Source: Oleiharenicola lentus (lineage in GTDB: Bacteria; Verrucomicrobiota; Verrucomicrobiia; Opitutales; Opitutaceae). Taken from it: a stretch of 64,000 bases of DNA. The stretch is from the NCBI RefSeq assembly GCF_004118375.1, contig NZ_SDHX01000002.1, positions 310,001 to 374,000 of the forward strand, written 5' to 3'. The notes below the pieces were generated by a model, which was not told where the DNA came from, searched no databases, and saw only the letters and a program-made list of their open reading frames with translations. Position 1 is the stretch's first letter; each line of letters starts with the position of its first letter. The translations under genes and the position numbers were made by a program. This document shows positions 1 through 64,000 of this stretch, piece after piece.

Positions 1-436
1 CAACCTCGAAGAAAAGCAGGGTGCGCACCGGCTGTCCCGCCTGCGGTCGCGTGGCGGCGATCACGGCTTCATGCAGGCGGCGGTGGTCGATGTTCACGTC
101 ACCGGCGTGATGCGTGTAGAGCGTATCGGGCCGGTGGGCGGCGATCTGGGCCTCGGCCAGTTTCACGATGTCGAGCAACGGAACCGTATCCAGACGGTTG
201 TCCGGAAGGTCTCCGAAAGAAACCGACGTGACGCCCAGTTCCGCCAGCGCACGTCGTGAGGCCTCCCGGCGCATGGTCAAGGCCGCGTGATCCACCAGGT
301 CCCGAGAGTTGACCCCATCGGCCAGGAAGGCCACGTGGATGGCCGCGCCCTCGTCGGCATGGCGGGCCAGCGCGCCGCCGCACCCGAGGACCTCGTCGTC
401 GGGATGGGCGGCCAGCACTAGAATACGGGACTTCAA
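1..436 (-). CDS. PIG-L/LmbE-family deacetylase (3' end cut by window)
   Basis: The protein begins M-K-S-R-I-L-V-L-A-A-H-P-D-D-E, which is the zinc-binding AHPDDE signature of PIG-L/LmbE deacetylases. A second family motif, THHAGDVNIDHRR, lies about 110 residues on. Members remove N-acetyl groups from GlcNAc-type sugars. The start is TTG at 436-434, overlapping the TGA stop of pseF by one reading-frame step, so the two are translationally coupled. About 145 residues are visible and the C-terminus lies outside the window. Next to pseB, pseC and pseF it probably modifies a nucleotide-sugar or glycan intermediate, but that substrate is inferred from context only. Confidence 0.88.
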   Translation of the reverse strand, partial: MKSRILVLAAHPDDEVLGCGGALARHADEGAAIHVAFLADGVNSRDLVDHAALTMRREASRRALAELGVTSVSFGDLPDNRLDTVPLLDIVKLAEAQIAAHRPDTLYTHHAGDVNIDHRRLHEAVIAATRPQAGQPVRTLLFFEV

Positions 437-1131
437 GCGACTTGACGGGATACGCTGTCGAACATCAGCTCCGCACGAGTCCAGTCATCCAGGTTGTCGA
501 TGTCCTGCACGCGCCAGCGCGGGATGATGACCGGGTGGGAATGACGTTCAAAGAAGCGCTTGCCCTCCAGCCAGGCGTCGGGACGCCCCCAGTAGAACTG
601 GCCGGCATCGTGCAGCGCCTTGGGCAGATCCTGCGAACGGGCGGTGAACTTGTCGGGGAAAAACATCTCCACCCCACCCTCGGGATGCGGCTGGAACGAG
701 CGGAAGATCGGGGCGGCGAATTCGGTGGCCGTAAACGCGTAGGCCCAGGGTCCGGAGGCCAAGGCCTCGCAGCCGCGGCGGAGATCGGAAATGTGAACAA
801 ACGGCGCCGTGGCATAGATGCAGCAGACCGCATCGTAGGCACCGTGGCGTTCCTGCATCCAGCGGGTCGCATGAGCGATCACCTCGATGGTGCCGGCGTG
901 GTCGTTGGAAAGCTCCGCCGGCCGCATGAATGGCGTCTCCGCGCCATGCGCACGGGCGATGGCGGCGATTTCCTGATCGTCGGTGGAGACAATCACATCG
1001 GTGAAAAGCCCGCTGGCGCGTGCCGCCACAATCGAGTGGGCGATCATCGGCTTGCCGGCGAACAGGCGGATGTTTTTCCGCGGGATGCGCTTCGATCCGC
1101 CTCGGGCGGGAATGACACAAAGGTTTTTCAT
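433..1131 (-). CDS. pseF: Pseudaminic acid cytidylyltransferase (CMP-sugar synthase)
   Basis: This 232-residue protein activates a nonulosonic acid to its CMP form, the donor used by glycosyltransferases. The N-terminal PARGGSKRIPRKN (residues 8-20) is the CTP-binding signature of the CMP-NeuAc/pseudaminate synthetase family. It is followed by STDDQEIA and a DAGQFYW motif typical of PseF-type enzymes. The ATG at 1131 is chosen because it gives the family-length protein and overlaps the pseC stop as ATGA; an upstream in-frame extension would have no homology. It lies in the order pseB-pseC-pseF. A legionaminic or related sugar cannot be excluded from sequence alone. Confidence 0.9.
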   Translation of the reverse strand: MKNLCVIPARGGSKRIPRKNIRLFAGKPMIAHSIVAARASGLFTDVIVSTDDQEIAAIARAHGAETPFMRPAELSNDHAGTIEVIAHATRWMQERHGAYDAVCCIYATAPFVHISDLRRGCEALASGPWAYAFTATEFAAPIFRSFQPHPEGGVEMFFPDKFTARSQDLPKALHDAGQFYWGRPDAWLEGKRFFERHSHPVIIPRWRVQDIDNLDDWTRAELMFDSVSRQVA

Positions 1132-2312
1132 CGGCTGGGAATCGGTGACAGGGACAGGACAGTATCGATGACAAGGGCCACGTCGGCATCGGTCATCGCG
1201 GGGAAAAGCGGAAGGCTGAGCGCACGTTGGTAATACGCTTCGGCCGCGGGGCACTTGCCCGGACCGTAGCCGAAGGTGCGCCGATACCACGGCTGGAGAT
1301 GCACGGGAATGTAGTGGACCTGCGTGCCAACTCCGGCCTCGCGGAGTGCGGACATGACTTGGGACCGGGAGCGTCCCAACGCGGCAAAATCGATCTGCAC
1401 CGTATAGAGATGCCAGGAAGTCGTGGCGGCATCAGCGGCCGTGCGCAGGCCGGGCGTTCGCAGCCAATCGGTGCCGGCGAAGGCGGCGTTGTAGGCCGCG
1501 ACGATCTCGCGGCGGCGCGTCAGCACGGCTTCGAGGCGATCAAGTTGCGAGAGTCCGAGCGCACACTGGAGGTCGGTGAGCCGGTAGTTGAAGCCCAGCT
1601 CCTGCATCTCATAGAGCCAGGGACCGGGTTCCGTGGTAAATTCGGTGAAGTTGTCGGCGACCCGCTCAATGCCATGTGAACGCAGACGGCGGGCCTGCTC
1701 AGCCCAGTCGGCCCGGTCGGTCACGAGCATGCCGCCCTCGCCCGTCGTCAGTGTCTTGACGGGGTGGAAACTGAAAACCGCGAGATCGGCCCAGGGATTG
1801 CCGCCTACATTCCAGACGCGCCCTTCGGCATGAAAACTCCCACCCACCGCGTGGCAGGCATCCTCAATCACAATGGCGCCGCGTGCGCGCGCGATGCGAG
1901 AGACTTCCGGCAGGTTGGCGGTCTGACCGGCAAAATCCACGGCTACGACCGCGCGGGTGTCGTCGAGCCAGTTTTTTTCCAGCGCGTGCGGATTTATCGT
2001 GTAGCTGACTGGGTCGATGTCAGCGAAGTCCGGCGTGGCACCCACGTAGGCAGCACAGTTGGCCGAAGCGAGAAAGGTGTTGGGCGAAGTGACGACGCGG
2101 TCTCCGGGGCCGATGCCAGCCACCTTCAACGCGAGATGTAGCGCGGCCGTGGCGTTGTTGACGGCGACGGCGTGTTTCGCCCCGACCCGCGCGGCAAAGC
2201 GTCGTTCGAATTCGGCGACCAACGGCCCTTGCGTCAGATGATCCGAGCGCAGCGCGGCCACGACGGCGGCGATGTCCTGTTCGGTGATGGTCTGGCGTCC
2301 GTAGGGCAGCAT
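1128..2312 (-). CDS. pseC: UDP-4-amino-4,6-dideoxy-N-acetyl-altrosamine transaminase (DegT family)
   Basis: This 394-residue PLP-dependent aminotransferase has the DegT/DnrJ/EryC1 fold. The cofactor lysine is K186 in SFHPVKTLTTGEGG, and D151 in VIEDACHA should bind the pyridine nitrogen. Full length matches PseC, which aminates the 4-keto sugar made by PseB. The stop overlaps the pseF start (ATGA), and pseB lies 22 bp upstream, so the three form one transcription unit. The sugar specificity is inferred from the neighbours. Confidence 0.92.
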   Translation of the reverse strand: MLPYGRQTITEQDIAAVVAALRSDHLTQGPLVAEFERRFAARVGAKHAVAVNNATAALHLALKVAGIGPGDRVVTSPNTFLASANCAAYVGATPDFADIDPVSYTINPHALEKNWLDDTRAVVAVDFAGQTANLPEVSRIARARGAIVIEDACHAVGGSFHAEGRVWNVGGNPWADLAVFSFHPVKTLTTGEGGMLVTDRADWAEQARRLRSHGIERVADNFTEFTTEPGPWLYEMQELGFNYRLTDLQCALGLSQLDRLEAVLTRRREIVAAYNAAFAGTDWLRTPGLRTAADAATTSWHLYTVQIDFAALGRSRSQVMSALREAGVGTQVHYIPVHLQPWYRRTFGYGPGKCPAAEAYYQRALSLPLFPAMTDADVALVIDTVLSLSPIPSR

Positions 2313-2334
2313 GGTCGCATCCGTGCGTGATGGT

Positions 2335-3432
2335 TCAGGCGACGGTCTTGAGTTCGGTGAAATGCGGGTGGCGGCTGTCGCGGCCGGGGTCGGCGCGGAG
2401 GAACTCGGCGGATTCCACCTGCTCGGCGATCAGCTCGCGCAGCTCGGGGACGGATAGAAATTGCGGGTTAGTGCCGCTGTTGTAGCAGAATCCCGCGGGC
2501 ACGCGGGTGGCCTCATGGCCTGACGCATACTCGTCGAACGAGTATTCGGCTCCATTGGGCAGAATCGCGTAGTAGCGGCCGAGATCCACGGTGTTGTAGC
2601 TGTCGGAGCTGGTGATCATCTCCTCGTGCAGTTTCTCGCCGGGACGCACGCCGACGACTGGATGCGGGCACTCGGGGGCGATCGCGTTGGCCAGGTCCAT
2701 GATGCGATAGGACGGAATCTTCGGCACGAGAATCTCGCCGCCCCAGGCGTGCTGGATGCTCCAGAGCACCATGTCCACGCCCTCCTGGAGCGTGATGTTG
2801 AAACGGGTCATCTCCGGATCGGTGATCGGAAGCACACCGGTCTTCCGCTTCTCGAGGAAGAACGGGATGACCGAACCACGGCTGCCCATCACGTTGCCGT
2901 AGCGGACGACGCTGAGACGGAGATCGCGCGAGCCTTTGATGTTGTTGGCGGCGACAAAGAGCTTGTCGGAGCAGAGTTTGGTGGCGCCGTAGAGGTTGAT
3001 CGGGGCGGCGGCTTTGTCGGTGGAGAGCGCGACCACGCGGCGCACGCCGCTGTCGAGGCAGGCCTCAATGAGGTTCTGCGCGCCGAGGACGTTGGTCTTG
3101 ATGCACTCGAAGGGGTTGTATTCCGCCGTCGGCACCTGCTTGAGGGCGGCGGCGTGGACGACGACGTCGATGCCTTCCAGGGCGCGACGCACACGGCGCT
3201 CGTCGCGGACATCGCCGATGAAGTAGCGGAGCGCAGGATGGCGGCTCGGCGGAAACTCCTGGGCCATCTCGAACTGCTTCAACTCATCGCGGGAGAAGAT
3301 CACCAGGCGGCGGATATTCGGGTAGCGGGCGAGCACGGTGCGGACAAAGGCCTTGCCAAACGAGCCGGTGCCGCCGGTGAGCAGGATGCTGGTGTTGTCG
3401 AGAGAGTGCAGGGGACTGTGGACGGGGGGCAT
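2335..3432 (-). CDS. pseB: UDP-N-acetylglucosamine 4,6-dehydratase (inverting)
   Basis: First enzyme of pseudaminic acid synthesis, an extended short-chain dehydrogenase of 365 residues. The NAD(P)-binding GGTGSFG lies at residues 20-26. The catalytic set expected from the PseB/FlaA1 family is visible as D139, K140 (STDK) and Y148 in NLYGATK, with K152. AAALKQVPTAEYNPFE is diagnostic of the inverting dehydratase. The ATG at 3432 is preferred; the open frame continues upstream but with unrelated, low-complexity sequence. The C-terminus has about 20 residues beyond the usual end (SRHPHFTELKTVA). Confidence 0.93.
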   Translation of the reverse strand: MPPVHSPLHSLDNTSILLTGGTGSFGKAFVRTVLARYPNIRRLVIFSRDELKQFEMAQEFPPSRHPALRYFIGDVRDERRVRRALEGIDVVVHAAALKQVPTAEYNPFECIKTNVLGAQNLIEACLDSGVRRVVALSTDKAAAPINLYGATKLCSDKLFVAANNIKGSRDLRLSVVRYGNVMGSRGSVIPFFLEKRKTGVLPITDPEMTRFNITLQEGVDMVLWSIQHAWGGEILVPKIPSYRIMDLANAIAPECPHPVVGVRPGEKLHEEMITSSDSYNTVDLGRYYAILPNGAEYSFDEYASGHEATRVPAGFCYNSGTNPQFLSVPELRELIAEQVESAEFLRADPGRDSRHPHFTELKTVA

Positions 3433-3485
3433 GGTGGATCGGAGATGGGAGATTGGAGACGGAAGGCCGGCGACCAGAGGATGGT

Positions 3486-4115
3486 TCAGGCGGAAACGGC
3501 GGTGGCGGTAATGCGGGAGCGAAAATAGGCGCGGTATGCCGGCTCGTAGGCCAGTTCGGAGCACAGTGCGAGGTAGGCTTCGTCGTTGGAGACGATCAGC
3601 TCGTCCAGCCCGAGGCTGCGCAGCAGGGCCGCACCCGTGAGGGAGCGGAACGTGCCGCCTTCGCAAGTCACGACCGGCAGGCCGTGTTCGAGCGCATCAG
3701 CCGCGACGTGAACGCCGGCAAAGGAATGCGTGTCGAGATAGACATCGCCGAGCTTGAGCAGCTCGCCGGCATCCGTGCACGAAGGGAAGCGGATGCTGGA
3801 GACGATCAGCCGCTCGGGGGCCACACCGTGGGCCTCGAGTACGTGGTCGAACTCCGCGCAGAAGCGTTTGATCGGATAGGGTGACGAGCCGTTATCATTG
3901 AGGGGATGCAACAGGAGACGTGCGCCCGGGACGGCGGCCAGCAACCGGGCCCACAGCTCAAGCATCTCGGGCGTGATTTTGTAGAAATTGGCGGCCGAAA
4001 CGAAAAGCATGGTGTTCTCAGTCAGGCCAATGTGTGCACGGGTCCAGGTGCGCACCGGCGCTACGGGAGCGACGGAAGTCGGGGAAGCGGAGTCGGCGAG
4101 AGTGCAGGGATTCAC
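3486..4115 (-). CDS. Isolated C-lobe of a GT41-like glycosyltransferase
   Basis: The 209-residue product resembles only the C-terminal nucleotide-sugar lobe of the large TPR glycosyltransferase encoded at 5427-7370. Compare LWARLLAAVPGARLLL here with LWARVLAAVPGSRLLL there, and LDTHSFAGVHVAADALEHGLPVVT with that protein's LDT...CEALWMGVPVVT segment. The family Lys after LLL (LLLKG) is replaced (LLLHP), and no TPR or N-lobe is present. Translation starts at GTG 4115, eight bases after the stop of the upstream gene and in another frame. It may be the second half of a two-piece enzyme or a decaying paralogue. Confidence 0.7.
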   Translation of the reverse strand: MNPCTLADSASPTSVAPVAPVRTWTRAHIGLTENTMLFVSAANFYKITPEMLELWARLLAAVPGARLLLHPLNDNGSSPYPIKRFCAEFDHVLEAHGVAPERLIVSSIRFPSCTDAGELLKLGDVYLDTHSFAGVHVAADALEHGLPVVTCEGGTFRSLTGAALLRSLGLDELIVSNDEAYLALCSELAYEPAYRAYFRSRITATAVSA

Positions 4116-4123
4116 GGGATTTC

Positions 4124-4606
4124 TCAGATGGCCCGCGCGTGCGCGGTGGGGGTTTCAGAAGGCCAGACGGACTCGATCAAATTATTGGCGACCCCCGGGG
4201 CCGGGCCGCTGAGGAGGCGCACGAGTTGGGCCTGATCGCGCATGAACATCACGCGGTCGAAAGTTTCGCGCCCCACGTAACGAAACACCTCGCTCATTGA
4301 AGGCTTTTCGCCGGGTCGGTCGGCGAGCAAAAGCACCTTGGTGCCTTTGAACGCGCGAAGATTGGCGGGGCGCACACTCCAATCGGTATCCGCCACACAA
4401 ACGAGCGCGTCGGGTGTTTGTCCGAAGGGAATTTTGGCCAAAATTTGCGTCAGGTCGGTTTCACCGAATTCAGTCCGCATGGAAATCCAGCGTCCTTCGA
4501 TGGTCTGATTATCCGCCCACTCGGGACCGGCCGTGATCTGTTCCTCGCTCAGGTGGAGCGGACAGTGGTAGATCGGGTGGGAGCCGGTGAGGAGGAGGAC
4601 GCGCAT
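4124..4606 (-). CDS. Glycosyltransferase N-lobe-like protein, truncated paralogue A
   Basis: This 160-residue protein (start ATG 4606, MRVLLLTGSHP) has a Rossmann-like beginning. It then carries EEQITAGPEW, IEGRWIS and a LLLADRPG...MFMRDQAQ segment. The last part is reminiscent of N-terminal lobes of CgeB-like glycosyltransferases found beside surface-glycan genes. The first 95 residues align closely with the neighbouring fragment at 4967-5242. It ends just before the C-lobe gene at 4115, in a different frame, so the two could be separated halves of one enzyme. Function is not established. Confidence 0.6.
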   Translation of the reverse strand: MRVLLLTGSHPIYHCPLHLSEEQITAGPEWADNQTIEGRWISMRTEFGETDLTQILAKIPFGQTPDALVCVADTDWSVRPANLRAFKGTKVLLLADRPGEKPSMSEVFRYVGRETFDRVMFMRDQAQLVRLLSGPAPGVANNLIESVWPSETPTAHARAI

Positions 4607-4966
4607 GGGAGGAGCGTCGTAATCTCTGCATATTGCGCGCCCGCCTGAGGGGGCGAACGCGCAAACAATTGAGGAAGAAGCGATAGAAATCTTTTTTCCC
4701 ACCCAACCTGGTAATTTGCGAACTGACTGGGCAACCGGGCCTCGATGAGGGGCAATTTTTTCCTGAACGAAAACAGATCCCGAGCCTTGCTCGCGGAGTG
4801 AACGGATGGCAGTCACAGGACTGGCAGGACGAAATGCCAGGGCGACAAGCTCCGCTTTACTCCTCAGCGGGAGAATGTTCGCGTAAAATCACGCGACATC
4901 CAAGGGCGTAGCCCACGAGGAAAATCCTGTGGGAACCCAACGAACAATGAGTGGGTGGCCTGCGCC
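4607..4966. other. 360-bp spacer rich in palindromes
   Basis: No convincing coding sequence is seen on either strand. The right end holds two imperfect palindromes. One, about 4912-4932, has arms CCCAC(g)AGGA and TCCT(g)TGGG. The other, 4954-4982, has arms GGTGGC/GCCACC and TGCGCC/GGCGCA. The left part (about 4670-4720) is AT-richer and lies directly upstream of the gene starting at 4606, so it may contain its promoter, although no clear -35/-10 pair was recognised. Confidence 0.55.
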
Positions 4967-4982
4967 TCAGGCGCACGCCACC
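4954..4982. repeat. Imperfect palindrome at the 3' end of a truncated gene
   Basis: Arms GGTGGC-c-TGCGCC and GGCGCA-c-GCCACC surround a TCA loop. Each arm is 12 paired bases interrupted by one base. The stop codon of the fragment at 4967-5242 lies inside this hairpin. It could act as a terminator for that gene or be a REP-like element inserted at the break point. Confidence 0.65.
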
Positions 4983-5242
4983 ATCGGCACATCAAAAATC
5001 TGGCAGTCGAACGCCACGGCCGAGTCACGCAGGTAGATAATTTGATCGGGCCACTGCTCGTCCGGAATTTTGGACAGCACCAGATCAAGATCGTTGATCC
5101 CGGTCGGCGCCCGCAAGGAGAGCCAGCGCCCCTCAATATCCTGCGCATCCGGCCAATCCGGTCCGGCAACGATCTGCTCGTCCGCGATTTTCGGGATGCT
5201 CACACGGTCAGCGGGGCTGTCAGAAAGGATGAGGGCGCGCAT
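4967..5242 (-). CDS. Glycosyltransferase N-lobe-like fragment, paralogue B
   Basis: This 91-residue open frame starts at ATG 5242 (MRALILSDSP) and matches paralogue A over its whole length. DEQIVAGPDW aligns with EEQITAGPEW, and IEGRWLSLR with IEGRWISMR. It stops after FDVPMVACA, where paralogue A continues for another 65 residues, so it is probably a truncated gene. The stop sits in the palindrome at 4954-4982. Whether the short product is made is unknown. Confidence 0.5.
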   Translation of the reverse strand: MRALILSDSPADRVSIPKIADEQIVAGPDWPDAQDIEGRWLSLRAPTGINDLDLVLSKIPDEQWPDQIIYLRDSAVAFDCQIFDVPMVACA

Positions 5243-5426
5243 GGGGTTGGGAATTATTCGGCACAATGTGCATAACCTGCGCCCAACAAAACGGTCCGCC
5301 TCTTAAATCATTCTTCTCCAATGATAAGTAATTTTATTTATTTCAATCCATTGGATCAGAACCGGCCGCGTCCATCAACAACTTAGACTTCTGGCAAATT
5401 TTTCCGCCCTTAAATGCAGCCGCGAT
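5243..5426. promoter_or_regulatory. AT-rich gap, probable promoter region for the leftward glycosylation genes
   Basis: The stretch around 5305-5405 is clearly richer in A and T than its surroundings. It separates the TPR glycosyltransferase (ending at 5427) from the next leftward gene. It is a reasonable promoter site, but no unambiguous -35/-10 pair or operator was recognised. Confidence 0.35.
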
Positions 5427-7370
5427 TCAGGCCACCGCGCGGGTGGAGTTCTGTGACGCACACCACGCCATCCAGCACTCACGGAGGGCCGCCGCAAACC
5501 GTGCCGACTGACCGGCGTGATCACCGAGCGGCGAGTTGCGGACCTCTTCGCGCAGGCCGGCGCGGATGGCCGCGAGCTTCAAGGGATCAGCAGCAAGTTC
5601 CGTAGCTATACGCAAGTAGTCTTCGGGCGTTTGTGCCACCCATTCGCCACGGCCGATGGCCGTCAGCAGGCTACCGCTGACGCGCGCCACATGGCGATCA
5701 CCCATGAGGGTAACCACGGGTACGCCCATCCAGAGCGCTTCGCAGGTGGTCGTGGTCCCGTGGTAAGGGAAAGTGTCGAGCGAGATATCCACGCGACCGT
5801 AAAGCGCGAGATGGTCGTCGGTTTTGGCCGTGCGCTCGAGAAACTCAATCCGCTGCACCGGCAGGCCCGCCGCGGCGAACCGCTCAAAGTAGCGCTGACG
5901 CACGGCCTCATCGCCGAATCCCCTCCCCTTCAGCAACAGCCGCGAACCTGGCACCGCCGCCAGCACCCGCGCCCACAACGCGAGCGTCGCATCCGTGACC
6001 TTGGCCACGTTGTTGAAGCTGCCGAAGGTGACCGGGCCAATGTTCGTATTACGAACATTGGGCTGGGAGCCGTCGTCGGGGGCACCGGTGGGAATGTTCG
6101 TATTACGAACATTCACCTCGGGGGTGACGGGCGGGGGCTGGTAGGCCCAAGCGGTCGGGGCGAAGCGGACGAGCTTCTCGGTGGCGAGCGCATCGGCGGG
6201 GCCGACGGGATCCACAATGGCGTCGGTGAAGCGGTAGTGCATGGCCGACAATCCGGTGGTGTTGGGGTAGCCGAGGTAGTTCACCTGTACCGGGGCGAGG
6301 TGGCGGGCGAAGAGCGGCAGGCGCGAGGTCATGCCCGTGTGCCCGGCGAGGTCCACGAGAATGTCGGGGGCGTCGGAGCGGATGGCCTTCTCGACGGCTG
6401 CATCAGACTGGCCGACAAAATTGCGCCAGACCGATGCGAATCCCCTGAGTTTCTCCGAGACCGCATCGACGCGGAAATGATCGTGGTAGAGGTAGAGTTC
6501 GAACTGTGTGGGATCGAGATGACGGAGCAGGGGCTCGAGGAACCAGGCGCACGAGTGGGCGCGCAAATCAGGCGAGAGAATGGCGAGACGGAGACGGCGA
6601 GACGGAGACGGATCATTGGCAAAGACCGGCGTCGGGTGCCGGCCGACAGCCTTGCCGTAGGCCACATGCTCGGCAAACAGCTGCTCGCGAGGCAGATCGT
6701 CGAGGTGATTGAGCGCGTAAAGCCGGTAGCTACGCGCTTCCAGATTGCCTGGCTCGAGCTCCAGAAACTTGTCGTAGGCGGCGATGGCCTCGGGGATGCG
6801 GTGCATCTGTTGCAGCACCTGGGCCCGGCCATAGTAAGCCTTGGCGTAAGTCGGATCGATGGCGATGGCACGCTCGTGGCAGGACAGCGCCTCGGACTGG
6901 CGGCCGGCAAGGCTGAGCGTGAGTCCGAAATTGTAGAGCCCCTTGGGAAAGGAGGACTGCAGAGTGAGCGCCTTCTGGTGGCACTCAATGGCGGCGGACA
7001 AACGGTCCGACAGCTTCAGGCAGTGCGCGAGACCGTCCCAGGCTTCGGCAGAAGCGGGATCGAGCGCCACCGCGGTGCGAAACGGCTGCTCGGCGTCCGC
7101 GGCCCGGCCGGCCGCGGTAAGCGCAAAGCCGAGGCGCAGTGCGCAGGGGGCGTTTTTCGGCCCGAGGCGGTGAGCCTTGGAGAGCAGTTCCACGGCCTCG
7201 GCGGCACGACCGCGCTGGAGGGCCACGATGCCGGATAGATGCACGGCATCGAAGTGGTTGGGCAAAGCCGCGCGCACCCGCCGGTAAAGTGCCTCGGCCT
7301 GGTCCAGCCGCCCGGCACGGTGATGCACAAGGGCATCCTGCAACAGGCGTTGGTATTGGGCGTGTGACAT
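5427..7370 (-). CDS. TPR-containing GT41 (SPINDLY/O-GlcNAc-transferase-like) glycosyltransferase
   Basis: The 647-residue protein has an N-terminal array of about six to seven TPR units (residues 5-240, for example AEALYRRVRAALPNHFDAVH). The catalytic region follows from about 260 to 640. GT41 motifs visible are LVDLAGHTGMTSRLPLFARH, VTFGSFNN, LLLKGRGF with the UDP-contacting Lys, and DTFPYHGTTTTCEALWMGVP. Such enzymes transfer sugars to Ser/Thr of proteins; in bacteria several glycosylate flagellin or adhesins, which fits the nearby pse genes. The start ATG 7370 (MSHAQYQRLLQ) leads straight into the TPRs. Residues 420-426 and 438-444 are both NVRNTNI, encoded by two copies of a 21-bp palindrome inserted in the linker before VTFGSFNN. 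Confidence 0.88.
   Translation of the reverse strand: MSHAQYQRLLQDALVHHRAGRLDQAEALYRRVRAALPNHFDAVHLSGIVALQRGRAAEAVELLSKAHRLGPKNAPCALRLGFALTAAGRAADAEQPFRTAVALDPASAEAWDGLAHCLKLSDRLSAAIECHQKALTLQSSFPKGLYNFGLTLSLAGRQSEALSCHERAIAIDPTYAKAYYGRAQVLQQMHRIPEAIAAYDKFLELEPGNLEARSYRLYALNHLDDLPREQLFAEHVAYGKAVGRHPTPVFANDPSPSRRLRLAILSPDLRAHSCAWFLEPLLRHLDPTQFELYLYHDHFRVDAVSEKLRGFASVWRNFVGQSDAAVEKAIRSDAPDILVDLAGHTGMTSRLPLFARHLAPVQVNYLGYPNTTGLSAMHYRFTDAIVDPVGPADALATEKLVRFAPTAWAYQPPPVTPEVNVRNTNIPTGAPDDGSQPNVRNTNIGPVTFGSFNNVAKVTDATLALWARVLAAVPGSRLLLKGRGFGDEAVRQRYFERFAAAGLPVQRIEFLERTAKTDDHLALYGRVDISLDTFPYHGTTTTCEALWMGVPVVTLMGDRHVARVSGSLLTAIGRGEWVAQTPEDYLRIATELAADPLKLAAIRAGLREEVRNSPLGDHAGQSARFAAALRECWMAWCASQNSTRAVA
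6039..6059. repeat. 21-bp palindrome, copy 1, inside the GT41 gene
   Basis: Arms AATGTTCGTA and TACGAACATT are perfect 10-base inverted repeats around one T. The element is seven codons long and encodes NVRNTNI in the host gene. An identical copy lies 33 bases further along the plus strand. Confidence 0.93.
6093..6113. repeat. 21-bp palindrome, copy 2, inside the GT41 gene
   Basis: Identical in sequence and orientation to the copy at 6039-6059 and in the same codon phase, so it also encodes NVRNTNI. The two copies flank a short PTGAPDDGSQP linker. Both lie in a non-conserved loop of the glycosyltransferase. Confidence 0.93.
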
Positions 7371-7596
7371 CCGGTTGTGCGCATACGCCCGGCACCGCAG
7401 GGGCACAGGGAGATTCGCACCCGCATCATCGGCACACAGAGCCGCGACTTTAGATGCAAAACTAAAGCAAGCAGCGAAATGGCCGGACGCCACTTGGGTT
7501 GCAATTGCGCTCAAGAACATAGCCCCTGGGACGTTGAAAAGCCGTCGCACCGGCCACCGGAGAAAGCCCTCCGGATGCGATTTGCGTTAATCACCC
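7371..7596. promoter_or_regulatory. Divergent intergenic region
   Basis: This 226-bp gap separates the leftward GT41 gene from the rightward HDOD gene and must hold both promoters unless a start is misplaced. The leftward frame remains open upstream of 7370 but without TPR-like sequence. No confident promoter boxes were recognised. Confidence 0.4.
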
Positions 7597-8517
7597 ATGT
7601 CACCCACCTCCCAACCGATCCTGACCGGCAAATATTCGGATGAAATCATCCGCAAGCGGATCAACGACTGCCCGAAACTGGCCTCGTTGGGACGCATCAA
7701 TCAGGCGCTGCGCGAGCTGGTGAACTCCGAGGGCAGCGTCTCGTCGCAGATCGCCGAGATCATCCGGCGCGACCCGTCGCTGACCGCCCGGCTGCTGCGC
7801 ATGGTGAACTCGGTTTACTACGGTCTCTCGAACAGCGTGAGCAACATCGAGGAGGCGATCTTCTTTCTCGGCCTGCGCCAGATCCGCGAGCTGGCCATGG
7901 CCACGCCCGTGATCGAGGAGATGTCCTCGTTCCAATCGCAAGGCAAGGCCCCCCTGCCTTGGAAGGATCTGTGGGCGCACAGCCTTGGCACGGCCATTCT
8001 CACGCGAGAAATTCTCGGCGCCCTCCCGATCACCATCGACGACGACACCGACTATCTCGTCGGGTTGCTGCACAACGTGGGCAAGGTTGTGATGGCGCAT
8101 GCCTTTCCGGGGGAGCTCGAGGAGCTCAACCGCACCGAATTTGCCACCATCGCCGATGTTTCCCGGCGCGAAATCGAGCTGATCGGCTGGGACCACGCGC
8201 AGATCGGTGCCGTTTATCTCGAGCGGCACAAGATGAGCGACGAAATCGTGCTGGCCGTGCAGTATCACAATACGCCCGCGGTCGCGCCCCGTTACCAGAT
8301 GTTCGCGGCCGCCGTGCAGGTGGCCGACTGCCTCGTGCGCCACGCCGGCATCCTCGGCGGTTTCGAGAAGGTTCAGCCGGTGGAGAAGGATGCCTGGGTC
8401 CAGATGGAAGGCTGGCATATTCTCTATGGTGCCGACGGCCCCGAGACCAAGATCGCCCGCGCGGCGATCGACAACGCCCTGCCCCGCCTGCCGCAGATGC
8501 TGAGCGGCCTGCTTTGA
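7597..8517 (+). CDS. HDOD-domain signalling protein
   Basis: The 306-residue soluble protein is an HDOD domain over most of its length. Typical features are the early CPKLASLGRINQALREL segment, IIRRDPSLTARLLRMVNS, a FLGLRQIRELA stretch, and LVGLLHNVGKVVMAH, which replaces the HD phosphohydrolase signature. HDOD proteins generally lack phosphodiesterase activity and act as scaffolds in chemotaxis, motility and c-di-GMP-linked control. The next gene downstream is a hybrid histidine kinase on the same strand (82 bp gap), suggesting one signalling unit. The start ATG 7597 gives the complete domain. Confidence 0.9.
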   Translation: MSPTSQPILTGKYSDEIIRKRINDCPKLASLGRINQALRELVNSEGSVSSQIAEIIRRDPSLTARLLRMVNSVYYGLSNSVSNIEEAIFFLGLRQIRELAMATPVIEEMSSFQSQGKAPLPWKDLWAHSLGTAILTREILGALPITIDDDTDYLVGLLHNVGKVVMAHAFPGELEELNRTEFATIADVSRREIELIGWDHAQIGAVYLERHKMSDEIVLAVQYHNTPAVAPRYQMFAAAVQVADCLVRHAGILGGFEKVQPVEKDAWVQMEGWHILYGADGPETKIARAAIDNALPRLPQMLSGLL

Positions 8518-8599
8518 GCGGCCGACCGCACGCAGCGCGCAAAAAATGCGCGTCATTGCCCCCTCAAGTTGGCGTCCGTGCGGCCGATTCTAAGCACGC

Positions 8600-10501
<1,902 letters not shown>

Positions 10502-10656
10502 GGGCCAGAACAGCGCAAACTGCTTTATTTCTTACGCTTGGGAATGTGCAGGAAATCGCCGAAACCATGCAATTTCCCTCAAGAAAGCTCCCGGCGGACC
10601 GTTTGGAGAGGACAGCGAATCAGAATCCTCCGCTGAAATGGAACCATTCTCCATTC

Positions 10657-11247
10657 ATGCCTCGTGCATTTACAAAGTCTCCGCTTCGCGGCGGGGCACC
10701 TGCGACCTTGTGTCGGATGATCCTGGTGTTGCTCCATCTCTCGATGGTCGCGACCGCCCACGCGGCGCAGCAAACCCTGGCACTTCCGAGACCGGCATCG
10801 CGACCGTATCTGGCAACCTTCGGCGCACCGGCGCTGCGTTTCCAGGATGCGAAACCGATCACGCCCGCCACGGCCAAGCCGATTGCCGGCGGTCCGCCGG
10901 TAGCCGCGAATGCGCCGGAAATCGCCGAAGTCTCCCTGGCCAACAATCAGGCGGCCGCCTCCACTCCGCCGATGCCCGTGGAGAAGCCGGTCGAAGCACC
11001 GATGGTTCCGGAAGCCACGGAAGCACACTCCCAAGCTCCGAAAGAATCCGAACCGCATCCCAAAGCTCTACCCATTTTGCCGGACGACACGCGTCGCAAG
11101 GTGAAGTCACAGGACTTTCTGCCGCTCTTCCGTTTTCCTGGCAGTTCCGGCAATCCCGAGGACGTCACCATAATCGCGCCCGGGGTGCCGACTCCTCCGG
11201 CTCCCGCCGCCTTGCCGCCCAGCTCAGCCACCTACCGGCAATACTGA
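10657..11247 (+). CDS. Exported proline/alanine-rich protein of unknown function
   Basis: The product (about 196 residues from ATG 10657) begins with a basic stretch and a hydrophobic segment, MILVLLHLSMVATAHAAQ, that looks like a cleavable signal peptide. The rest is low-complexity and rich in Pro, Ala and Glu (for example PPMPVEKPVEAPMVPEA), with no recognised domain. The frame is also open from an ATG at 10546. Its stop overlaps the region where the next gene's signal-peptide-like segment begins in another frame. A periplasmic linker or anchor role is possible but not shown. Confidence 0.6.
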   Translation: MPRAFTKSPLRGGAPATLCRMILVLLHLSMVATAHAAQQTLALPRPASRPYLATFGAPALRFQDAKPITPATAKPIAGGPPVAANAPEIAEVSLANNQAAASTPPMPVEKPVEAPMVPEATEAHSQAPKESEPHPKALPILPDDTRRKVKSQDFLPLFRFPGSSGNPEDVTIIAPGVPTPPAPAALPPSSATYRQY

Positions 11248-12572
11248 GCCTGTGCCTCGGCTTGGCGCTGAGTGTACAAGCCGGCGAATCCGCCGGGCAC
11301 GCTGAGCACCCGGCGGCAGATAAATCGGTCCCGGAGGCGCATGCTTCCGAACCGGCGCATGCGCCGGTGGAAAAATCAACCCATTCTATCGCCCCGGCCG
11401 GGCCGTCGGCCGCCCACGAGCTATTGAAGGAAGGACGGGGCCTCATTCAACTTGGCCAAAGCCTGACCGAGCGCGGCGATTTTGCGGCGGCGGAAATCGC
11501 CTATCGCCGCATCATGAACGACCGGCGCTACGCCAAGCAGGAACAACGCGACGCTCTCTTGGGCCTCGCCCGCATGTATCGCGCCCAGGGCGTCTTCATC
11601 AAGGCGGCCGCGGTATATGAGATGTTCCTCAAAACGCACGGCGACGATCCCCGCGTGCCCGACGCCCTGCTTGAACTCGGCCGCACCCACCGTGCGATGG
11701 GTGCCTACAAGAACGCGCTGAACCGGTTCTACAACGTCATCCATTCCACGCTGAAACTGTCCTCCGAAAGCTACGAGCATTACCAGTTGCTCGCGAAAAC
11801 CGCCCAGTTCGAGATCGCCGAGACCCATTACGAAACCGGTAACTTCGCCGAAGCCGCAAAATTCTTCGACCGCCTGCGTCTGCTGGACCTGGCACCGGAA
11901 GACCGGGCCCGCGCCCTGTTCAAAGCCGCCGGCTCGCTGCTCAACGCCGGTGAGCTGGAGCAGGCGATCACCAAGCTCAACCAGTATCTGGAGCAATGGC
12001 CCGGCGATGCCAATGCCGCCGAAGCCCGCTACTTGCTGGCACTCACGCTGCGCAAGATCGGGCGCACCGAGGAGGCCCTCGGCATCACGCTCACCCTGTT
12101 GAAGGACGAGCACAACAATGCGGCCAAGGACCCGCAGGGCTGGGCCTACTGGCAACGCCGCACCGGCAACCAGCTGGCCAACGAATTTTTCCAAAACGGC
12201 GACACCCTTGGCGCGGTCGCAATCTACGAAAGCCTGGCCCAGCTCTCCCCGGAAAACAGCTGGCGGCTGCCCATCATTTACCAGACCGGCTTGTGCTACG
12301 AACGTCTTCGTCAAACCGAACGTGCGACCAAGGCCTACCGGGAAATCATCCAAGTGGTCGAAAGTATCGCCGAAAAGCCGGTGGGTGGTGAGTTGACGGA
12401 ACTGGCCAGAATGGCCGCCTGGCGCATCGGGCAGCTCGAATGGAGTGGACAGACGGAGCGACAATTGCAGCAGTTCTTCAGCGCAACTCCGCCAGCCACT
12501 CCCGCAACCCCGATCATCGCCCCCGTCCATGACCCCGATGCAAGCGCTGCAGCAGCACCAGGACCTCTGTAA
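11244..12572 (+). CDS. Exported TPR protein with unclear start
   Basis: About 440 residues. A signal-like segment LSLCLGLALSVQAG is followed by a low-complexity Ala/His/Pro linker and then tandem TPR-like helices from about residue 60 to 400 (for example ARMYRAQGVFIKAAAVYEMF and AIYESLAQLSPENSWRL). The arrangement is like periplasmic YbgF/BamD-type or SecA-independent TPR scaffold proteins. No ATG, GTG or TTG precedes the signal segment in frame at a plausible distance. CTG 11244, overlapping the previous stop, is used here only as a boundary. Frameshift expression from the upstream gene is an alternative, because its frame is one base away. Confidence 0.7.
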   Translation: MSLCLGLALSVQAGESAGHAEHPAADKSVPEAHASEPAHAPVEKSTHSIAPAGPSAAHELLKEGRGLIQLGQSLTERGDFAAAEIAYRRIMNDRRYAKQEQRDALLGLARMYRAQGVFIKAAAVYEMFLKTHGDDPRVPDALLELGRTHRAMGAYKNALNRFYNVIHSTLKLSSESYEHYQLLAKTAQFEIAETHYETGNFAEAAKFFDRLRLLDLAPEDRARALFKAAGSLLNAGELEQAITKLNQYLEQWPGDANAAEARYLLALTLRKIGRTEEALGITLTLLKDEHNNAAKDPQGWAYWQRRTGNQLANEFFQNGDTLGAVAIYESLAQLSPENSWRLPIIYQTGLCYERLRQTERATKAYREIIQVVESIAEKPVGGELTELARMAAWRIGQLEWSGQTERQLQQFFSATPPATPATPIIAPVHDPDASAAAAPGPL

Positions 12573-12912
12573 CGAGCTCCATCAGCTCGCGCTGGAGGAA
12601 AACAGCTTTCTCCAGCAGCACCGTCGCACGCCCGACGCCGCCCTCTTGGAGCGCAAGAAAGGCCTGCTGGCCCGGCTCGACGAGACGCTCGCCGCCCTCC
12701 GGGAGGTCCCGCGCAACAGCGCCGACAGCGCAGCTTTTCGCGCCGCACTCGACAAGACCCGCGCACGCATCCTGCAGATTCTTCAGCTCGACAAGGAGAA
12801 CGAACAGCTGCTGCTGCGTTTCAGCCTGGCCGGCGCCACCGGCGCGACCGCTGTGTCCCCTGCGGCGCCAAGTGCCTCGATGCTGCAGAAGATCTACCAG
12901 CGTCACTCCTGA
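12529..12912 (+). CDS. Small coiled-coil protein, possibly FlgN/FliT-like chaperone
   Basis: The 127-residue protein is mostly helical, with heptad-like runs such as LCNELHQLALEENSFLQQH, KKGLLARLDETLAALREV and ILQILQLDKENEQLLLRF, and a short Pro/Ala-rich end. Size and pattern resemble flagellar export chaperones of the FlgN/FliT type, but the resemblance is weak and no flagellar gene is present in the window. ATG 12529 overlaps the TPR gene by 44 bases; ATG 12538 is an alternative start. Confidence 0.6.
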   Translation: MTPMQALQQHQDLCNELHQLALEENSFLQQHRRTPDAALLERKKGLLARLDETLAALREVPRNSADSAAFRAALDKTRARILQILQLDKENEQLLLRFSLAGATGATAVSPAAPSASMLQKIYQRHS

Positions 12913-13074
12913 CCTTAGCCGGGTTTGCGTTATTCGGTACTTTGAGTGGTCGCCTTGGAGGGCGATTACTTTCCCTTGAGCCTTACGGCCAGGCGGCTCT
13001 TCGCAGCGATTTTTGGTGAATCAAAAGGTAAGCGATTGGCGAAAGCCGTTTGTAAAAACGGCCGATAGAGGGAT

Positions 13075-14016
13075 GTGCTTCGCCTTACCTCATCCCCGTT
13101 TAACACCGCTCTGACTTTGGATGAGGTCGTTCGCGACTTGGAGCATCTCCCTTCCGCACCGCGAGTGCTGCCGCGGCTCAAACAACTGCTTTGCGACGGC
13201 AACACCGCGATGAGCGAAGTTGTAGAGATGATCCGGCTTGATCCGGGCATAGCGGCCCGAGTGCTGCAGTTTGGCAACAGCGCCTATTTCAGCCAAGGGC
13301 TGCGCTGCTACACTGTCGAAGAGGCGGTCAACCGGGTTGGTTACGAGCACATCTACGAACTCGTCTCCACCGCCGTTGCCTCGCAAGTCCTGGTGCGCCC
13401 GCTTTGCACCTACGGTCTCGAAGCCGAGGATCTCTGGCAGAACTCAATCGCCTGTGCCCTCGCCACGGAAGTGCTGGCGGACCGGCTAAACGTCGATCGC
13501 AATGTCGCCTACACGGTCGGCCTGCTCCATTGCCTAGGCATGGTGGTGATTGATGACTGGGCGACCCGCCGCCAGCCCTCCCTGCGCCTCGTCTCCCGTG
13601 GCTTGCCCCTTGAAACCTGCGAGGAGGAGCGGGCCTGCCTCGGGTTTCATCATGCCGAGGCCGGAGCGGCTTTGTTGCGCTTCTGGGCATTCCCACAGGT
13701 CATTTCCGAGCCGGTGCGCTGGCAGTATCTGCCCGGCGGCACGGCCGCCCATAATCAGCTGGCCTCATTGCTCCACGCCGCCAAATGGGTTCGAACCCGC
13801 GTGTTGCATCCGGAACTGAGTGTAGCGACCCCACAGCCGGCCCTGCTCAAACGACTTGGGCTGAATTTGACCCAGCTACAAACCGTGGCCGGCGAAGTGG
13901 AGCACCGGCTGCGGGCCATCAACCGCCAGTTGGAAACCGACCTCCCCACCCACTCTCTCAGTTTCCCGGCCGGGGAACGCACCATAGTCGGGTCGGGAAT
14001 CCGGCGCACCGGCTGA
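13075..14016 (+). CDS. Second HDOD-domain protein
   Basis: This 313-residue protein starts at GTG 13075. The HDOD core is visible as LEHLPSAPRVLPRLKQLL, MIRLDPGIAARVLQFGNSAYF, VNRVGYEHIYELVS and VGLLHCLGMVVIDDWA, where the catalytic His-Asp pair of true HD enzymes is absent. It is a distant paralogue of the gene at 7597. It stands alone, with a 160-bp gap upstream, and probably acts as a regulatory scaffold. Confidence 0.87.
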   Translation: MLRLTSSPFNTALTLDEVVRDLEHLPSAPRVLPRLKQLLCDGNTAMSEVVEMIRLDPGIAARVLQFGNSAYFSQGLRCYTVEEAVNRVGYEHIYELVSTAVASQVLVRPLCTYGLEAEDLWQNSIACALATEVLADRLNVDRNVAYTVGLLHCLGMVVIDDWATRRQPSLRLVSRGLPLETCEEERACLGFHHAEAGAALLRFWAFPQVISEPVRWQYLPGGTAAHNQLASLLHAAKWVRTRVLHPELSVATPQPALLKRLGLNLTQLQTVAGEVEHRLRAINRQLETDLPTHSLSFPAGERTIVGSGIRRTG

Positions 14017-14111
14017 CCGGCTGACCGGCGAACCCGAGGGGAAGTCCGATTATTTGAAGGACATCATCGGGTGCCGGTGTTATGCATCGGGCTACAGCCA
14101 GCCCCGTTGTC

Positions 14112-14444
14112 ATGACACCTACTCCCGATCCGCTTGATAAATTGCTGGACCGCTGGTCCGAAACCCCCGACCCCTCGCCCCGGCTCACGGCCAATGTCTG
14201 GCAGCATATCGCCCTGGCCGACCAGCCGGCCAGATCCATGGGCTGGTGGGCCGCAATCGAAAACTGGCTGGCCCGTCCCGCGGTCGCAGTGGGCTTTGTG
14301 ACCGCATGCGCGTTGCTTGGACTTTTTCTGGCGGAAATCCGCGTGAGCCATCTGCAGCGGGAGCGCAGCGCCGAGCTGGCCCGGAGTTATCTCCGACTCA
14401 TTGACCCGCTCATGAACGCGCCCAGCCGGGAGGACCGCTCATGA
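14112..14444 (+). CDS. Small single-pass membrane protein, probable anti-sigma partner
   Basis: About 110 residues. An acidic cytoplasmic N-terminus (DPLDKLLDRWSETPDPSPRLTANVWQHIA) is followed by one membrane helix (PAVAVGFVTACALLGLFLA) and a basic periplasmic tail. This layout, beside a Spy-like protein and an ECF sigma factor, suggests a membrane anti-sigma factor. No zinc-binding HxxxCxxC motif is present, so it would not be the ZAS type. ATG 14112 is preferred over ATG 14082. The stop overlaps the next start (ATGA). Confidence 0.65.
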   Translation: MTPTPDPLDKLLDRWSETPDPSPRLTANVWQHIALADQPARSMGWWAAIENWLARPAVAVGFVTACALLGLFLAEIRVSHLQRERSAELARSYLRLIDPLMNAPSREDRS

Positions 14445-14893
14445 AACGGGTACTCCTCACCCTGTTGCTCGGCCTGGCAACCGGCACGGCGGTTCATTAC
14501 GCCTACTTTGATTTTCACCATCGGGGCGCCGACACCTTGGAAGGAAAGCTGGCGTGGATTCGCACGGAGCTGAATCTCAGTGATGCGCAATTCGCCCGCA
14601 TCAGCGCGCTGCATCAGGCCTCCCACCCCCGTTTGCAGCACATGGCCGAACAGGTGGCTCAGATGCAGGCCGAGTTCGCCGAGTTTGAGCGGACCCGCCG
14701 CACCAACGACCGGGTGAACTTTCTGGAGTTCGCCCGCTTCGTGGAAAGCCGCCGCGAACTCAACCGCGAGTGCCTCGACTCCACACGCCAGCTGGTGCTC
14801 GCCTCCGCCGAGGTGATGACTCCCGAGCAACGCGAGCGTTACATCAAGCTCGTTGCCACGGCCGAACCGCTCATGGGAGCACTGATGAACTGA
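14441..14893 (+). CDS. Periplasmic Spy/CpxP-like heavy-metal-sensor family protein
   Basis: This 150-residue protein has an N-terminal membrane or signal segment (MKRVLLTLLLGLATGTAV). It is followed by an all-helical region with LAWIRTELNLSDAQFARISALH and a late MTPEQRERYIKLVA, the paired repeat motif of the Spy/CnrX/periplasmic metal-sensor group. Such proteins sense metals or unfolded proteins and feed into ECF sigma or two-component control. It is coupled by ATGA overlap to the preceding gene, and the sigma gene follows 19 bp later. Confidence 0.75.
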   Translation: MKRVLLTLLLGLATGTAVHYAYFDFHHRGADTLEGKLAWIRTELNLSDAQFARISALHQASHPRLQHMAEQVAQMQAEFAEFERTRRTNDRVNFLEFARFVESRRELNRECLDSTRQLVLASAEVMTPEQRERYIKLVATAEPLMGALMN

Positions 14894-14912
14894 AGCGCCC
14901 GCCCCGCGCGCT

Positions 14913-15515
14913 GTGTCCCACGATCCCGCAACCGATCAGGCCGCCCTGCTGGCGTTGCAGCAGGGCGATGCCTCCGCCCTGAACCGCCTGATCGTGCGCT
15001 GGCAGCGGCCTCTGCACAGCTTTGCGTACCGTTACTGTCAGAACCGTGCAGACGCCGAGGACCTCGTGGCCCAGGCTTTCGCCCGGCTCTACCAACAGCG
15101 CCTCCGCCTCCGGCCCGACACGCGACTCAGCGCCTGGCTCTTCACCACGCTGACCAACCTCTGTCACAACCATCATCGCTGGAAACGGCGTCATCCCACA
15201 GTAAACCTTGAGACCGGCCCGCATGATCCCGATGCCTCCGGTCCGCGGGGCCCCTCACAGGATTGTTTGCCGGCCGAGGGGCGGACACCCGAGCAGGCGA
15301 TGGAACATGACGAGTCACTCCAGGCACTGCGCTCCGCCATCGACCGCCTGCCTCATGAGCTGAAAGTCACGCTGCTCCTGCACCACTACGACCATCTTTC
15401 CTACCGGGAAATCGGCGAAATCACCGGTTGCTCCGAGCGCGGGGTTGAAACCCGGCTCTATCGCGCGAAAAAGCTGCTGCGCGAACTTCTCCTGTCCCAT
15501 GCGACGCTTCGGTGA
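14913..15515 (+). CDS. ECF-type RNA polymerase sigma factor
   Basis: A 200-residue sigma-70 family protein. Region 2 spans about residues 25-95 (HSFAYRYCQNRADAEDLVAQAF...LSAWLFTTLTNLCHNHHR). Region 4 spans about 135-195 (LPHELKVTLLLHHYDHLSYREIGEITGCSERGVETRLYRAKKLL), with a clear helix-turn-helix. The start is GTG 14913. It is last in the three-gene cassette, the reverse of the usual sigma-first order. Targets are unknown. Confidence 0.92.
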   Translation: MSHDPATDQAALLALQQGDASALNRLIVRWQRPLHSFAYRYCQNRADAEDLVAQAFARLYQQRLRLRPDTRLSAWLFTTLTNLCHNHHRWKRRHPTVNLETGPHDPDASGPRGPSQDCLPAEGRTPEQAMEHDESLQALRSAIDRLPHELKVTLLLHHYDHLSYREIGEITGCSERGVETRLYRAKKLLRELLLSHATLR

Positions 15516-15540
15516 GAGGCCCGGGCGCCTGGAGGTGGGG

Positions 15541-16260
15541 TTACTTGGGTTGGAACTTAAACTCCTGCTCTGCGTAAACCAACACGGGCTGGCCTTTCCG
15601 CAGCGGGGACTCGAAACGCCACTGTTCAACCGCGGCCACCGCAGCGGCCGCGTATTCATCGTCAGCCGCGTCGCGCTCCACCGCCGGCATGCGCACGCGC
15701 CCTTCTGGATCGATATAGAAGGCCACGGTGACATGACGCTCGCGGCTGGTCCTGGGCACAACCGGTGACACCACATGAACCGGATTGGGGATCCGGTCCA
15801 ACTCGCTCAGTTTGCAAGGGGAGAAAGTGTAGCGTTCCCGCAACTCCCCGAGGATCATCCGCTGCTCCATCGCTCCGGGCAGATTCTGCACGATGACCCC
15901 GCGGTCACGAAACAGAAACTGCACCTCGGTCCGCGCCGCCCGCGCAATTCCCCGGGCTCGGGCGGGCTCAAAGCGCCAGCGTTTCAGGGCATCAACCGCT
16001 GCCTCGGCGAAGACCTTATGAGTGTAACCCGTGACCAGACAGTCAGTCAGGTCTCCATCAGCATCCACGCTGATCACGACCCGCGCCTCCCCCGAATAAA
16101 TGGCCTCGTATAGCATTCTGGGCGGATAAACCAAAACCGTCGTCTGATTGATGGCCACCCCGACATCCGCCTCCGACGCAGGCAGGGGCTTGGCCAACGC
16201 GGAAACCAGGCTGGCGAGAATCAGAAAGGCCCCAAGCAGGGGCTGCGCGCACTTGTTCAT
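15541..16260 (-). CDS. Secreted protein with two TonB C-terminal-like domains
   Basis: The 239-residue protein has a signal-like start (PLLGAFLILASLVSALA). Two tandem TonB_C-like modules follow, each with the family's beta-strand and VDALKRWRFEPA or VAAVEQWRFESP signature (about residues 55-115 and 165-235). Classical TonB has a membrane anchor, a Pro-rich spacer and one such domain; here the spacer is missing and the domain is doubled. It is convergent with the sigma gene. A role in envelope interactions is likely, but energy transduction is doubtful. Confidence 0.82.
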   Translation of the reverse strand: MNKCAQPLLGAFLILASLVSALAKPLPASEADVGVAINQTTVLVYPPRMLYEAIYSGEARVVISVDADGDLTDCLVTGYTHKVFAEAAVDALKRWRFEPARARGIARAARTEVQFLFRDRGVIVQNLPGAMEQRMILGELRERYTFSPCKLSELDRIPNPVHVVSPVVPRTSRERHVTVAFYIDPEGRVRMPAVERDAADDEYAAAAVAAVEQWRFESPLRKGQPVLVYAEQEFKFQPK

Positions 16261-16350
16261 GTCACTTGAGGATATAACCCCGCAGCCCGCTGGATCCCTT
16301 CATACCTTGACACCGCAAGGAGCAGTGCAATGGAGGATGAACCGGGAAAG

Positions 16351-16581
16351 TCAGAACTTCAGCCTCACGTTCTGATGCCCACATTTGGGACAGGGTGCGG
16401 TTTCTGTTCCCTGTTTTTCAGTGTAGATATGGTCGCAGCGGATGCAGTGAAAGGTGATCTTCCGTCGCTCGATATCGTAAAAGGCCCGGTCACGCCGGTC
16501 GTAATAGACCCAAAGGAAACCGATCACGCCCAGCACCAGCAGGCCATAAACGATGACATCGAAGGTGTAGCTCGGCGGCAT
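16351..16581 (-). CDS. Small membrane protein with zinc ribbon
   Basis: 76 residues. One N-terminal membrane helix (FDVIVYGLLVLGVIGFLWVYY) is followed by a basic turn and a cytoplasmic zinc ribbon with CIRC and CPKC knuckles, ending VRLKF. ATG 16581 is chosen over an upstream in-frame codon because the helix then begins at once. No family function is known to me. It lies 101 bp downstream of rplQ, behind a terminator, so it probably has its own promoter. Confidence 0.8.
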   Translation of the reverse strand: MPPSYTFDVIVYGLLVLGVIGFLWVYYDRRDRAFYDIERRKITFHCIRCDHIYTEKQGTETAPCPKCGHQNVRLKF

Positions 16582-16625
16582 GGAGATGATTGCACACTCG
16601 CGCAAAGCCGCGCGTGCGCCAAGGG

Positions 16626-16662
16626 GAAAGAAAAACGCGCCGACCCGGAGGTGCGGCGCGTT
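16626..16662 (-). terminator. Intrinsic terminator of the ribosomal superoperon
   Basis: On the minus strand a 9-bp stem (AACGCGCCG/CGGCGCGTT) with an 11-base loop is followed at once by T-rich sequence (TTTTTCTTT). It lies about 20 bp after the rplQ stop. Confidence 0.9.
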
Positions 16663-16682
16663 GAGAGTAATCGGTAAGGAAT

Positions 16683-17177
16683 TCAGCTCTTCGCTTCGTC
16701 GGCCTTGGGGGCCTCGGCAGCAGGAGCCCCGGCGGCCGGCTTGGCGGCCTTCTTGCCCTTCTTCTTGCCACGGGACTTGGAATAACCCGTGTCCTCGGCA
16801 CCCACGAACTCGATCAGGGCCATCTCGGCGGAGTCACCGACGCGCTGGGGGCCGAGCTTGTAGATGCGGGTGTAGCCGCCGCTGCGTTTCTCAAACTGCT
16901 TCACCTTCTCATTGAAGAGAAGGGTGATCGCACCTTCGTCACGGATGTCCGTGAGGGCGATGCGGCGCAAGTGGAGGGCGTCCTTCTTCTCGGTCGCGAC
17001 CGCAGCCTTCTTGGCCTTGGTGATGACCTTCTCGATGAAGGGGCGGAGGGCCTTGGCCTTCGTTAGCGTGGTCTCAATGCGACCGTGCTTGATGAGGCTG
17101 GCGCCCATGTTGGAGAGCATCGCCTTGCGGTGCTCGCGGGTGACGCCGAGGGAGGCGTGGTGTTTGTTGTGACGCAT
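16683..17177 (-). CDS. rplQ: 50S ribosomal protein L17
   Basis: L17 starts MRHNKHHASLGVTREHRKAM, the family N-terminus. The protein is 164 residues, about 40 longer than usual. The extra part is a C-terminal tail of Lys, Ala and Pro (KKKGKKAAKPAAG..., about 137-164), probably disordered. It is the last gene of the alpha segment, after rpoA, and is followed by an intrinsic terminator. Confidence 0.97.
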   Translation of the reverse strand: MRHNKHHASLGVTREHRKAMLSNMGASLIKHGRIETTLTKAKALRPFIEKVITKAKKAAVATEKKDALHLRRIALTDIRDEGAITLLFNEKVKQFEKRSGGYTRIYKLGPQRVGDSAEMALIEFVGAEDTGYSKSRGKKKGKKAAKPAAGAPAAEAPKADEAKS

Positions 17178-17258
17178 GGTGTTGTTTTTTAGGCGGTTCC
17201 CGATCGGCAATCCGGTCGCAGCGTTGGGCGGCAGCGGACGGCGCGAGAACCGAAAGAG

Positions 17259-18260
17259 TTAGGCTTCCTTCTTGGTGTCGAGGAGGCGCTCGTCGAACTT
17301 CATGCCGAGCGAGAGGCCGAGGGCCTCGAGCTTCTCCTTGATCTCGTTGAGGGACTTCTTGCCGAAGTTGCGATACTTGAGCATCTCCTGCTCGGTCTTC
17401 ATGGCGAGTTCGCCGACCGTGGTGATGTTCGCGTTGTTGAGGCAGTTCGCGGCGCGGACCGAGAGCTCGATCTCGTTGACCGACATGTTGAGGAGCTTGC
17501 GGAGCTTGTTCTGCTCCTCGCTGACCTCGGCGGCCTGACTCTCAAACTCATAGGTCTCCTGCGAGACGCGGTCAAACACGTCGAGGTGGTGCTTGAGGAT
17601 CGAGGCGGACTGCTTGAGGGCATCATCGGGCGTGATGCGGCCATCGGTCCACACTTCGAGCACGAGCTTGTCGTAATCGGTGATCTGGCCCACGCGGGTG
17701 TTCTCGACGGCATACCGGACGAGACGTACGGGAGAGAAGAGAGAGTCGATCGGAATTACACCGATAGCCTGCTCTTCCTTCTTGTTGTTCTCGCCGGGGC
17801 AGTAGCCGCGACCGGTCTTGATCTCGATCTCGGCCTCAAAGGCCTGCTTCTTGTCGAGGGTGCAGATGAGCTGATCGGGATTGACGATCTTGATGGCGGC
17901 ATCGGCCTGGATGTCGGCGGCGGTGACGGCACCCTCCTTGTTCACGCGGAGCGACAGGCGGACAGGTTCGCGCTTCTCGGAGACGATGAGGATCTTCTTC
18001 AGGTTGAGAACGATGTCGGTGACATCCTCGACCACGCCGTCGATGGACTGGAACTCATGGTTCACGCCCTCGATCTTGATCGAGCTGATGGCGCTGCCCT
18101 CGATGGAGCTGAGCAGGATGCGGCGGAGGGAGTTGCCGACCGTGTGACCGTAGCCGGCCTCGAAGGGCTCGGCGATGAACTTGGCGTAGGTGGACGTGGA
18201 GCCCTCCTCGACCTTGGTGAGCTTGGAGGGAATTTCGAACTTTCCGAGACGCTTGGGCAT
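17259..18260 (-). CDS. rpoA: DNA-directed RNA polymerase subunit alpha
   Basis: 333 residues, near the usual length. The N-terminal dimerisation domain carries AEPFEAGYGHTVGNSLRRILLSS (about 32-54). The C-terminal DNA- and activator-binding domain (about 255-325) has ELSVRAANCLNNANI and the helix-hairpin-helix GKKSLNEIKEKL. The alpha subunit nucleates polymerase assembly. It lies between rpsD and rplQ, as in most bacteria. Confidence 0.98.
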   Translation of the reverse strand: MPKRLGKFEIPSKLTKVEEGSTSTYAKFIAEPFEAGYGHTVGNSLRRILLSSIEGSAISSIKIEGVNHEFQSIDGVVEDVTDIVLNLKKILIVSEKREPVRLSLRVNKEGAVTAADIQADAAIKIVNPDQLICTLDKKQAFEAEIEIKTGRGYCPGENNKKEEQAIGVIPIDSLFSPVRLVRYAVENTRVGQITDYDKLVLEVWTDGRITPDDALKQSASILKHHLDVFDRVSQETYEFESQAAEVSEEQNKLRKLLNMSVNEIELSVRAANCLNNANITTVGELAMKTEQEMLKYRNFGKKSLNEIKEKLEALGLSLGMKFDERLLDTKKEA

Positions 18261-18316
18261 GTGATGAGGCGAGTTGAGTTGGAGAAGTTAGGATTAAGCG
18301 ACCGGCAGAAACAGGA

Positions 18317-18928
18317 TCAGAAGCGCGAGTAGTATTCGACGATGAGCTGCTCGTTGATCGAGGGCTCCATCTCGTCGCGCGTGGGCAGGCGGGTGACGGT
18401 GCCCTTGAGGGCCTCGTCGTTACGCACGAGCCAGCCGGGAACCACGCGGGCGCGGTTTTCCTCGATGGCGCGGGTGGCGAGCTGGCGGGAGGAGTTCGAA
18501 GAGCGGATCTCGATCTCGTCGCCGGCGACGCAGTTGTAGCTGGAGATATCGACCTTGTGACCGTTCACGCGGACGTGGCCGTGGTTGACCAGCTGGCGGG
18601 CGGCGGCGCGGCTCTTGGCGAAGCCCAGGAGATAGACGACGCTGTCGAGACGGGTCTCGAGGAGCTGAAGGAAGCGCTCACCGGTGACGCCGCGCTCTTT
18701 CTTGGCGATGGCGAACACGCGGCGGAACTGGCGCTCGAGCAGGCCGTAGATGAAACGGAGCTTCTGCTTCTCGGCGAGGCCGACGGCGTATTCGGAGAGC
18801 TTGCGGCGGAGCTTGGGGCCGTGCTGGCCGGGAGGAAAGTTGCGGCGCTCAAGCACCTTCGGCGAACCGACGATGTATTGGCCGAAGCGACGGCTGACGC
18901 GGGTGGAGGGTCCGGTATAACGAGCCAT
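18317..18928 (-). CDS. rpsD: 30S ribosomal protein S4
   Basis: 203 residues. ARYTGPSTRVSRRFGQYI starts the protein. The S4 RNA-binding domain follows at about 95-155 (TRLDSVVYLLGFAKSRAAARQLVNHGHVRVNG). The N-terminus has no cysteine knuckle, so this is the zinc-free form. S4 nucleates 16S rRNA assembly and often represses its own operon. Confidence 0.98.
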   Translation of the reverse strand: MARYTGPSTRVSRRFGQYIVGSPKVLERRNFPPGQHGPKLRRKLSEYAVGLAEKQKLRFIYGLLERQFRRVFAIAKKERGVTGERFLQLLETRLDSVVYLLGFAKSRAAARQLVNHGHVRVNGHKVDISSYNCVAGDEIEIRSSNSSRQLATRAIEENRARVVPGWLVRNDEALKGTVTRLPTRDEMEPSINEQLIVEYYSRF

Positions 18929-18965
18929 GGTGGGATCCTGTTATTTTAAGTGGTTTCGCTGGACG

Positions 18966-19592
18966 TTAGACGCGGCGCTTCTTGCGCGGGCGGCAACCGT
19001 TGTGCGGCACCGGGGTGACGTCGATGATGGAGGAGATTTCGAGGCCGATGGCCTGGAGACCGCGGATGGCGGAATCACGACCGAGGCCGGGACCGCTCAC
19101 GCGGATTTGGACCTCCTTGAGGCCGTGGGCCATGGCGTTGCGGGCGGCATCCTGGGCGACAACCTGGGCGGCGTAGGCGGTGGACTTGCGCGAACCGCGG
19201 AAGTTGCACTTGCCGGCCGAGGACCAGGCGATGACGTTGCCCTTGGAATCGGTGATCGAGACGATCGTGTTGTTGAAGGTCGCGGCGATGTTCGCGATGC
19301 CGGAGCTGATATTCTTCGAGCCCTTGGCCTTGCGAACCTTGATCGAAGCGAGCTCCTCCTTGAGGAGATCCTCAGCGGTGGCGGCCTTGGGCACGCCGCC
19401 CACGAGTTCAACGGGCTTGGTCGCCTCGGCCGGGGCCGCGGGAGCGGCACCTTCAGCGGGCTTGTCGGCCTTGGGAGCCTTCGGGGCCTTGGCGGGCTTC
19501 GCCTCGGCGGCGGGAGCAGCAGCGCCTTCAGCGGCGGGGGCAACCTTCTTGGGTGCCTTTTCCTTCTTGGGAGCGGATTTGTCTTCGGACAT
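18966..19592 (-). CDS. rpsK: 30S ribosomal protein S11 with long N-terminal extension
   Basis: The S11 core begins near residue 84 ([25 protein letters not shown]) and ends with [13 protein letters not shown]. The total is 208 residues against about 129 in most bacteria. Residues 1-83 are an added segment, the first 60 rich in Lys, Ala and Pro, then a short helical part ([13 protein letters not shown]). The start is supported by the position 18 bp after rpsM, and the extension shares GC-rich coding character with the core. S11 lies in the platform near the mRNA exit. Confidence 0.96.
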
Positions 19593-19610
19593 GGAGAGAG
19601 GAGTTGAGGA

Positions 19611-19991
19611 TTAGGCTTCCTTGGCCTTGGTGACGCCGACGGTCTTGCGCGGGCCCTTGCGGGTGCGGGCGTTGGTGCTGGTGCGCTGGCCGCGGACCGG
19701 GAGGCTGCGGCGGTGGCGGATGCCACGGTAGCAGTTGATAGCCTGGAGGCGCTTCAAGTTGCCGGCGATGTCGCGGCGGAGATCGCCCTCCACCACCCAC
19801 TTGTTGTCGGTGATGATGTGGAGAATCTTGTTCAGCTGCTCCTCGGTGAGATCCGAGGCGCGCATGTTCGCGTCGAGACCGGCGGTCTCGATGATGAGGT
19901 CGGCCCGGGCAGGGCCAATGCCGTAGATATACCGGAGGGAGTATCCGATCTTCTTTTTGGCGGGGAGTTCGACGCCGAGGAGACGAGGCAT
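19611..19991 (-). CDS. rpsM: 30S ribosomal protein S13
   Basis: 126 residues. The H2TH region ([19 protein letters not shown]) is followed by the basic C-terminal tail ([17 protein letters not shown]) that contacts P-site tRNA. The last ten residues (VGVTKAKEA) exceed the usual end. It directly follows map; infA and rpmJ, often found here, are absent. Confidence 0.97.
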
Positions 19992-20041
19992 GGTGTTTTT
20001 AGTTGAGAGTTAGTTGTTGAGAGTTGGGAAAGGGAGGAAGC

Positions 20042-20812
20042 TTACGAGGCCTGCGGGATCGTGAGGATCTCGGGGCCGGAATCGGTGGTGAGCACGGTGT
20101 GTTCGAAGTGCGCGGAGGGCGAACCGTCGGAGCTGACAACCGTCCAACCGTCGGCGAGGGTGCGGACCCGGTAGGTGCCGAGGTTGACCATGGGCTCGAT
20201 CGCGAGGGTCATACCCGCCTTGATCTTCTCGCCGGTGTTTTTTCGGCCGAAGTTCGGGATCTGCGGTTCCTCATGCATCGCGCGGCCGACGCCGTGGCCG
20301 ACCATTTCACGGACGACACCGAAGCCGCGGGCTTCGACAAAGGTCTGGACGGCGTGCGAAATGTCACCGATGCGATTGCCGACCTGCGCTTGGGCGATGC
20401 CGATGGCGAGGGCTTCCTGGGTGGTTTGCAAAAGCTCAGCGGTCCGGGGAGCGATGGCGCCGACCGGAACGGTCGTGGCATTGTCACCGATGTAGCCGTT
20501 GTATTCGACGACCACGTCCAGTGAGATGATGTCGCCATCGCGCAGGATGCGTTTCAGCGAACCGATGCCGTGGACAACCTCTTCGTTGACTGAGAGGCAG
20601 GTGTAGGCGGGATAGCGGCGCGAGTGCAACTGGTAGCCGTGGCAGGCGCTGCGGGCGCCGAACGAGGCGATGAGATCGCGGCCGATTTGATCCAAGTCGT
20701 AGGTCGTGATACCGGGACGAACCTGCTCTTTCATTTTCGCCAGGACAGTGGCGGCAATGAGGCAGGACTCACGCATGCGCCGGATGGCTTCCGGATTTTT
20801 GATCGGGATCAT
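20042..20812 (-). CDS. map: Methionine aminopeptidase, type I
   Basis: 256 residues. Removes the N-terminal Met from new proteins. The five metal ligands can be placed: two Asp in SLDVVVEYNGYIGDNATT, His in GHGVGRAMHEEP, Glu in TLAIEPMVN and Glu in AHFEHTVL. The start overlaps the stop of the adenylate-kinase-like gene (ATGA), so the two are translated in a coupled way. No N-terminal zinc-finger extension is present (type Ia). Confidence 0.96.
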   Translation of the reverse strand: MIPIKNPEAIRRMRESCLIAATVLAKMKEQVRPGITTYDLDQIGRDLIASFGARSACHGYQLHSRRYPAYTCLSVNEEVVHGIGSLKRILRDGDIISLDVVVEYNGYIGDNATTVPVGAIAPRTAELLQTTQEALAIGIAQAQVGNRIGDISHAVQTFVEARGFGVVREMVGHGVGRAMHEEPQIPNFGRKNTGEKIKAGMTLAIEPMVNLGTYRVRTLADGWTVVSSDGSPSAHFEHTVLTTDSGPEILTIPQAS

Positions 20813-21249
20813 CAGGCGGCGACGTGGAGGGCCTCGCAGGCGAGGCCTTGAGTGCGGTAGTGGGTGACGACGTCCGCGGGAGCGGCGGGAGCGGCAAAGC
20901 AGGCGGTGAGGTTTTCACCGCGGGCTTCAAGCCACTCGTCGAACACCAACGCTTGGAGCAGCGTAGCCGGGAAACCTTCGAGGAGGAATCCCGCATCGGG
21001 TTTGCGCGCCCAGAACCATTTGCGCAGAAGCGCGAGATGGGCCTGGTTAACGTCCCGCGGAAGTGCGGAACGCGTGCGTCGCGAAATCTCCTGTTGCACA
21101 AGGGACGCAGGAGAGACGTGCTCAAGATTCAAAGAACGGACTTGGTTGATCAGATTCGCGGAGAGCGAGCCAACCGGACCAAGGAGAAGGAACTTCGCTT
21201 TCGCGGAGGCGAGAGCGGAAAAGGGGCTGGAGTGTTCAGTCCCTTGCAC
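20812..21249 (-). CDS. Shortened adenylate-kinase-like protein lacking the P-loop lysine
   Basis: 145 residues from GTG 21249, in the usual place of adk between secY and map. Remnants of adenylate kinase are visible. LLLGPVGSLSAN (21-32) stands where GxPGxGKGT belongs, so the catalytic Lys is gone. HVSPASLVQQEI replaces the NMP-binding HISTGDMLR, and GFLLEGFPATLLQA replaces GFLLDGFPRT, with Arg changed to Ala. The LID and C-terminal core are missing, since Adk is normally about 215 residues. Phosphotransfer is very unlikely. ATGA coupling to map and an intact frame suggest it is still translated. True Adk must be encoded elsewhere. Confidence 0.75.
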   Translation of the reverse strand: MQGTEHSSPFSALASAKAKFLLLGPVGSLSANLINQVRSLNLEHVSPASLVQQEISRRTRSALPRDVNQAHLALLRKWFWARKPDAGFLLEGFPATLLQALVFDEWLEARGENLTACFAAPAAPADVVTHYRTQGLACEALHVAA

Positions 21250-21261
21250 CGAAGTAAAGTA

Positions 21262-22761
21262 TTAAAGAGCCCAGTGGCGGATGGCCCAAGCGGCCAGACC
21301 AACCAGCAGCATAACGACCATGAAGGCAGTAATTTGCATCACGGCCTTGTCACTAGCGGCCTCTCCGAGCGCCACGCTGGCGGAGGTGCTGCGACCACGA
21401 ATGCGTCCTTTCTTGAGGAAGCCATCGTAGTGACGCTGGAGGAGGAAGGTTTCAATCTGACGCATCGTGTCCAGAATGACGCCGACCGTGATCAACATGC
21501 CCGTGCCACCGAAGAAATACGCGATGCGCGGCGGGACGTTTAGGCTGAACAGCAGCACATCGGGGATAATCGCGATGATCGTGAGGAAAATCGCGCCGGC
21601 GAGCGTCAGGCGGGTCATGATGAAGTCGAGGAAGCTCGCGGTCGGCTCACCGGGACGAACACCCGGGATGTAGCCACCGTATTTCTTCAGGTCATCGGCA
21701 ATCTGGATCGGCTTGAACATGACGGACACCCAGAAATAGCTGAAGAAAAGGATCAGCAGCGTCATGCCGATGTAATAGATCGGGTGGCCCTGCACGAGGT
21801 TGTTGGAGAACTCGACGAGGAACTTGACGTTAAAAGCTGCACCGGCCTGTGACATGATCTGCTGCGGGAACATCAGAATCGCGCTGGCGAAGATCACCGG
21901 CATGACGCCCGAATAGTTGACCTTGAGGGGCAGGAAAGAGCTCTGGCCGCCATAGACCTTCTGGCCGACGACGCGCTTGGCGTATTGGACCGGAATCTTG
22001 CGTTGTCCCTGGGTAACAGCAATGATCCCCATGGTCACTGCGATAAACAGGGCGAGCATCATCATGCCCTCGATGGCGCCGAGTTTGGCCACACCGACAG
22101 GAGCAAAGAACAGCTGGTAGGTGGCGACGGCCGCTCCCGGAATGTCGGCCAGGATACCGACGGTGATAAGAAGCGAGACACCGTTGCCGATGCCACGCTG
22201 GGTGATCTGCTCACCGAGCCACATGAGAAGCATGGTGCCCGCGGTCATGATCACGGTGGACTGCACCATGAACCAGAATTTGCTGACGACAACAATCTGG
22301 CCGTATTGATTGACATCGTAACCTGGGAAGAGACGGCCGGGATTCTCGAGCGCGAGGATCAGGAGCACACCCTGGATCAAGCAGATGAGCACCGTGGCGT
22401 AGCGAGTGTATTGGGTGAGCTTCTGGCGGCCGACATCCCCCTCCTGCTGCAGACGGCTGAGAGCCGGCACCACCGCCGTCATCAGCTGGAAGATGATCGA
22501 GGCGCTGATGTAAGGCATGATGCCCAGCGCGCAGACGGCACCCTTCACGAGCGCGCCACCGGTGAACATGTTGTAGAGACCCACCAGGGCGCCGGAACCC
22601 GCCGCGGTCTGATCGGCGAAGAAATCCTGCAGCGGCTTCGGGTCGATGCCGGGCAGCGGAATGTGCGCACCGACACGCGCCACGAATAGCAGACCCAAGG
22701 TGTAGAGGATTCGCGAGCGCAGCTCGGGAATCTTCATGGAGTTCGTGAAGGCGGAAAACAT
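21262..22761 (-). CDS. secY: Protein translocase subunit SecY
   Basis: 499 residues with ten membrane helices. It begins MFSAFTNSMKIPELRSRILYT and has the plug region after IPLPGID and the conserved cytoplasmic loop GIIAVTQGQRKIPVQYAKR. It forms the channel of the Sec translocon with SecE (47026) and SecG. It is longer than the roughly 440 of E. coli, mostly through larger loops and the segment after PGVRPG. ATG 22761 is chosen; the upstream open frame is basic low-complexity sequence. Confidence 0.97.
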   Translation of the reverse strand: MFSAFTNSMKIPELRSRILYTLGLLFVARVGAHIPLPGIDPKPLQDFFADQTAAGSGALVGLYNMFTGGALVKGAVCALGIMPYISASIIFQLMTAVVPALSRLQQEGDVGRQKLTQYTRYATVLICLIQGVLLILALENPGRLFPGYDVNQYGQIVVVSKFWFMVQSTVIMTAGTMLLMWLGEQITQRGIGNGVSLLITVGILADIPGAAVATYQLFFAPVGVAKLGAIEGMMMLALFIAVTMGIIAVTQGQRKIPVQYAKRVVGQKVYGGQSSFLPLKVNYSGVMPVIFASAILMFPQQIMSQAGAAFNVKFLVEFSNNLVQGHPIYYIGMTLLILFFSYFWVSVMFKPIQIADDLKKYGGYIPGVRPGEPTASFLDFIMTRLTLAGAIFLTIIAIIPDVLLFSLNVPPRIAYFFGGTGMLITVGVILDTMRQIETFLLQRHYDGFLKKGRIRGRSTSASVALGEAASDKAVMQITAFMVVMLLVGLAAWAIRHWAL

Positions 22762-22819
22762 TAGGGGTGGAGTCTGGAGAAATTGTAGGCGGCGGGCCCG
22801 GAGGCCCGCCCGGCCCCGC

Positions 22820-23266
22820 TTAAGCGACGATCGCGGCGCCGCCGGCCTTCTCGAGCTTGGCCTTGGCGGAATCGGTGAACTTCTGGGCGGTGACCTTGAG
22901 TGCGCGGCTGATTTCTCCGTCGCCAAGGACCTTGAGCTTCGTCACGCCGGCACGGACAAGACCGGCCTGGGCCAGCACCTCGGCGTTCACCTCGGTGATC
23001 TTGGCCTCAAGACCTGCGAGGTCGCCGACGTTGATGACGGCATACTCGGTGCGGAATTCGTAATTATTGAAGCCGCGGTGGGGCAGCTTGCGGTAAAGGG
23101 GCATCTGGCCGCCTTCGAAACCAGGACGGATCGAACCGCCGGAACGGGCGGTCTGGCCCTTGCCACCCTTGCCCGAGGTCTTGCCGTGGCCGCCGCCTTC
23201 GCCGCAGCCGACGCGCTTCTTGCGGTGCACAGCACCCTTGACGTTCTTGAGAGTATGGAGACGCAT
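22820..23266 (-). CDS. rplO: 50S ribosomal protein L15
   Basis: 148 residues. Starts MRLHTLKNVKGAVHRKKRVG and has the Gly-rich GEGGGHGKTSGKGGKGQ arm that reaches into 23S rRNA. It follows rpsE directly with 73 bp between them, too short for rpmD (L30), which usually lies there. Confidence 0.97.
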   Translation of the reverse strand: MRLHTLKNVKGAVHRKKRVGCGEGGGHGKTSGKGGKGQTARSGGSIRPGFEGGQMPLYRKLPHRGFNNYEFRTEYAVINVGDLAGLEAKITEVNAEVLAQAGLVRAGVTKLKVLGDGEISRALKVTAQKFTDSAKAKLEKAGGAAIVA

Positions 23267-23339
23267 TTTAGTATTTCCTAAGTTGGGTCGCCGCCCCGCG
23301 ATGAACTCGGGGGCGACTCGGATTGATTCGGATCAGATA

Positions 23340-23852
23340 TCAGCTGCGGATGGACTTGAAGTCCTCCTCGAGGCGAAGCTTGCGCAGGCCGTTGAGGGTC
23401 GCGTGCACGACGGCGATGTGATTCTTGGAACCCATCGATTTTGTGAGCACGTTATGAACGCCGGCCGCCTCGAGGACGGCGCGCACGCCACCGCCGGCGA
23501 TCAGGCCGGTGCCGGTGGAGGCCGGGCGGAGGAACACCTTGCCACCGTCATAGGCGCCGAGCACCTCGTGGGGAATGGTGCCGCCCTTGAGCTTCACAGA
23601 AACCATTCGCTTCTTGGCGGACTCGGTGGACTTTTTGATGGCGTCGGGGACCTCGTTGGCCTTGCCGTAGCCAATGCCCACGCTGCCCTTGCCGTCGCCG
23701 ACGACGGAGAGGGCGGAGAACGAGAAGCGGCGGCCACCCTTCACGACCTTGGCGCAACGGTTGATGAAAACGACCTTCTCGATGAGACCGGACTCGGCCT
23801 GGTCGGCGCCAGAGGCACCGCCGAAGGAATTGGAACGATTGTTGTTAGCCAT
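23340..23852 (-). CDS. rpsE: 30S ribosomal protein S5
   Basis: 170 residues. The N-terminal dsRNA-binding-like domain has [21 protein letters not shown], and the second domain [22 protein letters not shown]5 affects decoding accuracy and mRNA entry. A short Asn/Ser-rich start ([12 protein letters not shown]) precedes the core. Confidence 0.97.
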
Positions 23853-23861
23853 GGGCGGAGG

Positions 23862-24224
23862 TTAGAATTGGAGACCGCCTTCGCGCGCGGCGTCGGCAAA
23901 GGTTTTGACGCGGCCGTGATAGGGCCGGCCGTTGCGGTCGAACACGACGGAGGAAATGCCGGCGGCCTTGGCCTTGGCGGCAAAGGCGACACCGAGATTC
24001 TTGGCGCCGGAGACGTTGCTCTTCGCACCGCTCTTCTTCACCTCGGGATCGAGAGTGGAGAGGAACACGAGCGTTGAGCCGGCGTCGTCGTTGACGGCCT
24101 GCGCATAAATGTGCTTGCCGGAGAACTTGACGCTGAGGCGCGGGCGAGCGGCGGTGCCGGTCACCTTCTTGCGGATGCGCCACTTGCGCTTCTGGAGGAG
24201 CTGGGCCTTGTAAACAGTCTTCAT
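23862..24224 (-). CDS. rplR: 50S ribosomal protein L18
   Basis: 120 residues. RPRLSVKFSGKHIYAQAVND and FDRNGRPYHGRVKTFADAAREGGL are typical of this 5S-rRNA-binding protein. It lies nine bases upstream of rpsE and 14 bases after rplF. Confidence 0.97.
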   Translation of the reverse strand: MKTVYKAQLLQKRKWRIRKKVTGTAARPRLSVKFSGKHIYAQAVNDDAGSTLVFLSTLDPEVKKSGAKSNVSGAKNLGVAFAAKAKAAGISSVVFDRNGRPYHGRVKTFADAAREGGLQF

Positions 24225-24238
24225 GTTGGGTGGTGCGG

Positions 24239-24784
24239 TTAGGCGACGGTCTTGCCTTCCTTGCGGCGGACGCGTTCGGCGTGCTCGCCAACCAGACGGA
24301 CACCCTTGCCCTTGTAAGGCTCGGGCGGGTAATAGGCGCGGATCTCGGAGGTCACCTGACCGACGAGCTGCTTGTCCACACCCTCGATCTTCAGCTTGGT
24401 GCCGTCGGTGACGGTGACCTTGATGCCCTCGGGGATGTCGTGGAGGATGGGGTGCGAGTAGCCGAGCGCGAGGTCGAGCTGCTTGCCCTTGAGCGCGGCT
24501 TTGAAGCCGACGCCTTGGATCTCAAGCTCCTTCATGTAGCCAACGCTGACGCCCTTGACCATGCCGGCGATCACCGAACGCGCGGTGCCGAACATGGCGC
24601 GGGAGAAGCGGGTGTCCTCGACCTTGGTGACGACGACCTTGTTGTCCTGCTTCTCGATCTTCACGACGGGGGCGAAGGTCTTGGAAACTTTGCCCTTGGG
24701 GCCTTCGACGGACACGGTGGTGCCCTTGATGTCGATTTTGACCTTGTCGGGAATCTGAACGGGTTGTTTGCCGATTCTGCTCAT
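24239..24784 (-). CDS. rplF: 50S ribosomal protein L6
   Basis: 181 residues. MSRIGKQPVQIPDKVKIDI begins the first of two L6 folds, and YYPPEPYKGKGVRLVGE is the conserved C-terminal signature near the factor-binding site. It has the normal length and spc-operon position. Confidence 0.98.
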   Translation of the reverse strand: MSRIGKQPVQIPDKVKIDIKGTTVSVEGPKGKVSKTFAPVVKIEKQDNKVVVTKVEDTRFSRAMFGTARSVIAGMVKGVSVGYMKELEIQGVGFKAALKGKQLDLALGYSHPILHDIPEGIKVTVTDGTKLKIEGVDKQLVGQVTSEIRAYYPPEPYKGKGVRLVGEHAERVRRKEGKTVA

Positions 24785-24798
24785 GGTGGTGGTGCTCC

Positions 24799-25191
24799 TT
24801 ACCAGACGGTGCAGACGAGTTCGCCGCCCAGCTTCTGGCGACGGGCGTCCTGGTCCTTCATGAGACCCTTGGAAGTTGAAAGAATGGCGATGCCGAGGCC
24901 GTTGAGAACGCGCGGAATCTCCGTGTAACCGGCATACATGCGGCGGCCGGGGGTGGATGTGCGCTTGATGCCGGTAATGACCGGGGCGCTGTCCACATAC
25001 TTCATGGTCACGACCACGGTCTTGTGACCGCGCTCGTCGGTGCCAGTGGCGACGTCACGGACGTAGCCCTCAGCCTTGAGGATGTTCGCGAGGCTCTCCT
25101 TGAGCTTCGAGTGCGGCGAAACGCACTGGGCGAGACCGGCCTTCGACGCATTGCGAAGGTGGGTCAAAAAATCACTGATTGGGTCTGTCAT
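24799..25191 (-). CDS. rpsH: 30S ribosomal protein S8
   Basis: 130 residues. TDPISDFLTHLRNASKAG at the start and the C-terminal LSTSKGLMKDQDARRQKLGG motif define S8, which binds the central domain of 16S rRNA and in many bacteria represses the spc operon. Confidence 0.98.
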   Translation of the reverse strand: MTDPISDFLTHLRNASKAGLAQCVSPHSKLKESLANILKAEGYVRDVATGTDERGHKTVVVTMKYVDSAPVITGIKRTSTPGRRMYAGYTEIPRVLNGLGIAILSTSKGLMKDQDARRQKLGGELVCTVW

Positions 25192-25254
25192 GGATGGATG
25201 TTTTTATCGGTTGCGGCCGCGCGGGTCATATCCGACCCCCGTGGGCCAAAGGGA

Positions 25255-25560
25255 TTACCAAGAAGACTTGGTGACGCCGGGAATCTTGCCGGCAAGCGCG
25301 AGCTCGCGCAGGGTGATACGGGACACGCCGAAACGGCGGTTGAAACCGCGCGGGCGGCCGCTGAGCGAGCAGCGGTTGCGGATGCGAACCTTGGAAGAAT
25401 TGCGTGGAAGCTTGTTGAGCTTCTTCTGGGCGGCGAAAAATTCCTCGTCGGTGGTGGCGGGATTGGCGAGGACGGCCTTCAGCTCAGCGCGCTTCGCGGC
25501 GTGCTTGTCGACGAGGCGGATGCGCTTCTTGTTGCGTTCGATGGAGGAGGTCTTGGGCAT
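25255..25560 (-). CDS. rpsN: 30S ribosomal protein S14, zinc-independent form
   Basis: 101 residues, the long (C-minus) form. The core is [23 protein letters not shown], with a single Cys instead of the four of the zinc form, so no zinc is bound. It lies between rplE and rpsH as usual. Confidence 0.97.
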
Positions 25561-25572
25561 GGCGCGTAAGGG

Positions 25573-26154
25573 TTAGGCGGCGGAAGTTTTGGCGGGAGCG
25601 GCCTGTTCCGTGCGGCGGAACGGCATGCCGAGCAGCTTGAGGAGCTCGCGCGCCTCGTCGTCGGTCTCGGCGGAGGTTACGAGGGTGATGTCGAGACCCA
25701 TGGAGCGCTTGTTGTTCTCAACCACGATCTCGGGGAAGATGGTGAAGTCCGTGATGCCGATGGTGTAGTTGCCCTGGCCGTCGAGCTTGTTCGGGACGCC
25801 GCGGAAGTCGCGGATGGTGGGCAGTGCCACGGCAAGCAGGCGCACGAGGAAGTGCCACATGTTCTCGCCGCGGAGAGTGACATGACAACCGGTGACCTGG
25901 TTGGGCTTCAGCTTGAAATTGGCGATGGCGCGCTTCGTGCGATTGAGCACGGGCTTCTGTCCGGCGATGAGACCGATGTCGCGCGCGGTGTCGGCGATCT
26001 GGTTCTTGTCGGCCTCGGCGCCGATACCGGTGTTGATGACGATCTTCTCGAGCTTGGGAACTTGATGCTTGTTCTTGTAGCCGCGCGAGGCGATCAGCGC
26101 CGGGACGACGGTCTCGACGTAGTGTTTCTGGAGGGGTGCGAGTTGTTTGCTCAT
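25573..26154 (-). CDS. rplE: 50S ribosomal protein L5
   Basis: 193 residues. Motifs KLEKIVINTGIG and RDFRGVPNKLDGQGNYTIGI fit L5, which holds 5S rRNA and contacts the P-site tRNA. A C-terminal Ala-rich tail (TEQAAPAKTSAA) is slightly longer than usual. Confidence 0.98.
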   Translation of the reverse strand: MSKQLAPLQKHYVETVVPALIASRGYKNKHQVPKLEKIVINTGIGAEADKNQIADTARDIGLIAGQKPVLNRTKRAIANFKLKPNQVTGCHVTLRGENMWHFLVRLLAVALPTIRDFRGVPNKLDGQGNYTIGITDFTIFPEIVVENNKRSMGLDITLVTSAETDDEARELLKLLGMPFRRTEQAAPAKTSAA

Positions 26155-26220
26155 GGTGCTAACCGGATTTCCGACCCGGATGCTTTGTTGGTTTTAAGTG
26201 GTGGGACTCCCCTCGCCTGC

Positions 26221-26499
26221 TCAGGCCTTGGCCGCGGGCGCGGCCTTCTTGCGCTTGGACGCGTCGTAGCGCGACTGGAGCATGAGGTTGGAGACATGAA
26301 CCGTGCCCTCGCGCTCGGCGATTTTGCCCTGCGGGTTTTCCTGGGACTTCTTGAGGTGCCGCTTGATCATGGCCACGCCCTCAACGACGGCGCGGTTCTG
26401 GCTGGCGCGAATCTCGAGGACCTTGCCCTGCTTACCCTTCTGGGAGCCGGCGATGACAACGACCTGGTCGTTCTTCTTGATATGGAATTTCTGGGCCAT
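26221..26499 (-). CDS. rplX: 50S ribosomal protein L24
   Basis: 92 residues. The KOW motif is VVVIAGSQKGKQGKVLEI, followed by GVAMIKRHLKKSQENPQG. It is an early assembly protein near the tunnel exit. It starts one base after the rplN stop. Confidence 0.97.
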   Translation of the reverse strand: MAQKFHIKKNDQVVVIAGSQKGKQGKVLEIRASQNRAVVEGVAMIKRHLKKSQENPQGKIAEREGTVHVSNLMLQSRYDASKRKKAAPAAKA

Positions 26500-26500
26500 G

Positions 26501-26866
26501 TTAGAGGACCTCCGGGGCGAGCGAGATGATCTTCATGTAGTTCTTGGCGCGGAGCTCGCGGGCAACGGGCCCGAAGATGCGGGTGCCCTTCGGATTGCCA
26601 TCCTCGCCAATGATGACGACGGCATTGCTGTCGAAACGGAGGTAGCTGCCGTCGGCGCGGCGCAGCGGCGCCCTGGTGCGGACGATCACGGCCTTGTGGA
26701 CCTCGCCTTTCTTCACGGTAGCGTCGGTGCTGCTCTCCTTGATGTTAATGGTGATAATGTCGCCGACATGCGCGGTGCGGGTGTTCTGCCCGATGCGGCC
26801 GATCATGGACGCGCGGCGCGCGCCGGTATTGTCGGCGATGTCGAGGATGGAACGCATCTGGATCAT
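26501..26866 (-). CDS. rplN: 50S ribosomal protein L14
   Basis: 121 residues. Begins [20 protein letters not shown] and ends with the conserved [19 protein letters not shown]14 forms an intersubunit bridge and is the binding site of the silencing factor RsfS. Confidence 0.98.
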
Positions 26867-26892
26867 GGTGGTGTCTCCTTGTGCGGGTTGGT

Positions 26893-27240
26893 TCAGGCCT
26901 TGGCGGCGGTCGCCTTGGTGGTCTTGGTCGGGACGGCTTCGGCAACGTCCTTCTCCGAAATGGCAGCGGCGCCGAGAACGGCGGCCTCAACCACACGGAT
27001 AACGCGCCAGCGCTTCAGCCGGCTGATCGGACGGGTCGCCATGACCTCGATCTTGTCGCCCACCTTGGTCTCGTTCTTCTCGTCGTGGACGTGGAGGACG
27101 GTCTTGCGGTTGATGACCTTGTGGTAGAGGGGATGCGGCGTCTTGTAAGGGACGGTGACCTTGACGGACTTGTCGCCCATCTTGGAGCTGACAAAGCCGA
27201 TAACGGTCTTGCGGGCGTTGTGGCGGACGTGAGTGGACAT
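26893..27240 (-). CDS. rpsQ: 30S ribosomal protein S17 with C-terminal extension
   Basis: 115 residues, about 30 more than usual. The OB-fold core is [20 protein letters not shown] and [29 protein letters not shown]. The extra C-terminus is Ala/Thr/Lys-rich ([15 protein letters not shown]). S17 binds the 5' domain of 16S rRNA. Confidence 0.96.
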
Positions 27241-27267
27241 GTGATTGTGCGGTTAGCGCCGTCGGCC

Positions 27268-27468
27268 TCAGGCGGCCTTGGTGGTTTTCTTCTGCTTGAG
27301 GATGGTCTCAAGACGCGCGATATCCTTGCGGTAGGCGCGCAGGAGGTGCGGCTTCTCGACCTGGCCGGTGTTCTTGCGCAGGCGAAGCTGGAGGAGCTGC
27401 TCGCGGGTCTCGCGGAGCTTGGTGTTGATCTCGGCGGGAGAGAGTTCGCGGATTTCCTTGGAAGTCAT
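27268..27468 (-). CDS. rpmC: 50S ribosomal protein L29
   Basis: 66 residues. [22 protein letters not shown] and [17 protein letters not shown] form the two-helix hairpin of L29, a tunnel-exit protein that helps dock SRP and trigger factor. Confidence 0.96.
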
Positions 27469-27488
27469 GGTAACGGGTGTCCGGTGGT

Positions 27489-27911
27489 TTAGCTGGCGAC
27501 GCCTTCACGCTGGATAAAGCGGCAGCGGAAAGGCAGCTTGGCGTCGGCGAGGCGGAAAGCCTCCTTGGCAATGGTGGCGGGAACGCCGGCGAGCTCGAAG
27601 AGGACGGCGCCGGGCTTGATCACGGCGACGTAGAACTCGACCGGGCCCTTGCCCTGGCCCATGCGCACCTCGGCGGGCTTCTTGGTCACGGGCTTGTGGG
27701 GGAACACGCGGATCCAGAGCTTGCCCTTGCGCTTCAGGTGGCGGGCGATGGTGACGCGGGCGGCCTCGATCTGCTGGCCGGTCATGGGACCGCGCGAGAG
27801 CGACTGGAGGCCGAATTCACCGAAGGCGAGAGTGTTGCCGCGCTTGGCATTGCCAGCGCGCGAGCCTTTCATCGACTTGCGGTATTTGGTGCGGGAGGGA
27901 GCGAGAGCCAT
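27489..27911 (-). CDS. rplP: 50S ribosomal protein L16
   Basis: 140 residues. Begins [17 protein letters not shown] and has [21 protein letters not shown], the conserved segment near the A-site tRNA elbow. Confidence 0.98.
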
Positions 27912-27957
27912 GTGGGAATGCCCGGCGTTTTTGCGTCAGGCGGAGAATGTGTCTGAG

Positions 27958-28587
27958 TTAGTTGGATTCGTCTTTCTTGCAGATCCAGCACTTGACGCCG
28001 ATCTTGCCCCAGACGGTCTGGGCCTCGGCGAAGCCGTAATCGATGTTCTCGCGCAGGGTGTGGAGCGGAATGCGGCCCTGGCGCTGCCACTCGCGGCGGG
28101 CGATGTCGGCGCCACCGAGGCGGCCCGAGCACTGGATCTTGATGCCGTCGATGCCGAGGGCCATCGCGGTCTGGATGGACTTCTTGATGGCACGGCGGAA
28201 GGCGATGCGGCGCTCGAGCTGGAGAGCAACGCTCTCGGCCACGAGCTGGGCCTCAATCTCGGGCTTCTTCACTTCCTGGATGTCGAGGAGGACTTCCTTG
28301 CCAGTGAGCTTGCCGAGCTGGACCTTCATGTTCTCCACCTCCTGGCCCTTCTTGCCGATAACGATGCCGGGACGGGCGGTGAAGATCTTGACGCGGACGC
28401 GGTTGCCGGCGCGCTCAATGAAGATGCGCGGCACGGAGGCCTGCTTGAGCTTCTCCATCAGCGTGGAGCGGATGACCTGATCCTCGTGGAGGAGCTTGGC
28501 GAAATCCTTCTTGCGGGCGAACCAGCGCGACTGCCAGTTGCGACGGACGGCGAGGCGGAAGCCTGTGGGGTTGGTCTTTTGTCCCAT
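27958..28587 (-). CDS. rpsC: 30S ribosomal protein S3
   Basis: 209 residues, compact compared with about 233 in E. coli. The KH domain has the GxxG loop in [12 protein letters not shown], and the C-terminal domain has [21 protein letters not shown]3 lines the mRNA entry channel. Ends IKKDESN-like without the usual basic tail. Confidence 0.98.
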
Positions 28588-28595
28588 GGTGAGTG

Positions 28596-28937
28596 TTAGT
28601 TGGATTTGCCGTCGGTGAGGACGATGCGGAGGTGCGACATGCGCTTGACGCGCGGCTTGGCCGAACCCTTGGCGCCGGCCTTGAAACGCTTCAGCACAGG
28701 GCCGGGGCCAACGAGGGCACGGCTCACGGTGAGGGCATCGGCGGCGAGGCTGTTGTTGTTCTCGGCGTTGGCCACGGCGCTCTTGAGCGTCTTGGCGAGC
28801 AAGCGGGCCGACTTGCGCGGGATGAGGGCGAGCAGGTCGAGGGCCTCGGGCACCGAGCGGCCCTGGATTTCGTTCGCGACCTCGCGCACCTTGCGGGGCG
28901 ACATCCGGACATTGCGGGTGAGAGCTTGAATTTCCAT
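28596..28937 (-). CDS. rplV: 50S ribosomal protein L22
   Basis: 113 residues. [19 protein letters not shown] and the C-terminal [18 protein letters not shown] fit L22, whose extended hairpin narrows the peptide exit tunnel. It lies eight bases upstream of rpsC. Confidence 0.97.
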
Positions 28938-28963
28938 TGTAGTATTCCAGTTGGAGCGCGGCC

Positions 28964-29242
28964 TCAGATTTCCTTGCGCGTCATGCCGCCGTGCGCCTTG
29001 AAGATGCGCGTCGGGGCGAACTCGCCGAGCTTGTGCCCGACCATGTTCTCGGTGACGTAAACGGCGATGTGCGCCTTGCCATTATGGACGCTGATTGTGT
29101 GGCCCACGAACTCGGGTGTAATGGTAGAGCGCCGGCTCCAGGTCTGGATGGGCTTGCGCGCGCCGCCGGCCTTGGCCGCCTTCTGGATCTTCTCCAGGAG
29201 GTGGTAGTCGACGAAGAAACCTTTCTTGATGGAACGTGCCAT
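28964..29242 (-). CDS. rpsS: 30S ribosomal protein S19
   Basis: 92 residues, the standard length. [19 protein letters not shown] and [23 protein letters not shown] are conserved. S19 lies in the head of the small subunit and binds with S13. Confidence 0.98.
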
Positions 29243-29260
29243 GGTGCGGAGTCGTTAAAA

Positions 29261-30127
29261 TTACTTCTTGCCGCGCGGCGGACGGCCGTTGTGGCGTACG
29301 AGGATGAGTGAGTTGGAGGGCTTGGAGCGGCGGCGCGTCGGGAAGCCCTTGGCGAGCTGGCCCCACGGCGACACAAGGTGCTGGCGACCGCCACCACCCT
29401 TCGACTTGCCCTGACCACCACCGTTGGGATGATCGACGGGGTTCATTGCCATACCACGAACGCGCGGACGGCGCCCAAGCCAACGATTGCGGCCGGCCTT
29501 GCCGAGCTTGCGGTTGGCATGCTCGCCGTTGCCGACCTCACCGATGGTGGCGCGGCAGCGGGGATTCACGAGGCGGGTCTCGCCAGAAGCGAGGCGGATT
29601 TGAGCAAAACCGTTTTCCACGGCGACCAACTCGACGGACACACCGGCAGAACGGGCAATCTGGGCACCACGGCCCGGGATCAACTCGACCGCGTGCAGGC
29701 GGGTGGCCGGCGGGATGACCTCGAGCGGGAAGCTGTTGCCCGGACGGAAGTCATTGGAGTCGGTCTTCATCGCCGCGTAGATGGAGTCACCCACCTTCAG
29801 ACCCTTGGGGGCGAGGATGTAAGTTTTCTCCCCATCAGCGTAGGCCAGAAGCGCGAGCAGCGCGCTGCGGTTGGGATCGTATTCGATCGCCTGAACCTTG
29901 GCGGGCATGTCGAGCTTGGTACGCTTGAAGTCGATGATGCGATAGAGCTTCTTGTGACCGCCGCCGCGACGACGCGACGTGAGTCGGCCATATACGTTGC
30001 GACCGCCGGTGCGGTTCTTGTTCTCGACGAGGGAACGCTCGGGGCGCTTGTCGGTGATCTCGGCCGGACGGTTCAGCGTGGTGAACCGCAGGGCGGGCGT
30101 GAGGGGACGGAAGGATTTGAGAGCCAT
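29261..30127 (-). CDS. rplB: 50S ribosomal protein L2
   Basis: 288 residues. The early segment GGRNVYGRLTSRRRGGGHKK and the late RGMAMNPVDHPNGGG with the conserved His near the peptidyl-transferase centre identify L2. The C-terminal LVRHNGRPPRGKK ends slightly longer than in E. coli. Confidence 0.98.
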   Translation of the reverse strand: MALKSFRPLTPALRFTTLNRPAEITDKRPERSLVENKNRTGGRNVYGRLTSRRRGGGHKKLYRIIDFKRTKLDMPAKVQAIEYDPNRSALLALLAYADGEKTYILAPKGLKVGDSIYAAMKTDSNDFRPGNSFPLEVIPPATRLHAVELIPGRGAQIARSAGVSVELVAVENGFAQIRLASGETRLVNPRCRATIGEVGNGEHANRKLGKAGRNRWLGRRPRVRGMAMNPVDHPNGGGQGKSKGGGGRQHLVSPWGQLAKGFPTRRRSKPSNSLILVRHNGRPPRGKK

Positions 30128-30149
30128 GGTGGGTTATCTCCGGGTGCGA

Positions 30150-30437
30150 TCAGGCGGTGAGCTCGATCTTGTCGCCGGCCTTCAGCGTGACGATGGCACG
30201 CTTGCTGTCGGACTTGGTGATCGGGCGGCCCTGGCGGGAGCGCTTCGGCTTGCCCTTGCGGTTTTGAATGTTCACACGCGTCACGGTGACCTTGAAGGTC
30301 TGCTCGACGGCTTCGCGCACGGTGAACTTGGTCGCCTCGGGATACACCTCGAAGGTGTATTGGCCGTAATTGGACGAGAGCTTGTTGGACTTCTCGGTCA
30401 GGCGGATGGTTTTGAGAATCTTGTCGGCGTTGATCAT
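30150..30437 (-). CDS. rplW: 50S ribosomal protein L23
   Basis: 95 residues. ILKTIRLTEKSNKLSSNYGQYTF and FKVTVTRVNIQNRKGKPKR fit L23, the docking site for trigger factor and SRP. The start overlaps the rplD stop as ATGA. Confidence 0.96.
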   Translation of the reverse strand: MINADKILKTIRLTEKSNKLSSNYGQYTFEVYPEATKFTVREAVEQTFKVTVTRVNIQNRKGKPKRSRQGRPITKSDSKRAIVTLKAGDKIELTA

Positions 30438-31066
30438 GACTGGCCTCCGTTGGCGCGGGCGATGATGGTCTCGAGGGCCTTGCTGGACACGACGATCTTG
30501 CCGTATTGGACGAGGTCGAGAGTGTTGAGCTTGGCGGCCTCCTGCAGAGTGACGCGAGCGAGGTTGCGAGCGGCGCGGTTGGCCTCGGCGGTGAACGGGG
30601 CGTCCACGATCAGCACCTTGCCCTTGGGGGCGATGCGGCTGATGACGGTATTCATGCCCTTGGACTTGGCGTCCTTCGCGACGAAGGACTCGATGACGCT
30701 GACGTCACCGGCCGTGGCGCGGTCAAACAGGGCGCGGCTGAAGGCGAGGGCCTTCACCTTGCCGTTGATTTTCTTGGAATAGTCGCGGGGCTTGGGGCCG
30801 AAGACGACACCACCGCCGGACCACAGGGGGGAGCGGGAGGAGCCGGCGCGAGCGCGGCCAGTGCCCTTCTGATTCCAAGGCTTTTTGCCGCCGCCGCGGA
30901 CTTCGCCGCGGGTCTTGGTGGAGTGCGTGCCAAGGCGAGCGTTCGCCTTGTGGGCCACGACGACTTCCTTAACGGCTTGAACACCCTTGTTGCCCTCGAA
31001 AACCGGAAGATTGAAATCCTGCTCGGAGCTCTTCGAGGCGTCTGAAGTAAAGACAGTAAGTTTCAT
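30434..31066 (-). CDS. rplD: 50S ribosomal protein L4
   Basis: 210 residues. The extended loop that reaches the exit tunnel contains RGEVRGGGKKPWNQKGTGRARAG. In many bacteria L4 represses the S10 operon by binding its leader. It lies between rplC and rplW as usual. Confidence 0.97.
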   Translation of the reverse strand: MKLTVFTSDASKSSEQDFNLPVFEGNKGVQAVKEVVVAHKANARLGTHSTKTRGEVRGGGKKPWNQKGTGRARAGSSRSPLWSGGGVVFGPKPRDYSKKINGKVKALAFSRALFDRATAGDVSVIESFVAKDAKSKGMNTVISRIAPKGKVLIVDAPFTAEANRAARNLARVTLQEAAKLNTLDLVQYGKIVVSSKALETIIARANGGQS

Positions 31067-31084
31067 GTGCGGTCAGTCTCCGGG

Positions 31085-31726
31085 TTAGGCTTTCTTGGCT
31101 TTCTTGCCGGAACGGATGATGACATCGTCGCCATTGGCACCGGGGATGGCGCCTTTGACGAGGATGAGATTCTTGTCGGCCAGAATCTTCACAACGCGCA
31201 GGTTTTGGACCGTGCGATTGTTGCTGCCCATGTGGCCGGGCATGGACTGGTTCTTCCAAGAACGACCGGGAGTCTGGCGCATGCCGATGGAGCCGATGCG
31301 GCGGTGAAACATGGAGCCGTGTGCAGCGGGACCGCCGGCGGCACCGTGCTTCTTCACGACACCCTGGAAGCCTTTACCCTTGGAGACGCCGAGCACGTCG
31401 ACGATCTGGCCTTCGGCGAAAACCGCAACGGTGATGACGTCACCGGCCTTGCCTTTGTAGGCCTCGGTGAGACGGACTTCGTTGAGCACGCGGGGCGTGA
31501 TCTCAACGCCGGCCTTCTTGGCGTGGGTGGCTTCGGCCTTGGAGGCATTCTTCGCCTTCTGGGAACCGAAGCCGAGCTGGACGGCGTTGTACCCGTCGTT
31601 TTCGACGGTCTTAACCTGGACAACCGGGCAGGGGCCGGCTTCGACCACGGTGACGGGCACGAGCACATTCTGTGCGTCGTAGACCTGCGTCATGCCGATT
31701 TTCTTACCTAGGAGTGTAGCGATCAT
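31085..31726 (-). CDS. rplC: 50S ribosomal protein L3
   Basis: 213 residues. Begins MIATLLGKKIGMTQVYDA and has GKGFQGVVKKHGAAGGPAAHG with the loop that reaches the peptidyl-transferase centre. A 104-bp gap with a possible hairpin separates it from rpsJ. Confidence 0.98.
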   Translation of the reverse strand: MIATLLGKKIGMTQVYDAQNVLVPVTVVEAGPCPVVQVKTVENDGYNAVQLGFGSQKAKNASKAEATHAKKAGVEITPRVLNEVRLTEAYKGKAGDVITVAVFAEGQIVDVLGVSKGKGFQGVVKKHGAAGGPAAHGSMFHRRIGSIGMRQTPGRSWKNQSMPGHMGSNNRTVQNLRVVKILADKNLILVKGAIPGANGDDVIIRSGKKAKKA

Positions 31727-31774
31727 TGGGCTAAGCGGTAGGTGGCGCGGGGCGCCGTTTGGTTTAGACCTACT

Positions 31775-31809
31775 TTAGCAAGGGCCGGGGTGAGCCGGCT
31801 GGCTGCTAA
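31775..31809 (-). promoter_or_regulatory. Possible leader hairpin between rpsJ and rplC
   Basis: Outer arms TTAGCA and TGCTAA and inner arms CCGG/CCGG form an imperfect stem-loop in a gap unusually long for this operon. It could affect rplC expression or RNA processing. No function is established. Confidence 0.4.
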
Positions 31810-31830
31810 GCTGGTATGTGGATTAAAAAT

Positions 31831-32139
31831 TTAGACGTTGATGGTGATGTCGACGCCGGAGGGAAGGTTGAGCTTCTTGAGTTCGTCTACCGTCTGGGCG
31901 GTGGGCTCGAGAATGTCGATGAGGCGCTTGTGGGTGCGGGACTCGAACTGCTCCATCGACTTCTTGTCGACGTGCGGTGAGCGGTTGACCGAAAGCTTCT
32001 CGATACGGGTCGGCAGCGGGATGGGACCCGAGACGCGAGCGCCGGAGCGCTTGGCGGTTTCGACGATTTCCGAGGCCGACTGATCGATCACGCGGTAGTC
32101 GAAGCCTTGGAGTTTGATGCGAATGCGTTGGCCTTTCAT
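31831..32139 (-). CDS. rpsJ: 30S ribosomal protein S10
   Basis: 102 residues. [19 protein letters not shown] and [24 protein letters not shown] are conserved; the loop contacts NusB in antitermination. It is 29 bp downstream of fusA, without tuf between them. Confidence 0.98.
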
Positions 32140-32168
32140 GGCGATATAAAGAACGGGGTTGGGAGAAG

Positions 32169-34364
32169 TTAGGTGCGAGCGGGGCCCTTGGCGTTGGATT
32201 CAACGATCTTGGCCAGCTGCGAGTTCGGAACCTGGGCGAAGTGCGACGGTGTGATGCCGGCGCTGGCGCGACCCTTGGAGAGGGAGCGAATGTCGGTGAC
32301 GTAGCCGAAGAGCAGTTCGAGCGGGACGTGGGCGCTGATGATACAAGCACCGGCCTTGTTATCCATGCCCTGGATCTGGCCACGACGACGGTTGATGTCG
32401 CCCATCAGGTCGCCCTGATACTCCTCGGGAGTGGTCACCTCGACGCCCATGATGGGCTCAAGCAGGATCGGACCGGCCTGCTTCATTGCCTCCTTGAAGG
32501 CGAAGATGCCAGCCATCTTGAAAGCCATTTCCGACGAGTCGACTTCGTGGAAGGAACCATCGACGATGCGGATGATAGCATCGACGACCGGGAAGCCCGC
32601 GATGACGCCGTTGTTGGCGCCCTCAAGCAGACCGTCCGTGGCGGGCTTGATGAATTCCTTCGGGATGGAACCGCCGACGGTCTCATTGATAACCTCGACA
32701 CCCTTGCCCTTCTCGTTCGGCTCCATCTTGATAACGACATGGCCATACTGACCCTTGCCGCCGGACTGACGGATGAACTTGCCCTCGCCCTCAGCCGCCT
32801 TGGTGATCGTCTCGCGATAAGCGATCTGCGGCTTGCCTGAGGTGGCCTCGACCTTGAACTCGCGCTTCATGCGGTCGATGATGATTTCAAGGTGCAACTC
32901 ACCCATGCCGGCGAGGATGGTCTGGCCGGTGTCCTGGTCGGTCTTGACGCGCAGGGTCGGATCCTCGGCCACGAGGCGCTGGAGCGCCACGCCGAGTTTC
33001 TCTTGGTCGCCCTTGGAATTCGGCTCGATGGACATCGAGATTACGGGCTCGGGGAAGGAGGGCGGCTCGAGACGGATGTCGAAGTCCTCATCGCACAGCG
33101 TGTCGCCGGTGATGACTTCCTTGACACCGACCACGGCGCAGATGTCGCCCGCGTAGGCGACTTCGATTTCCTCACGCTCAATCGCACGCATCAGCACGAG
33201 ACGGGAAACGCGCTCGGAGCGGCGGGTGCGGGGATTGTAGAGGGACATGCCACGCTTCAGCTGGCCGGTGTAGACGCGGTAAAACACGAGGCGACCGACG
33301 AACGGGTCGTTCCAGAGCTTGAAGGCGAGGCCAGCGAGCTTGGCCTTGTCGTCGACCACGGCCTCGACGGTCTTGCCGTCGCTATCCTGGCCCTGCATCG
33401 GGGGAACATCGATCGGGCTCGGGAGGTAGTTAACCACGCAATCGAGCAGGCGCTGCACACCTTTCTTCTTGAAGGCGGAGCCGGGAATCACGCCGGTGAA
33501 CTTGAGTGAGATCGTGGCCTTGCGCACGGCGAGCATCAGCTCGGGGACGGTGATCTCCTCGCCGCCGAGGTATTTCTCGGCGATGACGTCGTCGAAGTCG
33601 GAAACCGCCTCGATGAGCTTGTCGCGGTATTCCTTGGCCTGCGCGGCCATCTCCGCCGGGATCGCGATGGTCTTCGGGTTCATCCCCAGCTGGTCCTTCG
33701 GGTCTTCCTCGAAGGAGTAGGCCACGTTCTGAACGAGATCGATGAGGCCGGAGAAATTCTCCTCCTTGCCAATGGGCAGGAAAATCGGGTGGGCGTTGGC
33801 CTTGAGCTTCTCGCGCATCTCGGAGACGGCGCGGAAGAAGTCGGCACCGGTGCGGTCCATCTTGTTGATGAACGCCACGCGCGGAACGCGATACTTGTTG
33901 GCCTGACGCCAGACAGTCTCGGACTGGGGCTGCACGCCAGCAACGGCGCAGAAAACGGCGACGGCGCCATCGAGCACGCGGAGCGAGCGCTCCACCTCGG
34001 CCGTGAAGTCCACGTGGCCAGGGGTGTCGATGATGTTGATGCGCTGCTTGATGCCCTTCCACGGACCCCATGAGGCATTCCATGCACAGGAAATGGCGGC
34101 GGCGGTGATGGTAATGCCGCGCTCGCGCTCCTGCTCCATCCAGTCGGTCACCGTGGTGCCCTCATGGACTTCGCCCATCTTGTGGACGGCGCCGGAGTAG
34201 AAAAGGATGCGCTCGGTCGTGGTGGTCTTGCCAGCATCGATGTGCGCGGCAATGCCGATGTTACGAGTCCACTCGAGCGGAAAAGGACGATCCTTCGAGT
34301 TGACCGCAGAGACCTTGGCCTTGTCGGTAACGACAGTGATATTGATGGGAGCAGCGACGGACAT
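32169..34364 (-). CDS. fusA: Translation elongation factor G
   Basis: 731 residues, about 25 more than E. coli. A short N-terminal extension (about 30 residues) precedes [16 protein letters not shown] (P-loop), [10 protein letters not shown] (switch I end) and [11 protein letters not shown] (G3). Between the last two lies an insertion containing [16 protein letters not shown]-driven translocation on the ribosome is expected, as all catalytic motifs are present. It sits between rpsG and rpsJ, joining the str and S10 segments. Confidence 0.97.
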
Positions 34365-34379
34365 GATGCGTGGAAATCC

Positions 34380-34853
34380 TTACCAGCGGAGGTGGGCAAA
34401 CGCACGGTTGGCTTGGGCCATCTTGTGCATTTCTTCCTTCTTCTTCACCACGGAGCCCGTGTTGTTGTAGGCGTCGATGATTTCGGCGGCAATGGCTTCG
34501 CGCATCGGGATGCCCTTGCGGCCGTTGGCGGCATCAACAATCCAGCGGAGGGCCAATGATTCCTGGCGCTCGAACGAAATTTCAACCGGCACCTGATAGG
34601 TGGCACCACCGACGCGGCGGCTCTTCACTTCAAGTTTCGGGCGGGCGTTTTCCATGGCTCCCATGAGCAGGTCCACCGGATCACCCTTTTGGAGCTTTTC
34701 GCTCACTCGCTCAAAGGCGCCGTAAACGATGCGCTCAGCGAGCGTGCGCTTGCCGCTCTTCATGATGACATTGATAAGGTGGGTCACCAGGGTGCTGCTG
34801 TAGCGGACATCCGGGACGGTGGGGCGGTGCGTAGCTCTGCGACGACGGGACAT
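34380..34853 (-). CDS. rpsG: 30S ribosomal protein S7
   Basis: 157 residues. MSRRRRATHRPTVPDVRYSS begins the protein; KSRRVGGATYQVPVEISFERQ is the beta-hairpin signature. S7 organises the head of the small subunit and in many bacteria represses the str operon. Confidence 0.98.
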   Translation of the reverse strand: MSRRRRATHRPTVPDVRYSSTLVTHLINVIMKSGKRTLAERIVYGAFERVSEKLQKGDPVDLLMGAMENARPKLEVKSRRVGGATYQVPVEISFERQESLALRWIVDAANGRKGIPMREAIAAEIIDAYNNTGSVVKKKEEMHKMAQANRAFAHLRW

Positions 34854-34874
34854 GGTGCTAAAAAAGAACGGTTA

Positions 34875-35255
34875 TTACTTGGCAGCCTTCGGGCGCTTTA
34901 CGCCGTATTTGGAACGGGAACGACGACGCTTCTCCACGCCGGTGGCGTCGAGAGTGCCGCGGACAATGTGGTAACGCACGCCGGGGAGATCCTTCACACG
35001 ACCACCGCGCACGAGCACAATAGAGTGCTCCTGGAGATTATGGCCTTCATCCGGAATGTAAGAAATAACTTCCGTGCCATTCGTGAGACGGACCTTGGCA
35101 ACCTTGCGGATGGCCGAGTTAGGCTTCTTCGGCGTGCGGGTCATAACCTGCACACAAACGCCGCGGCGGAAGGGATTACCCTGCAGTGCCGGAGCCTTGG
35201 ACTTCGCAACGACCTTGCGGCGTCCTTTTCTCACGAGTTGGTTGATGGTTGGCAT
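34875..35255 (-). CDS. rpsL: 30S ribosomal protein S12
   Basis: 126 residues. The decoding-site motif TPKKPNSA and the later [13 protein letters not shown] have Lys at the two classical streptomycin-contact sites, i.e. the wild-type, drug-sensitive form. First gene of the superoperon. Confidence 0.98.
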
Positions 35256-35770
35256 GTGTTTAAATGGAAGGTTGGTAAAAGTGGAAAAGGCGCGGAACCT
35301 ACCGGAGCAGAGGCCTCCGGCAAGAACTATTTCGCGCTTTGGTGATAATCACGATTTTGGGAGGGTTGATTCAGCCTAAAATCGCGGCGTCTCAGGTGCC
35401 TCACCAGTTTAGCTGGTAGGGCTGTAAGTGACGATAGGGATGGTTAGAAAAGCAGGCCACGCGACCGCACTTCAAGAGTTAAATCAAAGAAACAGACAAA
35501 AAGTTATTCACAGAAGCCTTCGCCTCCCTTTCCCATGCTCTGATAGGACGTGGAATTTTATTTTACCCCGTCAACCGCAGCAAATTCCGGCCATAGTCCT
35601 TCACCGGGTAGATCTATATTACTGAATTTCTGCTGGAACACGATCTCAACACCTGAGCTTGCGCCCTCCCCTATTCCTCACTTGCCGAACTCCGTTTCTA
35701 GAAGCTCTTCCTTCTGAGAATTCTGGGGGGCGAAATTCGCGCCCCAAATTGTGACGAGGGTAAAAAAGAA

Positions 35771-35793
35771 CGCCCGGCCCTGAGGGCCGGGCG
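35771..35793 (-). terminator. Second (distal) terminator of the rpoBC transcription unit
   Basis: A perfect 10-bp stem (CGCCCGGCCC/GGGCCGGGCG) with a TGA loop is followed on the minus strand by TTCTTTTTTA. It lies about 190 bp beyond the rpoC stop and would stop read-through toward rpsL. Confidence 0.85.
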
Positions 35794-35924
35794 AGAAGAC
35801 ACCCGGAGCAAAGCTCTACAGGCATCTTTTTGGCGGGAGGAATAGCATTGTCATCAGCTCACACCCTAAAAACAAGGCTATTTTTTTGTTGAAACCTACT
35901 CCGTCCTTCTGTGCCACATCGCTA

Positions 35925-35957
35925 AAAACAAAAGCCGCGGTTCACACCGCGGCTTCG
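35925..35957 (-). terminator. Proximal terminator of rpoC
   Basis: A 9-bp stem (AAGCCGCGG/CCGCGGCTT) with a six-base loop and, on the minus strand, a TTTTGTTTTT tail. It begins about 24 bp after the rpoC stop. Confidence 0.92.
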
Positions 35958-35979
35958 AAATTAACGTAGCGAAGTAATA

Positions 35980-40110
<4,131 letters not shown>

Positions 40111-40141
40111 TGCGATTGTGCTCCCAGTATCGTGTTAAGGG

Positions 40142-43975
<3,834 letters not shown>

Positions 43976-44019
43976 GGAATTTCCCGTTGAGATGTGAAAC
44001 GAAAAGAAAGTGACGGACT

Positions 44020-44135
44020 CAGCGTTTCAGAAAAGAAACGCCGGCTGGGGTGCGCCCGGACGCGAGGCCTCGGGGCGCAGAAAGAACGAAAGAACAAAAG
44101 CCGAAGGACAGGCCGCGGTTGGACGCGGCCTGTCC
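44020..44135 (-). promoter_or_regulatory. Three-hairpin spacer (attenuator/processing region) between rplL and rpoB
   Basis: The 203-bp gap holds three inverted repeats. The rplL-proximal one is a perfect 12-bp stem (GGACAGGCCGCG/CGCGGCCTGTCC, 44106-44135) followed on the minus strand by T-rich sequence, like a partial terminator. The second has arms TGCGCCC/GGGCGCA, and the third CGTTTC/GAAACG. In E. coli the rplL-rpoB gap carries a partial terminator and an RNase III site; the same role is inferred. Confidence 0.75.
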
Positions 44136-44178
44136 GGCAGTGAAACGAAGTTGAGTGCGGGTAAACGCCAAGCAGCGG

Positions 44179-44565
44179 TTACTTGAGCTCCACCTTGGCA
44201 CCGGCGGCCTCGAGCTTCTTCTTGATCTCCTCGGCCTCGGCCTTGTTGGCGCCTTCCTTGACGGGCTTCGGCGCGCCCTCGACGAGATCCTTGGCCTCCT
44301 TGAGGCCGAGACCCGTGATAGCACGGACTTCCTTGATGACGCCGATCTTGTTCGCGCCGGCGTCGGTGAGGACGACGTTGAACTCGGTCTTCTCCTCGGC
44401 GGGAGCGGCCGCGGCGCCACCGCCGGCACCGGGGGCGGCAACCGCGACGGCCGCGGCGGCGGAAACGCCCCACTTGGCCTCGAGGTCCTTGACGAGGGCG
44501 GCGAGATCGATGATCGACTGGCCGGACAGCCACTCGATGACTTGGTCTTTGGTGATGTTGCTCAT
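44179..44565 (-). CDS. rplL: 50S ribosomal protein L7/L12
   Basis: 128 residues. The N-terminal dimerisation part is followed by an Ala/Gly-rich hinge (about 35-55) and the C-terminal factor-binding domain with [25 protein letters not shown]. Forms the stalk with L10. Confidence 0.98.
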
Positions 44566-44655
44566 GGTAGTCTCCTGAAGTGGATAGCGGTTTCGGTTGG
44601 TGAAACGCGTTTAAGGGACGTGTCCCCTAGCCTGCTTCTTTGGATGGTTGGTCTC

Positions 44656-44673
44656 TCCCGGCTTGCGCCGGGA
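44656..44673 (-). promoter_or_regulatory. Hairpin in the rplJ-rplL gap
   Basis: A 7-bp stem (TCCCGGC/GCCGGGA) with a TTGC loop lies in the 133-bp gap. No T-run follows on the minus strand, so processing or partial pausing is more likely than termination. Confidence 0.4.
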
Positions 44674-44698
44674 AAAGGATGGTAAGTTAAGGGTGAGG

Positions 44699-45196
44699 TT
44701 AGGCGGCCGGAGCAGCGGGCTGCTCCTTCTTGACCTTGGCGTCCACGACGCGGACGAACGAGGCGGCGGTCTGCATGAACAGGCCGAGGAGCTGGGAGCG
44801 CAGGGCTTCCAGGGAGGGAAGATCGGCGAGCTTGGCGAGGTCGGCGGCGCTCATCATCTTCTTGTCGATGACGCCCACCTTGACCTCGAGCTTCTGCTTT
44901 TCCTCGACGAACTTCTTGAGGATCTTGGCGACGCCGGCGGAATTTTTGCCACCCACGACGACCGCGGTCTGACCGGCCAGGGCTTTCTCCAGATCGGGCA
45001 GGCCAAGGGCCTTGGCCGCGACACGGAACGAGCTGTTCTTCACGACGTGGAACTCGGCCTTCTCCACCGCGAGGCGCTTGCGCAACTCGGCGGTGTCGGC
45101 GACGGTCATCTTGGTGAAGTTGGCGAGGATGACGTAATCGGACTTCTTCAGGTGCCCGTTGACCTCATCAATCAGGTATTGTTTTTCGGCTCTCAT
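44699..45196 (-). CDS. rplJ: 50S ribosomal protein L10
   Basis: 165 residues. MRAEKQYLIDEVNGHLKKSDY begins the rRNA-binding domain; the C-terminal helix carries L7/L12 dimers. Its gene order with rplL is standard, and L10 commonly represses this pair. Confidence 0.97.
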   Translation of the reverse strand: MRAEKQYLIDEVNGHLKKSDYVILANFTKMTVADTAELRKRLAVEKAEFHVVKNSSFRVAAKALGLPDLEKALAGQTAVVVGGKNSAGVAKILKKFVEEKQKLEVKVGVIDKKMMSAADLAKLADLPSLEALRSQLLGLFMQTAASFVRVVDAKVKKEQPAAPAA

Positions 45197-45208
45197 GGTG
45201 CGGGCTCC

Positions 45209-45904
45209 TTAGAATTTGTTGAACTCGGTGGCCGCCAGCTTGACGCCGGGGCTCATGGACGAGGAGAGCGTGACGCTCTTGATGTAGTGGCCCTTGAACG
45301 CGGCCGGCTTGGCCTTGCCCACGGCCTCGAGGACCGCGGAGACGTTCTCGCTGATCTGGGCAGGGGTGAAGGAGCGCTTGCCCACGCCCACGCCGATGTT
45401 GGCGGTCTTGTCCACCTTGAACTCCACGCGGCCGGCCTTAACGGCCTTGATGCCCGCGGCGATGTCGTCGGTGACGGTGCCGGACTTCGGGTTCGGCATG
45501 AGGCCCTTGGGACCGAGCACGCGGGCGAGCGTGCGGACCTGCTTCATGGCTTCGGTCGTCGCAATGGCGACGTCGAAGTCGAGCCAACCCTCGTTGATCT
45601 TCGCCATGAGGTCGGCGAGACCGGCATGGTCGGCACCCGCGGCGATGGCCTTGGGGGCGTCGTCGGTGAAGACGATCACGCGGACCTTCTTACCGGAACC
45701 GTTGGGCAGCGGCGTGGTGCCGCGGACCATCTGGTCGCCCTGCGCGGGATCCACGCCGAGGCGGAAGGACAGTTCGATGGTCTCATCGAACTTGGCCTTG
45801 GGGAACTTGGAGAGGATCTCCACCGCTTCCGCGAGTGGATACTCCTTGGTGAGATCAGCGGCCTTGACGGCGCTGTTGTAGCGTTTGCTGTGTTTGACGG
45901 GCAT
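45209..45904 (-). CDS. rplA: 50S ribosomal protein L1
   Basis: 231 residues. GPKGLMPNPKSGTVTDDIAAG is the L1 signature; KHSKRYNSAVKAADL begins the protein. L1 moves the exit-site tRNA and often represses the rplKA unit. Confidence 0.98.
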   Translation of the reverse strand: MPVKHSKRYNSAVKAADLTKEYPLAEAVEILSKFPKAKFDETIELSFRLGVDPAQGDQMVRGTTPLPNGSGKKVRVIVFTDDAPKAIAAGADHAGLADLMAKINEGWLDFDVAIATTEAMKQVRTLARVLGPKGLMPNPKSGTVTDDIAAGIKAVKAGRVEFKVDKTANIGVGVGKRSFTPAQISENVSAVLEAVGKAKPAAFKGHYIKSVTLSSSMSPGVKLAATEFNKF

Positions 45905-45969
45905 GTTTTACTCCTTGCGGTGCGAACGTCCTGGCGGACTCCCGCGATGAGCGGTTGGACTGGCAAAAG

Positions 45970-46395
45970 TTAGTCGACGACCTCGATGCCCATGTTGCGG
46001 GCGGTGCCGGCGATCATGCGGATGGCCGCTTCGTCGCTGTTGGCATTGAGGTCGGCCTTCTTGATTTTGATGATCTCAAGAATCTGCTTCTTGGTGACCT
46101 TGCCCACCTTGTCGGAATTGGGCTTGGCGGAGCCAGAGGCGACGCCGGCGGCCTTCTTCAGGAGCACCGAAGCCGGGGGCGACTTGCAGATGAACGTGAA
46201 GGACTTGTCGGAATAAACAGTGATCACCACGGGGATGATCATGCCGTTCTGATCCTTGGTCTTCGCGTTGAACTCCTTGCAGAAGCCCATGATATTGACG
46301 CCCTGCGCGCCGAGGGCGGGGCCGACGGGGGGAGCGGGATTGGCGGCACCGGCGGGAAGCTGGAGGCGCACGTAACCTTGAATTTTCTTGGCCAT
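45970..46395 (-). CDS. rplK: 50S ribosomal protein L11
   Basis: 141 residues. [30 protein letters not shown] begins the N-terminal domain that binds GTPase-centre r[17 protein letters not shown] is the C-terminal signature. L11 supports RelA activation. Confidence 0.98.
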
Positions 46396-46435
46396 GTTGA
46401 GCTAGGGATGACTGGTTGTGGTGAGGGCGGCTGGA

Positions 46436-47008
46436 TCAGCTTTCAGAGGCGCGCTGGACCTGCCAGTATTCGAGTTCGACGGGCGTAAACCGTCCGAAAA
46501 TGGAAACGGAAATCTTGAGCTTGCCGCGGGTCGGATCGACCTCGTCCACGCGACCGGTGAGATTGGCAAAGGCACCGTCGGTGATCTTGAGCTCCTCGCC
46601 GACCTCGAAGGTGACCTTCGGCACTTCCTTGCCGGAAGCCGCCTCGATCCGGGCCTTGATCTCGTCGATTTCGGCTTGGCGCAGCGGAGCGGGATTGTCG
46701 CCACCGACGAACCCGATGACGCCCGCCGCGTCCTTCACGAAGTAAAACGGCTTGATCATGACCTTCTTCGTCTCGTCGAAAAGGCACATGTTGATGAAAA
46801 CGTATCCCGGATACAGCTTGCGGGTCTTGACGGATTTCTTGCCGCCCTTGACCTCGGAGACGACCTCCGTCGGGAGCAAAACCTCGTGGATGAGATCGTC
46901 GAGCTCCTCGGCCTTTTTGAACTTCTCGATGTAGTTCTTCACCTTGTTCTCCTGGCCGGAGAGCGTGTGGAGGGCGAACCACTGGGCGTTGGAAGTCTGG
47001 GTGGACAT
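46436..47008 (-). CDS. nusG: Transcription termination/antitermination protein NusG
   Basis: 190 residues. The NGN domain begins AQWFALHTLSGQENKVKNYIEKF, and the KOW domain has FANLTGRVDEVDPTRGKLKI. ATG 47008 gives the family length; the open frame upstream has no NusG character. It links RNA polymerase with Rho or the ribosome and follows secE by 17 bp. Confidence 0.97.
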   Translation of the reverse strand: MSTQTSNAQWFALHTLSGQENKVKNYIEKFKKAEELDDLIHEVLLPTEVVSEVKGGKKSVKTRKLYPGYVFINMCLFDETKKVMIKPFYFVKDAAGVIGFVGGDNPAPLRQAEIDEIKARIEAASGKEVPKVTFEVGEELKITDGAFANLTGRVDEVDPTRGKLKISVSIFGRFTPVELEYWQVQRASES

Positions 47009-47025
47009 CGGGAGAAAGCGGATGG

Positions 47026-47232
47026 TTAACGGCTGACCCACTCGGTCACGGCGTTCACGACATTCAGGAGAGCAAAGTCGCTGATGCTCGTGAAGAGGCC
47101 GAGCAGCAGGCACGCAACGATCACGACGATCGTCGAATCCTTGAGCTCGGTCTTGGTCGGCCAGCTGGCCTTTTGCAGTTCGCCGATCAGTTCGCTGACG
47201 AAGAGGCGGGCGGAGCGGAAGGGATTTGCCAT
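47026..47232 (-). CDS. secE: Preprotein translocase subunit SecE
   Basis: 68 residues, the short single-helix form. ELIGELQKASWPTKTELKDS is the conserved amphipathic region, followed by one membrane helix (TIVVIVACLLLGLFTSISDFAL). It stabilises SecY. It lies 20 bp after tRNA-Trp. Confidence 0.95.
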   Translation of the reverse strand: MANPFRSARLFVSELIGELQKASWPTKTELKDSTIVVIVACLLLGLFTSISDFALLNVVNAVTEWVSR

Positions 47233-47251
47233 GTGGTGTGTCGGGCGAAGC

Positions 47252-47327
47252 TGGCAGGCGCGGAGGGAATCGAACCCCCAACCAACGGTTTTGGAGACCG
47301 CTACTCTACCAATTGAGCTACGCGCCT
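47252..47327 (-). tRNA. tRNA-Trp (anticodon CCA)
   Basis: A 76-base cloverleaf on the minus strand with 3' CCA encoded. The acceptor AGGCGCG pairs with CGCGCCT, discriminator G. The anticodon loop is CTCCAAA, the TPsiC arm GGTTCGATTCC. It lies between tuf and secE, as in many bacteria. Confidence 0.97.
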
Positions 47328-47352
47328 GTGATTATTTCTTTTAGACGACACA

Positions 47353-47379
47353 GCCGGGACCCCAAAAAGGAGCCCCGGC
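47353..47379 (-). terminator. Possible terminator or processing hairpin after tuf
   Basis: Arms GCCGGGG and CCCCGGC-like (minus strand GCCGGGGCTC...GGTCCCGGC) form a stem within 60 bp of the tuf stop. No long T-run follows, so it may instead be a processing signal before tRNA-Trp. Confidence 0.4.
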
Positions 47380-47409
47380 AGCGTCGGTCTGAAGCTGGTT
47401 AAAGGACGC

Positions 47410-48600
47410 TTATTCGACGATCTCGGTGATACGACCGGCACCGATGGTGCGGCCGCCTTCACGGATAGCGAATTTCTGGAGTTTCTCCATCGCGATGGGC
47501 GCGATGAGCTCGATGTCCACGGCGATGTTGTCGCCAGGCATGATCATCTCGACACCCTTCGGGAGGTTCACCACGCCGGTCACATCCGTCGTGCGGAAGT
47601 AGAACTGCGGGCGATAGCCGGTAAAGAACGGCGTGTGACGGCCACCCTCGTCCTTGGAGAGGACGTAGATCTCGGCCTTGGCCTTCTTGTGCGGGGTGAT
47701 GGACTTCACCGCAGCGATGACCTGACCACGCTCGATGCCATCCTTGTCGATACCGCGAAGGAGGATGCCGACGTTGTCACCCGCCTGGCCCTGATCGAGC
47801 AGCTTGCGGAACATTTCGATGCCGGTGACGACCGTGGTGACAGTGTCCTTGAGGCCGACGATCTCAACGGTTTCGTTGAGCTTGACGACGCCGCGCTCGA
47901 TACGACCGGTGGCAACGGTGCCGCGGCCGGTGATCGAGAAGACGTCTTCAACGGACATCAGGAAGGGCTTGTCCATCTCGCGAACGGGCTCGGCGATCTC
48001 GGAATCGATGGCGTCCATCAGCTCAGCGAAGGCCTTTTCGCCTTCGGGCGTGCCGGCCAGACCGGCGGTGGCGGAACCACGAACGATCTTGGTGTTCTTG
48101 CCGTCGAACTGATACTTGGTGAGGAGATCGCGAATTTCCTCTTCGACGAGTTCGAGGAGGTCCGGATCTTCGATGAGATCGACCTTGTTGAGGAAAACCA
48201 CGATCTTCGGCACACCGACCTGACGGGCAAGGAGCACGTGCTCCTTGGTCTGCGGCATCGGACCGTCGGCAGCGGAGACGACGAGGATCGCACCGTCCAT
48301 CTGGGCGGCGCCGGTGATCATGTTCTTGACGAAGTCGGCGTGGCCGGGGCAGTCAACGTGTGCGTAGTGGCGCTTGGCGGTCTCGTATTCCACGTGGGCC
48401 ACAGAGATCGTGACAGTCTTGGTCGCGTCACGGACGGTGCCGCCCTTAGCGATGTCGGAGTAGGCCTTGACCTCGGCGAGACCCTTGCGGGCCTGCACGG
48501 CCAGGATCGCGGCGGTCGTGGTGGTCTTACCATGGTCGATGTGACCGATGGTGCCAACGTTGACGTGCGGCTTCTTGCGTTCGAATGTTCCTTTAGCCAT
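47410..48600 (-). CDS. tuf: Translation elongation factor Tu
   Basis: 396 residues. [10 protein letters not shown] is the P-loop, [13 protein letters not shown] the G3 motif, and FLNKVDL the G4 motif. Delivers aminoacyl-tRNA to the ribosome. The switch I end reads [15 protein letters not shown], where most bacteria have RGITI; Thr61, the Mg ligand, is kept, but Gly59 is Thr. It lies between tRNA-Thr and tRNA-Trp. Confidence 0.98.
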
Positions 48601-48674
48601 GTGGAGCTTGGAGTATGTGGTTGTGGTTGAAGTTGTTGATTTTGATTAACGTCGGAATCACCGACGGGTTGCCC

Positions 48675-48750
48675 TGGAGCCCAGAACCGGATTCGAACCG
48701 GCGACCTCGTCCTTACCAAGAACGTGCTCTGCCAACTGAGCTATCTGGGC
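48675..48750 (-). tRNA. tRNA-Thr (anticodon GGT)
   Basis: A 76-base cloverleaf on the minus strand, with 3' CCA encoded. Acceptor GCCCAGA; the anticodon loop TTGGTAA is enclosed by CGTTC/GGACG; the TPsiC arm is GGTTCGAATCC. It precedes tuf by 74 bp and is probably cotranscribed with it. Confidence 0.97.
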
Positions 48751-48844
48751 AGACCAAGACACTGAAAAAAACAAAGAGAACGACGAGGCAATGATTACCA
48801 AAATCGCCCGTCAACTAGATTTTGTTCGATTTAACCAAAAAATC

Positions 48845-49579
48845 CTAAGTTCCGACCAACACCCGATAACGACCGGGTGACAAACGTTCACCCAGACGAT
48901 AAGAGCTGGCGAGATAGGTTCGGAGGTAACCATCAACCTCATCCCATCCCGAACCGCTCAGCAAAATCGGGTCGCCGATCAATCCACCAACCCCCACAAC
49001 CACTAAAAACTCCACCGGCGCAAAATCCGTCCGCGGAAATTGCACTCCGCCAGTAAGCGGCTTTTCCTCAATGACTTCTTCACTTCCAAATCGGCGTATT
49101 TCCAAGTAGCCGGCCCTCACCGGAAGAGTTGTCAGCTTGCGATCCACCTGCCCTATCCCAGCAAAGGGCACCTCATTTCCTTGGGCCAGCAAGTCGGTGG
49201 GTTGTTGGGGCACTTGGATCGTTTCCGCCCCGTATGATGCGAGACCTTGCTCGTTCACCGTGAGTTTTGGTTCATAGAGACCAAATACTTGTCCGGGTTG
49301 CCTCAGTCGCTCGGCGTTGAGCGGTCGCTGGCCAAAATTCCAATCCGTTGGAAAAAACAGTGGCGTAGGATCCATCAGTTCCGCCCGCTCCTGCAATATT
49401 CGATTGGTCGCGGTCGAACCGGCTCCGGCCAGCTGGACAAAAGGTTGCGCCGCCCGCTTCTCCGACCCGGTTAACTTTTGTTGGCCACGCACCCACCATG
49501 CCCAACTGACGACGCCGGCTACGCCAACCAAGATGCCGACCCAGACCCGGCGTCTCACGATGGGTGATGAGAAGGACAT
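48845..49579 (-). CDS. Single-pass membrane protein of the ExbBD-like cluster, unknown family
   Basis: 244 residues. One N-terminal membrane helix (VWVGILVGVAGVVSWAWWV) is followed by an extracytoplasmic domain with no recognised motif. Its position, 13 bp after the ExbD-like gene, suggests it takes the place of a TonB- or TolA-like partner, but it has neither a Pro-rich spacer nor a TonB_C fold. ATG 49579 gives the helix at the start; the upstream frame overlaps the ExbD gene. Confidence 0.7.
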   Translation of the reverse strand: MSFSSPIVRRRVWVGILVGVAGVVSWAWWVRGQQKLTGSEKRAAQPFVQLAGAGSTATNRILQERAELMDPTPLFFPTDWNFGQRPLNAERLRQPGQVFGLYEPKLTVNEQGLASYGAETIQVPQQPTDLLAQGNEVPFAGIGQVDRKLTTLPVRAGYLEIRRFGSEEVIEEKPLTGGVQFPRTDFAPVEFLVVVGVGGLIGDPILLSGSGWDEVDGYLRTYLASSYRLGERLSPGRYRVLVGT

Positions 49580-49592
49580 GTCGTCAAATCCA

Positions 49593-50057
49593 TCAGGGCT
49601 GACCTTCTTCTGCCACCGGCTGTTCCATTGCCAACTGCGCCTGCGAAAAACCCACCTGCGAGGCCATGGAGGCCAGCTTGGCAAAATCCTGAATCGATAC
49701 CTGCCGGTCCGCACGCACCAGCATAACCGCACCCGGATGCTCTTTCGCGTAAATCTCCATATGCTTCCGAAGTTCCGCCAACGTGAATTTACCGCCCTCG
49801 AAGAGGATCACGTCCTCACGCAGATAGCTGACCACCACCGAAGCCGGCACTGCGTTTTCGGCTGCGCCATCCATCCGGGGCAAAGCCCAGGAACCGTCCC
49901 CGGACAAACCGACCGGCAAACCTGGCGCGAGGACAAAGCGCGAGCCCAGCAACGCGAAGAATAGCACGATCAGGCCGGTGTTCACCCATGCGAAAACGTC
50001 CAGATCTCGCGGCGGCGGGCTGAGCCGCGACTGCAATTCAAGCGGTCCGCTGATCAT
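49593..50057 (-). CDS. ExbD/TolR-like protein with Asn in place of the proton-carrying Asp
   Basis: 154 residues. One membrane helix (about 20-40, DVFAWVNTGLIVLFFALLGS) is followed by a periplasmic domain ending in a segment (ELRKHMEIYAKEHPGAVMLVRADRQVSIQDFAKLASMASQVG) typical of ExbD/TolR. In that family the helix begins with a critical Asp (Asp25 in E. coli ExbD). Here the aligned residue is Asn26 (codon AAC). The helix has no other acidic residue except Asp20 just before it. Coupled by ATGA overlap to the ExbB-like gene. Confidence 0.85.
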   Translation of the reverse strand: MISGPLELQSRLSPPPRDLDVFAWVNTGLIVLFFALLGSRFVLAPGLPVGLSGDGSWALPRMDGAAENAVPASVVVSYLREDVILFEGGKFTLAELRKHMEIYAKEHPGAVMLVRADRQVSIQDFAKLASMASQVGFSQAQLAMEQPVAEEGQP

Positions 50058-50698
50058 ACGCCCGTGCCCCCCCCTTTGCGGTAGTCACGCAGCAGGTAGC
50101 GCATCAGCTCGTTGCCAATCCACTCCATGTCATGGACGAGAACCCGCACCCGGCCGGTGAGAAAATGTCGTCCGAGGTGCGCGGGGATGGCGACAGCCAG
50201 CCCGGCAGCGGCGGTCAGCAGCGCCTCCCACATACCGCCAGCCAGCACGGCCGGGGTGGCGTAGTTGCCGCCCTGGTTGAAAAGCCAGAAAGTCTGGATC
50301 ATGCCCAGCAACGTCCCGAGCAATCCAAGCAGGGGAGCAATCTGGGCGATCGCCGCGAGTGCCCCCACTCTGCGCTCGAGCACGGGCAGTTCCGTCAGCG
50401 CCGCCTCCTGCACGGCAAAGCGTAAGGCCTGTTCGTCCTCGCCCGCATGCCGCAGCCCGGCCTTGACCAGCTTGGCGATGGGACCGGGCGTTTCCTCACA
50501 AAGAGTGAGCGCCTCCATCAGACGGTCCTTCTGTAGCAGGTTCTTGATGCCGTTGAGGAATTCCGCGGAGCGAATCTGGCTGCGATGCAGGTAGAGCGCC
50601 CGTTCTGCAAATACCACCAGCGCGGCCACCCCCAGAGCCATGAGCAGCCACATCACCGGGCCGCCTTGGGCGAAGACACTGTAACTAAAAGCCTTCAT
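50054..50698 (-). CDS. ExbB/TolQ/MotA-family motor subunit
   Basis: 214 residues with three membrane helices. Conserved elements are AIAQIAPLLGLLGTLLGMIQTF (second helix with Thr) and ALLTAAAGLAVAIPAH (third helix with Thr), as in ExbB/TolQ. The pair with an ExbD-like protein normally uses the proton gradient to drive an envelope process. ATG 50698 is chosen over an in-frame codon 36 bases upstream. Confidence 0.92.
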   Translation of the reverse strand: MKAFSYSVFAQGGPVMWLLMALGVAALVVFAERALYLHRSQIRSAEFLNGIKNLLQKDRLMEALTLCEETPGPIAKLVKAGLRHAGEDEQALRFAVQEAALTELPVLERRVGALAAIAQIAPLLGLLGTLLGMIQTFWLFNQGGNYATPAVLAGGMWEALLTAAAGLAVAIPAHLGRHFLTGRVRVLVHDMEWIGNELMRYLLRDYRKGGGTGV

Positions 50699-50750
50699 GT
50701 TTGTTTCGCGCGCATCATGCGAGGGGTCATCCATGCGTCCATGACAAAGC

Positions 50751-53369
50751 TCATGGCGTCGTGCTGCCTGCGGCCCGGAAGCGGGTCAGCTTTGACTGGG
50801 CTTGGGCGACGCCGCTCAACCGGTTGTCCACGATCAGCTGGTAGGCGCGCTGGGCCTCGTCCAAGCGGCCGGCCTCCTCGTGAAGTTGGGCCAGTTCCAG
50901 CAGCGATTTGGAAAGCCACCAGCGTCCCCTGGTGCCCAGTTTGGCCGCCTGGGTCGGATCCAGAAGAAAGGTGTCCACCACCGACCAGAAGACCGCTTGA
51001 GCTTTTTCCGGCTGTCCGCGCTTGGACAACGCATAACCCCAGGTGAACCCCGCTTCAACCCGCAGGTCCGCGGGCGCTGAAGGCAAATCCCGCAGACGCT
51101 CAAAGATGGCCGCGGCGCTCTCGTAGTTGGAGACATTGTTCGCGCCCTGCGCGAGCAGCGTGTTGCCCAGGGCCAGCTGGGCCAGCAGTTCGTCCGGGTG
51201 ACCGGCATAGTTGTTGACGAGGTATTCGTAAACGAGCCGCGCATTCGGGAAATCATTTAGTTTGCGCAGCAGGTCCCCCTGCTTGAGCCGGGCGTAGAAC
51301 ACGATCGGGTCGTTGGCATAATCCTTGATCAACCGCTCCAGCCGGTCGCCCGCCTCCTCAAGGTGCCGGTCGAGGCCCTGTCGCTCGAGCAGCAATGCCG
51401 CTTGGTAAAGCGCCACCGGTGCGTATTCGCTGCGCGCATATTCGGCGGTGTCCACGAAGCTGATCAACACGGCCTGCGCGCCGGCCAGATCCCCCCGCTG
51501 CGAGAGATGGCTCGCCTGCACGAGGAAGGAATATTGTGCCGCCGTCGTTGCCCGGAAATCTGCGCGTAACTTGTCCAGCACGGCCACGCCGTCCGCATCG
51601 CGGCCCAGGGAAAGTAGCGACTGCGCCTTCAGCAGGTGGGTGGTGCTGGCAACCTCCGTGCGCAAGGCCGCTTCCATCTGCCCACTTTGTTGTAGCTGGT
51701 TGATCAGCTCGTCGGCTCGCCGCAGGGCCAGTTCCGGCTGACCGTTGTCAAAGGCCAGCCTGGCCCGCAGCCACATGAGCCGGATGCGCAGCGCCTCGGG
51801 CACGCCCTGCACGCCGGCCCCCAGCAGCCGCTCGACCCGCGCGAGCGCTGCCTGCGTCTGGTCCCGCTTCTGCATTTCCTTCACCAAATTCCACTCCGCC
51901 TGCCAGCGATTCTCCGCGTCAAACGCCGGTTCCGCCGCCGCGGTGTCGAGTTGCTGGGCGGCCGTTTCGAGACGATCCGCCCTGATCTCGGAGAGCACGC
52001 GCTGGAACATCAGGATCCCCGCCGGCGCCGCCAGTGGCGGTTCCCGGAGAGCCGCGTCGTAGACATCGGCCGCGTTGCGATAGTCCTCGGCCCGGAAGTA
52101 GGCCTCGGCCAGCAACACGCCGAGCTGTGCCCGTTCCGGACCCGCCGGCAGCAGACCGCGCAACTGCGCGATGACATCCGCCGCTGTGCGGTAGCGTTTA
52201 AGATCCCAGGCCACGGCGAGACGCACGCCGAGGGCCGCCGGTCGCAACGTGGTGGCGGGATAGTTGTCCAGCAACCGCCGGGCATCGTCCTCCGCCTCGG
52301 TATAATCCTTGTCCGCCAAGGCCGATTGCGCCCGCACCAGCAGCAAATCCTCGATGACCGGGCTGGTCGGGGTGGCGGAGATCAATGCGGCCAGCTCGCG
52401 TCGCAGCTGCTCGCGCTCGGCCTGGTTTTTGACGCCGCGCGCCAGCAGGTGCAGGGCGAGACGGCGCGTTTCCGGACGCTGCGCGTCGCGCAACAACTGC
52501 CGGAACGCCCGCCGCCCGGCCTCGCTGCCTTCGCCCGCGATCAGCCCGAGCATCAGGCGGAACTGGTCGGCGATGTTGCGCTCGCTCGCCGGCATGAAGG
52601 CCAGCTGTCTTTCCAAGACTTGCTGGGCTTCGCTCGCCCGACCCAGGGCGGCCAGCGCCCCTGCGTAGGAACGCGCAAACTCGTAGCCGGTGCGCTGCCC
52701 CTGGAACTGTTCCATGCTGCTGCGCAATCTGGGCAACTGATCCTCCCCCGCCTGCCTCGCCAGCAAACGTGACTGCTCGCGCCCCAACTCAAATCGTGCA
52801 CGTTGGAGATCTGAAACCGCGGCGTTCGACGCCTGCTCATAAAGCGGATTGGCCCGTGTCAGATCCTGATCTTCATCCGCGATGCTCGCCGCGAGGAAAT
52901 ACCACCACCCTCGATCCGGCGCCACCAGCTCCTCGAGCCGGCACGCCGTGAGTTCATTGCGCGCCTGGGTCAGGCGGCCTGCGCGGACTGCCAGCAATCC
53001 CGCCCGCAGGTGATAGGAACTGTTCTGGGGTCCGGCGTAACCCTGCAGCAGCTTATCGGCCGCGGCGAGATCGCCAGTATCCAACAAAGCCGTCACGAGT
53101 GACAATGTCACTCGCGCCCGTGCATCCGCCGCCAGGGCGGTGTCGGCCAGGATTTCGCGGTAGATGCCGGCGGCTGTCGCCGGAAACCCCGCCTGCAGCG
53201 CCGCATCCGCGCGACTCTCCGCCACGATCCAGTTGCCGGGCACCGTCTGCCGGGCGTTGGCCGCGGTGGCGAGCGGACTCGGGTCGGCCACTTGGGCGAC
53301 CGCCAAACCGGACAGCAAAACAAGGAACAGAAAAGTGGGGCGCACCGGCATCTTCATTGGGCGCCGCAT
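50751..53369 (-). CDS. Large exported TPR protein of the ExbBD-like cluster
   Basis: About 872 residues. A signal-like segment (PTFLFLVLLSGLAVAQVA) is followed by a long array of helical repeats over nearly the whole length (for example RNAADVYDAALREPP, ALRRADELINQLQQS, DEAQRAYQLIVDNRL). These are TPR-like, as in YbgF/BamD or Tol-associated proteins, but the array is far longer. It is first in the cluster, 52 bp upstream of the ExbB-like gene. Start ATG 53369 is chosen over 53357 (MKMPVR) with moderate confidence. A role in cell envelope or polysaccharide trafficking is inferred only from context. Confidence 0.8.
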   Translation of the reverse strand: MRRPMKMPVRPTFLFLVLLSGLAVAQVADPSPLATAANARQTVPGNWIVAESRADAALQAGFPATAAGIYREILADTALAADARARVTLSLVTALLDTGDLAAADKLLQGYAGPQNSSYHLRAGLLAVRAGRLTQARNELTACRLEELVAPDRGWWYFLAASIADEDQDLTRANPLYEQASNAAVSDLQRARFELGREQSRLLARQAGEDQLPRLRSSMEQFQGQRTGYEFARSYAGALAALGRASEAQQVLERQLAFMPASERNIADQFRLMLGLIAGEGSEAGRRAFRQLLRDAQRPETRRLALHLLARGVKNQAEREQLRRELAALISATPTSPVIEDLLLVRAQSALADKDYTEAEDDARRLLDNYPATTLRPAALGVRLAVAWDLKRYRTAADVIAQLRGLLPAGPERAQLGVLLAEAYFRAEDYRNAADVYDAALREPPLAAPAGILMFQRVLSEIRADRLETAAQQLDTAAAEPAFDAENRWQAEWNLVKEMQKRDQTQAALARVERLLGAGVQGVPEALRIRLMWLRARLAFDNGQPELALRRADELINQLQQSGQMEAALRTEVASTTHLLKAQSLLSLGRDADGVAVLDKLRADFRATTAAQYSFLVQASHLSQRGDLAGAQAVLISFVDTAEYARSEYAPVALYQAALLLERQGLDRHLEEAGDRLERLIKDYANDPIVFYARLKQGDLLRKLNDFPNARLVYEYLVNNYAGHPDELLAQLALGNTLLAQGANNVSNYESAAAIFERLRDLPSAPADLRVEAGFTWGYALSKRGQPEKAQAVFWSVVDTFLLDPTQAAKLGTRGRWWLSKSLLELAQLHEEAGRLDEAQRAYQLIVDNRLSGVAQAQSKLTRFRAAGSTTP

Positions 53370-53503
53370 CGTGCAACTCGTCTCACCCGCTGGCAAGCGC
53401 CGCCTGCTCCAAAGTTGCCCTGACCCTGTAACGTGAAATTTCTCGCGCCGCATTTCCGCATCTGACAGAAAAGACCCCGTTCGGTTCAACCCAAACCACC
53501 CTT

Positions 53504-54106
53504 ATGAGTATCGCTCTTGTTCTCCTTCTCGTGCTCGGCGGCGGCGCGCTGCTGATCGGCTTCTGGCTCATCGGCGCTTACAACGGCCTCGTCACCCTGC
53601 GGAACCGTTTCAAGAACGCTTTCGCGCAGATCGACGTCCAGCTGAAGCGCCGCTACGACCTGATCCCCAATCTCGTTGAGACCGCCAAGGGTTACCTCAA
53701 GCACGAGCGCGAGACCCTCGAGGCCGTCATCGCCGCGCGCAACACCGCCTACGCCGCCTCCAAGGCCGCCGCGGCCAACCCGGCTGACGCCTCCGCCATG
53801 AAGGGTCTGCTCGGCGCCGAGTCCGGCCTCGCCGGCGCACTCTCCCGCCTGATGGTCGTTTCTGAGGCTTACCCTGACCTCAAGGCCAACCAGAACATGA
53901 TGCAGCTCACCGAGGAGCTTACCTCCACGGAAAACAAGATCTCCTTCGCCCGCCAGGCCTACAACGACGCCGTCACCGGCTACAACACGAGTCGCGAGCG
54001 CTTCCCCACCAACCTCATCGCCGGCATCTTCAATTTCGCCGAGGCTGCCCTCTTCCAAGTCGAGAACGCCGCCGAACGCGAGGCCCCGAAGGTCAAGTTT
54101 TCCTAA
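53504..54106 (+). CDS. lemA: LemA family protein
   Basis: 200 residues. An N-terminal membrane helix (ALVLLLVLGGGALLIGFWLI) is followed by the conserved AYNGLVTLRNRFKNAFAQIDVQLKRRYDLIPNLV and YNDAVTGYNTSRERFPTNLIA. The domain is helical and its function is not settled; it often neighbours M48 or HtpX-type peptidases, as here. Transcribed away from the TPR gene across a 134-bp gap. Confidence 0.95.
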   Translation: MSIALVLLLVLGGGALLIGFWLIGAYNGLVTLRNRFKNAFAQIDVQLKRRYDLIPNLVETAKGYLKHERETLEAVIAARNTAYAASKAAAANPADASAMKGLLGAESGLAGALSRLMVVSEAYPDLKANQNMMQLTEELTSTENKISFARQAYNDAVTGYNTSRERFPTNLIAGIFNFAEAALFQVENAAEREAPKVKFS

Positions 54107-54179
54107 AGCATCAGCGCTCAGCTTTCGGCACTTAGTCAGTTTGATCTGGCTGCCGACCGTTGAAAACTGATCGCTCTCC

Positions 54180-56195
54180 ATGGACTTCTTCGAAGCTCAG
54201 GACCGCGCACGCCGCCGCTCCAAGCGGCTGGTGTTCCTGTTCGTGCTCGCGGTGCTGGGCACCATCGTAGCCGGCTATGCGGCGGCTTGGTTCGCGGTGG
54301 GCGGCCTCGAGTACCAGGGCTTCGCGCGCGACCGCCACGGCCAGCGCCAATACCGCACATCCGGGACACGCCCGCTTTTCGACCCCAAACTCTTCCTCGG
54401 CGTCGCCGGCACCACGCTGGCAGTTGTCAGCCTCGCCTCGCTCTACAAGTGGTCAAAGATGCGCCACGGCGGCGCGGCGGTCGCCGAGATGGTCGGTGGA
54501 CGGCGCGTGGACCCGAAGACCCGCGACTTCCGTGAGCGCCAGCTGCTGAACGTCGTCGAGGAGATGGCCATCGCCTCCGGCATCCCGATGCCAGCCGTGT
54601 TCATCCTCGACGGGGAGCCGGGCCTGAACGCCTTCGCCGCCGGCCTCACCACGGCCGACGCCGCCGTCGCAGTCACGCGCGGCACGCTCGACAAGCTCAC
54701 GCGCGACGAGCTGCAGGGCGTCGTCGCCCACGAGTTCAGCCACATCCTCAACGGCGACATGCGGCTCAACGTGCGCATCACCGCCATCGTCTTCGGCATC
54801 CTCGTCATCGGTCTCATCGGCCGCGGCATCCTGCGCGCCCTCTTTCGCGGACGCGTGCGCACCTCCGGCAAGAAGAAGGGCGGCGAGATCCCCGTGCTGC
54901 TCGCGATCGGGCTCGCCCTCATGATCATCGGCTACATCGGTTACTTCTTCGGCCGCCTGATCCAGGCCGCCGTGTCGCGACAGCGCGAGTTTCTCGCCGA
55001 CGCCTCGGCCGTGCAATTCACGCGCAACCCGCTCGGCATCGGTGGCGCCCTCAAGAAGATCGGTGGCTACGCCCTCGGCGGCACGATGCTCAACAACCAC
55101 GCCGGCGAGATCGGACACTTCTTCATTGCCCAGGCCTTCAAGTCCAACTTCGGCGGCCTCTGGGCCACGCACCCGCCCCTCGACCAGCGCATCAAGGCCG
55201 TCGAACCCAGCTGGGATGGCAAGCTCTTCGACCCGCCCGCGGTGGTGGACATCAATAACGAGTCCTTCGCCACCGCCGGTTTCGGCGGCGGCACGCGCCA
55301 CACCCCAGAGGAAACCTTCCGCCGCGTGCAGGAAGCGCAGCCCGACCTGCCGCCGCCGCGCCCGCCGGCGCGCATGGCCTTCGCGCCGGCCAAGGCCGTC
55401 GTGGACATCGGCGCGCTCACCGATTCCCACTTTCGCCACGCCCAGGCGCTGATCCAGTCCATCCCCGAGCGCCTGCGCGAAGCCGTGCGTGACGCCGCCG
55501 GCGCGCAGGTGGTCGTATTCGGCCTGCTGCTCAACGGCGACAAAACCGCCCGAGACGCCCAACAAATCATTGTCGAGAAACACGCCGGGGCCGAAGCCTC
55601 GGCGCAGCTCGCCGGCTACCGCTCCGCCCTGAGCGTGCTCCACCCCGACGCGCGCCTTTCGCTGCTCCAGCTCGCCCTGCCCGCCCTGCGCGAGCTCGAT
55701 GCCGCCGGCCTCGATCGCTTCGCCACGACGCTCGACGAACTCGTCCACGCCGACGCCCAGGTCACGCCCTTCGAATACGCGCTGCAGAAGATGCTGCTCA
55801 GCCAGCTCCGCCTTGCGCAATCGCCCAACCGCACCCTGCAGTTCGACTCCTTCCCCGCCGTGGCCAACGACATCAACACCGTGCTCTCCGCCCTCGCGCA
55901 TTTCTCGCCCACGGAATCGACGCGCGCCTTCGCCGCCGGCGCGACGCAACTCCCCTTGCTCGCCGGTCGCCTCACGCTCATGGAGCCCGCCGCATGCGGC
56001 TTGGAACGCGTGGACGCCGCCCTCGACAAACTCGCCGTGTGTTCGCTGGCCATCAAAAAGCGGCTGCTCATCGCCGCCGCCCACGTCATCGGCAGCGACG
56101 GCACCATCAGCCCCGAGGAAGGCGAACTCTACCGCGCCCTCGTCGCGACGCTCGACCTCCCCATGCCGCAACTCGGCACAGCGGCCGCCGGATAG
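54180..56195 (+). CDS. M48-family membrane metallopeptidase with TerB-like C-terminus
   Basis: 671 residues. Two N-terminal membrane segments, then the zinc site HEFSH in VVAHEFSHILNGD with the third ligand Glu in REFLADASA, as in HtpX. Further helices lie near VFGILVIGLIGRGIL and LLAIGLALMIIGYIGYFFG. The C-terminal half (about 400-671) is not part of the peptidase and ends in a TerB-like helical stretch (AAAHVIGSDGTISPEEGELYRAL). Membrane protein quality control is likely. It follows lemA by 73 bp, probably one operon. Confidence 0.9.
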   Translation: MDFFEAQDRARRRSKRLVFLFVLAVLGTIVAGYAAAWFAVGGLEYQGFARDRHGQRQYRTSGTRPLFDPKLFLGVAGTTLAVVSLASLYKWSKMRHGGAAVAEMVGGRRVDPKTRDFRERQLLNVVEEMAIASGIPMPAVFILDGEPGLNAFAAGLTTADAAVAVTRGTLDKLTRDELQGVVAHEFSHILNGDMRLNVRITAIVFGILVIGLIGRGILRALFRGRVRTSGKKKGGEIPVLLAIGLALMIIGYIGYFFGRLIQAAVSRQREFLADASAVQFTRNPLGIGGALKKIGGYALGGTMLNNHAGEIGHFFIAQAFKSNFGGLWATHPPLDQRIKAVEPSWDGKLFDPPAVVDINNESFATAGFGGGTRHTPEETFRRVQEAQPDLPPPRPPARMAFAPAKAVVDIGALTDSHFRHAQALIQSIPERLREAVRDAAGAQVVVFGLLLNGDKTARDAQQIIVEKHAGAEASAQLAGYRSALSVLHPDARLSLLQLALPALRELDAAGLDRFATTLDELVHADAQVTPFEYALQKMLLSQLRLAQSPNRTLQFDSFPAVANDINTVLSALAHFSPTESTRAFAAGATQLPLLAGRLTLMEPAACGLERVDAALDKLAVCSLAIKKRLLIAAAHVIGSDGTISPEEGELYRALVATLDLPMPQLGTAAAG

Positions 56196-56213
56196 AGCCC
56201 CCACTCGCAACGT

Positions 56214-56306
56214 GTCATGCTGAGCGAAGCGAAGCATCCAGCAGAAGCTTCGCGACACCTAACCGAGATGGGCATTCCTTGGATCCTTGTATGTGCTCAG
56301 CATGAC
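56214..56306. repeat. Hairpin repeat between convergent genes
   Basis: Perfect 12-base arms (GTCATGCTGAGC/GCTCAGCATGAC) enclose about 69 bases. The outer sequence TCATGCTGAGCGAAGCGAAGC is a type of short interspersed repeat seen in many bacterial genomes. It lies exactly in the gap between the M48 gene and the leftward membrane gene and could end both transcripts. Confidence 0.8.
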
Positions 56307-56308
56307 AA

Positions 56309-57784
56309 TCAGGGGTGACGTCGCCCCCACGCCCACTGCCAGCCCCAGCGAAAGTCGCCGACCTGCGGTGTCGCGTTGATACCAGCCCCGGGTAAAGCGC
56401 TGAGTTGCCCACCCTCCGCTCGATCGCCCAAGAGCAGCTTCAAGTCGCTCGGCATATATGGAATCTGGTAATCCGCCGACTCCAGGATCGCGCGCCCATC
56501 GAATCTCAGCGCCGTCACCTTTTCCAGCGACTCGCCGGGGAACCGCACCCACAGCGACCTTGCCTTCGGCAGCGCCCGCACTTCCCCCGGTGCCACCTCT
56601 GCGGACAGCGGCCGCTCCACCAATTGCAGCCCGCTCGCCAGCACGAAGAGCAGCAGCGCACCACCCCAGCCCAGCCACACCACCCGTGTTCGCCATCCCG
56701 CCCAACAAACTCCCGCCACAGCCGCCAGCAGCGGTAGGAACAGCCATGATACGTAATGAATCAGGCTGAAACGGTAGAACGATGACGGAAAAAAGTCATT
56801 GTAGCCGAGATAGAGCAGCCCGCTTAGAAACACCGTGGCCACCGCCGCCGCTCCGGCCGCGCCTTCGCGCTTCACCCAGAAGACCACGCCGGGCACCGCG
56901 AGAAACAGCCACGGATAACGCCAGAGCAGCGCCGTGTCGGTTTCGCCAAAGAACGGCCGCCCGTCCACGAAGGTCCAGTAAAGCTTCTCCGCCAGCGGAA
57001 ACGAAAAGAACCCCACCATCGTGTGCGCCGCCTGTTCATAGGGCGTGCGCCACGTCCCCCACACCGACAGATTCAACGCCCCCACCGCCCCCATCGCCGC
57101 GGCGATGATCGCCACGCCGCCGACTCCGCAGCTGATCCGCGCGCGCCATGTCTCCAACCGCAGCACCGCCCACACCAGCATCGGGGCAAAGCTTACGGCG
57201 TCGGCGGGCCGCACCAGCCACGTCGCCGCCGCCAGGCCGGTCAGCCACCACACCGTGCGCGGACCGCGAACTTCCAACATGAGCAGCACGCCGGACAGCA
57301 GCGTGAGTTGGGTCGGCAACGTGTTCCACGGCACGACCATTGTCAGGCGCAGCAAGTCGCCGTGCGTGGTGATAAACACCACCGCGACCGCCAGCGCGAC
57401 CGTCGCCGGCGCCCAGCGTCGCACCAGACGCCACCACATCGCGGCCGTCGCCAACACAAGCAACAGGTCGGGCACGAAGAACACATGCGCCGGCCACAGT
57501 TTCACAAACGGCACGCCCAGTGCCGAATACCCCAGCGGGTAGTGATACGTTTCCCGCGTGACCTTGCCCGCCGCCAGATCCTGTGTCGCGAGGAGATATT
57601 TGTATTGGTCCGACCAGCTCCACCAGCCCGTGCGCGCGGTCACTGGCGCCGAACCGGGATTCAGCGGATGCGTCCAGTAAGCCCAGATGTAGAGCCCGGC
57701 CAGCAATGCCAGCAGCAGCCAGCCTGCCCCACGTCGCTTCAAGAGCGCCTCGACCGTGGCCCACCCCTGGCGGGAACGGCTCAT
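56309..57784 (-). CDS. Multi-pass membrane protein, GT-C/PMT-like in layout
   Basis: 491 residues with about ten membrane helices (for example GWLLLALLAGLYIWAYW, FFVPDLLLVLATAAMWW, WLFLPLLAAVAGVCWAGW), and a last soluble stretch after LQLVERPLSAEVAP. The arrangement, with an early extracytoplasmic loop and Tyr/Trp-rich turns, is like GT-C glycosyltransferases, but no defining motif was recognised. ATG 57784 overlaps the stop of the small membrane gene (ATGA). Confidence 0.75.
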   Translation of the reverse strand: MSRSRQGWATVEALLKRRGAGWLLLALLAGLYIWAYWTHPLNPGSAPVTARTGWWSWSDQYKYLLATQDLAAGKVTRETYHYPLGYSALGVPFVKLWPAHVFFVPDLLLVLATAAMWWRLVRRWAPATVALAVAVVFITTHGDLLRLTMVVPWNTLPTQLTLLSGVLLMLEVRGPRTVWWLTGLAAATWLVRPADAVSFAPMLVWAVLRLETWRARISCGVGGVAIIAAAMGAVGALNLSVWGTWRTPYEQAAHTMVGFFSFPLAEKLYWTFVDGRPFFGETDTALLWRYPWLFLAVPGVVFWVKREGAAGAAAVATVFLSGLLYLGYNDFFPSSFYRFSLIHYVSWLFLPLLAAVAGVCWAGWRTRVVWLGWGGALLLFVLASGLQLVERPLSAEVAPGEVRALPKARSLWVRFPGESLEKVTALRFDGRAILESADYQIPYMPSDLKLLLGDRAEGGQLSALPGAGINATPQVGDFRWGWQWAWGRRHP

Positions 57785-58083
57785 TGCTTCACCCACGCGA
57801 TCAACAGCGCGAGGGCCAGCGAGACGATGATCAGTCCGCGGGCCCAGCGCTTGCGCACCGCCTCGTCGGGCAGCCACTTCTCCTCACGCTTTGCCAGCCA
57901 GCTGAAGAAGAGGCCCGGGATCACGAGTGCGAAAATCCAATGCACGCCGAGGTTGCGCAGGAAAAACCACAGGCTCCCTGTCACCGACCACCCGAGCACG
58001 AGACAGGCGAACAGCAGCGCGAACGTCACGCTGTTTCCCTTGAAGCCGCGCCACAGCCAGTTGAGCGCAAACGGATTGACCAT
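57781..58083 (-). CDS. Small membrane protein of unknown function
   Basis: 100 residues with three predicted membrane helices (VTFALLFACLVLGWSVTGSLWFFL, VHWIFALVIPGLFFSWL, GLIIVSLALALLIAWV). No family recognised. It is translationally coupled to the following membrane protein, so the two may work together. Confidence 0.8.
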   Translation of the reverse strand: MVNPFALNWLWRGFKGNSVTFALLFACLVLGWSVTGSLWFFLRNLGVHWIFALVIPGLFFSWLAKREEKWLPDEAVRKRWARGLIIVSLALALLIAWVKQ

Positions 58084-58120
58084 GCGGCAGTGGAGCGAAA
58101 CCACCCCACGCTGGCAAGCC

Positions 58121-58163
58121 GGTGGAGCCAAAGGCCAAGCCTGCGCGGAGCGCCGGCTCCACC
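58121..58163. repeat. Palindromic repeat with GGTGGAGCC arms
   Basis: Perfect 9-base arms (GGTGGAGCC/GGCTCCACC) enclose 25 bases. It lies in the 162-bp gap between divergent genes at 58083 and 58246. It looks like a REP-type element rather than a terminator, because it stands upstream of both genes. Confidence 0.75.
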
Positions 58164-58245
58164 TACTGGCCCCAAGCAAAGACTTGGCCTCGCCTCGGCG
58201 GCGGCCCAAACTTCCGGCTTCTCCGCTTAACCCTCGAGGTGCTCC

Positions 58246-58551
58246 ATGCTCGTCGTCCATGTCCATGTTCAGGTGAAACCCGAATCCGTCGCCGCCTTCA
58301 TCGCCGCGACCACCGAGAACGCCGCCCAAAGCGTCCTTGAACCGGGCATCGCCCGCTTCGATGTCGTCCAGCAGGCGGACGACCCCACGCGCTTCGTGCT
58401 CGTCGAGGCTTACCGCTCCACCGAAGCCCCGGCCGCCCACAAGGCCACCGCCCACTACGCCACCTGGCGCGACGCCGTGGAGCCGATGATGGCAGCCCCG
58501 CGTCGCAGCGTGAAATACAGCAACGTATTTCCTGCGGATAACGGTTGGTAA
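58246..58551 (+). CDS. Antibiotic-biosynthesis-monooxygenase (ABM) domain protein
   Basis: 101 residues. [22 protein letters not shown] and [25 protein letters not shown] are typical of the small dimeric ABM fold (LsrG and putative quinol monooxygenases). [19 protein letters not shown] forms the C-terminal strand-helix. Substrate unknown. The next gene starts four bases after the stop. Confidence 0.88.
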
Positions 58552-58555
58552 CGCC

Positions 58556-59710
58556 ATGCGCTTCGAATTCGCCACCGCCGGCCGCATCGTCTTCGGCCCG
58601 GGCACACTCCGAGAAGTCGGCTCGCTTGCCCGCAGCCTCGGCCGCCACGCCTTCGTGGTCACCGGCCGCGATCCCGCCCGGGCCGAGCCCTTGCTGGAGC
58701 TTTTGACCGCCGCGTCCGTCGCGCACACCTGTTTCGCCGTTTCCGGCGAACCGACCACCGACGCCGTCACGGCCGCCACCGTCCACGCACGCGCCGCCGA
58801 CTGCGATTTTGTCATCGGCTTCGGCGGCGGCAGCGCCCTCGACGCCGCCAAGGCCGTCGCCGCACTCCTTACCAACCCCGGCGACCTGCTCGACTACCTC
58901 GAAGTGGTCGGGCGCGCCCAACCGCTCGTCCGTCCCGCCGCTCCCTGCCTCGCCATTCCCACCACCGCCGGCACCGGAGCCGAGGTCACGCGCAACGCCG
59001 TGCTCGCCTCGCCCACCCACCGCTGCAAGGCCAGCCTGCGAGATCTCTCGATGCTGCCGCGCATCGCGCTCGTGGACCCGGAACTCACGCGCGACCTCCC
59101 GCCCGCCATCACCGCCGCCACGGGGCTCGACGCGCTCACCCAGCTTATCGAACCCTACGTTTCCTGCCGCGCCAATCCGATGACCGACGCCCTGTGCGTC
59201 GGCGCGCTGCCTTTCGCCGCGCGCTCGTTGCGCCGGGCCTGCGACAACGGCCGCGATGACGCCGCGCGGGCCGACCTCGCTTTTGCCAGCCTGTGCAGCG
59301 GCCAGGCCCTCGCCAACGCCGGCCTCGGCATCGTCCACGGTTTCGCCGCACCGCTCGGCGGCATGTTCCCTGCCCCGCACGGCGCCGTCTGCGCCGCCCT
59401 GCTGCCGCATGCCATGGCCGCCAACCTCGCCGCCGCCCGTACCCGCCAACCCACCGGCAACACCGTCCGCCGCTACGATGAGGTAGCCCGCCTCCTCACC
59501 GGCCGGCCGCACGCGACGGCTGACGATGGGGTGGCCTGGGTGCACGCGCTCGTGGCCGCCTTATCCATTCCCCGCCTGTCCACCTACGGCGTGACGCCCG
59601 CCGACGTCCCGTTGGTCGTGGAGAAGGCCGCCGCGGCCAGCAGCACCAAGAGCAACCCGCTGCCGCTGACGACGGCAGAGCTTACTCCCATATTGTCTGC
59701 TTCTCTCTGA
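58556..59710 (+). CDS. Iron-containing alcohol dehydrogenase family protein
   Basis: 384 residues. GFGGGSALDAAKAVAALL binds NAD(P). The metal ligand positions can be placed: Asp in TGLDALTQLIEPYVS, His in GIVHGFAAPLGG and His in PAPHGAVCA. The third ligand, often His after DALT, is Gln here. Converts an aldehyde or alcohol with NAD(P)H; the substrate cannot be told. Four bases separate it from the ABM gene, so the two may act on one pathway. Confidence 0.9.
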   Translation: MRFEFATAGRIVFGPGTLREVGSLARSLGRHAFVVTGRDPARAEPLLELLTAASVAHTCFAVSGEPTTDAVTAATVHARAADCDFVIGFGGGSALDAAKAVAALLTNPGDLLDYLEVVGRAQPLVRPAAPCLAIPTTAGTGAEVTRNAVLASPTHRCKASLRDLSMLPRIALVDPELTRDLPPAITAATGLDALTQLIEPYVSCRANPMTDALCVGALPFAARSLRRACDNGRDDAARADLAFASLCSGQALANAGLGIVHGFAAPLGGMFPAPHGAVCAALLPHAMAANLAAARTRQPTGNTVRRYDEVARLLTGRPHATADDGVAWVHALVAALSIPRLSTYGVTPADVPLVVEKAAAASSTKSNPLPLTTAELTPILSASL

Positions 59711-59756
59711 TTTCGCTCCACTTGCCAGATCACCGCATGCCCTCCAGCTTGTCCGC

Positions 59757-60173
59757 GTGTCCCTTGCCGAGAAACAGGTGCAGACCATCGAAGACCTCCT
59801 CCTGATCGAGGACGCGCAGGAACGCCTCGCTGTCGTGGTGGACCGGGCGAAGAAACGTCCGCCGTTGCCCGAGGCCGAGCGCTCCGAGGAAAACCGCGTG
59901 AAAGGCTGCATCTCCGCCGCCTGGGTGGTCGGCGAACTGCGCGACGGCCGCTGTCATTTCCGCAGCGATGCCGACTCCCCGCTCGTGCGCGGGCTGGTCG
60001 CGCTGCTCTGCGATTTCTACAGCGACGCCACCCCGGCCGACGTCGCCGCCACTGAACCCGAGCTGTTCGAGAAAACCGGCCTCGCCCGCAGTCTGTCCCC
60101 CACCCGGCTGAACGGACTTCGCTCCGTGCGTGCCCGGATCCGCGACTTCGCGCTGGCTCAGGTCGCTTCGTAA
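59757..60173 (+). CDS. sufE: SufE-family protein
   Basis: 138 residues, from GTG 59757. The persulfide-accepting Cys is C51 in RVKGCISAAWV, the family motif. It passes sulfur from a cysteine desulfurase (SufS) to the assembly scaffold. No suf genes are nearby. It has the normal length for SufE. Confidence 0.88.
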   Translation: MSLAEKQVQTIEDLLLIEDAQERLAVVVDRAKKRPPLPEAERSEENRVKGCISAAWVVGELRDGRCHFRSDADSPLVRGLVALLCDFYSDATPADVAATEPELFEKTGLARSLSPTRLNGLRSVRARIRDFALAQVAS

Positions 60174-60255
60174 ATTCCGCGCCAAAGTCGCCTTTCCCGG
60201 CTCGCCTCGAAACCGAAGGAGGGCAAGCTGCGTCTTGTTGGGACCACCTCCCGCC

Positions 60256-61716
60256 ATGCCCCACGACGAGCACGCGCACCATTACCACGGGCACCACCCC
60301 TGCCTCGGCGTCTCGACCGACATCGAAGACTATTTCCTGACGCGCCGCCAGTTTCTGAGCCGCGTTGGCCTCGGCCTCGGCGCCCTCGGCGCCGCGACCT
60401 TTCTTGGTCCGACCGACCTGTTCGGCGCATCTTCGCCCACCGGGCTTGCCCCCGCCGGAAATCCACTCGCCCCGAAGCTGCCGCACTTTCCCGGCAAGGC
60501 CAAGGCCGTGATCCACATCTTCGCCCAGGGCGCGCCGTCCCATGTGGACACCTGGGACTACAAGCCCGCGCTCAACCGTCTCGACGGAAAATCGCTCGGC
60601 ACCGACGGCGGCGTGGCCATGGGCTCGCCCTTCGCTTTCCAGCGTTACGGCCAGTCCGGCCTCGAGGTCAGTGAACTTTTCGCCAAGACCGCCGCGCACG
60701 CGGACGACCTCACGGTCGTCCGCTCGATGTTCACCGACATCCCGGCGCACGATGTCGCCACGACGTTCATGAACACCGGCTCCGTGCGCATCACCAAGCC
60801 CAGCCTCGGCTCCTGGGTGGTTTACGGTCTCGGTTCGGAAAACCAGAATCTACCCGGCTTCATCTCCCTCCGCGGCAACCGCCTCCCCGTCGGCGGGGCC
60901 AACGGCTACGGCTCGGCCTTCCTTCCCGGCATCTACCAGGGCACGAGCGTCAACACGACCGCGCGCAACGTGCAGCAGATGATCCAGAACATCCGCAACA
61001 GCTACGTCTCCAAGCCCGAGCAGCGCCGCCAGCTCGACTTCGTCCACCAACTGAACGAGCTCCACGCGCAAAACCTCCAGCGCGACGCCGCGCTCGAGTC
61101 GCGCCTGGAGACCGCCGAGATCGCCTTCCGCATGCAGGCCGAGGCGACCGATGTTTTCGACATCAACAAGGAACCCGCTGACACCCGCGCCGCCTACGGC
61201 GACACCGCGCAGGGCCGCCAGCTGCTGATCGCCCGCCGCCTCGTGGAGCGAGGCGTGCGCTTCGTGCAAGTCTGGCACGACGGCTGGGATCACCACGACG
61301 ACCTCGAGGACCGCATCACCCAGAAAGCCGGCGAAATCGACCAGCCGCTCGCCGCGTTGCTCGCGGATTTGAAGCTGCGCGGCCTGCTCGATTCGACGCT
61401 CGTCATCTGGGGCGGTGAATTCGGCCGCAAGCCCACGCGCGACCGCAACGGCGGCGACTCGCCCGGCCGCGACCACAACGCCAAAGCCTTCTCCCTCGTC
61501 CTCGCCGGCGGCGGCGTGAAGCGCGGCCATGTCCACGGCGACACTGACGAGACCGGCGCCGAGGCCGTCAAAGACAAGGTGCACGTCCACGACCTGCACG
61601 CAACTGTGCTGCACTGCCTCGGCTTCGACCACACGAAGCTCACCTACCGGCACAACGGCCGCGACTTCCGCCTGACCGACGTCGCCGGCAACGTGGTAAA
61701 ACCGATCCTAGCATGA
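60256..61716 (+). CDS. DUF1501 protein with Tat signal
   Basis: 486 residues. A His-rich start and then a twin-arginine signal (TRRQFLSRVGLGLGALGA) suggest export in folded form. The core has HIFAQGAPSHVDTWDYKP, SMFTDIPAHD and FGRKPTRDRNGGDSPGRDHN, typical of DUF1501, an alkaline-phosphatase-superfamily-like group common in Planctomycetes and Verrucomicrobia. It usually neighbours a PSCyt1/DUF1549/DUF1553 protein, as here. Its stop overlaps the next start (ATGA). A sulfated- or complex-polysaccharide-related role is often proposed but unproven. Confidence 0.9.
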   Translation: MPHDEHAHHYHGHHPCLGVSTDIEDYFLTRRQFLSRVGLGLGALGAATFLGPTDLFGASSPTGLAPAGNPLAPKLPHFPGKAKAVIHIFAQGAPSHVDTWDYKPALNRLDGKSLGTDGGVAMGSPFAFQRYGQSGLEVSELFAKTAAHADDLTVVRSMFTDIPAHDVATTFMNTGSVRITKPSLGSWVVYGLGSENQNLPGFISLRGNRLPVGGANGYGSAFLPGIYQGTSVNTTARNVQQMIQNIRNSYVSKPEQRRQLDFVHQLNELHAQNLQRDAALESRLETAEIAFRMQAEATDVFDINKEPADTRAAYGDTAQGRQLLIARRLVERGVRFVQVWHDGWDHHDDLEDRITQKAGEIDQPLAALLADLKLRGLLDSTLVIWGGEFGRKPTRDRNGGDSPGRDHNAKAFSLVLAGGGVKRGHVHGDTDETGAEAVKDKVHVHDLHATVLHCLGFDHTKLTYRHNGRDFRLTDVAGNVVKPILA

Positions 61717-64000
61717 GCATGAGGTCCCGCGTGCGACGGTTTCTTGTAGGGTCGGACCTTGGTCCGACCTCGCGTCCGAGGTCGCCGCAAGCGACGACCC
61801 TACACCTCCTCCTCGCTGCAGGAGCGAGCCTGCTCACAGCTTCTTCCGCCCTCGCCGCCGAACCCGCCCTCGCCAAGGCCGACCTCGACTTCTTCGAGTC
61901 CAAGGTCCGCCCCGTGCTCAGCGAACACTGCTACAAGTGCCACTCGCACACGGCCGACAAGATCAAGGCCGGCCTGCTCCTCGACTCGCGCGACGCCCTC
62001 CTCCACGGCGGCAATTCGGGTCCCGCCGTAATCCCCGGCAAGCCCGACGAAAGCCTCCTGATCCAGGCCATCCGCTACACCGACGAAGACCTGCAGATGC
62101 CGCCCGAGGACCACGGCGGAAAACTCACCGACCGCCAGATCGCCGATCTCACCGAGTGGGTCCGCCGCGGCGCACCCGACCCGCGCGTGCCGCTCTCCAC
62201 CGCCGGCGGCAAGTCTTACGGCGGCGTCGGCCGCAAGCACTGGGCCTTTCAGCCCGTGCAGAAACCCGCCGTGCCCGCGGTGAAAAACACTGCGTGGGTG
62301 CAGTCGCCCGTGGACGCGTTCGTCCTCGCCCGCCTCGAAACCGCCGGACTCACACCCAATCCGCTCGCCGACAAACGCACGCTCATCCGCCGCGTGACCT
62401 TCGACCTCACCGGCCTTCCGCCGACCGAAGCCGAGATCCAGCGTTTCCTCGCCGACACCTCCCCCGAAGCCTTCGCCAAGGTCGTGGACCGCCTCCTCGA
62501 TTCGCCCGCCTACGGCGAACGCATGGCGCGTCACTGGATGGACGTCGCCCGCTACTCCGACACCAAGGGCGACCCGCCCCGGCGCGATGACCCGCGTTTT
62601 CCTCACGCGTGGACCTACCGCGACTACCTCATCAAGTCCTTCAACACCGACAAACCTTACAACCGGTTCATCACCGAACAGCTCGCCGCCGACCGCGTCG
62701 TGGCCGAAGCTGCGGCGAAGGCCAAGGCCGCCAAGCAGGAAATCCCCGACGACCAGAGCATCCTCGCCGCCCTTGGCTTCCTCCGCCTTGGCAACCAGCA
62801 CGACGGACGTCGCAACGATATCATCGACGACCGCATCGACGTGACGACCAAGGCCTTTCTCGGCCTGACCGTCTCCTGCGCCCGCTGCCACGACCACAAG
62901 TTCGACCCGATCCCGACCAAGGACTACTACTCGCTCTACGGTGTGTTCGCGAACACCACCGAACCGCGCCTCGCCATGATGGAGCCGGCGTTGACCGCCC
63001 GCCTCCCCGTCACCGACGACCTCACCGACTACATGGCCAAGGGCCGCGAACTCGTCCAGCGCGGCGAGGAGCTGCAGAAACAGTTCCTCGAAATGCGTCG
63101 CGCGCGTGAGCGCGACCCGCAGAAGCGCCGCGAACTGGTCCGTGCCGAGGGTGTCCTGCAGCGCGAGATCACCAACCTCGAGATGAACCACCCCGGCGCT
63201 CCGCCGCGAGCGCACGGTGTGACCGACGTGCCTAACCCGAAAGATTACCCGGTGCTGCTCCGCGGCGAGGTCGGCAACACCGGCGAGATGGTGCCGCGCC
63301 GTTTCCTCGAGATCCTGTCCGCCGACCCGAAAAACCGCCCGGCTTGGAAGAAGGGCTCCGGCCGCCTCGAACTCGCGCAAGCCATTGCCGATCCGAAGAA
63401 CCCGCTCACCGCCCGCGTGCTGGTGAACCGAATCTGGCAGCAGCATTTCGGCGCCGGCTTCGTCGCCACGCCCGACGATCTCGGCAACATGGGCGGTGCG
63501 CCGAGCCACCCCGAGTTGCTCGACTGGCTCGCCACACGCCTCATCGAGAGCGGCTGGTCGCTCAAGCAGCTCCACCGCACGATGCTGCTCACGAGCACTT
63601 ACCAGCAGGGCAGTCGCGCCGATCCGGCCCGCCTCGCCGCCGACCCCGACAACCGCCTGCTCTGGCACTCCAGCCTTCGCCGCCTGGACTTTGAGGAAGT
63701 CTACGACTCGTTGCTCGCCATCAGTGGCAGTCTCGACCGCACCCTCGGTGGCAAGCCGGTCACCGCCGCGAGCGACGAGTTCGGCAAACGCCGCGCGCTC
63801 TACTTCCTCATCGACCGCCGCAACCCGCCCGAGTTGCTGACGCAGTTTGATTTCCCCAATCCCGACACACCCACGGGCCGGCGTTTCGAAACCACCGTCC
63901 CGCAACAGGCCCTGTTCCTCATGAACAGCCCGCTGGTGGTCGAAACCGCCCGCAAACTCACGCATCGGCCCGACTTCATGGCGCTGGGCGATGACACCCA
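61713..64000 (+). CDS. PSCyt1/DUF1549/DUF1553 protein (3' end outside window)
   Basis: About 762 residues are visible. A signal-like leader has a basic n-region (MSMRSRVRRF), an inserted 20-codon palindrome and a hydrophobic part (LHLLLAAGASLLTASSALA). Then come PSCyt1 with the haem-binding CYKCH, DUF1549 (SPVDAFVLARLETAGL, AYGERMARHWMDVARYSD, CARCHDHKFDPIP with a second CxxCH) and DUF1553 (NPLTARVLVNRIWQQHFG, VPQQALFLMNSPLV). Overlaps the DUF1501 gene by ATGA. Thought to act with it outside the cytoplasm. Confidence 0.93.
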   Translation, partial: MSMRSRVRRFLVGSDLGPTSRPRSPQATTLHLLLAAGASLLTASSALAAEPALAKADLDFFESKVRPVLSEHCYKCHSHTADKIKAGLLLDSRDALLHGGNSGPAVIPGKPDESLLIQAIRYTDEDLQMPPEDHGGKLTDRQIADLTEWVRRGAPDPRVPLSTAGGKSYGGVGRKHWAFQPVQKPAVPAVKNTAWVQSPVDAFVLARLETAGLTPNPLADKRTLIRRVTFDLTGLPPTEAEIQRFLADTSPEAFAKVVDRLLDSPAYGERMARHWMDVARYSDTKGDPPRRDDPRFPHAWTYRDYLIKSFNTDKPYNRFITEQLAADRVVAEAAAKAKAAKQEIPDDQSILAALGFLRLGNQHDGRRNDIIDDRIDVTTKAFLGLTVSCARCHDHKFDPIPTKDYYSLYGVFANTTEPRLAMMEPALTARLPVTDDLTDYMAKGRELVQRGEELQKQFLEMRRARERDPQKRRELVRAEGVLQREITNLEMNHPGAPPRAHGVTDVPNPKDYPVLLRGEVGNTGEMVPRRFLEILSADPKNRPAWKKGSGRLELAQAIADPKNPLTARVLVNRIWQQHFGAGFVATPDDLGNMGGAPSHPELLDWLATRLIESGWSLKQLHRTMLLTSTYQQGSRADPARLAADPDNRLLWHSSLRRLDFEEVYDSLLAISGSLDRTLGGKPVTAASDEFGKRRALYFLIDRRNPPELLTQFDFPNPDTPTGRRFETTVPQQALFLMNSPLVVETARKLTHRPDFMALGDDT
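61745..61804. repeat. 60-bp cruciform repeat inside the leader of the PSCyt1 gene
   Basis: Outer arms TGTAGGGTCG/CGACCCTACA (10 bases) enclose two inner hairpins: GGTCGGACC-TT-GGTCCGACC (61750-61769) and GTCGC-CGCAA-GCGAC (61781-61795). The element is exactly 20 codons long and keeps the frame. Confidence 0.9.

Follow-up and report, generated by a model that had tools for sequence, protein, structure and literature searches.

Dispersed palindromes in Opitutaceae that co-vary with a small helix-turn-helix-like protein whose gene they bracket

This study was concerned with a 21-bp palindrome, AATGTTCGTATTACGAACATT, which occurs twice within a glycosyltransferase gene of Oleiharenicola lentus, in a stretch of 64,000 nucleotides (contig NZ_SDHX01000002.1, positions 310,001 to 374,000; hereafter the window). 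The palindrome belongs to a real protein-palindrome system of one bacterial family. A gene for a small helix-turn-helix-like protein is bracketed by the same palindrome, protein and palindrome co-vary, dispersal mostly follows the matching gene, paired copies are spaced in steps of about 10 bp, the core of the palindrome is kept up and its tips change jointly. From these sequence comparisons, the palindromes are rather probably maintained binding sites of the self-bracketed DNA-binding protein, forming a set that resembles REPs with their RAYTs, or stoperators. A literature search on the motifs and on palindromic repeats in these bacteria found no description of the system, and within the reach of that search, beyond which subscription papers mostly lay, it is apparently undescribed.

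The host gene in the window lies on the minus strand at 5427-7550 and encodes at most 707 amino acids, its start codon being uncertain. The first-pass annotation, made from the letters alone, had called it a glycosyltransferase gene, and domain searches agreed, identifying TPR repeats and a glycosyltransferase family 41 (GT41) domain (Pfam PF13844 and TPR families). The two palindromes reported in it were also recovered, at 6093-6113 (the first as the gene is read) and at 6039-6059 (the second), and no match was obtained in 100 shuffles. As had been claimed, they lie 54 bp apart start to start in equal orientation and codon phase, and the minus-strand frame reads NVRNTNI through both. The palindrome is odd-centred; 20 of its 21 bases pair and the central base is free. 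The 33-bp spacer (6060-6092, 11 codons) is unlike the other spacers. Judged by eye, the 11-residue spacer in the GT41 gene and in a cupin gene sits where orthologues carry a native linker, so that in both genes native sequence may have come to be flanked by two independent insertions. Near the glycosyltransferase gene, at 433-3666, the window contains ORFs which we take to represent a nonulosonic (pseudaminic-type) sugar pathway, as they resemble a cytidylyltransferase, an aminotransferase and a dehydratase.

The motif is not confined to the window. The host's own genome (G000; 4.71 Mb, two contigs) contains 52 exact copies of the core GTTCGTANTACGAAC, while a reversed-pattern control gave none, and 44 of the copies are exact 21-mers. 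Fifty-one copies fall in 26 loci and the 52nd, at C2:1380480, lies inside a long open frame; all placement, spacing, mismatch-scan and statistical figures given per 51 sites are without this last copy. A one-mismatch search of the genome with the core found no further copy, and the 216,755 positions of the 26 loci, the 51 sites aside, contained no 21-mer with six or fewer mismatches. The central base is T in 26 sites and A in 25. Bases 11 and 12 from the centre still pair in 35 and 37 of the 51 sites, respectively, the bases beside the 21-mer show a weak C/G preference at most, and similarity between the copies ends at about 25 bp. As a separate observation, 9 of the 19 site clusters of contig C1 fall at 800-1360 kb, 17% of its length (binomial P 0.002 for a stretch chosen post hoc).

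Most copies are intergenic, with 36 of 52 outside genes. A simple gene finder placed 15 of 51 sites in coding sequence, 13 between convergent, 11 between tandem and 10 between divergent genes, and left 2 unassigned; it overlooked the gene of the partner protein, which three of the 13 "convergent" copies surround. Coding sequence makes up 81% of the window, and a much smaller share of the copies lies in it. Coding copies favour one reading frame, [NDK]VR[NI]TN[IF], which is used in 10 of the 12 host genes (9 of 11 in the 51-copy set, P=0.0014 against one third, the twelfth gene having been added later). The annotation had named copies inside frames encoding the peptide as support for a mobile element, and on this point the count agrees with it. 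The other phase was found in the L016 and the MutY-like L027 host genes, and nearly all coding copies of two congeners (G020 and G018) are read in the favoured frame. The host proteins include two SNF2 helicases, RsmB, GH2, MoeA, FG-GAP and cupin proteins, together with others that are presumably NadB-like and MutY-like. No functional theme was seen among the 29 proteins scanned, namely 10 host proteins and the products of 19 of the 31 neighbour genes listed.

Neighbouring copies less than 80 bp apart form 17 pairs with spacings of 52-54, 62-63 and 72-76 bp. A period of 10.5 bp fits these spacings (R=0.80, n=17), and none of 5000 uniform draws reached this R. Coding pairs in the genome stand at 54 bp, a spacing that also keeps the frame. 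In G026, where the palindrome is GTCACGTAWTACGTGAC, spacings cluster at 45-47 and 55-56 bp; the best period is 9.3 and R at 10.5 is 0.88. Such helical phasing would be explained by proteins bound on one face of the DNA. The possibility that a pair moves as one unit, in the manner of REPINs, was rejected as the present mode, as the 17 spacers resemble one another no more than shuffled spacers do. A comparison of flanks was left aside here, since those of paired sites overlap.

The partner gene lies outside the window, at G000:C1:847721-848122, and copies of the palindrome stand before, at the start of and after this small ORF (locus L014). The ORF has 134 codons as first called and 122 if the start follows the palindrome, as in the L105 orthologue. 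Its protein had no match in Pfam, and NCBIfam and PHROG matches were at chance level only. Among eight members scanned, YdaS_toxin was matched weakly in five and Y1_Tnp in none, and no catalytic domain was recognised. An AlphaFold model of middling quality (pLDDT 70.5, pTM 0.47) is helical and likely contains a helix-turn-helix (HTH). The top Foldseek rows were mostly HTH proteins, all weak, with HipB, XRE and CapH first at E 0.6-0.8. The best VIA match had a Z of 5.8. Many of the weak Foldseek and VIA matches are XRE, HipB or C-proteins, and the weak VIA list also names unrelated folds. The partner protein may well be lambda-repressor/XRE-like. HipB, restriction-modification controller proteins and other XRE repressors, all among these weak structure matches, autoregulate through palindromes but act at one or a few operators, and we know of no dispersed, co-diversifying palindromes for any of them.

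A palindrome beside the gene is found in most of the family. The 21-mer pattern brought up loci with eight homologues; the core is near the gene in seven of them and not in L089. In L049, L096, L105 and L122 one core starts 19-20 nt upstream of the start codon, and another starts 3-17 nt from the first base of the stop codon. Homologues were identified in 25 of 57 genomes searched, namely the own genome, all 20 congeneric genomes and four further ones. A palindrome centred on TAWTA, in which 7 or more of the 9 arm positions pair, stands beside 47 of 55 homologues and on both sides in 31, against 1 of 55 control stretches, in a scan that left aside L138, L144 and L153 and in which some control stretches were shortened by locus ends. 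The general form is TGTNNNNTAWTANNNNACA, from which the GTTCG type differs in being one base shorter per arm. Arm types include AACG, CACG, CAAC, CACC/CACT, AGTC, CATC/CATT, AATA and AACC, and not every palindrome is perfect.

The arms vary with the protein. Reading of the arms was tried on 63 homologues, of which L144 and L153 could not be parsed and L142 was dropped as a miss, and 52 were left for the analysis of co-variation. Among 37 non-redundant members, protein and arm distances were correlated (Mantel r=0.50, reached in 0 of 20,000 permutations, which are not independent of the tree because the members share ancestry). The nearest protein relative in another genome had a mean arm distance of 0.09 versus 0.36 for the others and was closer in 36 of 37 cases. 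There are exceptions. L142 has no convincing palindrome, and L145, L146, L151, L152, L155, L164, L274 and L286 have no symmetric palindrome with 7 of 9 arm pairs; L145, L151, L152 and L164 carry an asymmetric AGTATACTATTAGTTGACA-like sequence in its place. In the subfamily of L144, L145, L151, L152, L153 and L164 the ends are asymmetric, with a sequence such as AAGTATACTATTAGTTGACAT upstream and the inverse of it downstream, and resemble terminal inverted repeats more than perfect palindromes. Beside some other partner genes the palindromes reach 41-43 bp with variable outer arms (L149:1462-1504, L147:1779-1821 and L160:1915-1955).

A profile of 20 members was then run against 288 genomes of the phylum and gave 20 hits. 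The 14 strong hits are all in the same family, and the six weak HTH hits outside the family have a palindrome beside none of the genes. Seven new genomes are among the strong hits; their matches number 16, of which seven were read, one gene per genome, and the palindrome was found upstream in all seven and also downstream in five. In a genome collection, 81 stretches contained the 21-mer, and all bar one carry the labels Opitutaceae, Opitutia, genera of Opitutaceae, or Verrucomicrobia/Verrucomicrobiota. The remaining stretch (L081) comes from a metagenome-assembled genome labelled Actinomycetota with a GC content of 66.8%, which may reflect mis-binning or transfer. No viral contig contained the 21-mer, and a phage origin was rejected for this reason.

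Dispersal mostly follows the presence of the matching gene. Within the genus, at least eight exact cores were found in all four genomes with a GTTCG-type gene (52, 27, 10 and 8 copies) and in none of the 17 without it, five of which hold one to four copies. Of the other arm types, GTNACGTAWTACGTNAC has 35 copies in G026 and 24 in G017. The seven new genomes hold 20, 26, 21, 7, 9, 2 and 0 copies of GTCACSTAWTASGTGAC, which fits the gene-side palindrome in G315 (20 copies), G141 (26), G204 (21) and G225 (9), versus 0, 0, 0, 0, 0, 0, 0 and 1 in eight genomes of the family in which no gene was found. Similarly, TGCCGTAWTACGGCA has 10 and 8 copies in two genomes and none in 15 others, and fits the gene-side palindrome of G213 (10). 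The counts of GTCACSTAWTASGTGAC and TGCCGTAWTACGGCA include copies beside the gene, and in G099 and G185 the gene-side palindromes have other arms. The correspondence has exceptions as well. G141 holds 19 CACG-type (GTCACGTAWTACGTGAC) and 7 CACC-type copies, and the only gene found there carries CACC; some of its GTCACGTAWTACGTGAC copies are paired 46 and 56 bp apart. G024 and G021 hold 5 and 2 copies of GTNACGTAWTACGTNAC with no partner gene found, in G021 by a single-protein search only. In the own genome two GTAACGTAATACGTTAC palindromes (G000:C1:574944 and 1100836), for which no matching partner gene was found there, are possibly remnants of a subfamily since lost. Of the hits with three or fewer mismatches, 8 of 105 in genomes with a partner have a mutated core versus 4 of 16 in those without, a borderline difference (P=0.053).

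The history of individual sites was followed between G000 and its sister species G020. G020 has 27 copies, of which 22 could be aligned to a G000 locus, and 19 of these 22 stand at the same position. At the 19 shared sites the core shows 0 changes in 266 bases versus 17% in the flanks (P about 2e-22 if bases are independent). Both arm tips differ at 15 of these sites, one at 2 and neither at 2, and the centre is flipped in 7. At the 15 sites the tips are AAT..ATT, or nearly so, in G000 and AAA..TTT in G020, where the three copies around the partner gene are all AAA..TTT; the presumed recognition region reads HKAR in the G020 protein versus HRAR in that of G000. Judging from AAT in G018 and G011, AAA would be the derived state. 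Three G000 sites are themselves AAA..TTT, and one of these seems to be the orthologue of a pair in G020, so that some AAA..TTT sites may predate the split of G000 and G020.

Orthologues without palindromes exist in the genus for the GT41, cupin, SNF2, NadB and RsmB genes. The motif is thus not conserved in all homologues, and a conserved role of the palindromes in the host protein was rejected. For the two copies in the window, that at 6039-6059 is present with AAA..TTT tips in the G020 orthologue and missing in G003 and G012, and that at 6093-6113 is half-switched in G020, a decayed remnant in G003 and missing in G012. G003, in which a GTTCG-type gene was not found, has the RsmB and GT41 copies in decayed form; codons have changed, but the peptide is partly kept. 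Net length change against orthologues is none in RsmB and MutY, +54 bp in the RsmB of G018 and about +78 in SNF2 (by eye); GT41 and cupin exceed distant orthologues by about 51 to 60 bp (by eye). These length comparisons yielded no clean insertion footprint. A pair in one species corresponds to a single copy in another twice, with a difference of 54 bp, in RsmB and in the gene at C2:1380480 versus L238 of G020 (by eye). Recombination between the copies, with collapse of the pair, would be consistent with this.

If the palindromes are maintained binding sites, the small HTH protein would bind them with one dimer per palindrome, and the two dimers of a pair would sit on one face of the DNA. The protein would repress its own gene through the copy at the gene start. 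Dispersed pairs would serve as roadblocks or as bridging points, in the manner of stoperators on a chromosome, and not as promoter operators, because the sites are convergent, tandem, divergent and coding and no gene theme was seen. Copies would have been inserted into intergenic DNA and into protein loops that tolerate them, and selection on binding would keep them while the partner protein persists; in its absence copies are few and some are decayed. Several points stand against binding sites. The protein model is of middling quality and the fold matches are weak. Without a functional theme among the 29 proteins, no reason is apparent for selection to keep the sites. Copy numbers from 0 to 52 among congeners indicate that the set is dispensable. 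There are copies without a matching gene (CACG in G141, GTNACGTAWTACGTNAC in G024 and G021), L142 and the eight other homologues lack a symmetric palindrome, and the excess of core-mutated copies in genomes without the partner is borderline.

A more far-reaching interpretation, put forward tentatively, is a kind of genome parasite or symbiont that has not been described. It would consist of a gene of some 130 codons in which no transposase domain is recognised, with a 19-21-bp palindrome (TGT-NNN(N)-TAWTA-(N)NNN-ACA) bracketing it. The gene would spread copies of the palindrome alone, in helically phased pairs, into intergenic DNA and reading frames, keep them identical and diversify into many protein-palindrome specificities within one bacterial family. 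A related but somewhat more doubtful explanation is a minimal mobile element, in which a palindrome of 21-25 bp is copied around the genome, aided by the HTH protein whose gene it brackets and by replication or repair in the host, and active donors rewrite existing copies, keeping them identical and changing their tips jointly. The all-or-none character of the copies in both mismatch searches, the orthologues without palindromes, the tip changes that extend to the pairs inside the G020 genes for GT41 and cupin proteins, and a partner gene bracketed like a mobile unit would all suit such an element. However, 19 of 22 alignable sites are common by descent with G020, the half-changed tips (2 of 19) and the free flips of the centre (7 of 19) suit single-base change over block copying, and neither a catalytic domain nor a shared flank was recognised.

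The first-pass annotation had likewise suggested a protein-tolerated mobile micro-element, as in Rickettsia. The many copies, their in-frame position and the empty alleles agree with this suggestion, while the lack of shared sequence beyond about 25 bp, the 36 of 52 non-genic copies and the sites shared with G020 do not. Rickettsia palindromic elements (RPEs) are described in one source as palindromic copies within reading frames that give a recurring peptide (PMC10969869), and in-frame copies in unrelated genes were found here too. However, RPEs are about 150 bp long, whereas these palindromes are 21 bp, mostly intergenic and accompanied by a matching bracketed protein gene. With no sequence common beyond about 25 bp and spacers like shuffled ones, the palindromes do not represent an element of the Rickettsia type, with its length of about 150 bp, and shared sites with perfectly kept cores argue for maintained protein-binding sites over freshly moving inserts.

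An ordinary regulon, in which the sites would be the operators through which an autoregulated transcription factor controls genes nearby, is improbable. The HTH-like protein with a palindrome at its own start codon, the strong site conservation and the tip change accompanying HRAR to HKAR speak for one, but the sites are spread over all gene arrangements as counted above, no functional theme was seen among the 29 proteins, and a regulon does not usually have identical 15-bp cores. Binding sites of a dispersed kind are known from mycobacteriophage L5, whose repressor is described as having more than 20 stoperators, also in short intergenic spaces (PMC9283540). Those are given as asymmetric 13-mers bound by a monomer in a phage genome, whereas the sites here, at which binding is only predicted, are symmetric, often paired, and spread across a bacterial chromosome and into genes.

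Classical REPs moved by a RAYT (TnpA-REP, a HuH transposase), as reported for Opitutus terrae, are already disfavoured and very unlikely: although the palindromes are short, many REP dimers stand 20-100 bp apart and the own genome has four Y1_Tnp genes, no GTAG or CGTC tag stands beside the palindrome at the 51 sites, the core is missing from all four Y1_Tnp neighbourhoods (about 3 kb each) and the bracketed protein has no Y1_Tnp match. REPs and REPtrons are described as dispersed short palindromes, often in pairs with variable spacers, with a gene beside its own palindromes and co-evolution of the two (PMC8266576, PMC3733652); TnpA-REP is said to co-evolve with its cognate REPs (PMC8266576), and among genomes compared for GTAG/CGTC REPs, O. 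terrae is given as highest in intragenic GTAG repeats (PMC3733652). The system described here shares the gene beside cognate palindromes that are scattered genome-wide. It differs in having no GTAG/CGTC tag before the palindrome, in a partner that is a small helix-turn-helix-like protein and not a HuH tyrosine transposase (Y1_Tnp), in pair spacing that follows the DNA helix and in the lack of degenerate core copies in the own genome. By the tests run, the palindrome set is not a REP.

Should the palindromes be maintained binding sites, the L105 orthologue would bind ATGTTCGTAWTACGAACAT and not TGTCACGTAWTACGTGACA, and would do so cooperatively at pairs 53 bp apart and not at pairs 58 bp apart. 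In addition, proteins of the G000 type would prefer AAT..ATT tips and those of the G020 type AAA..TTT tips. The system offers a natural series of protein-DNA specificity, with dozens of homologues, most of which have a candidate recognition palindrome beside the gene, and the copies within a genome seem to track changes in the protein. The mechanism of REP dissemination has been called poorly understood (PMC8266576), and the present system provides a test of how short palindromes spread and persist in bacterial genomes without a recognisable transposase.
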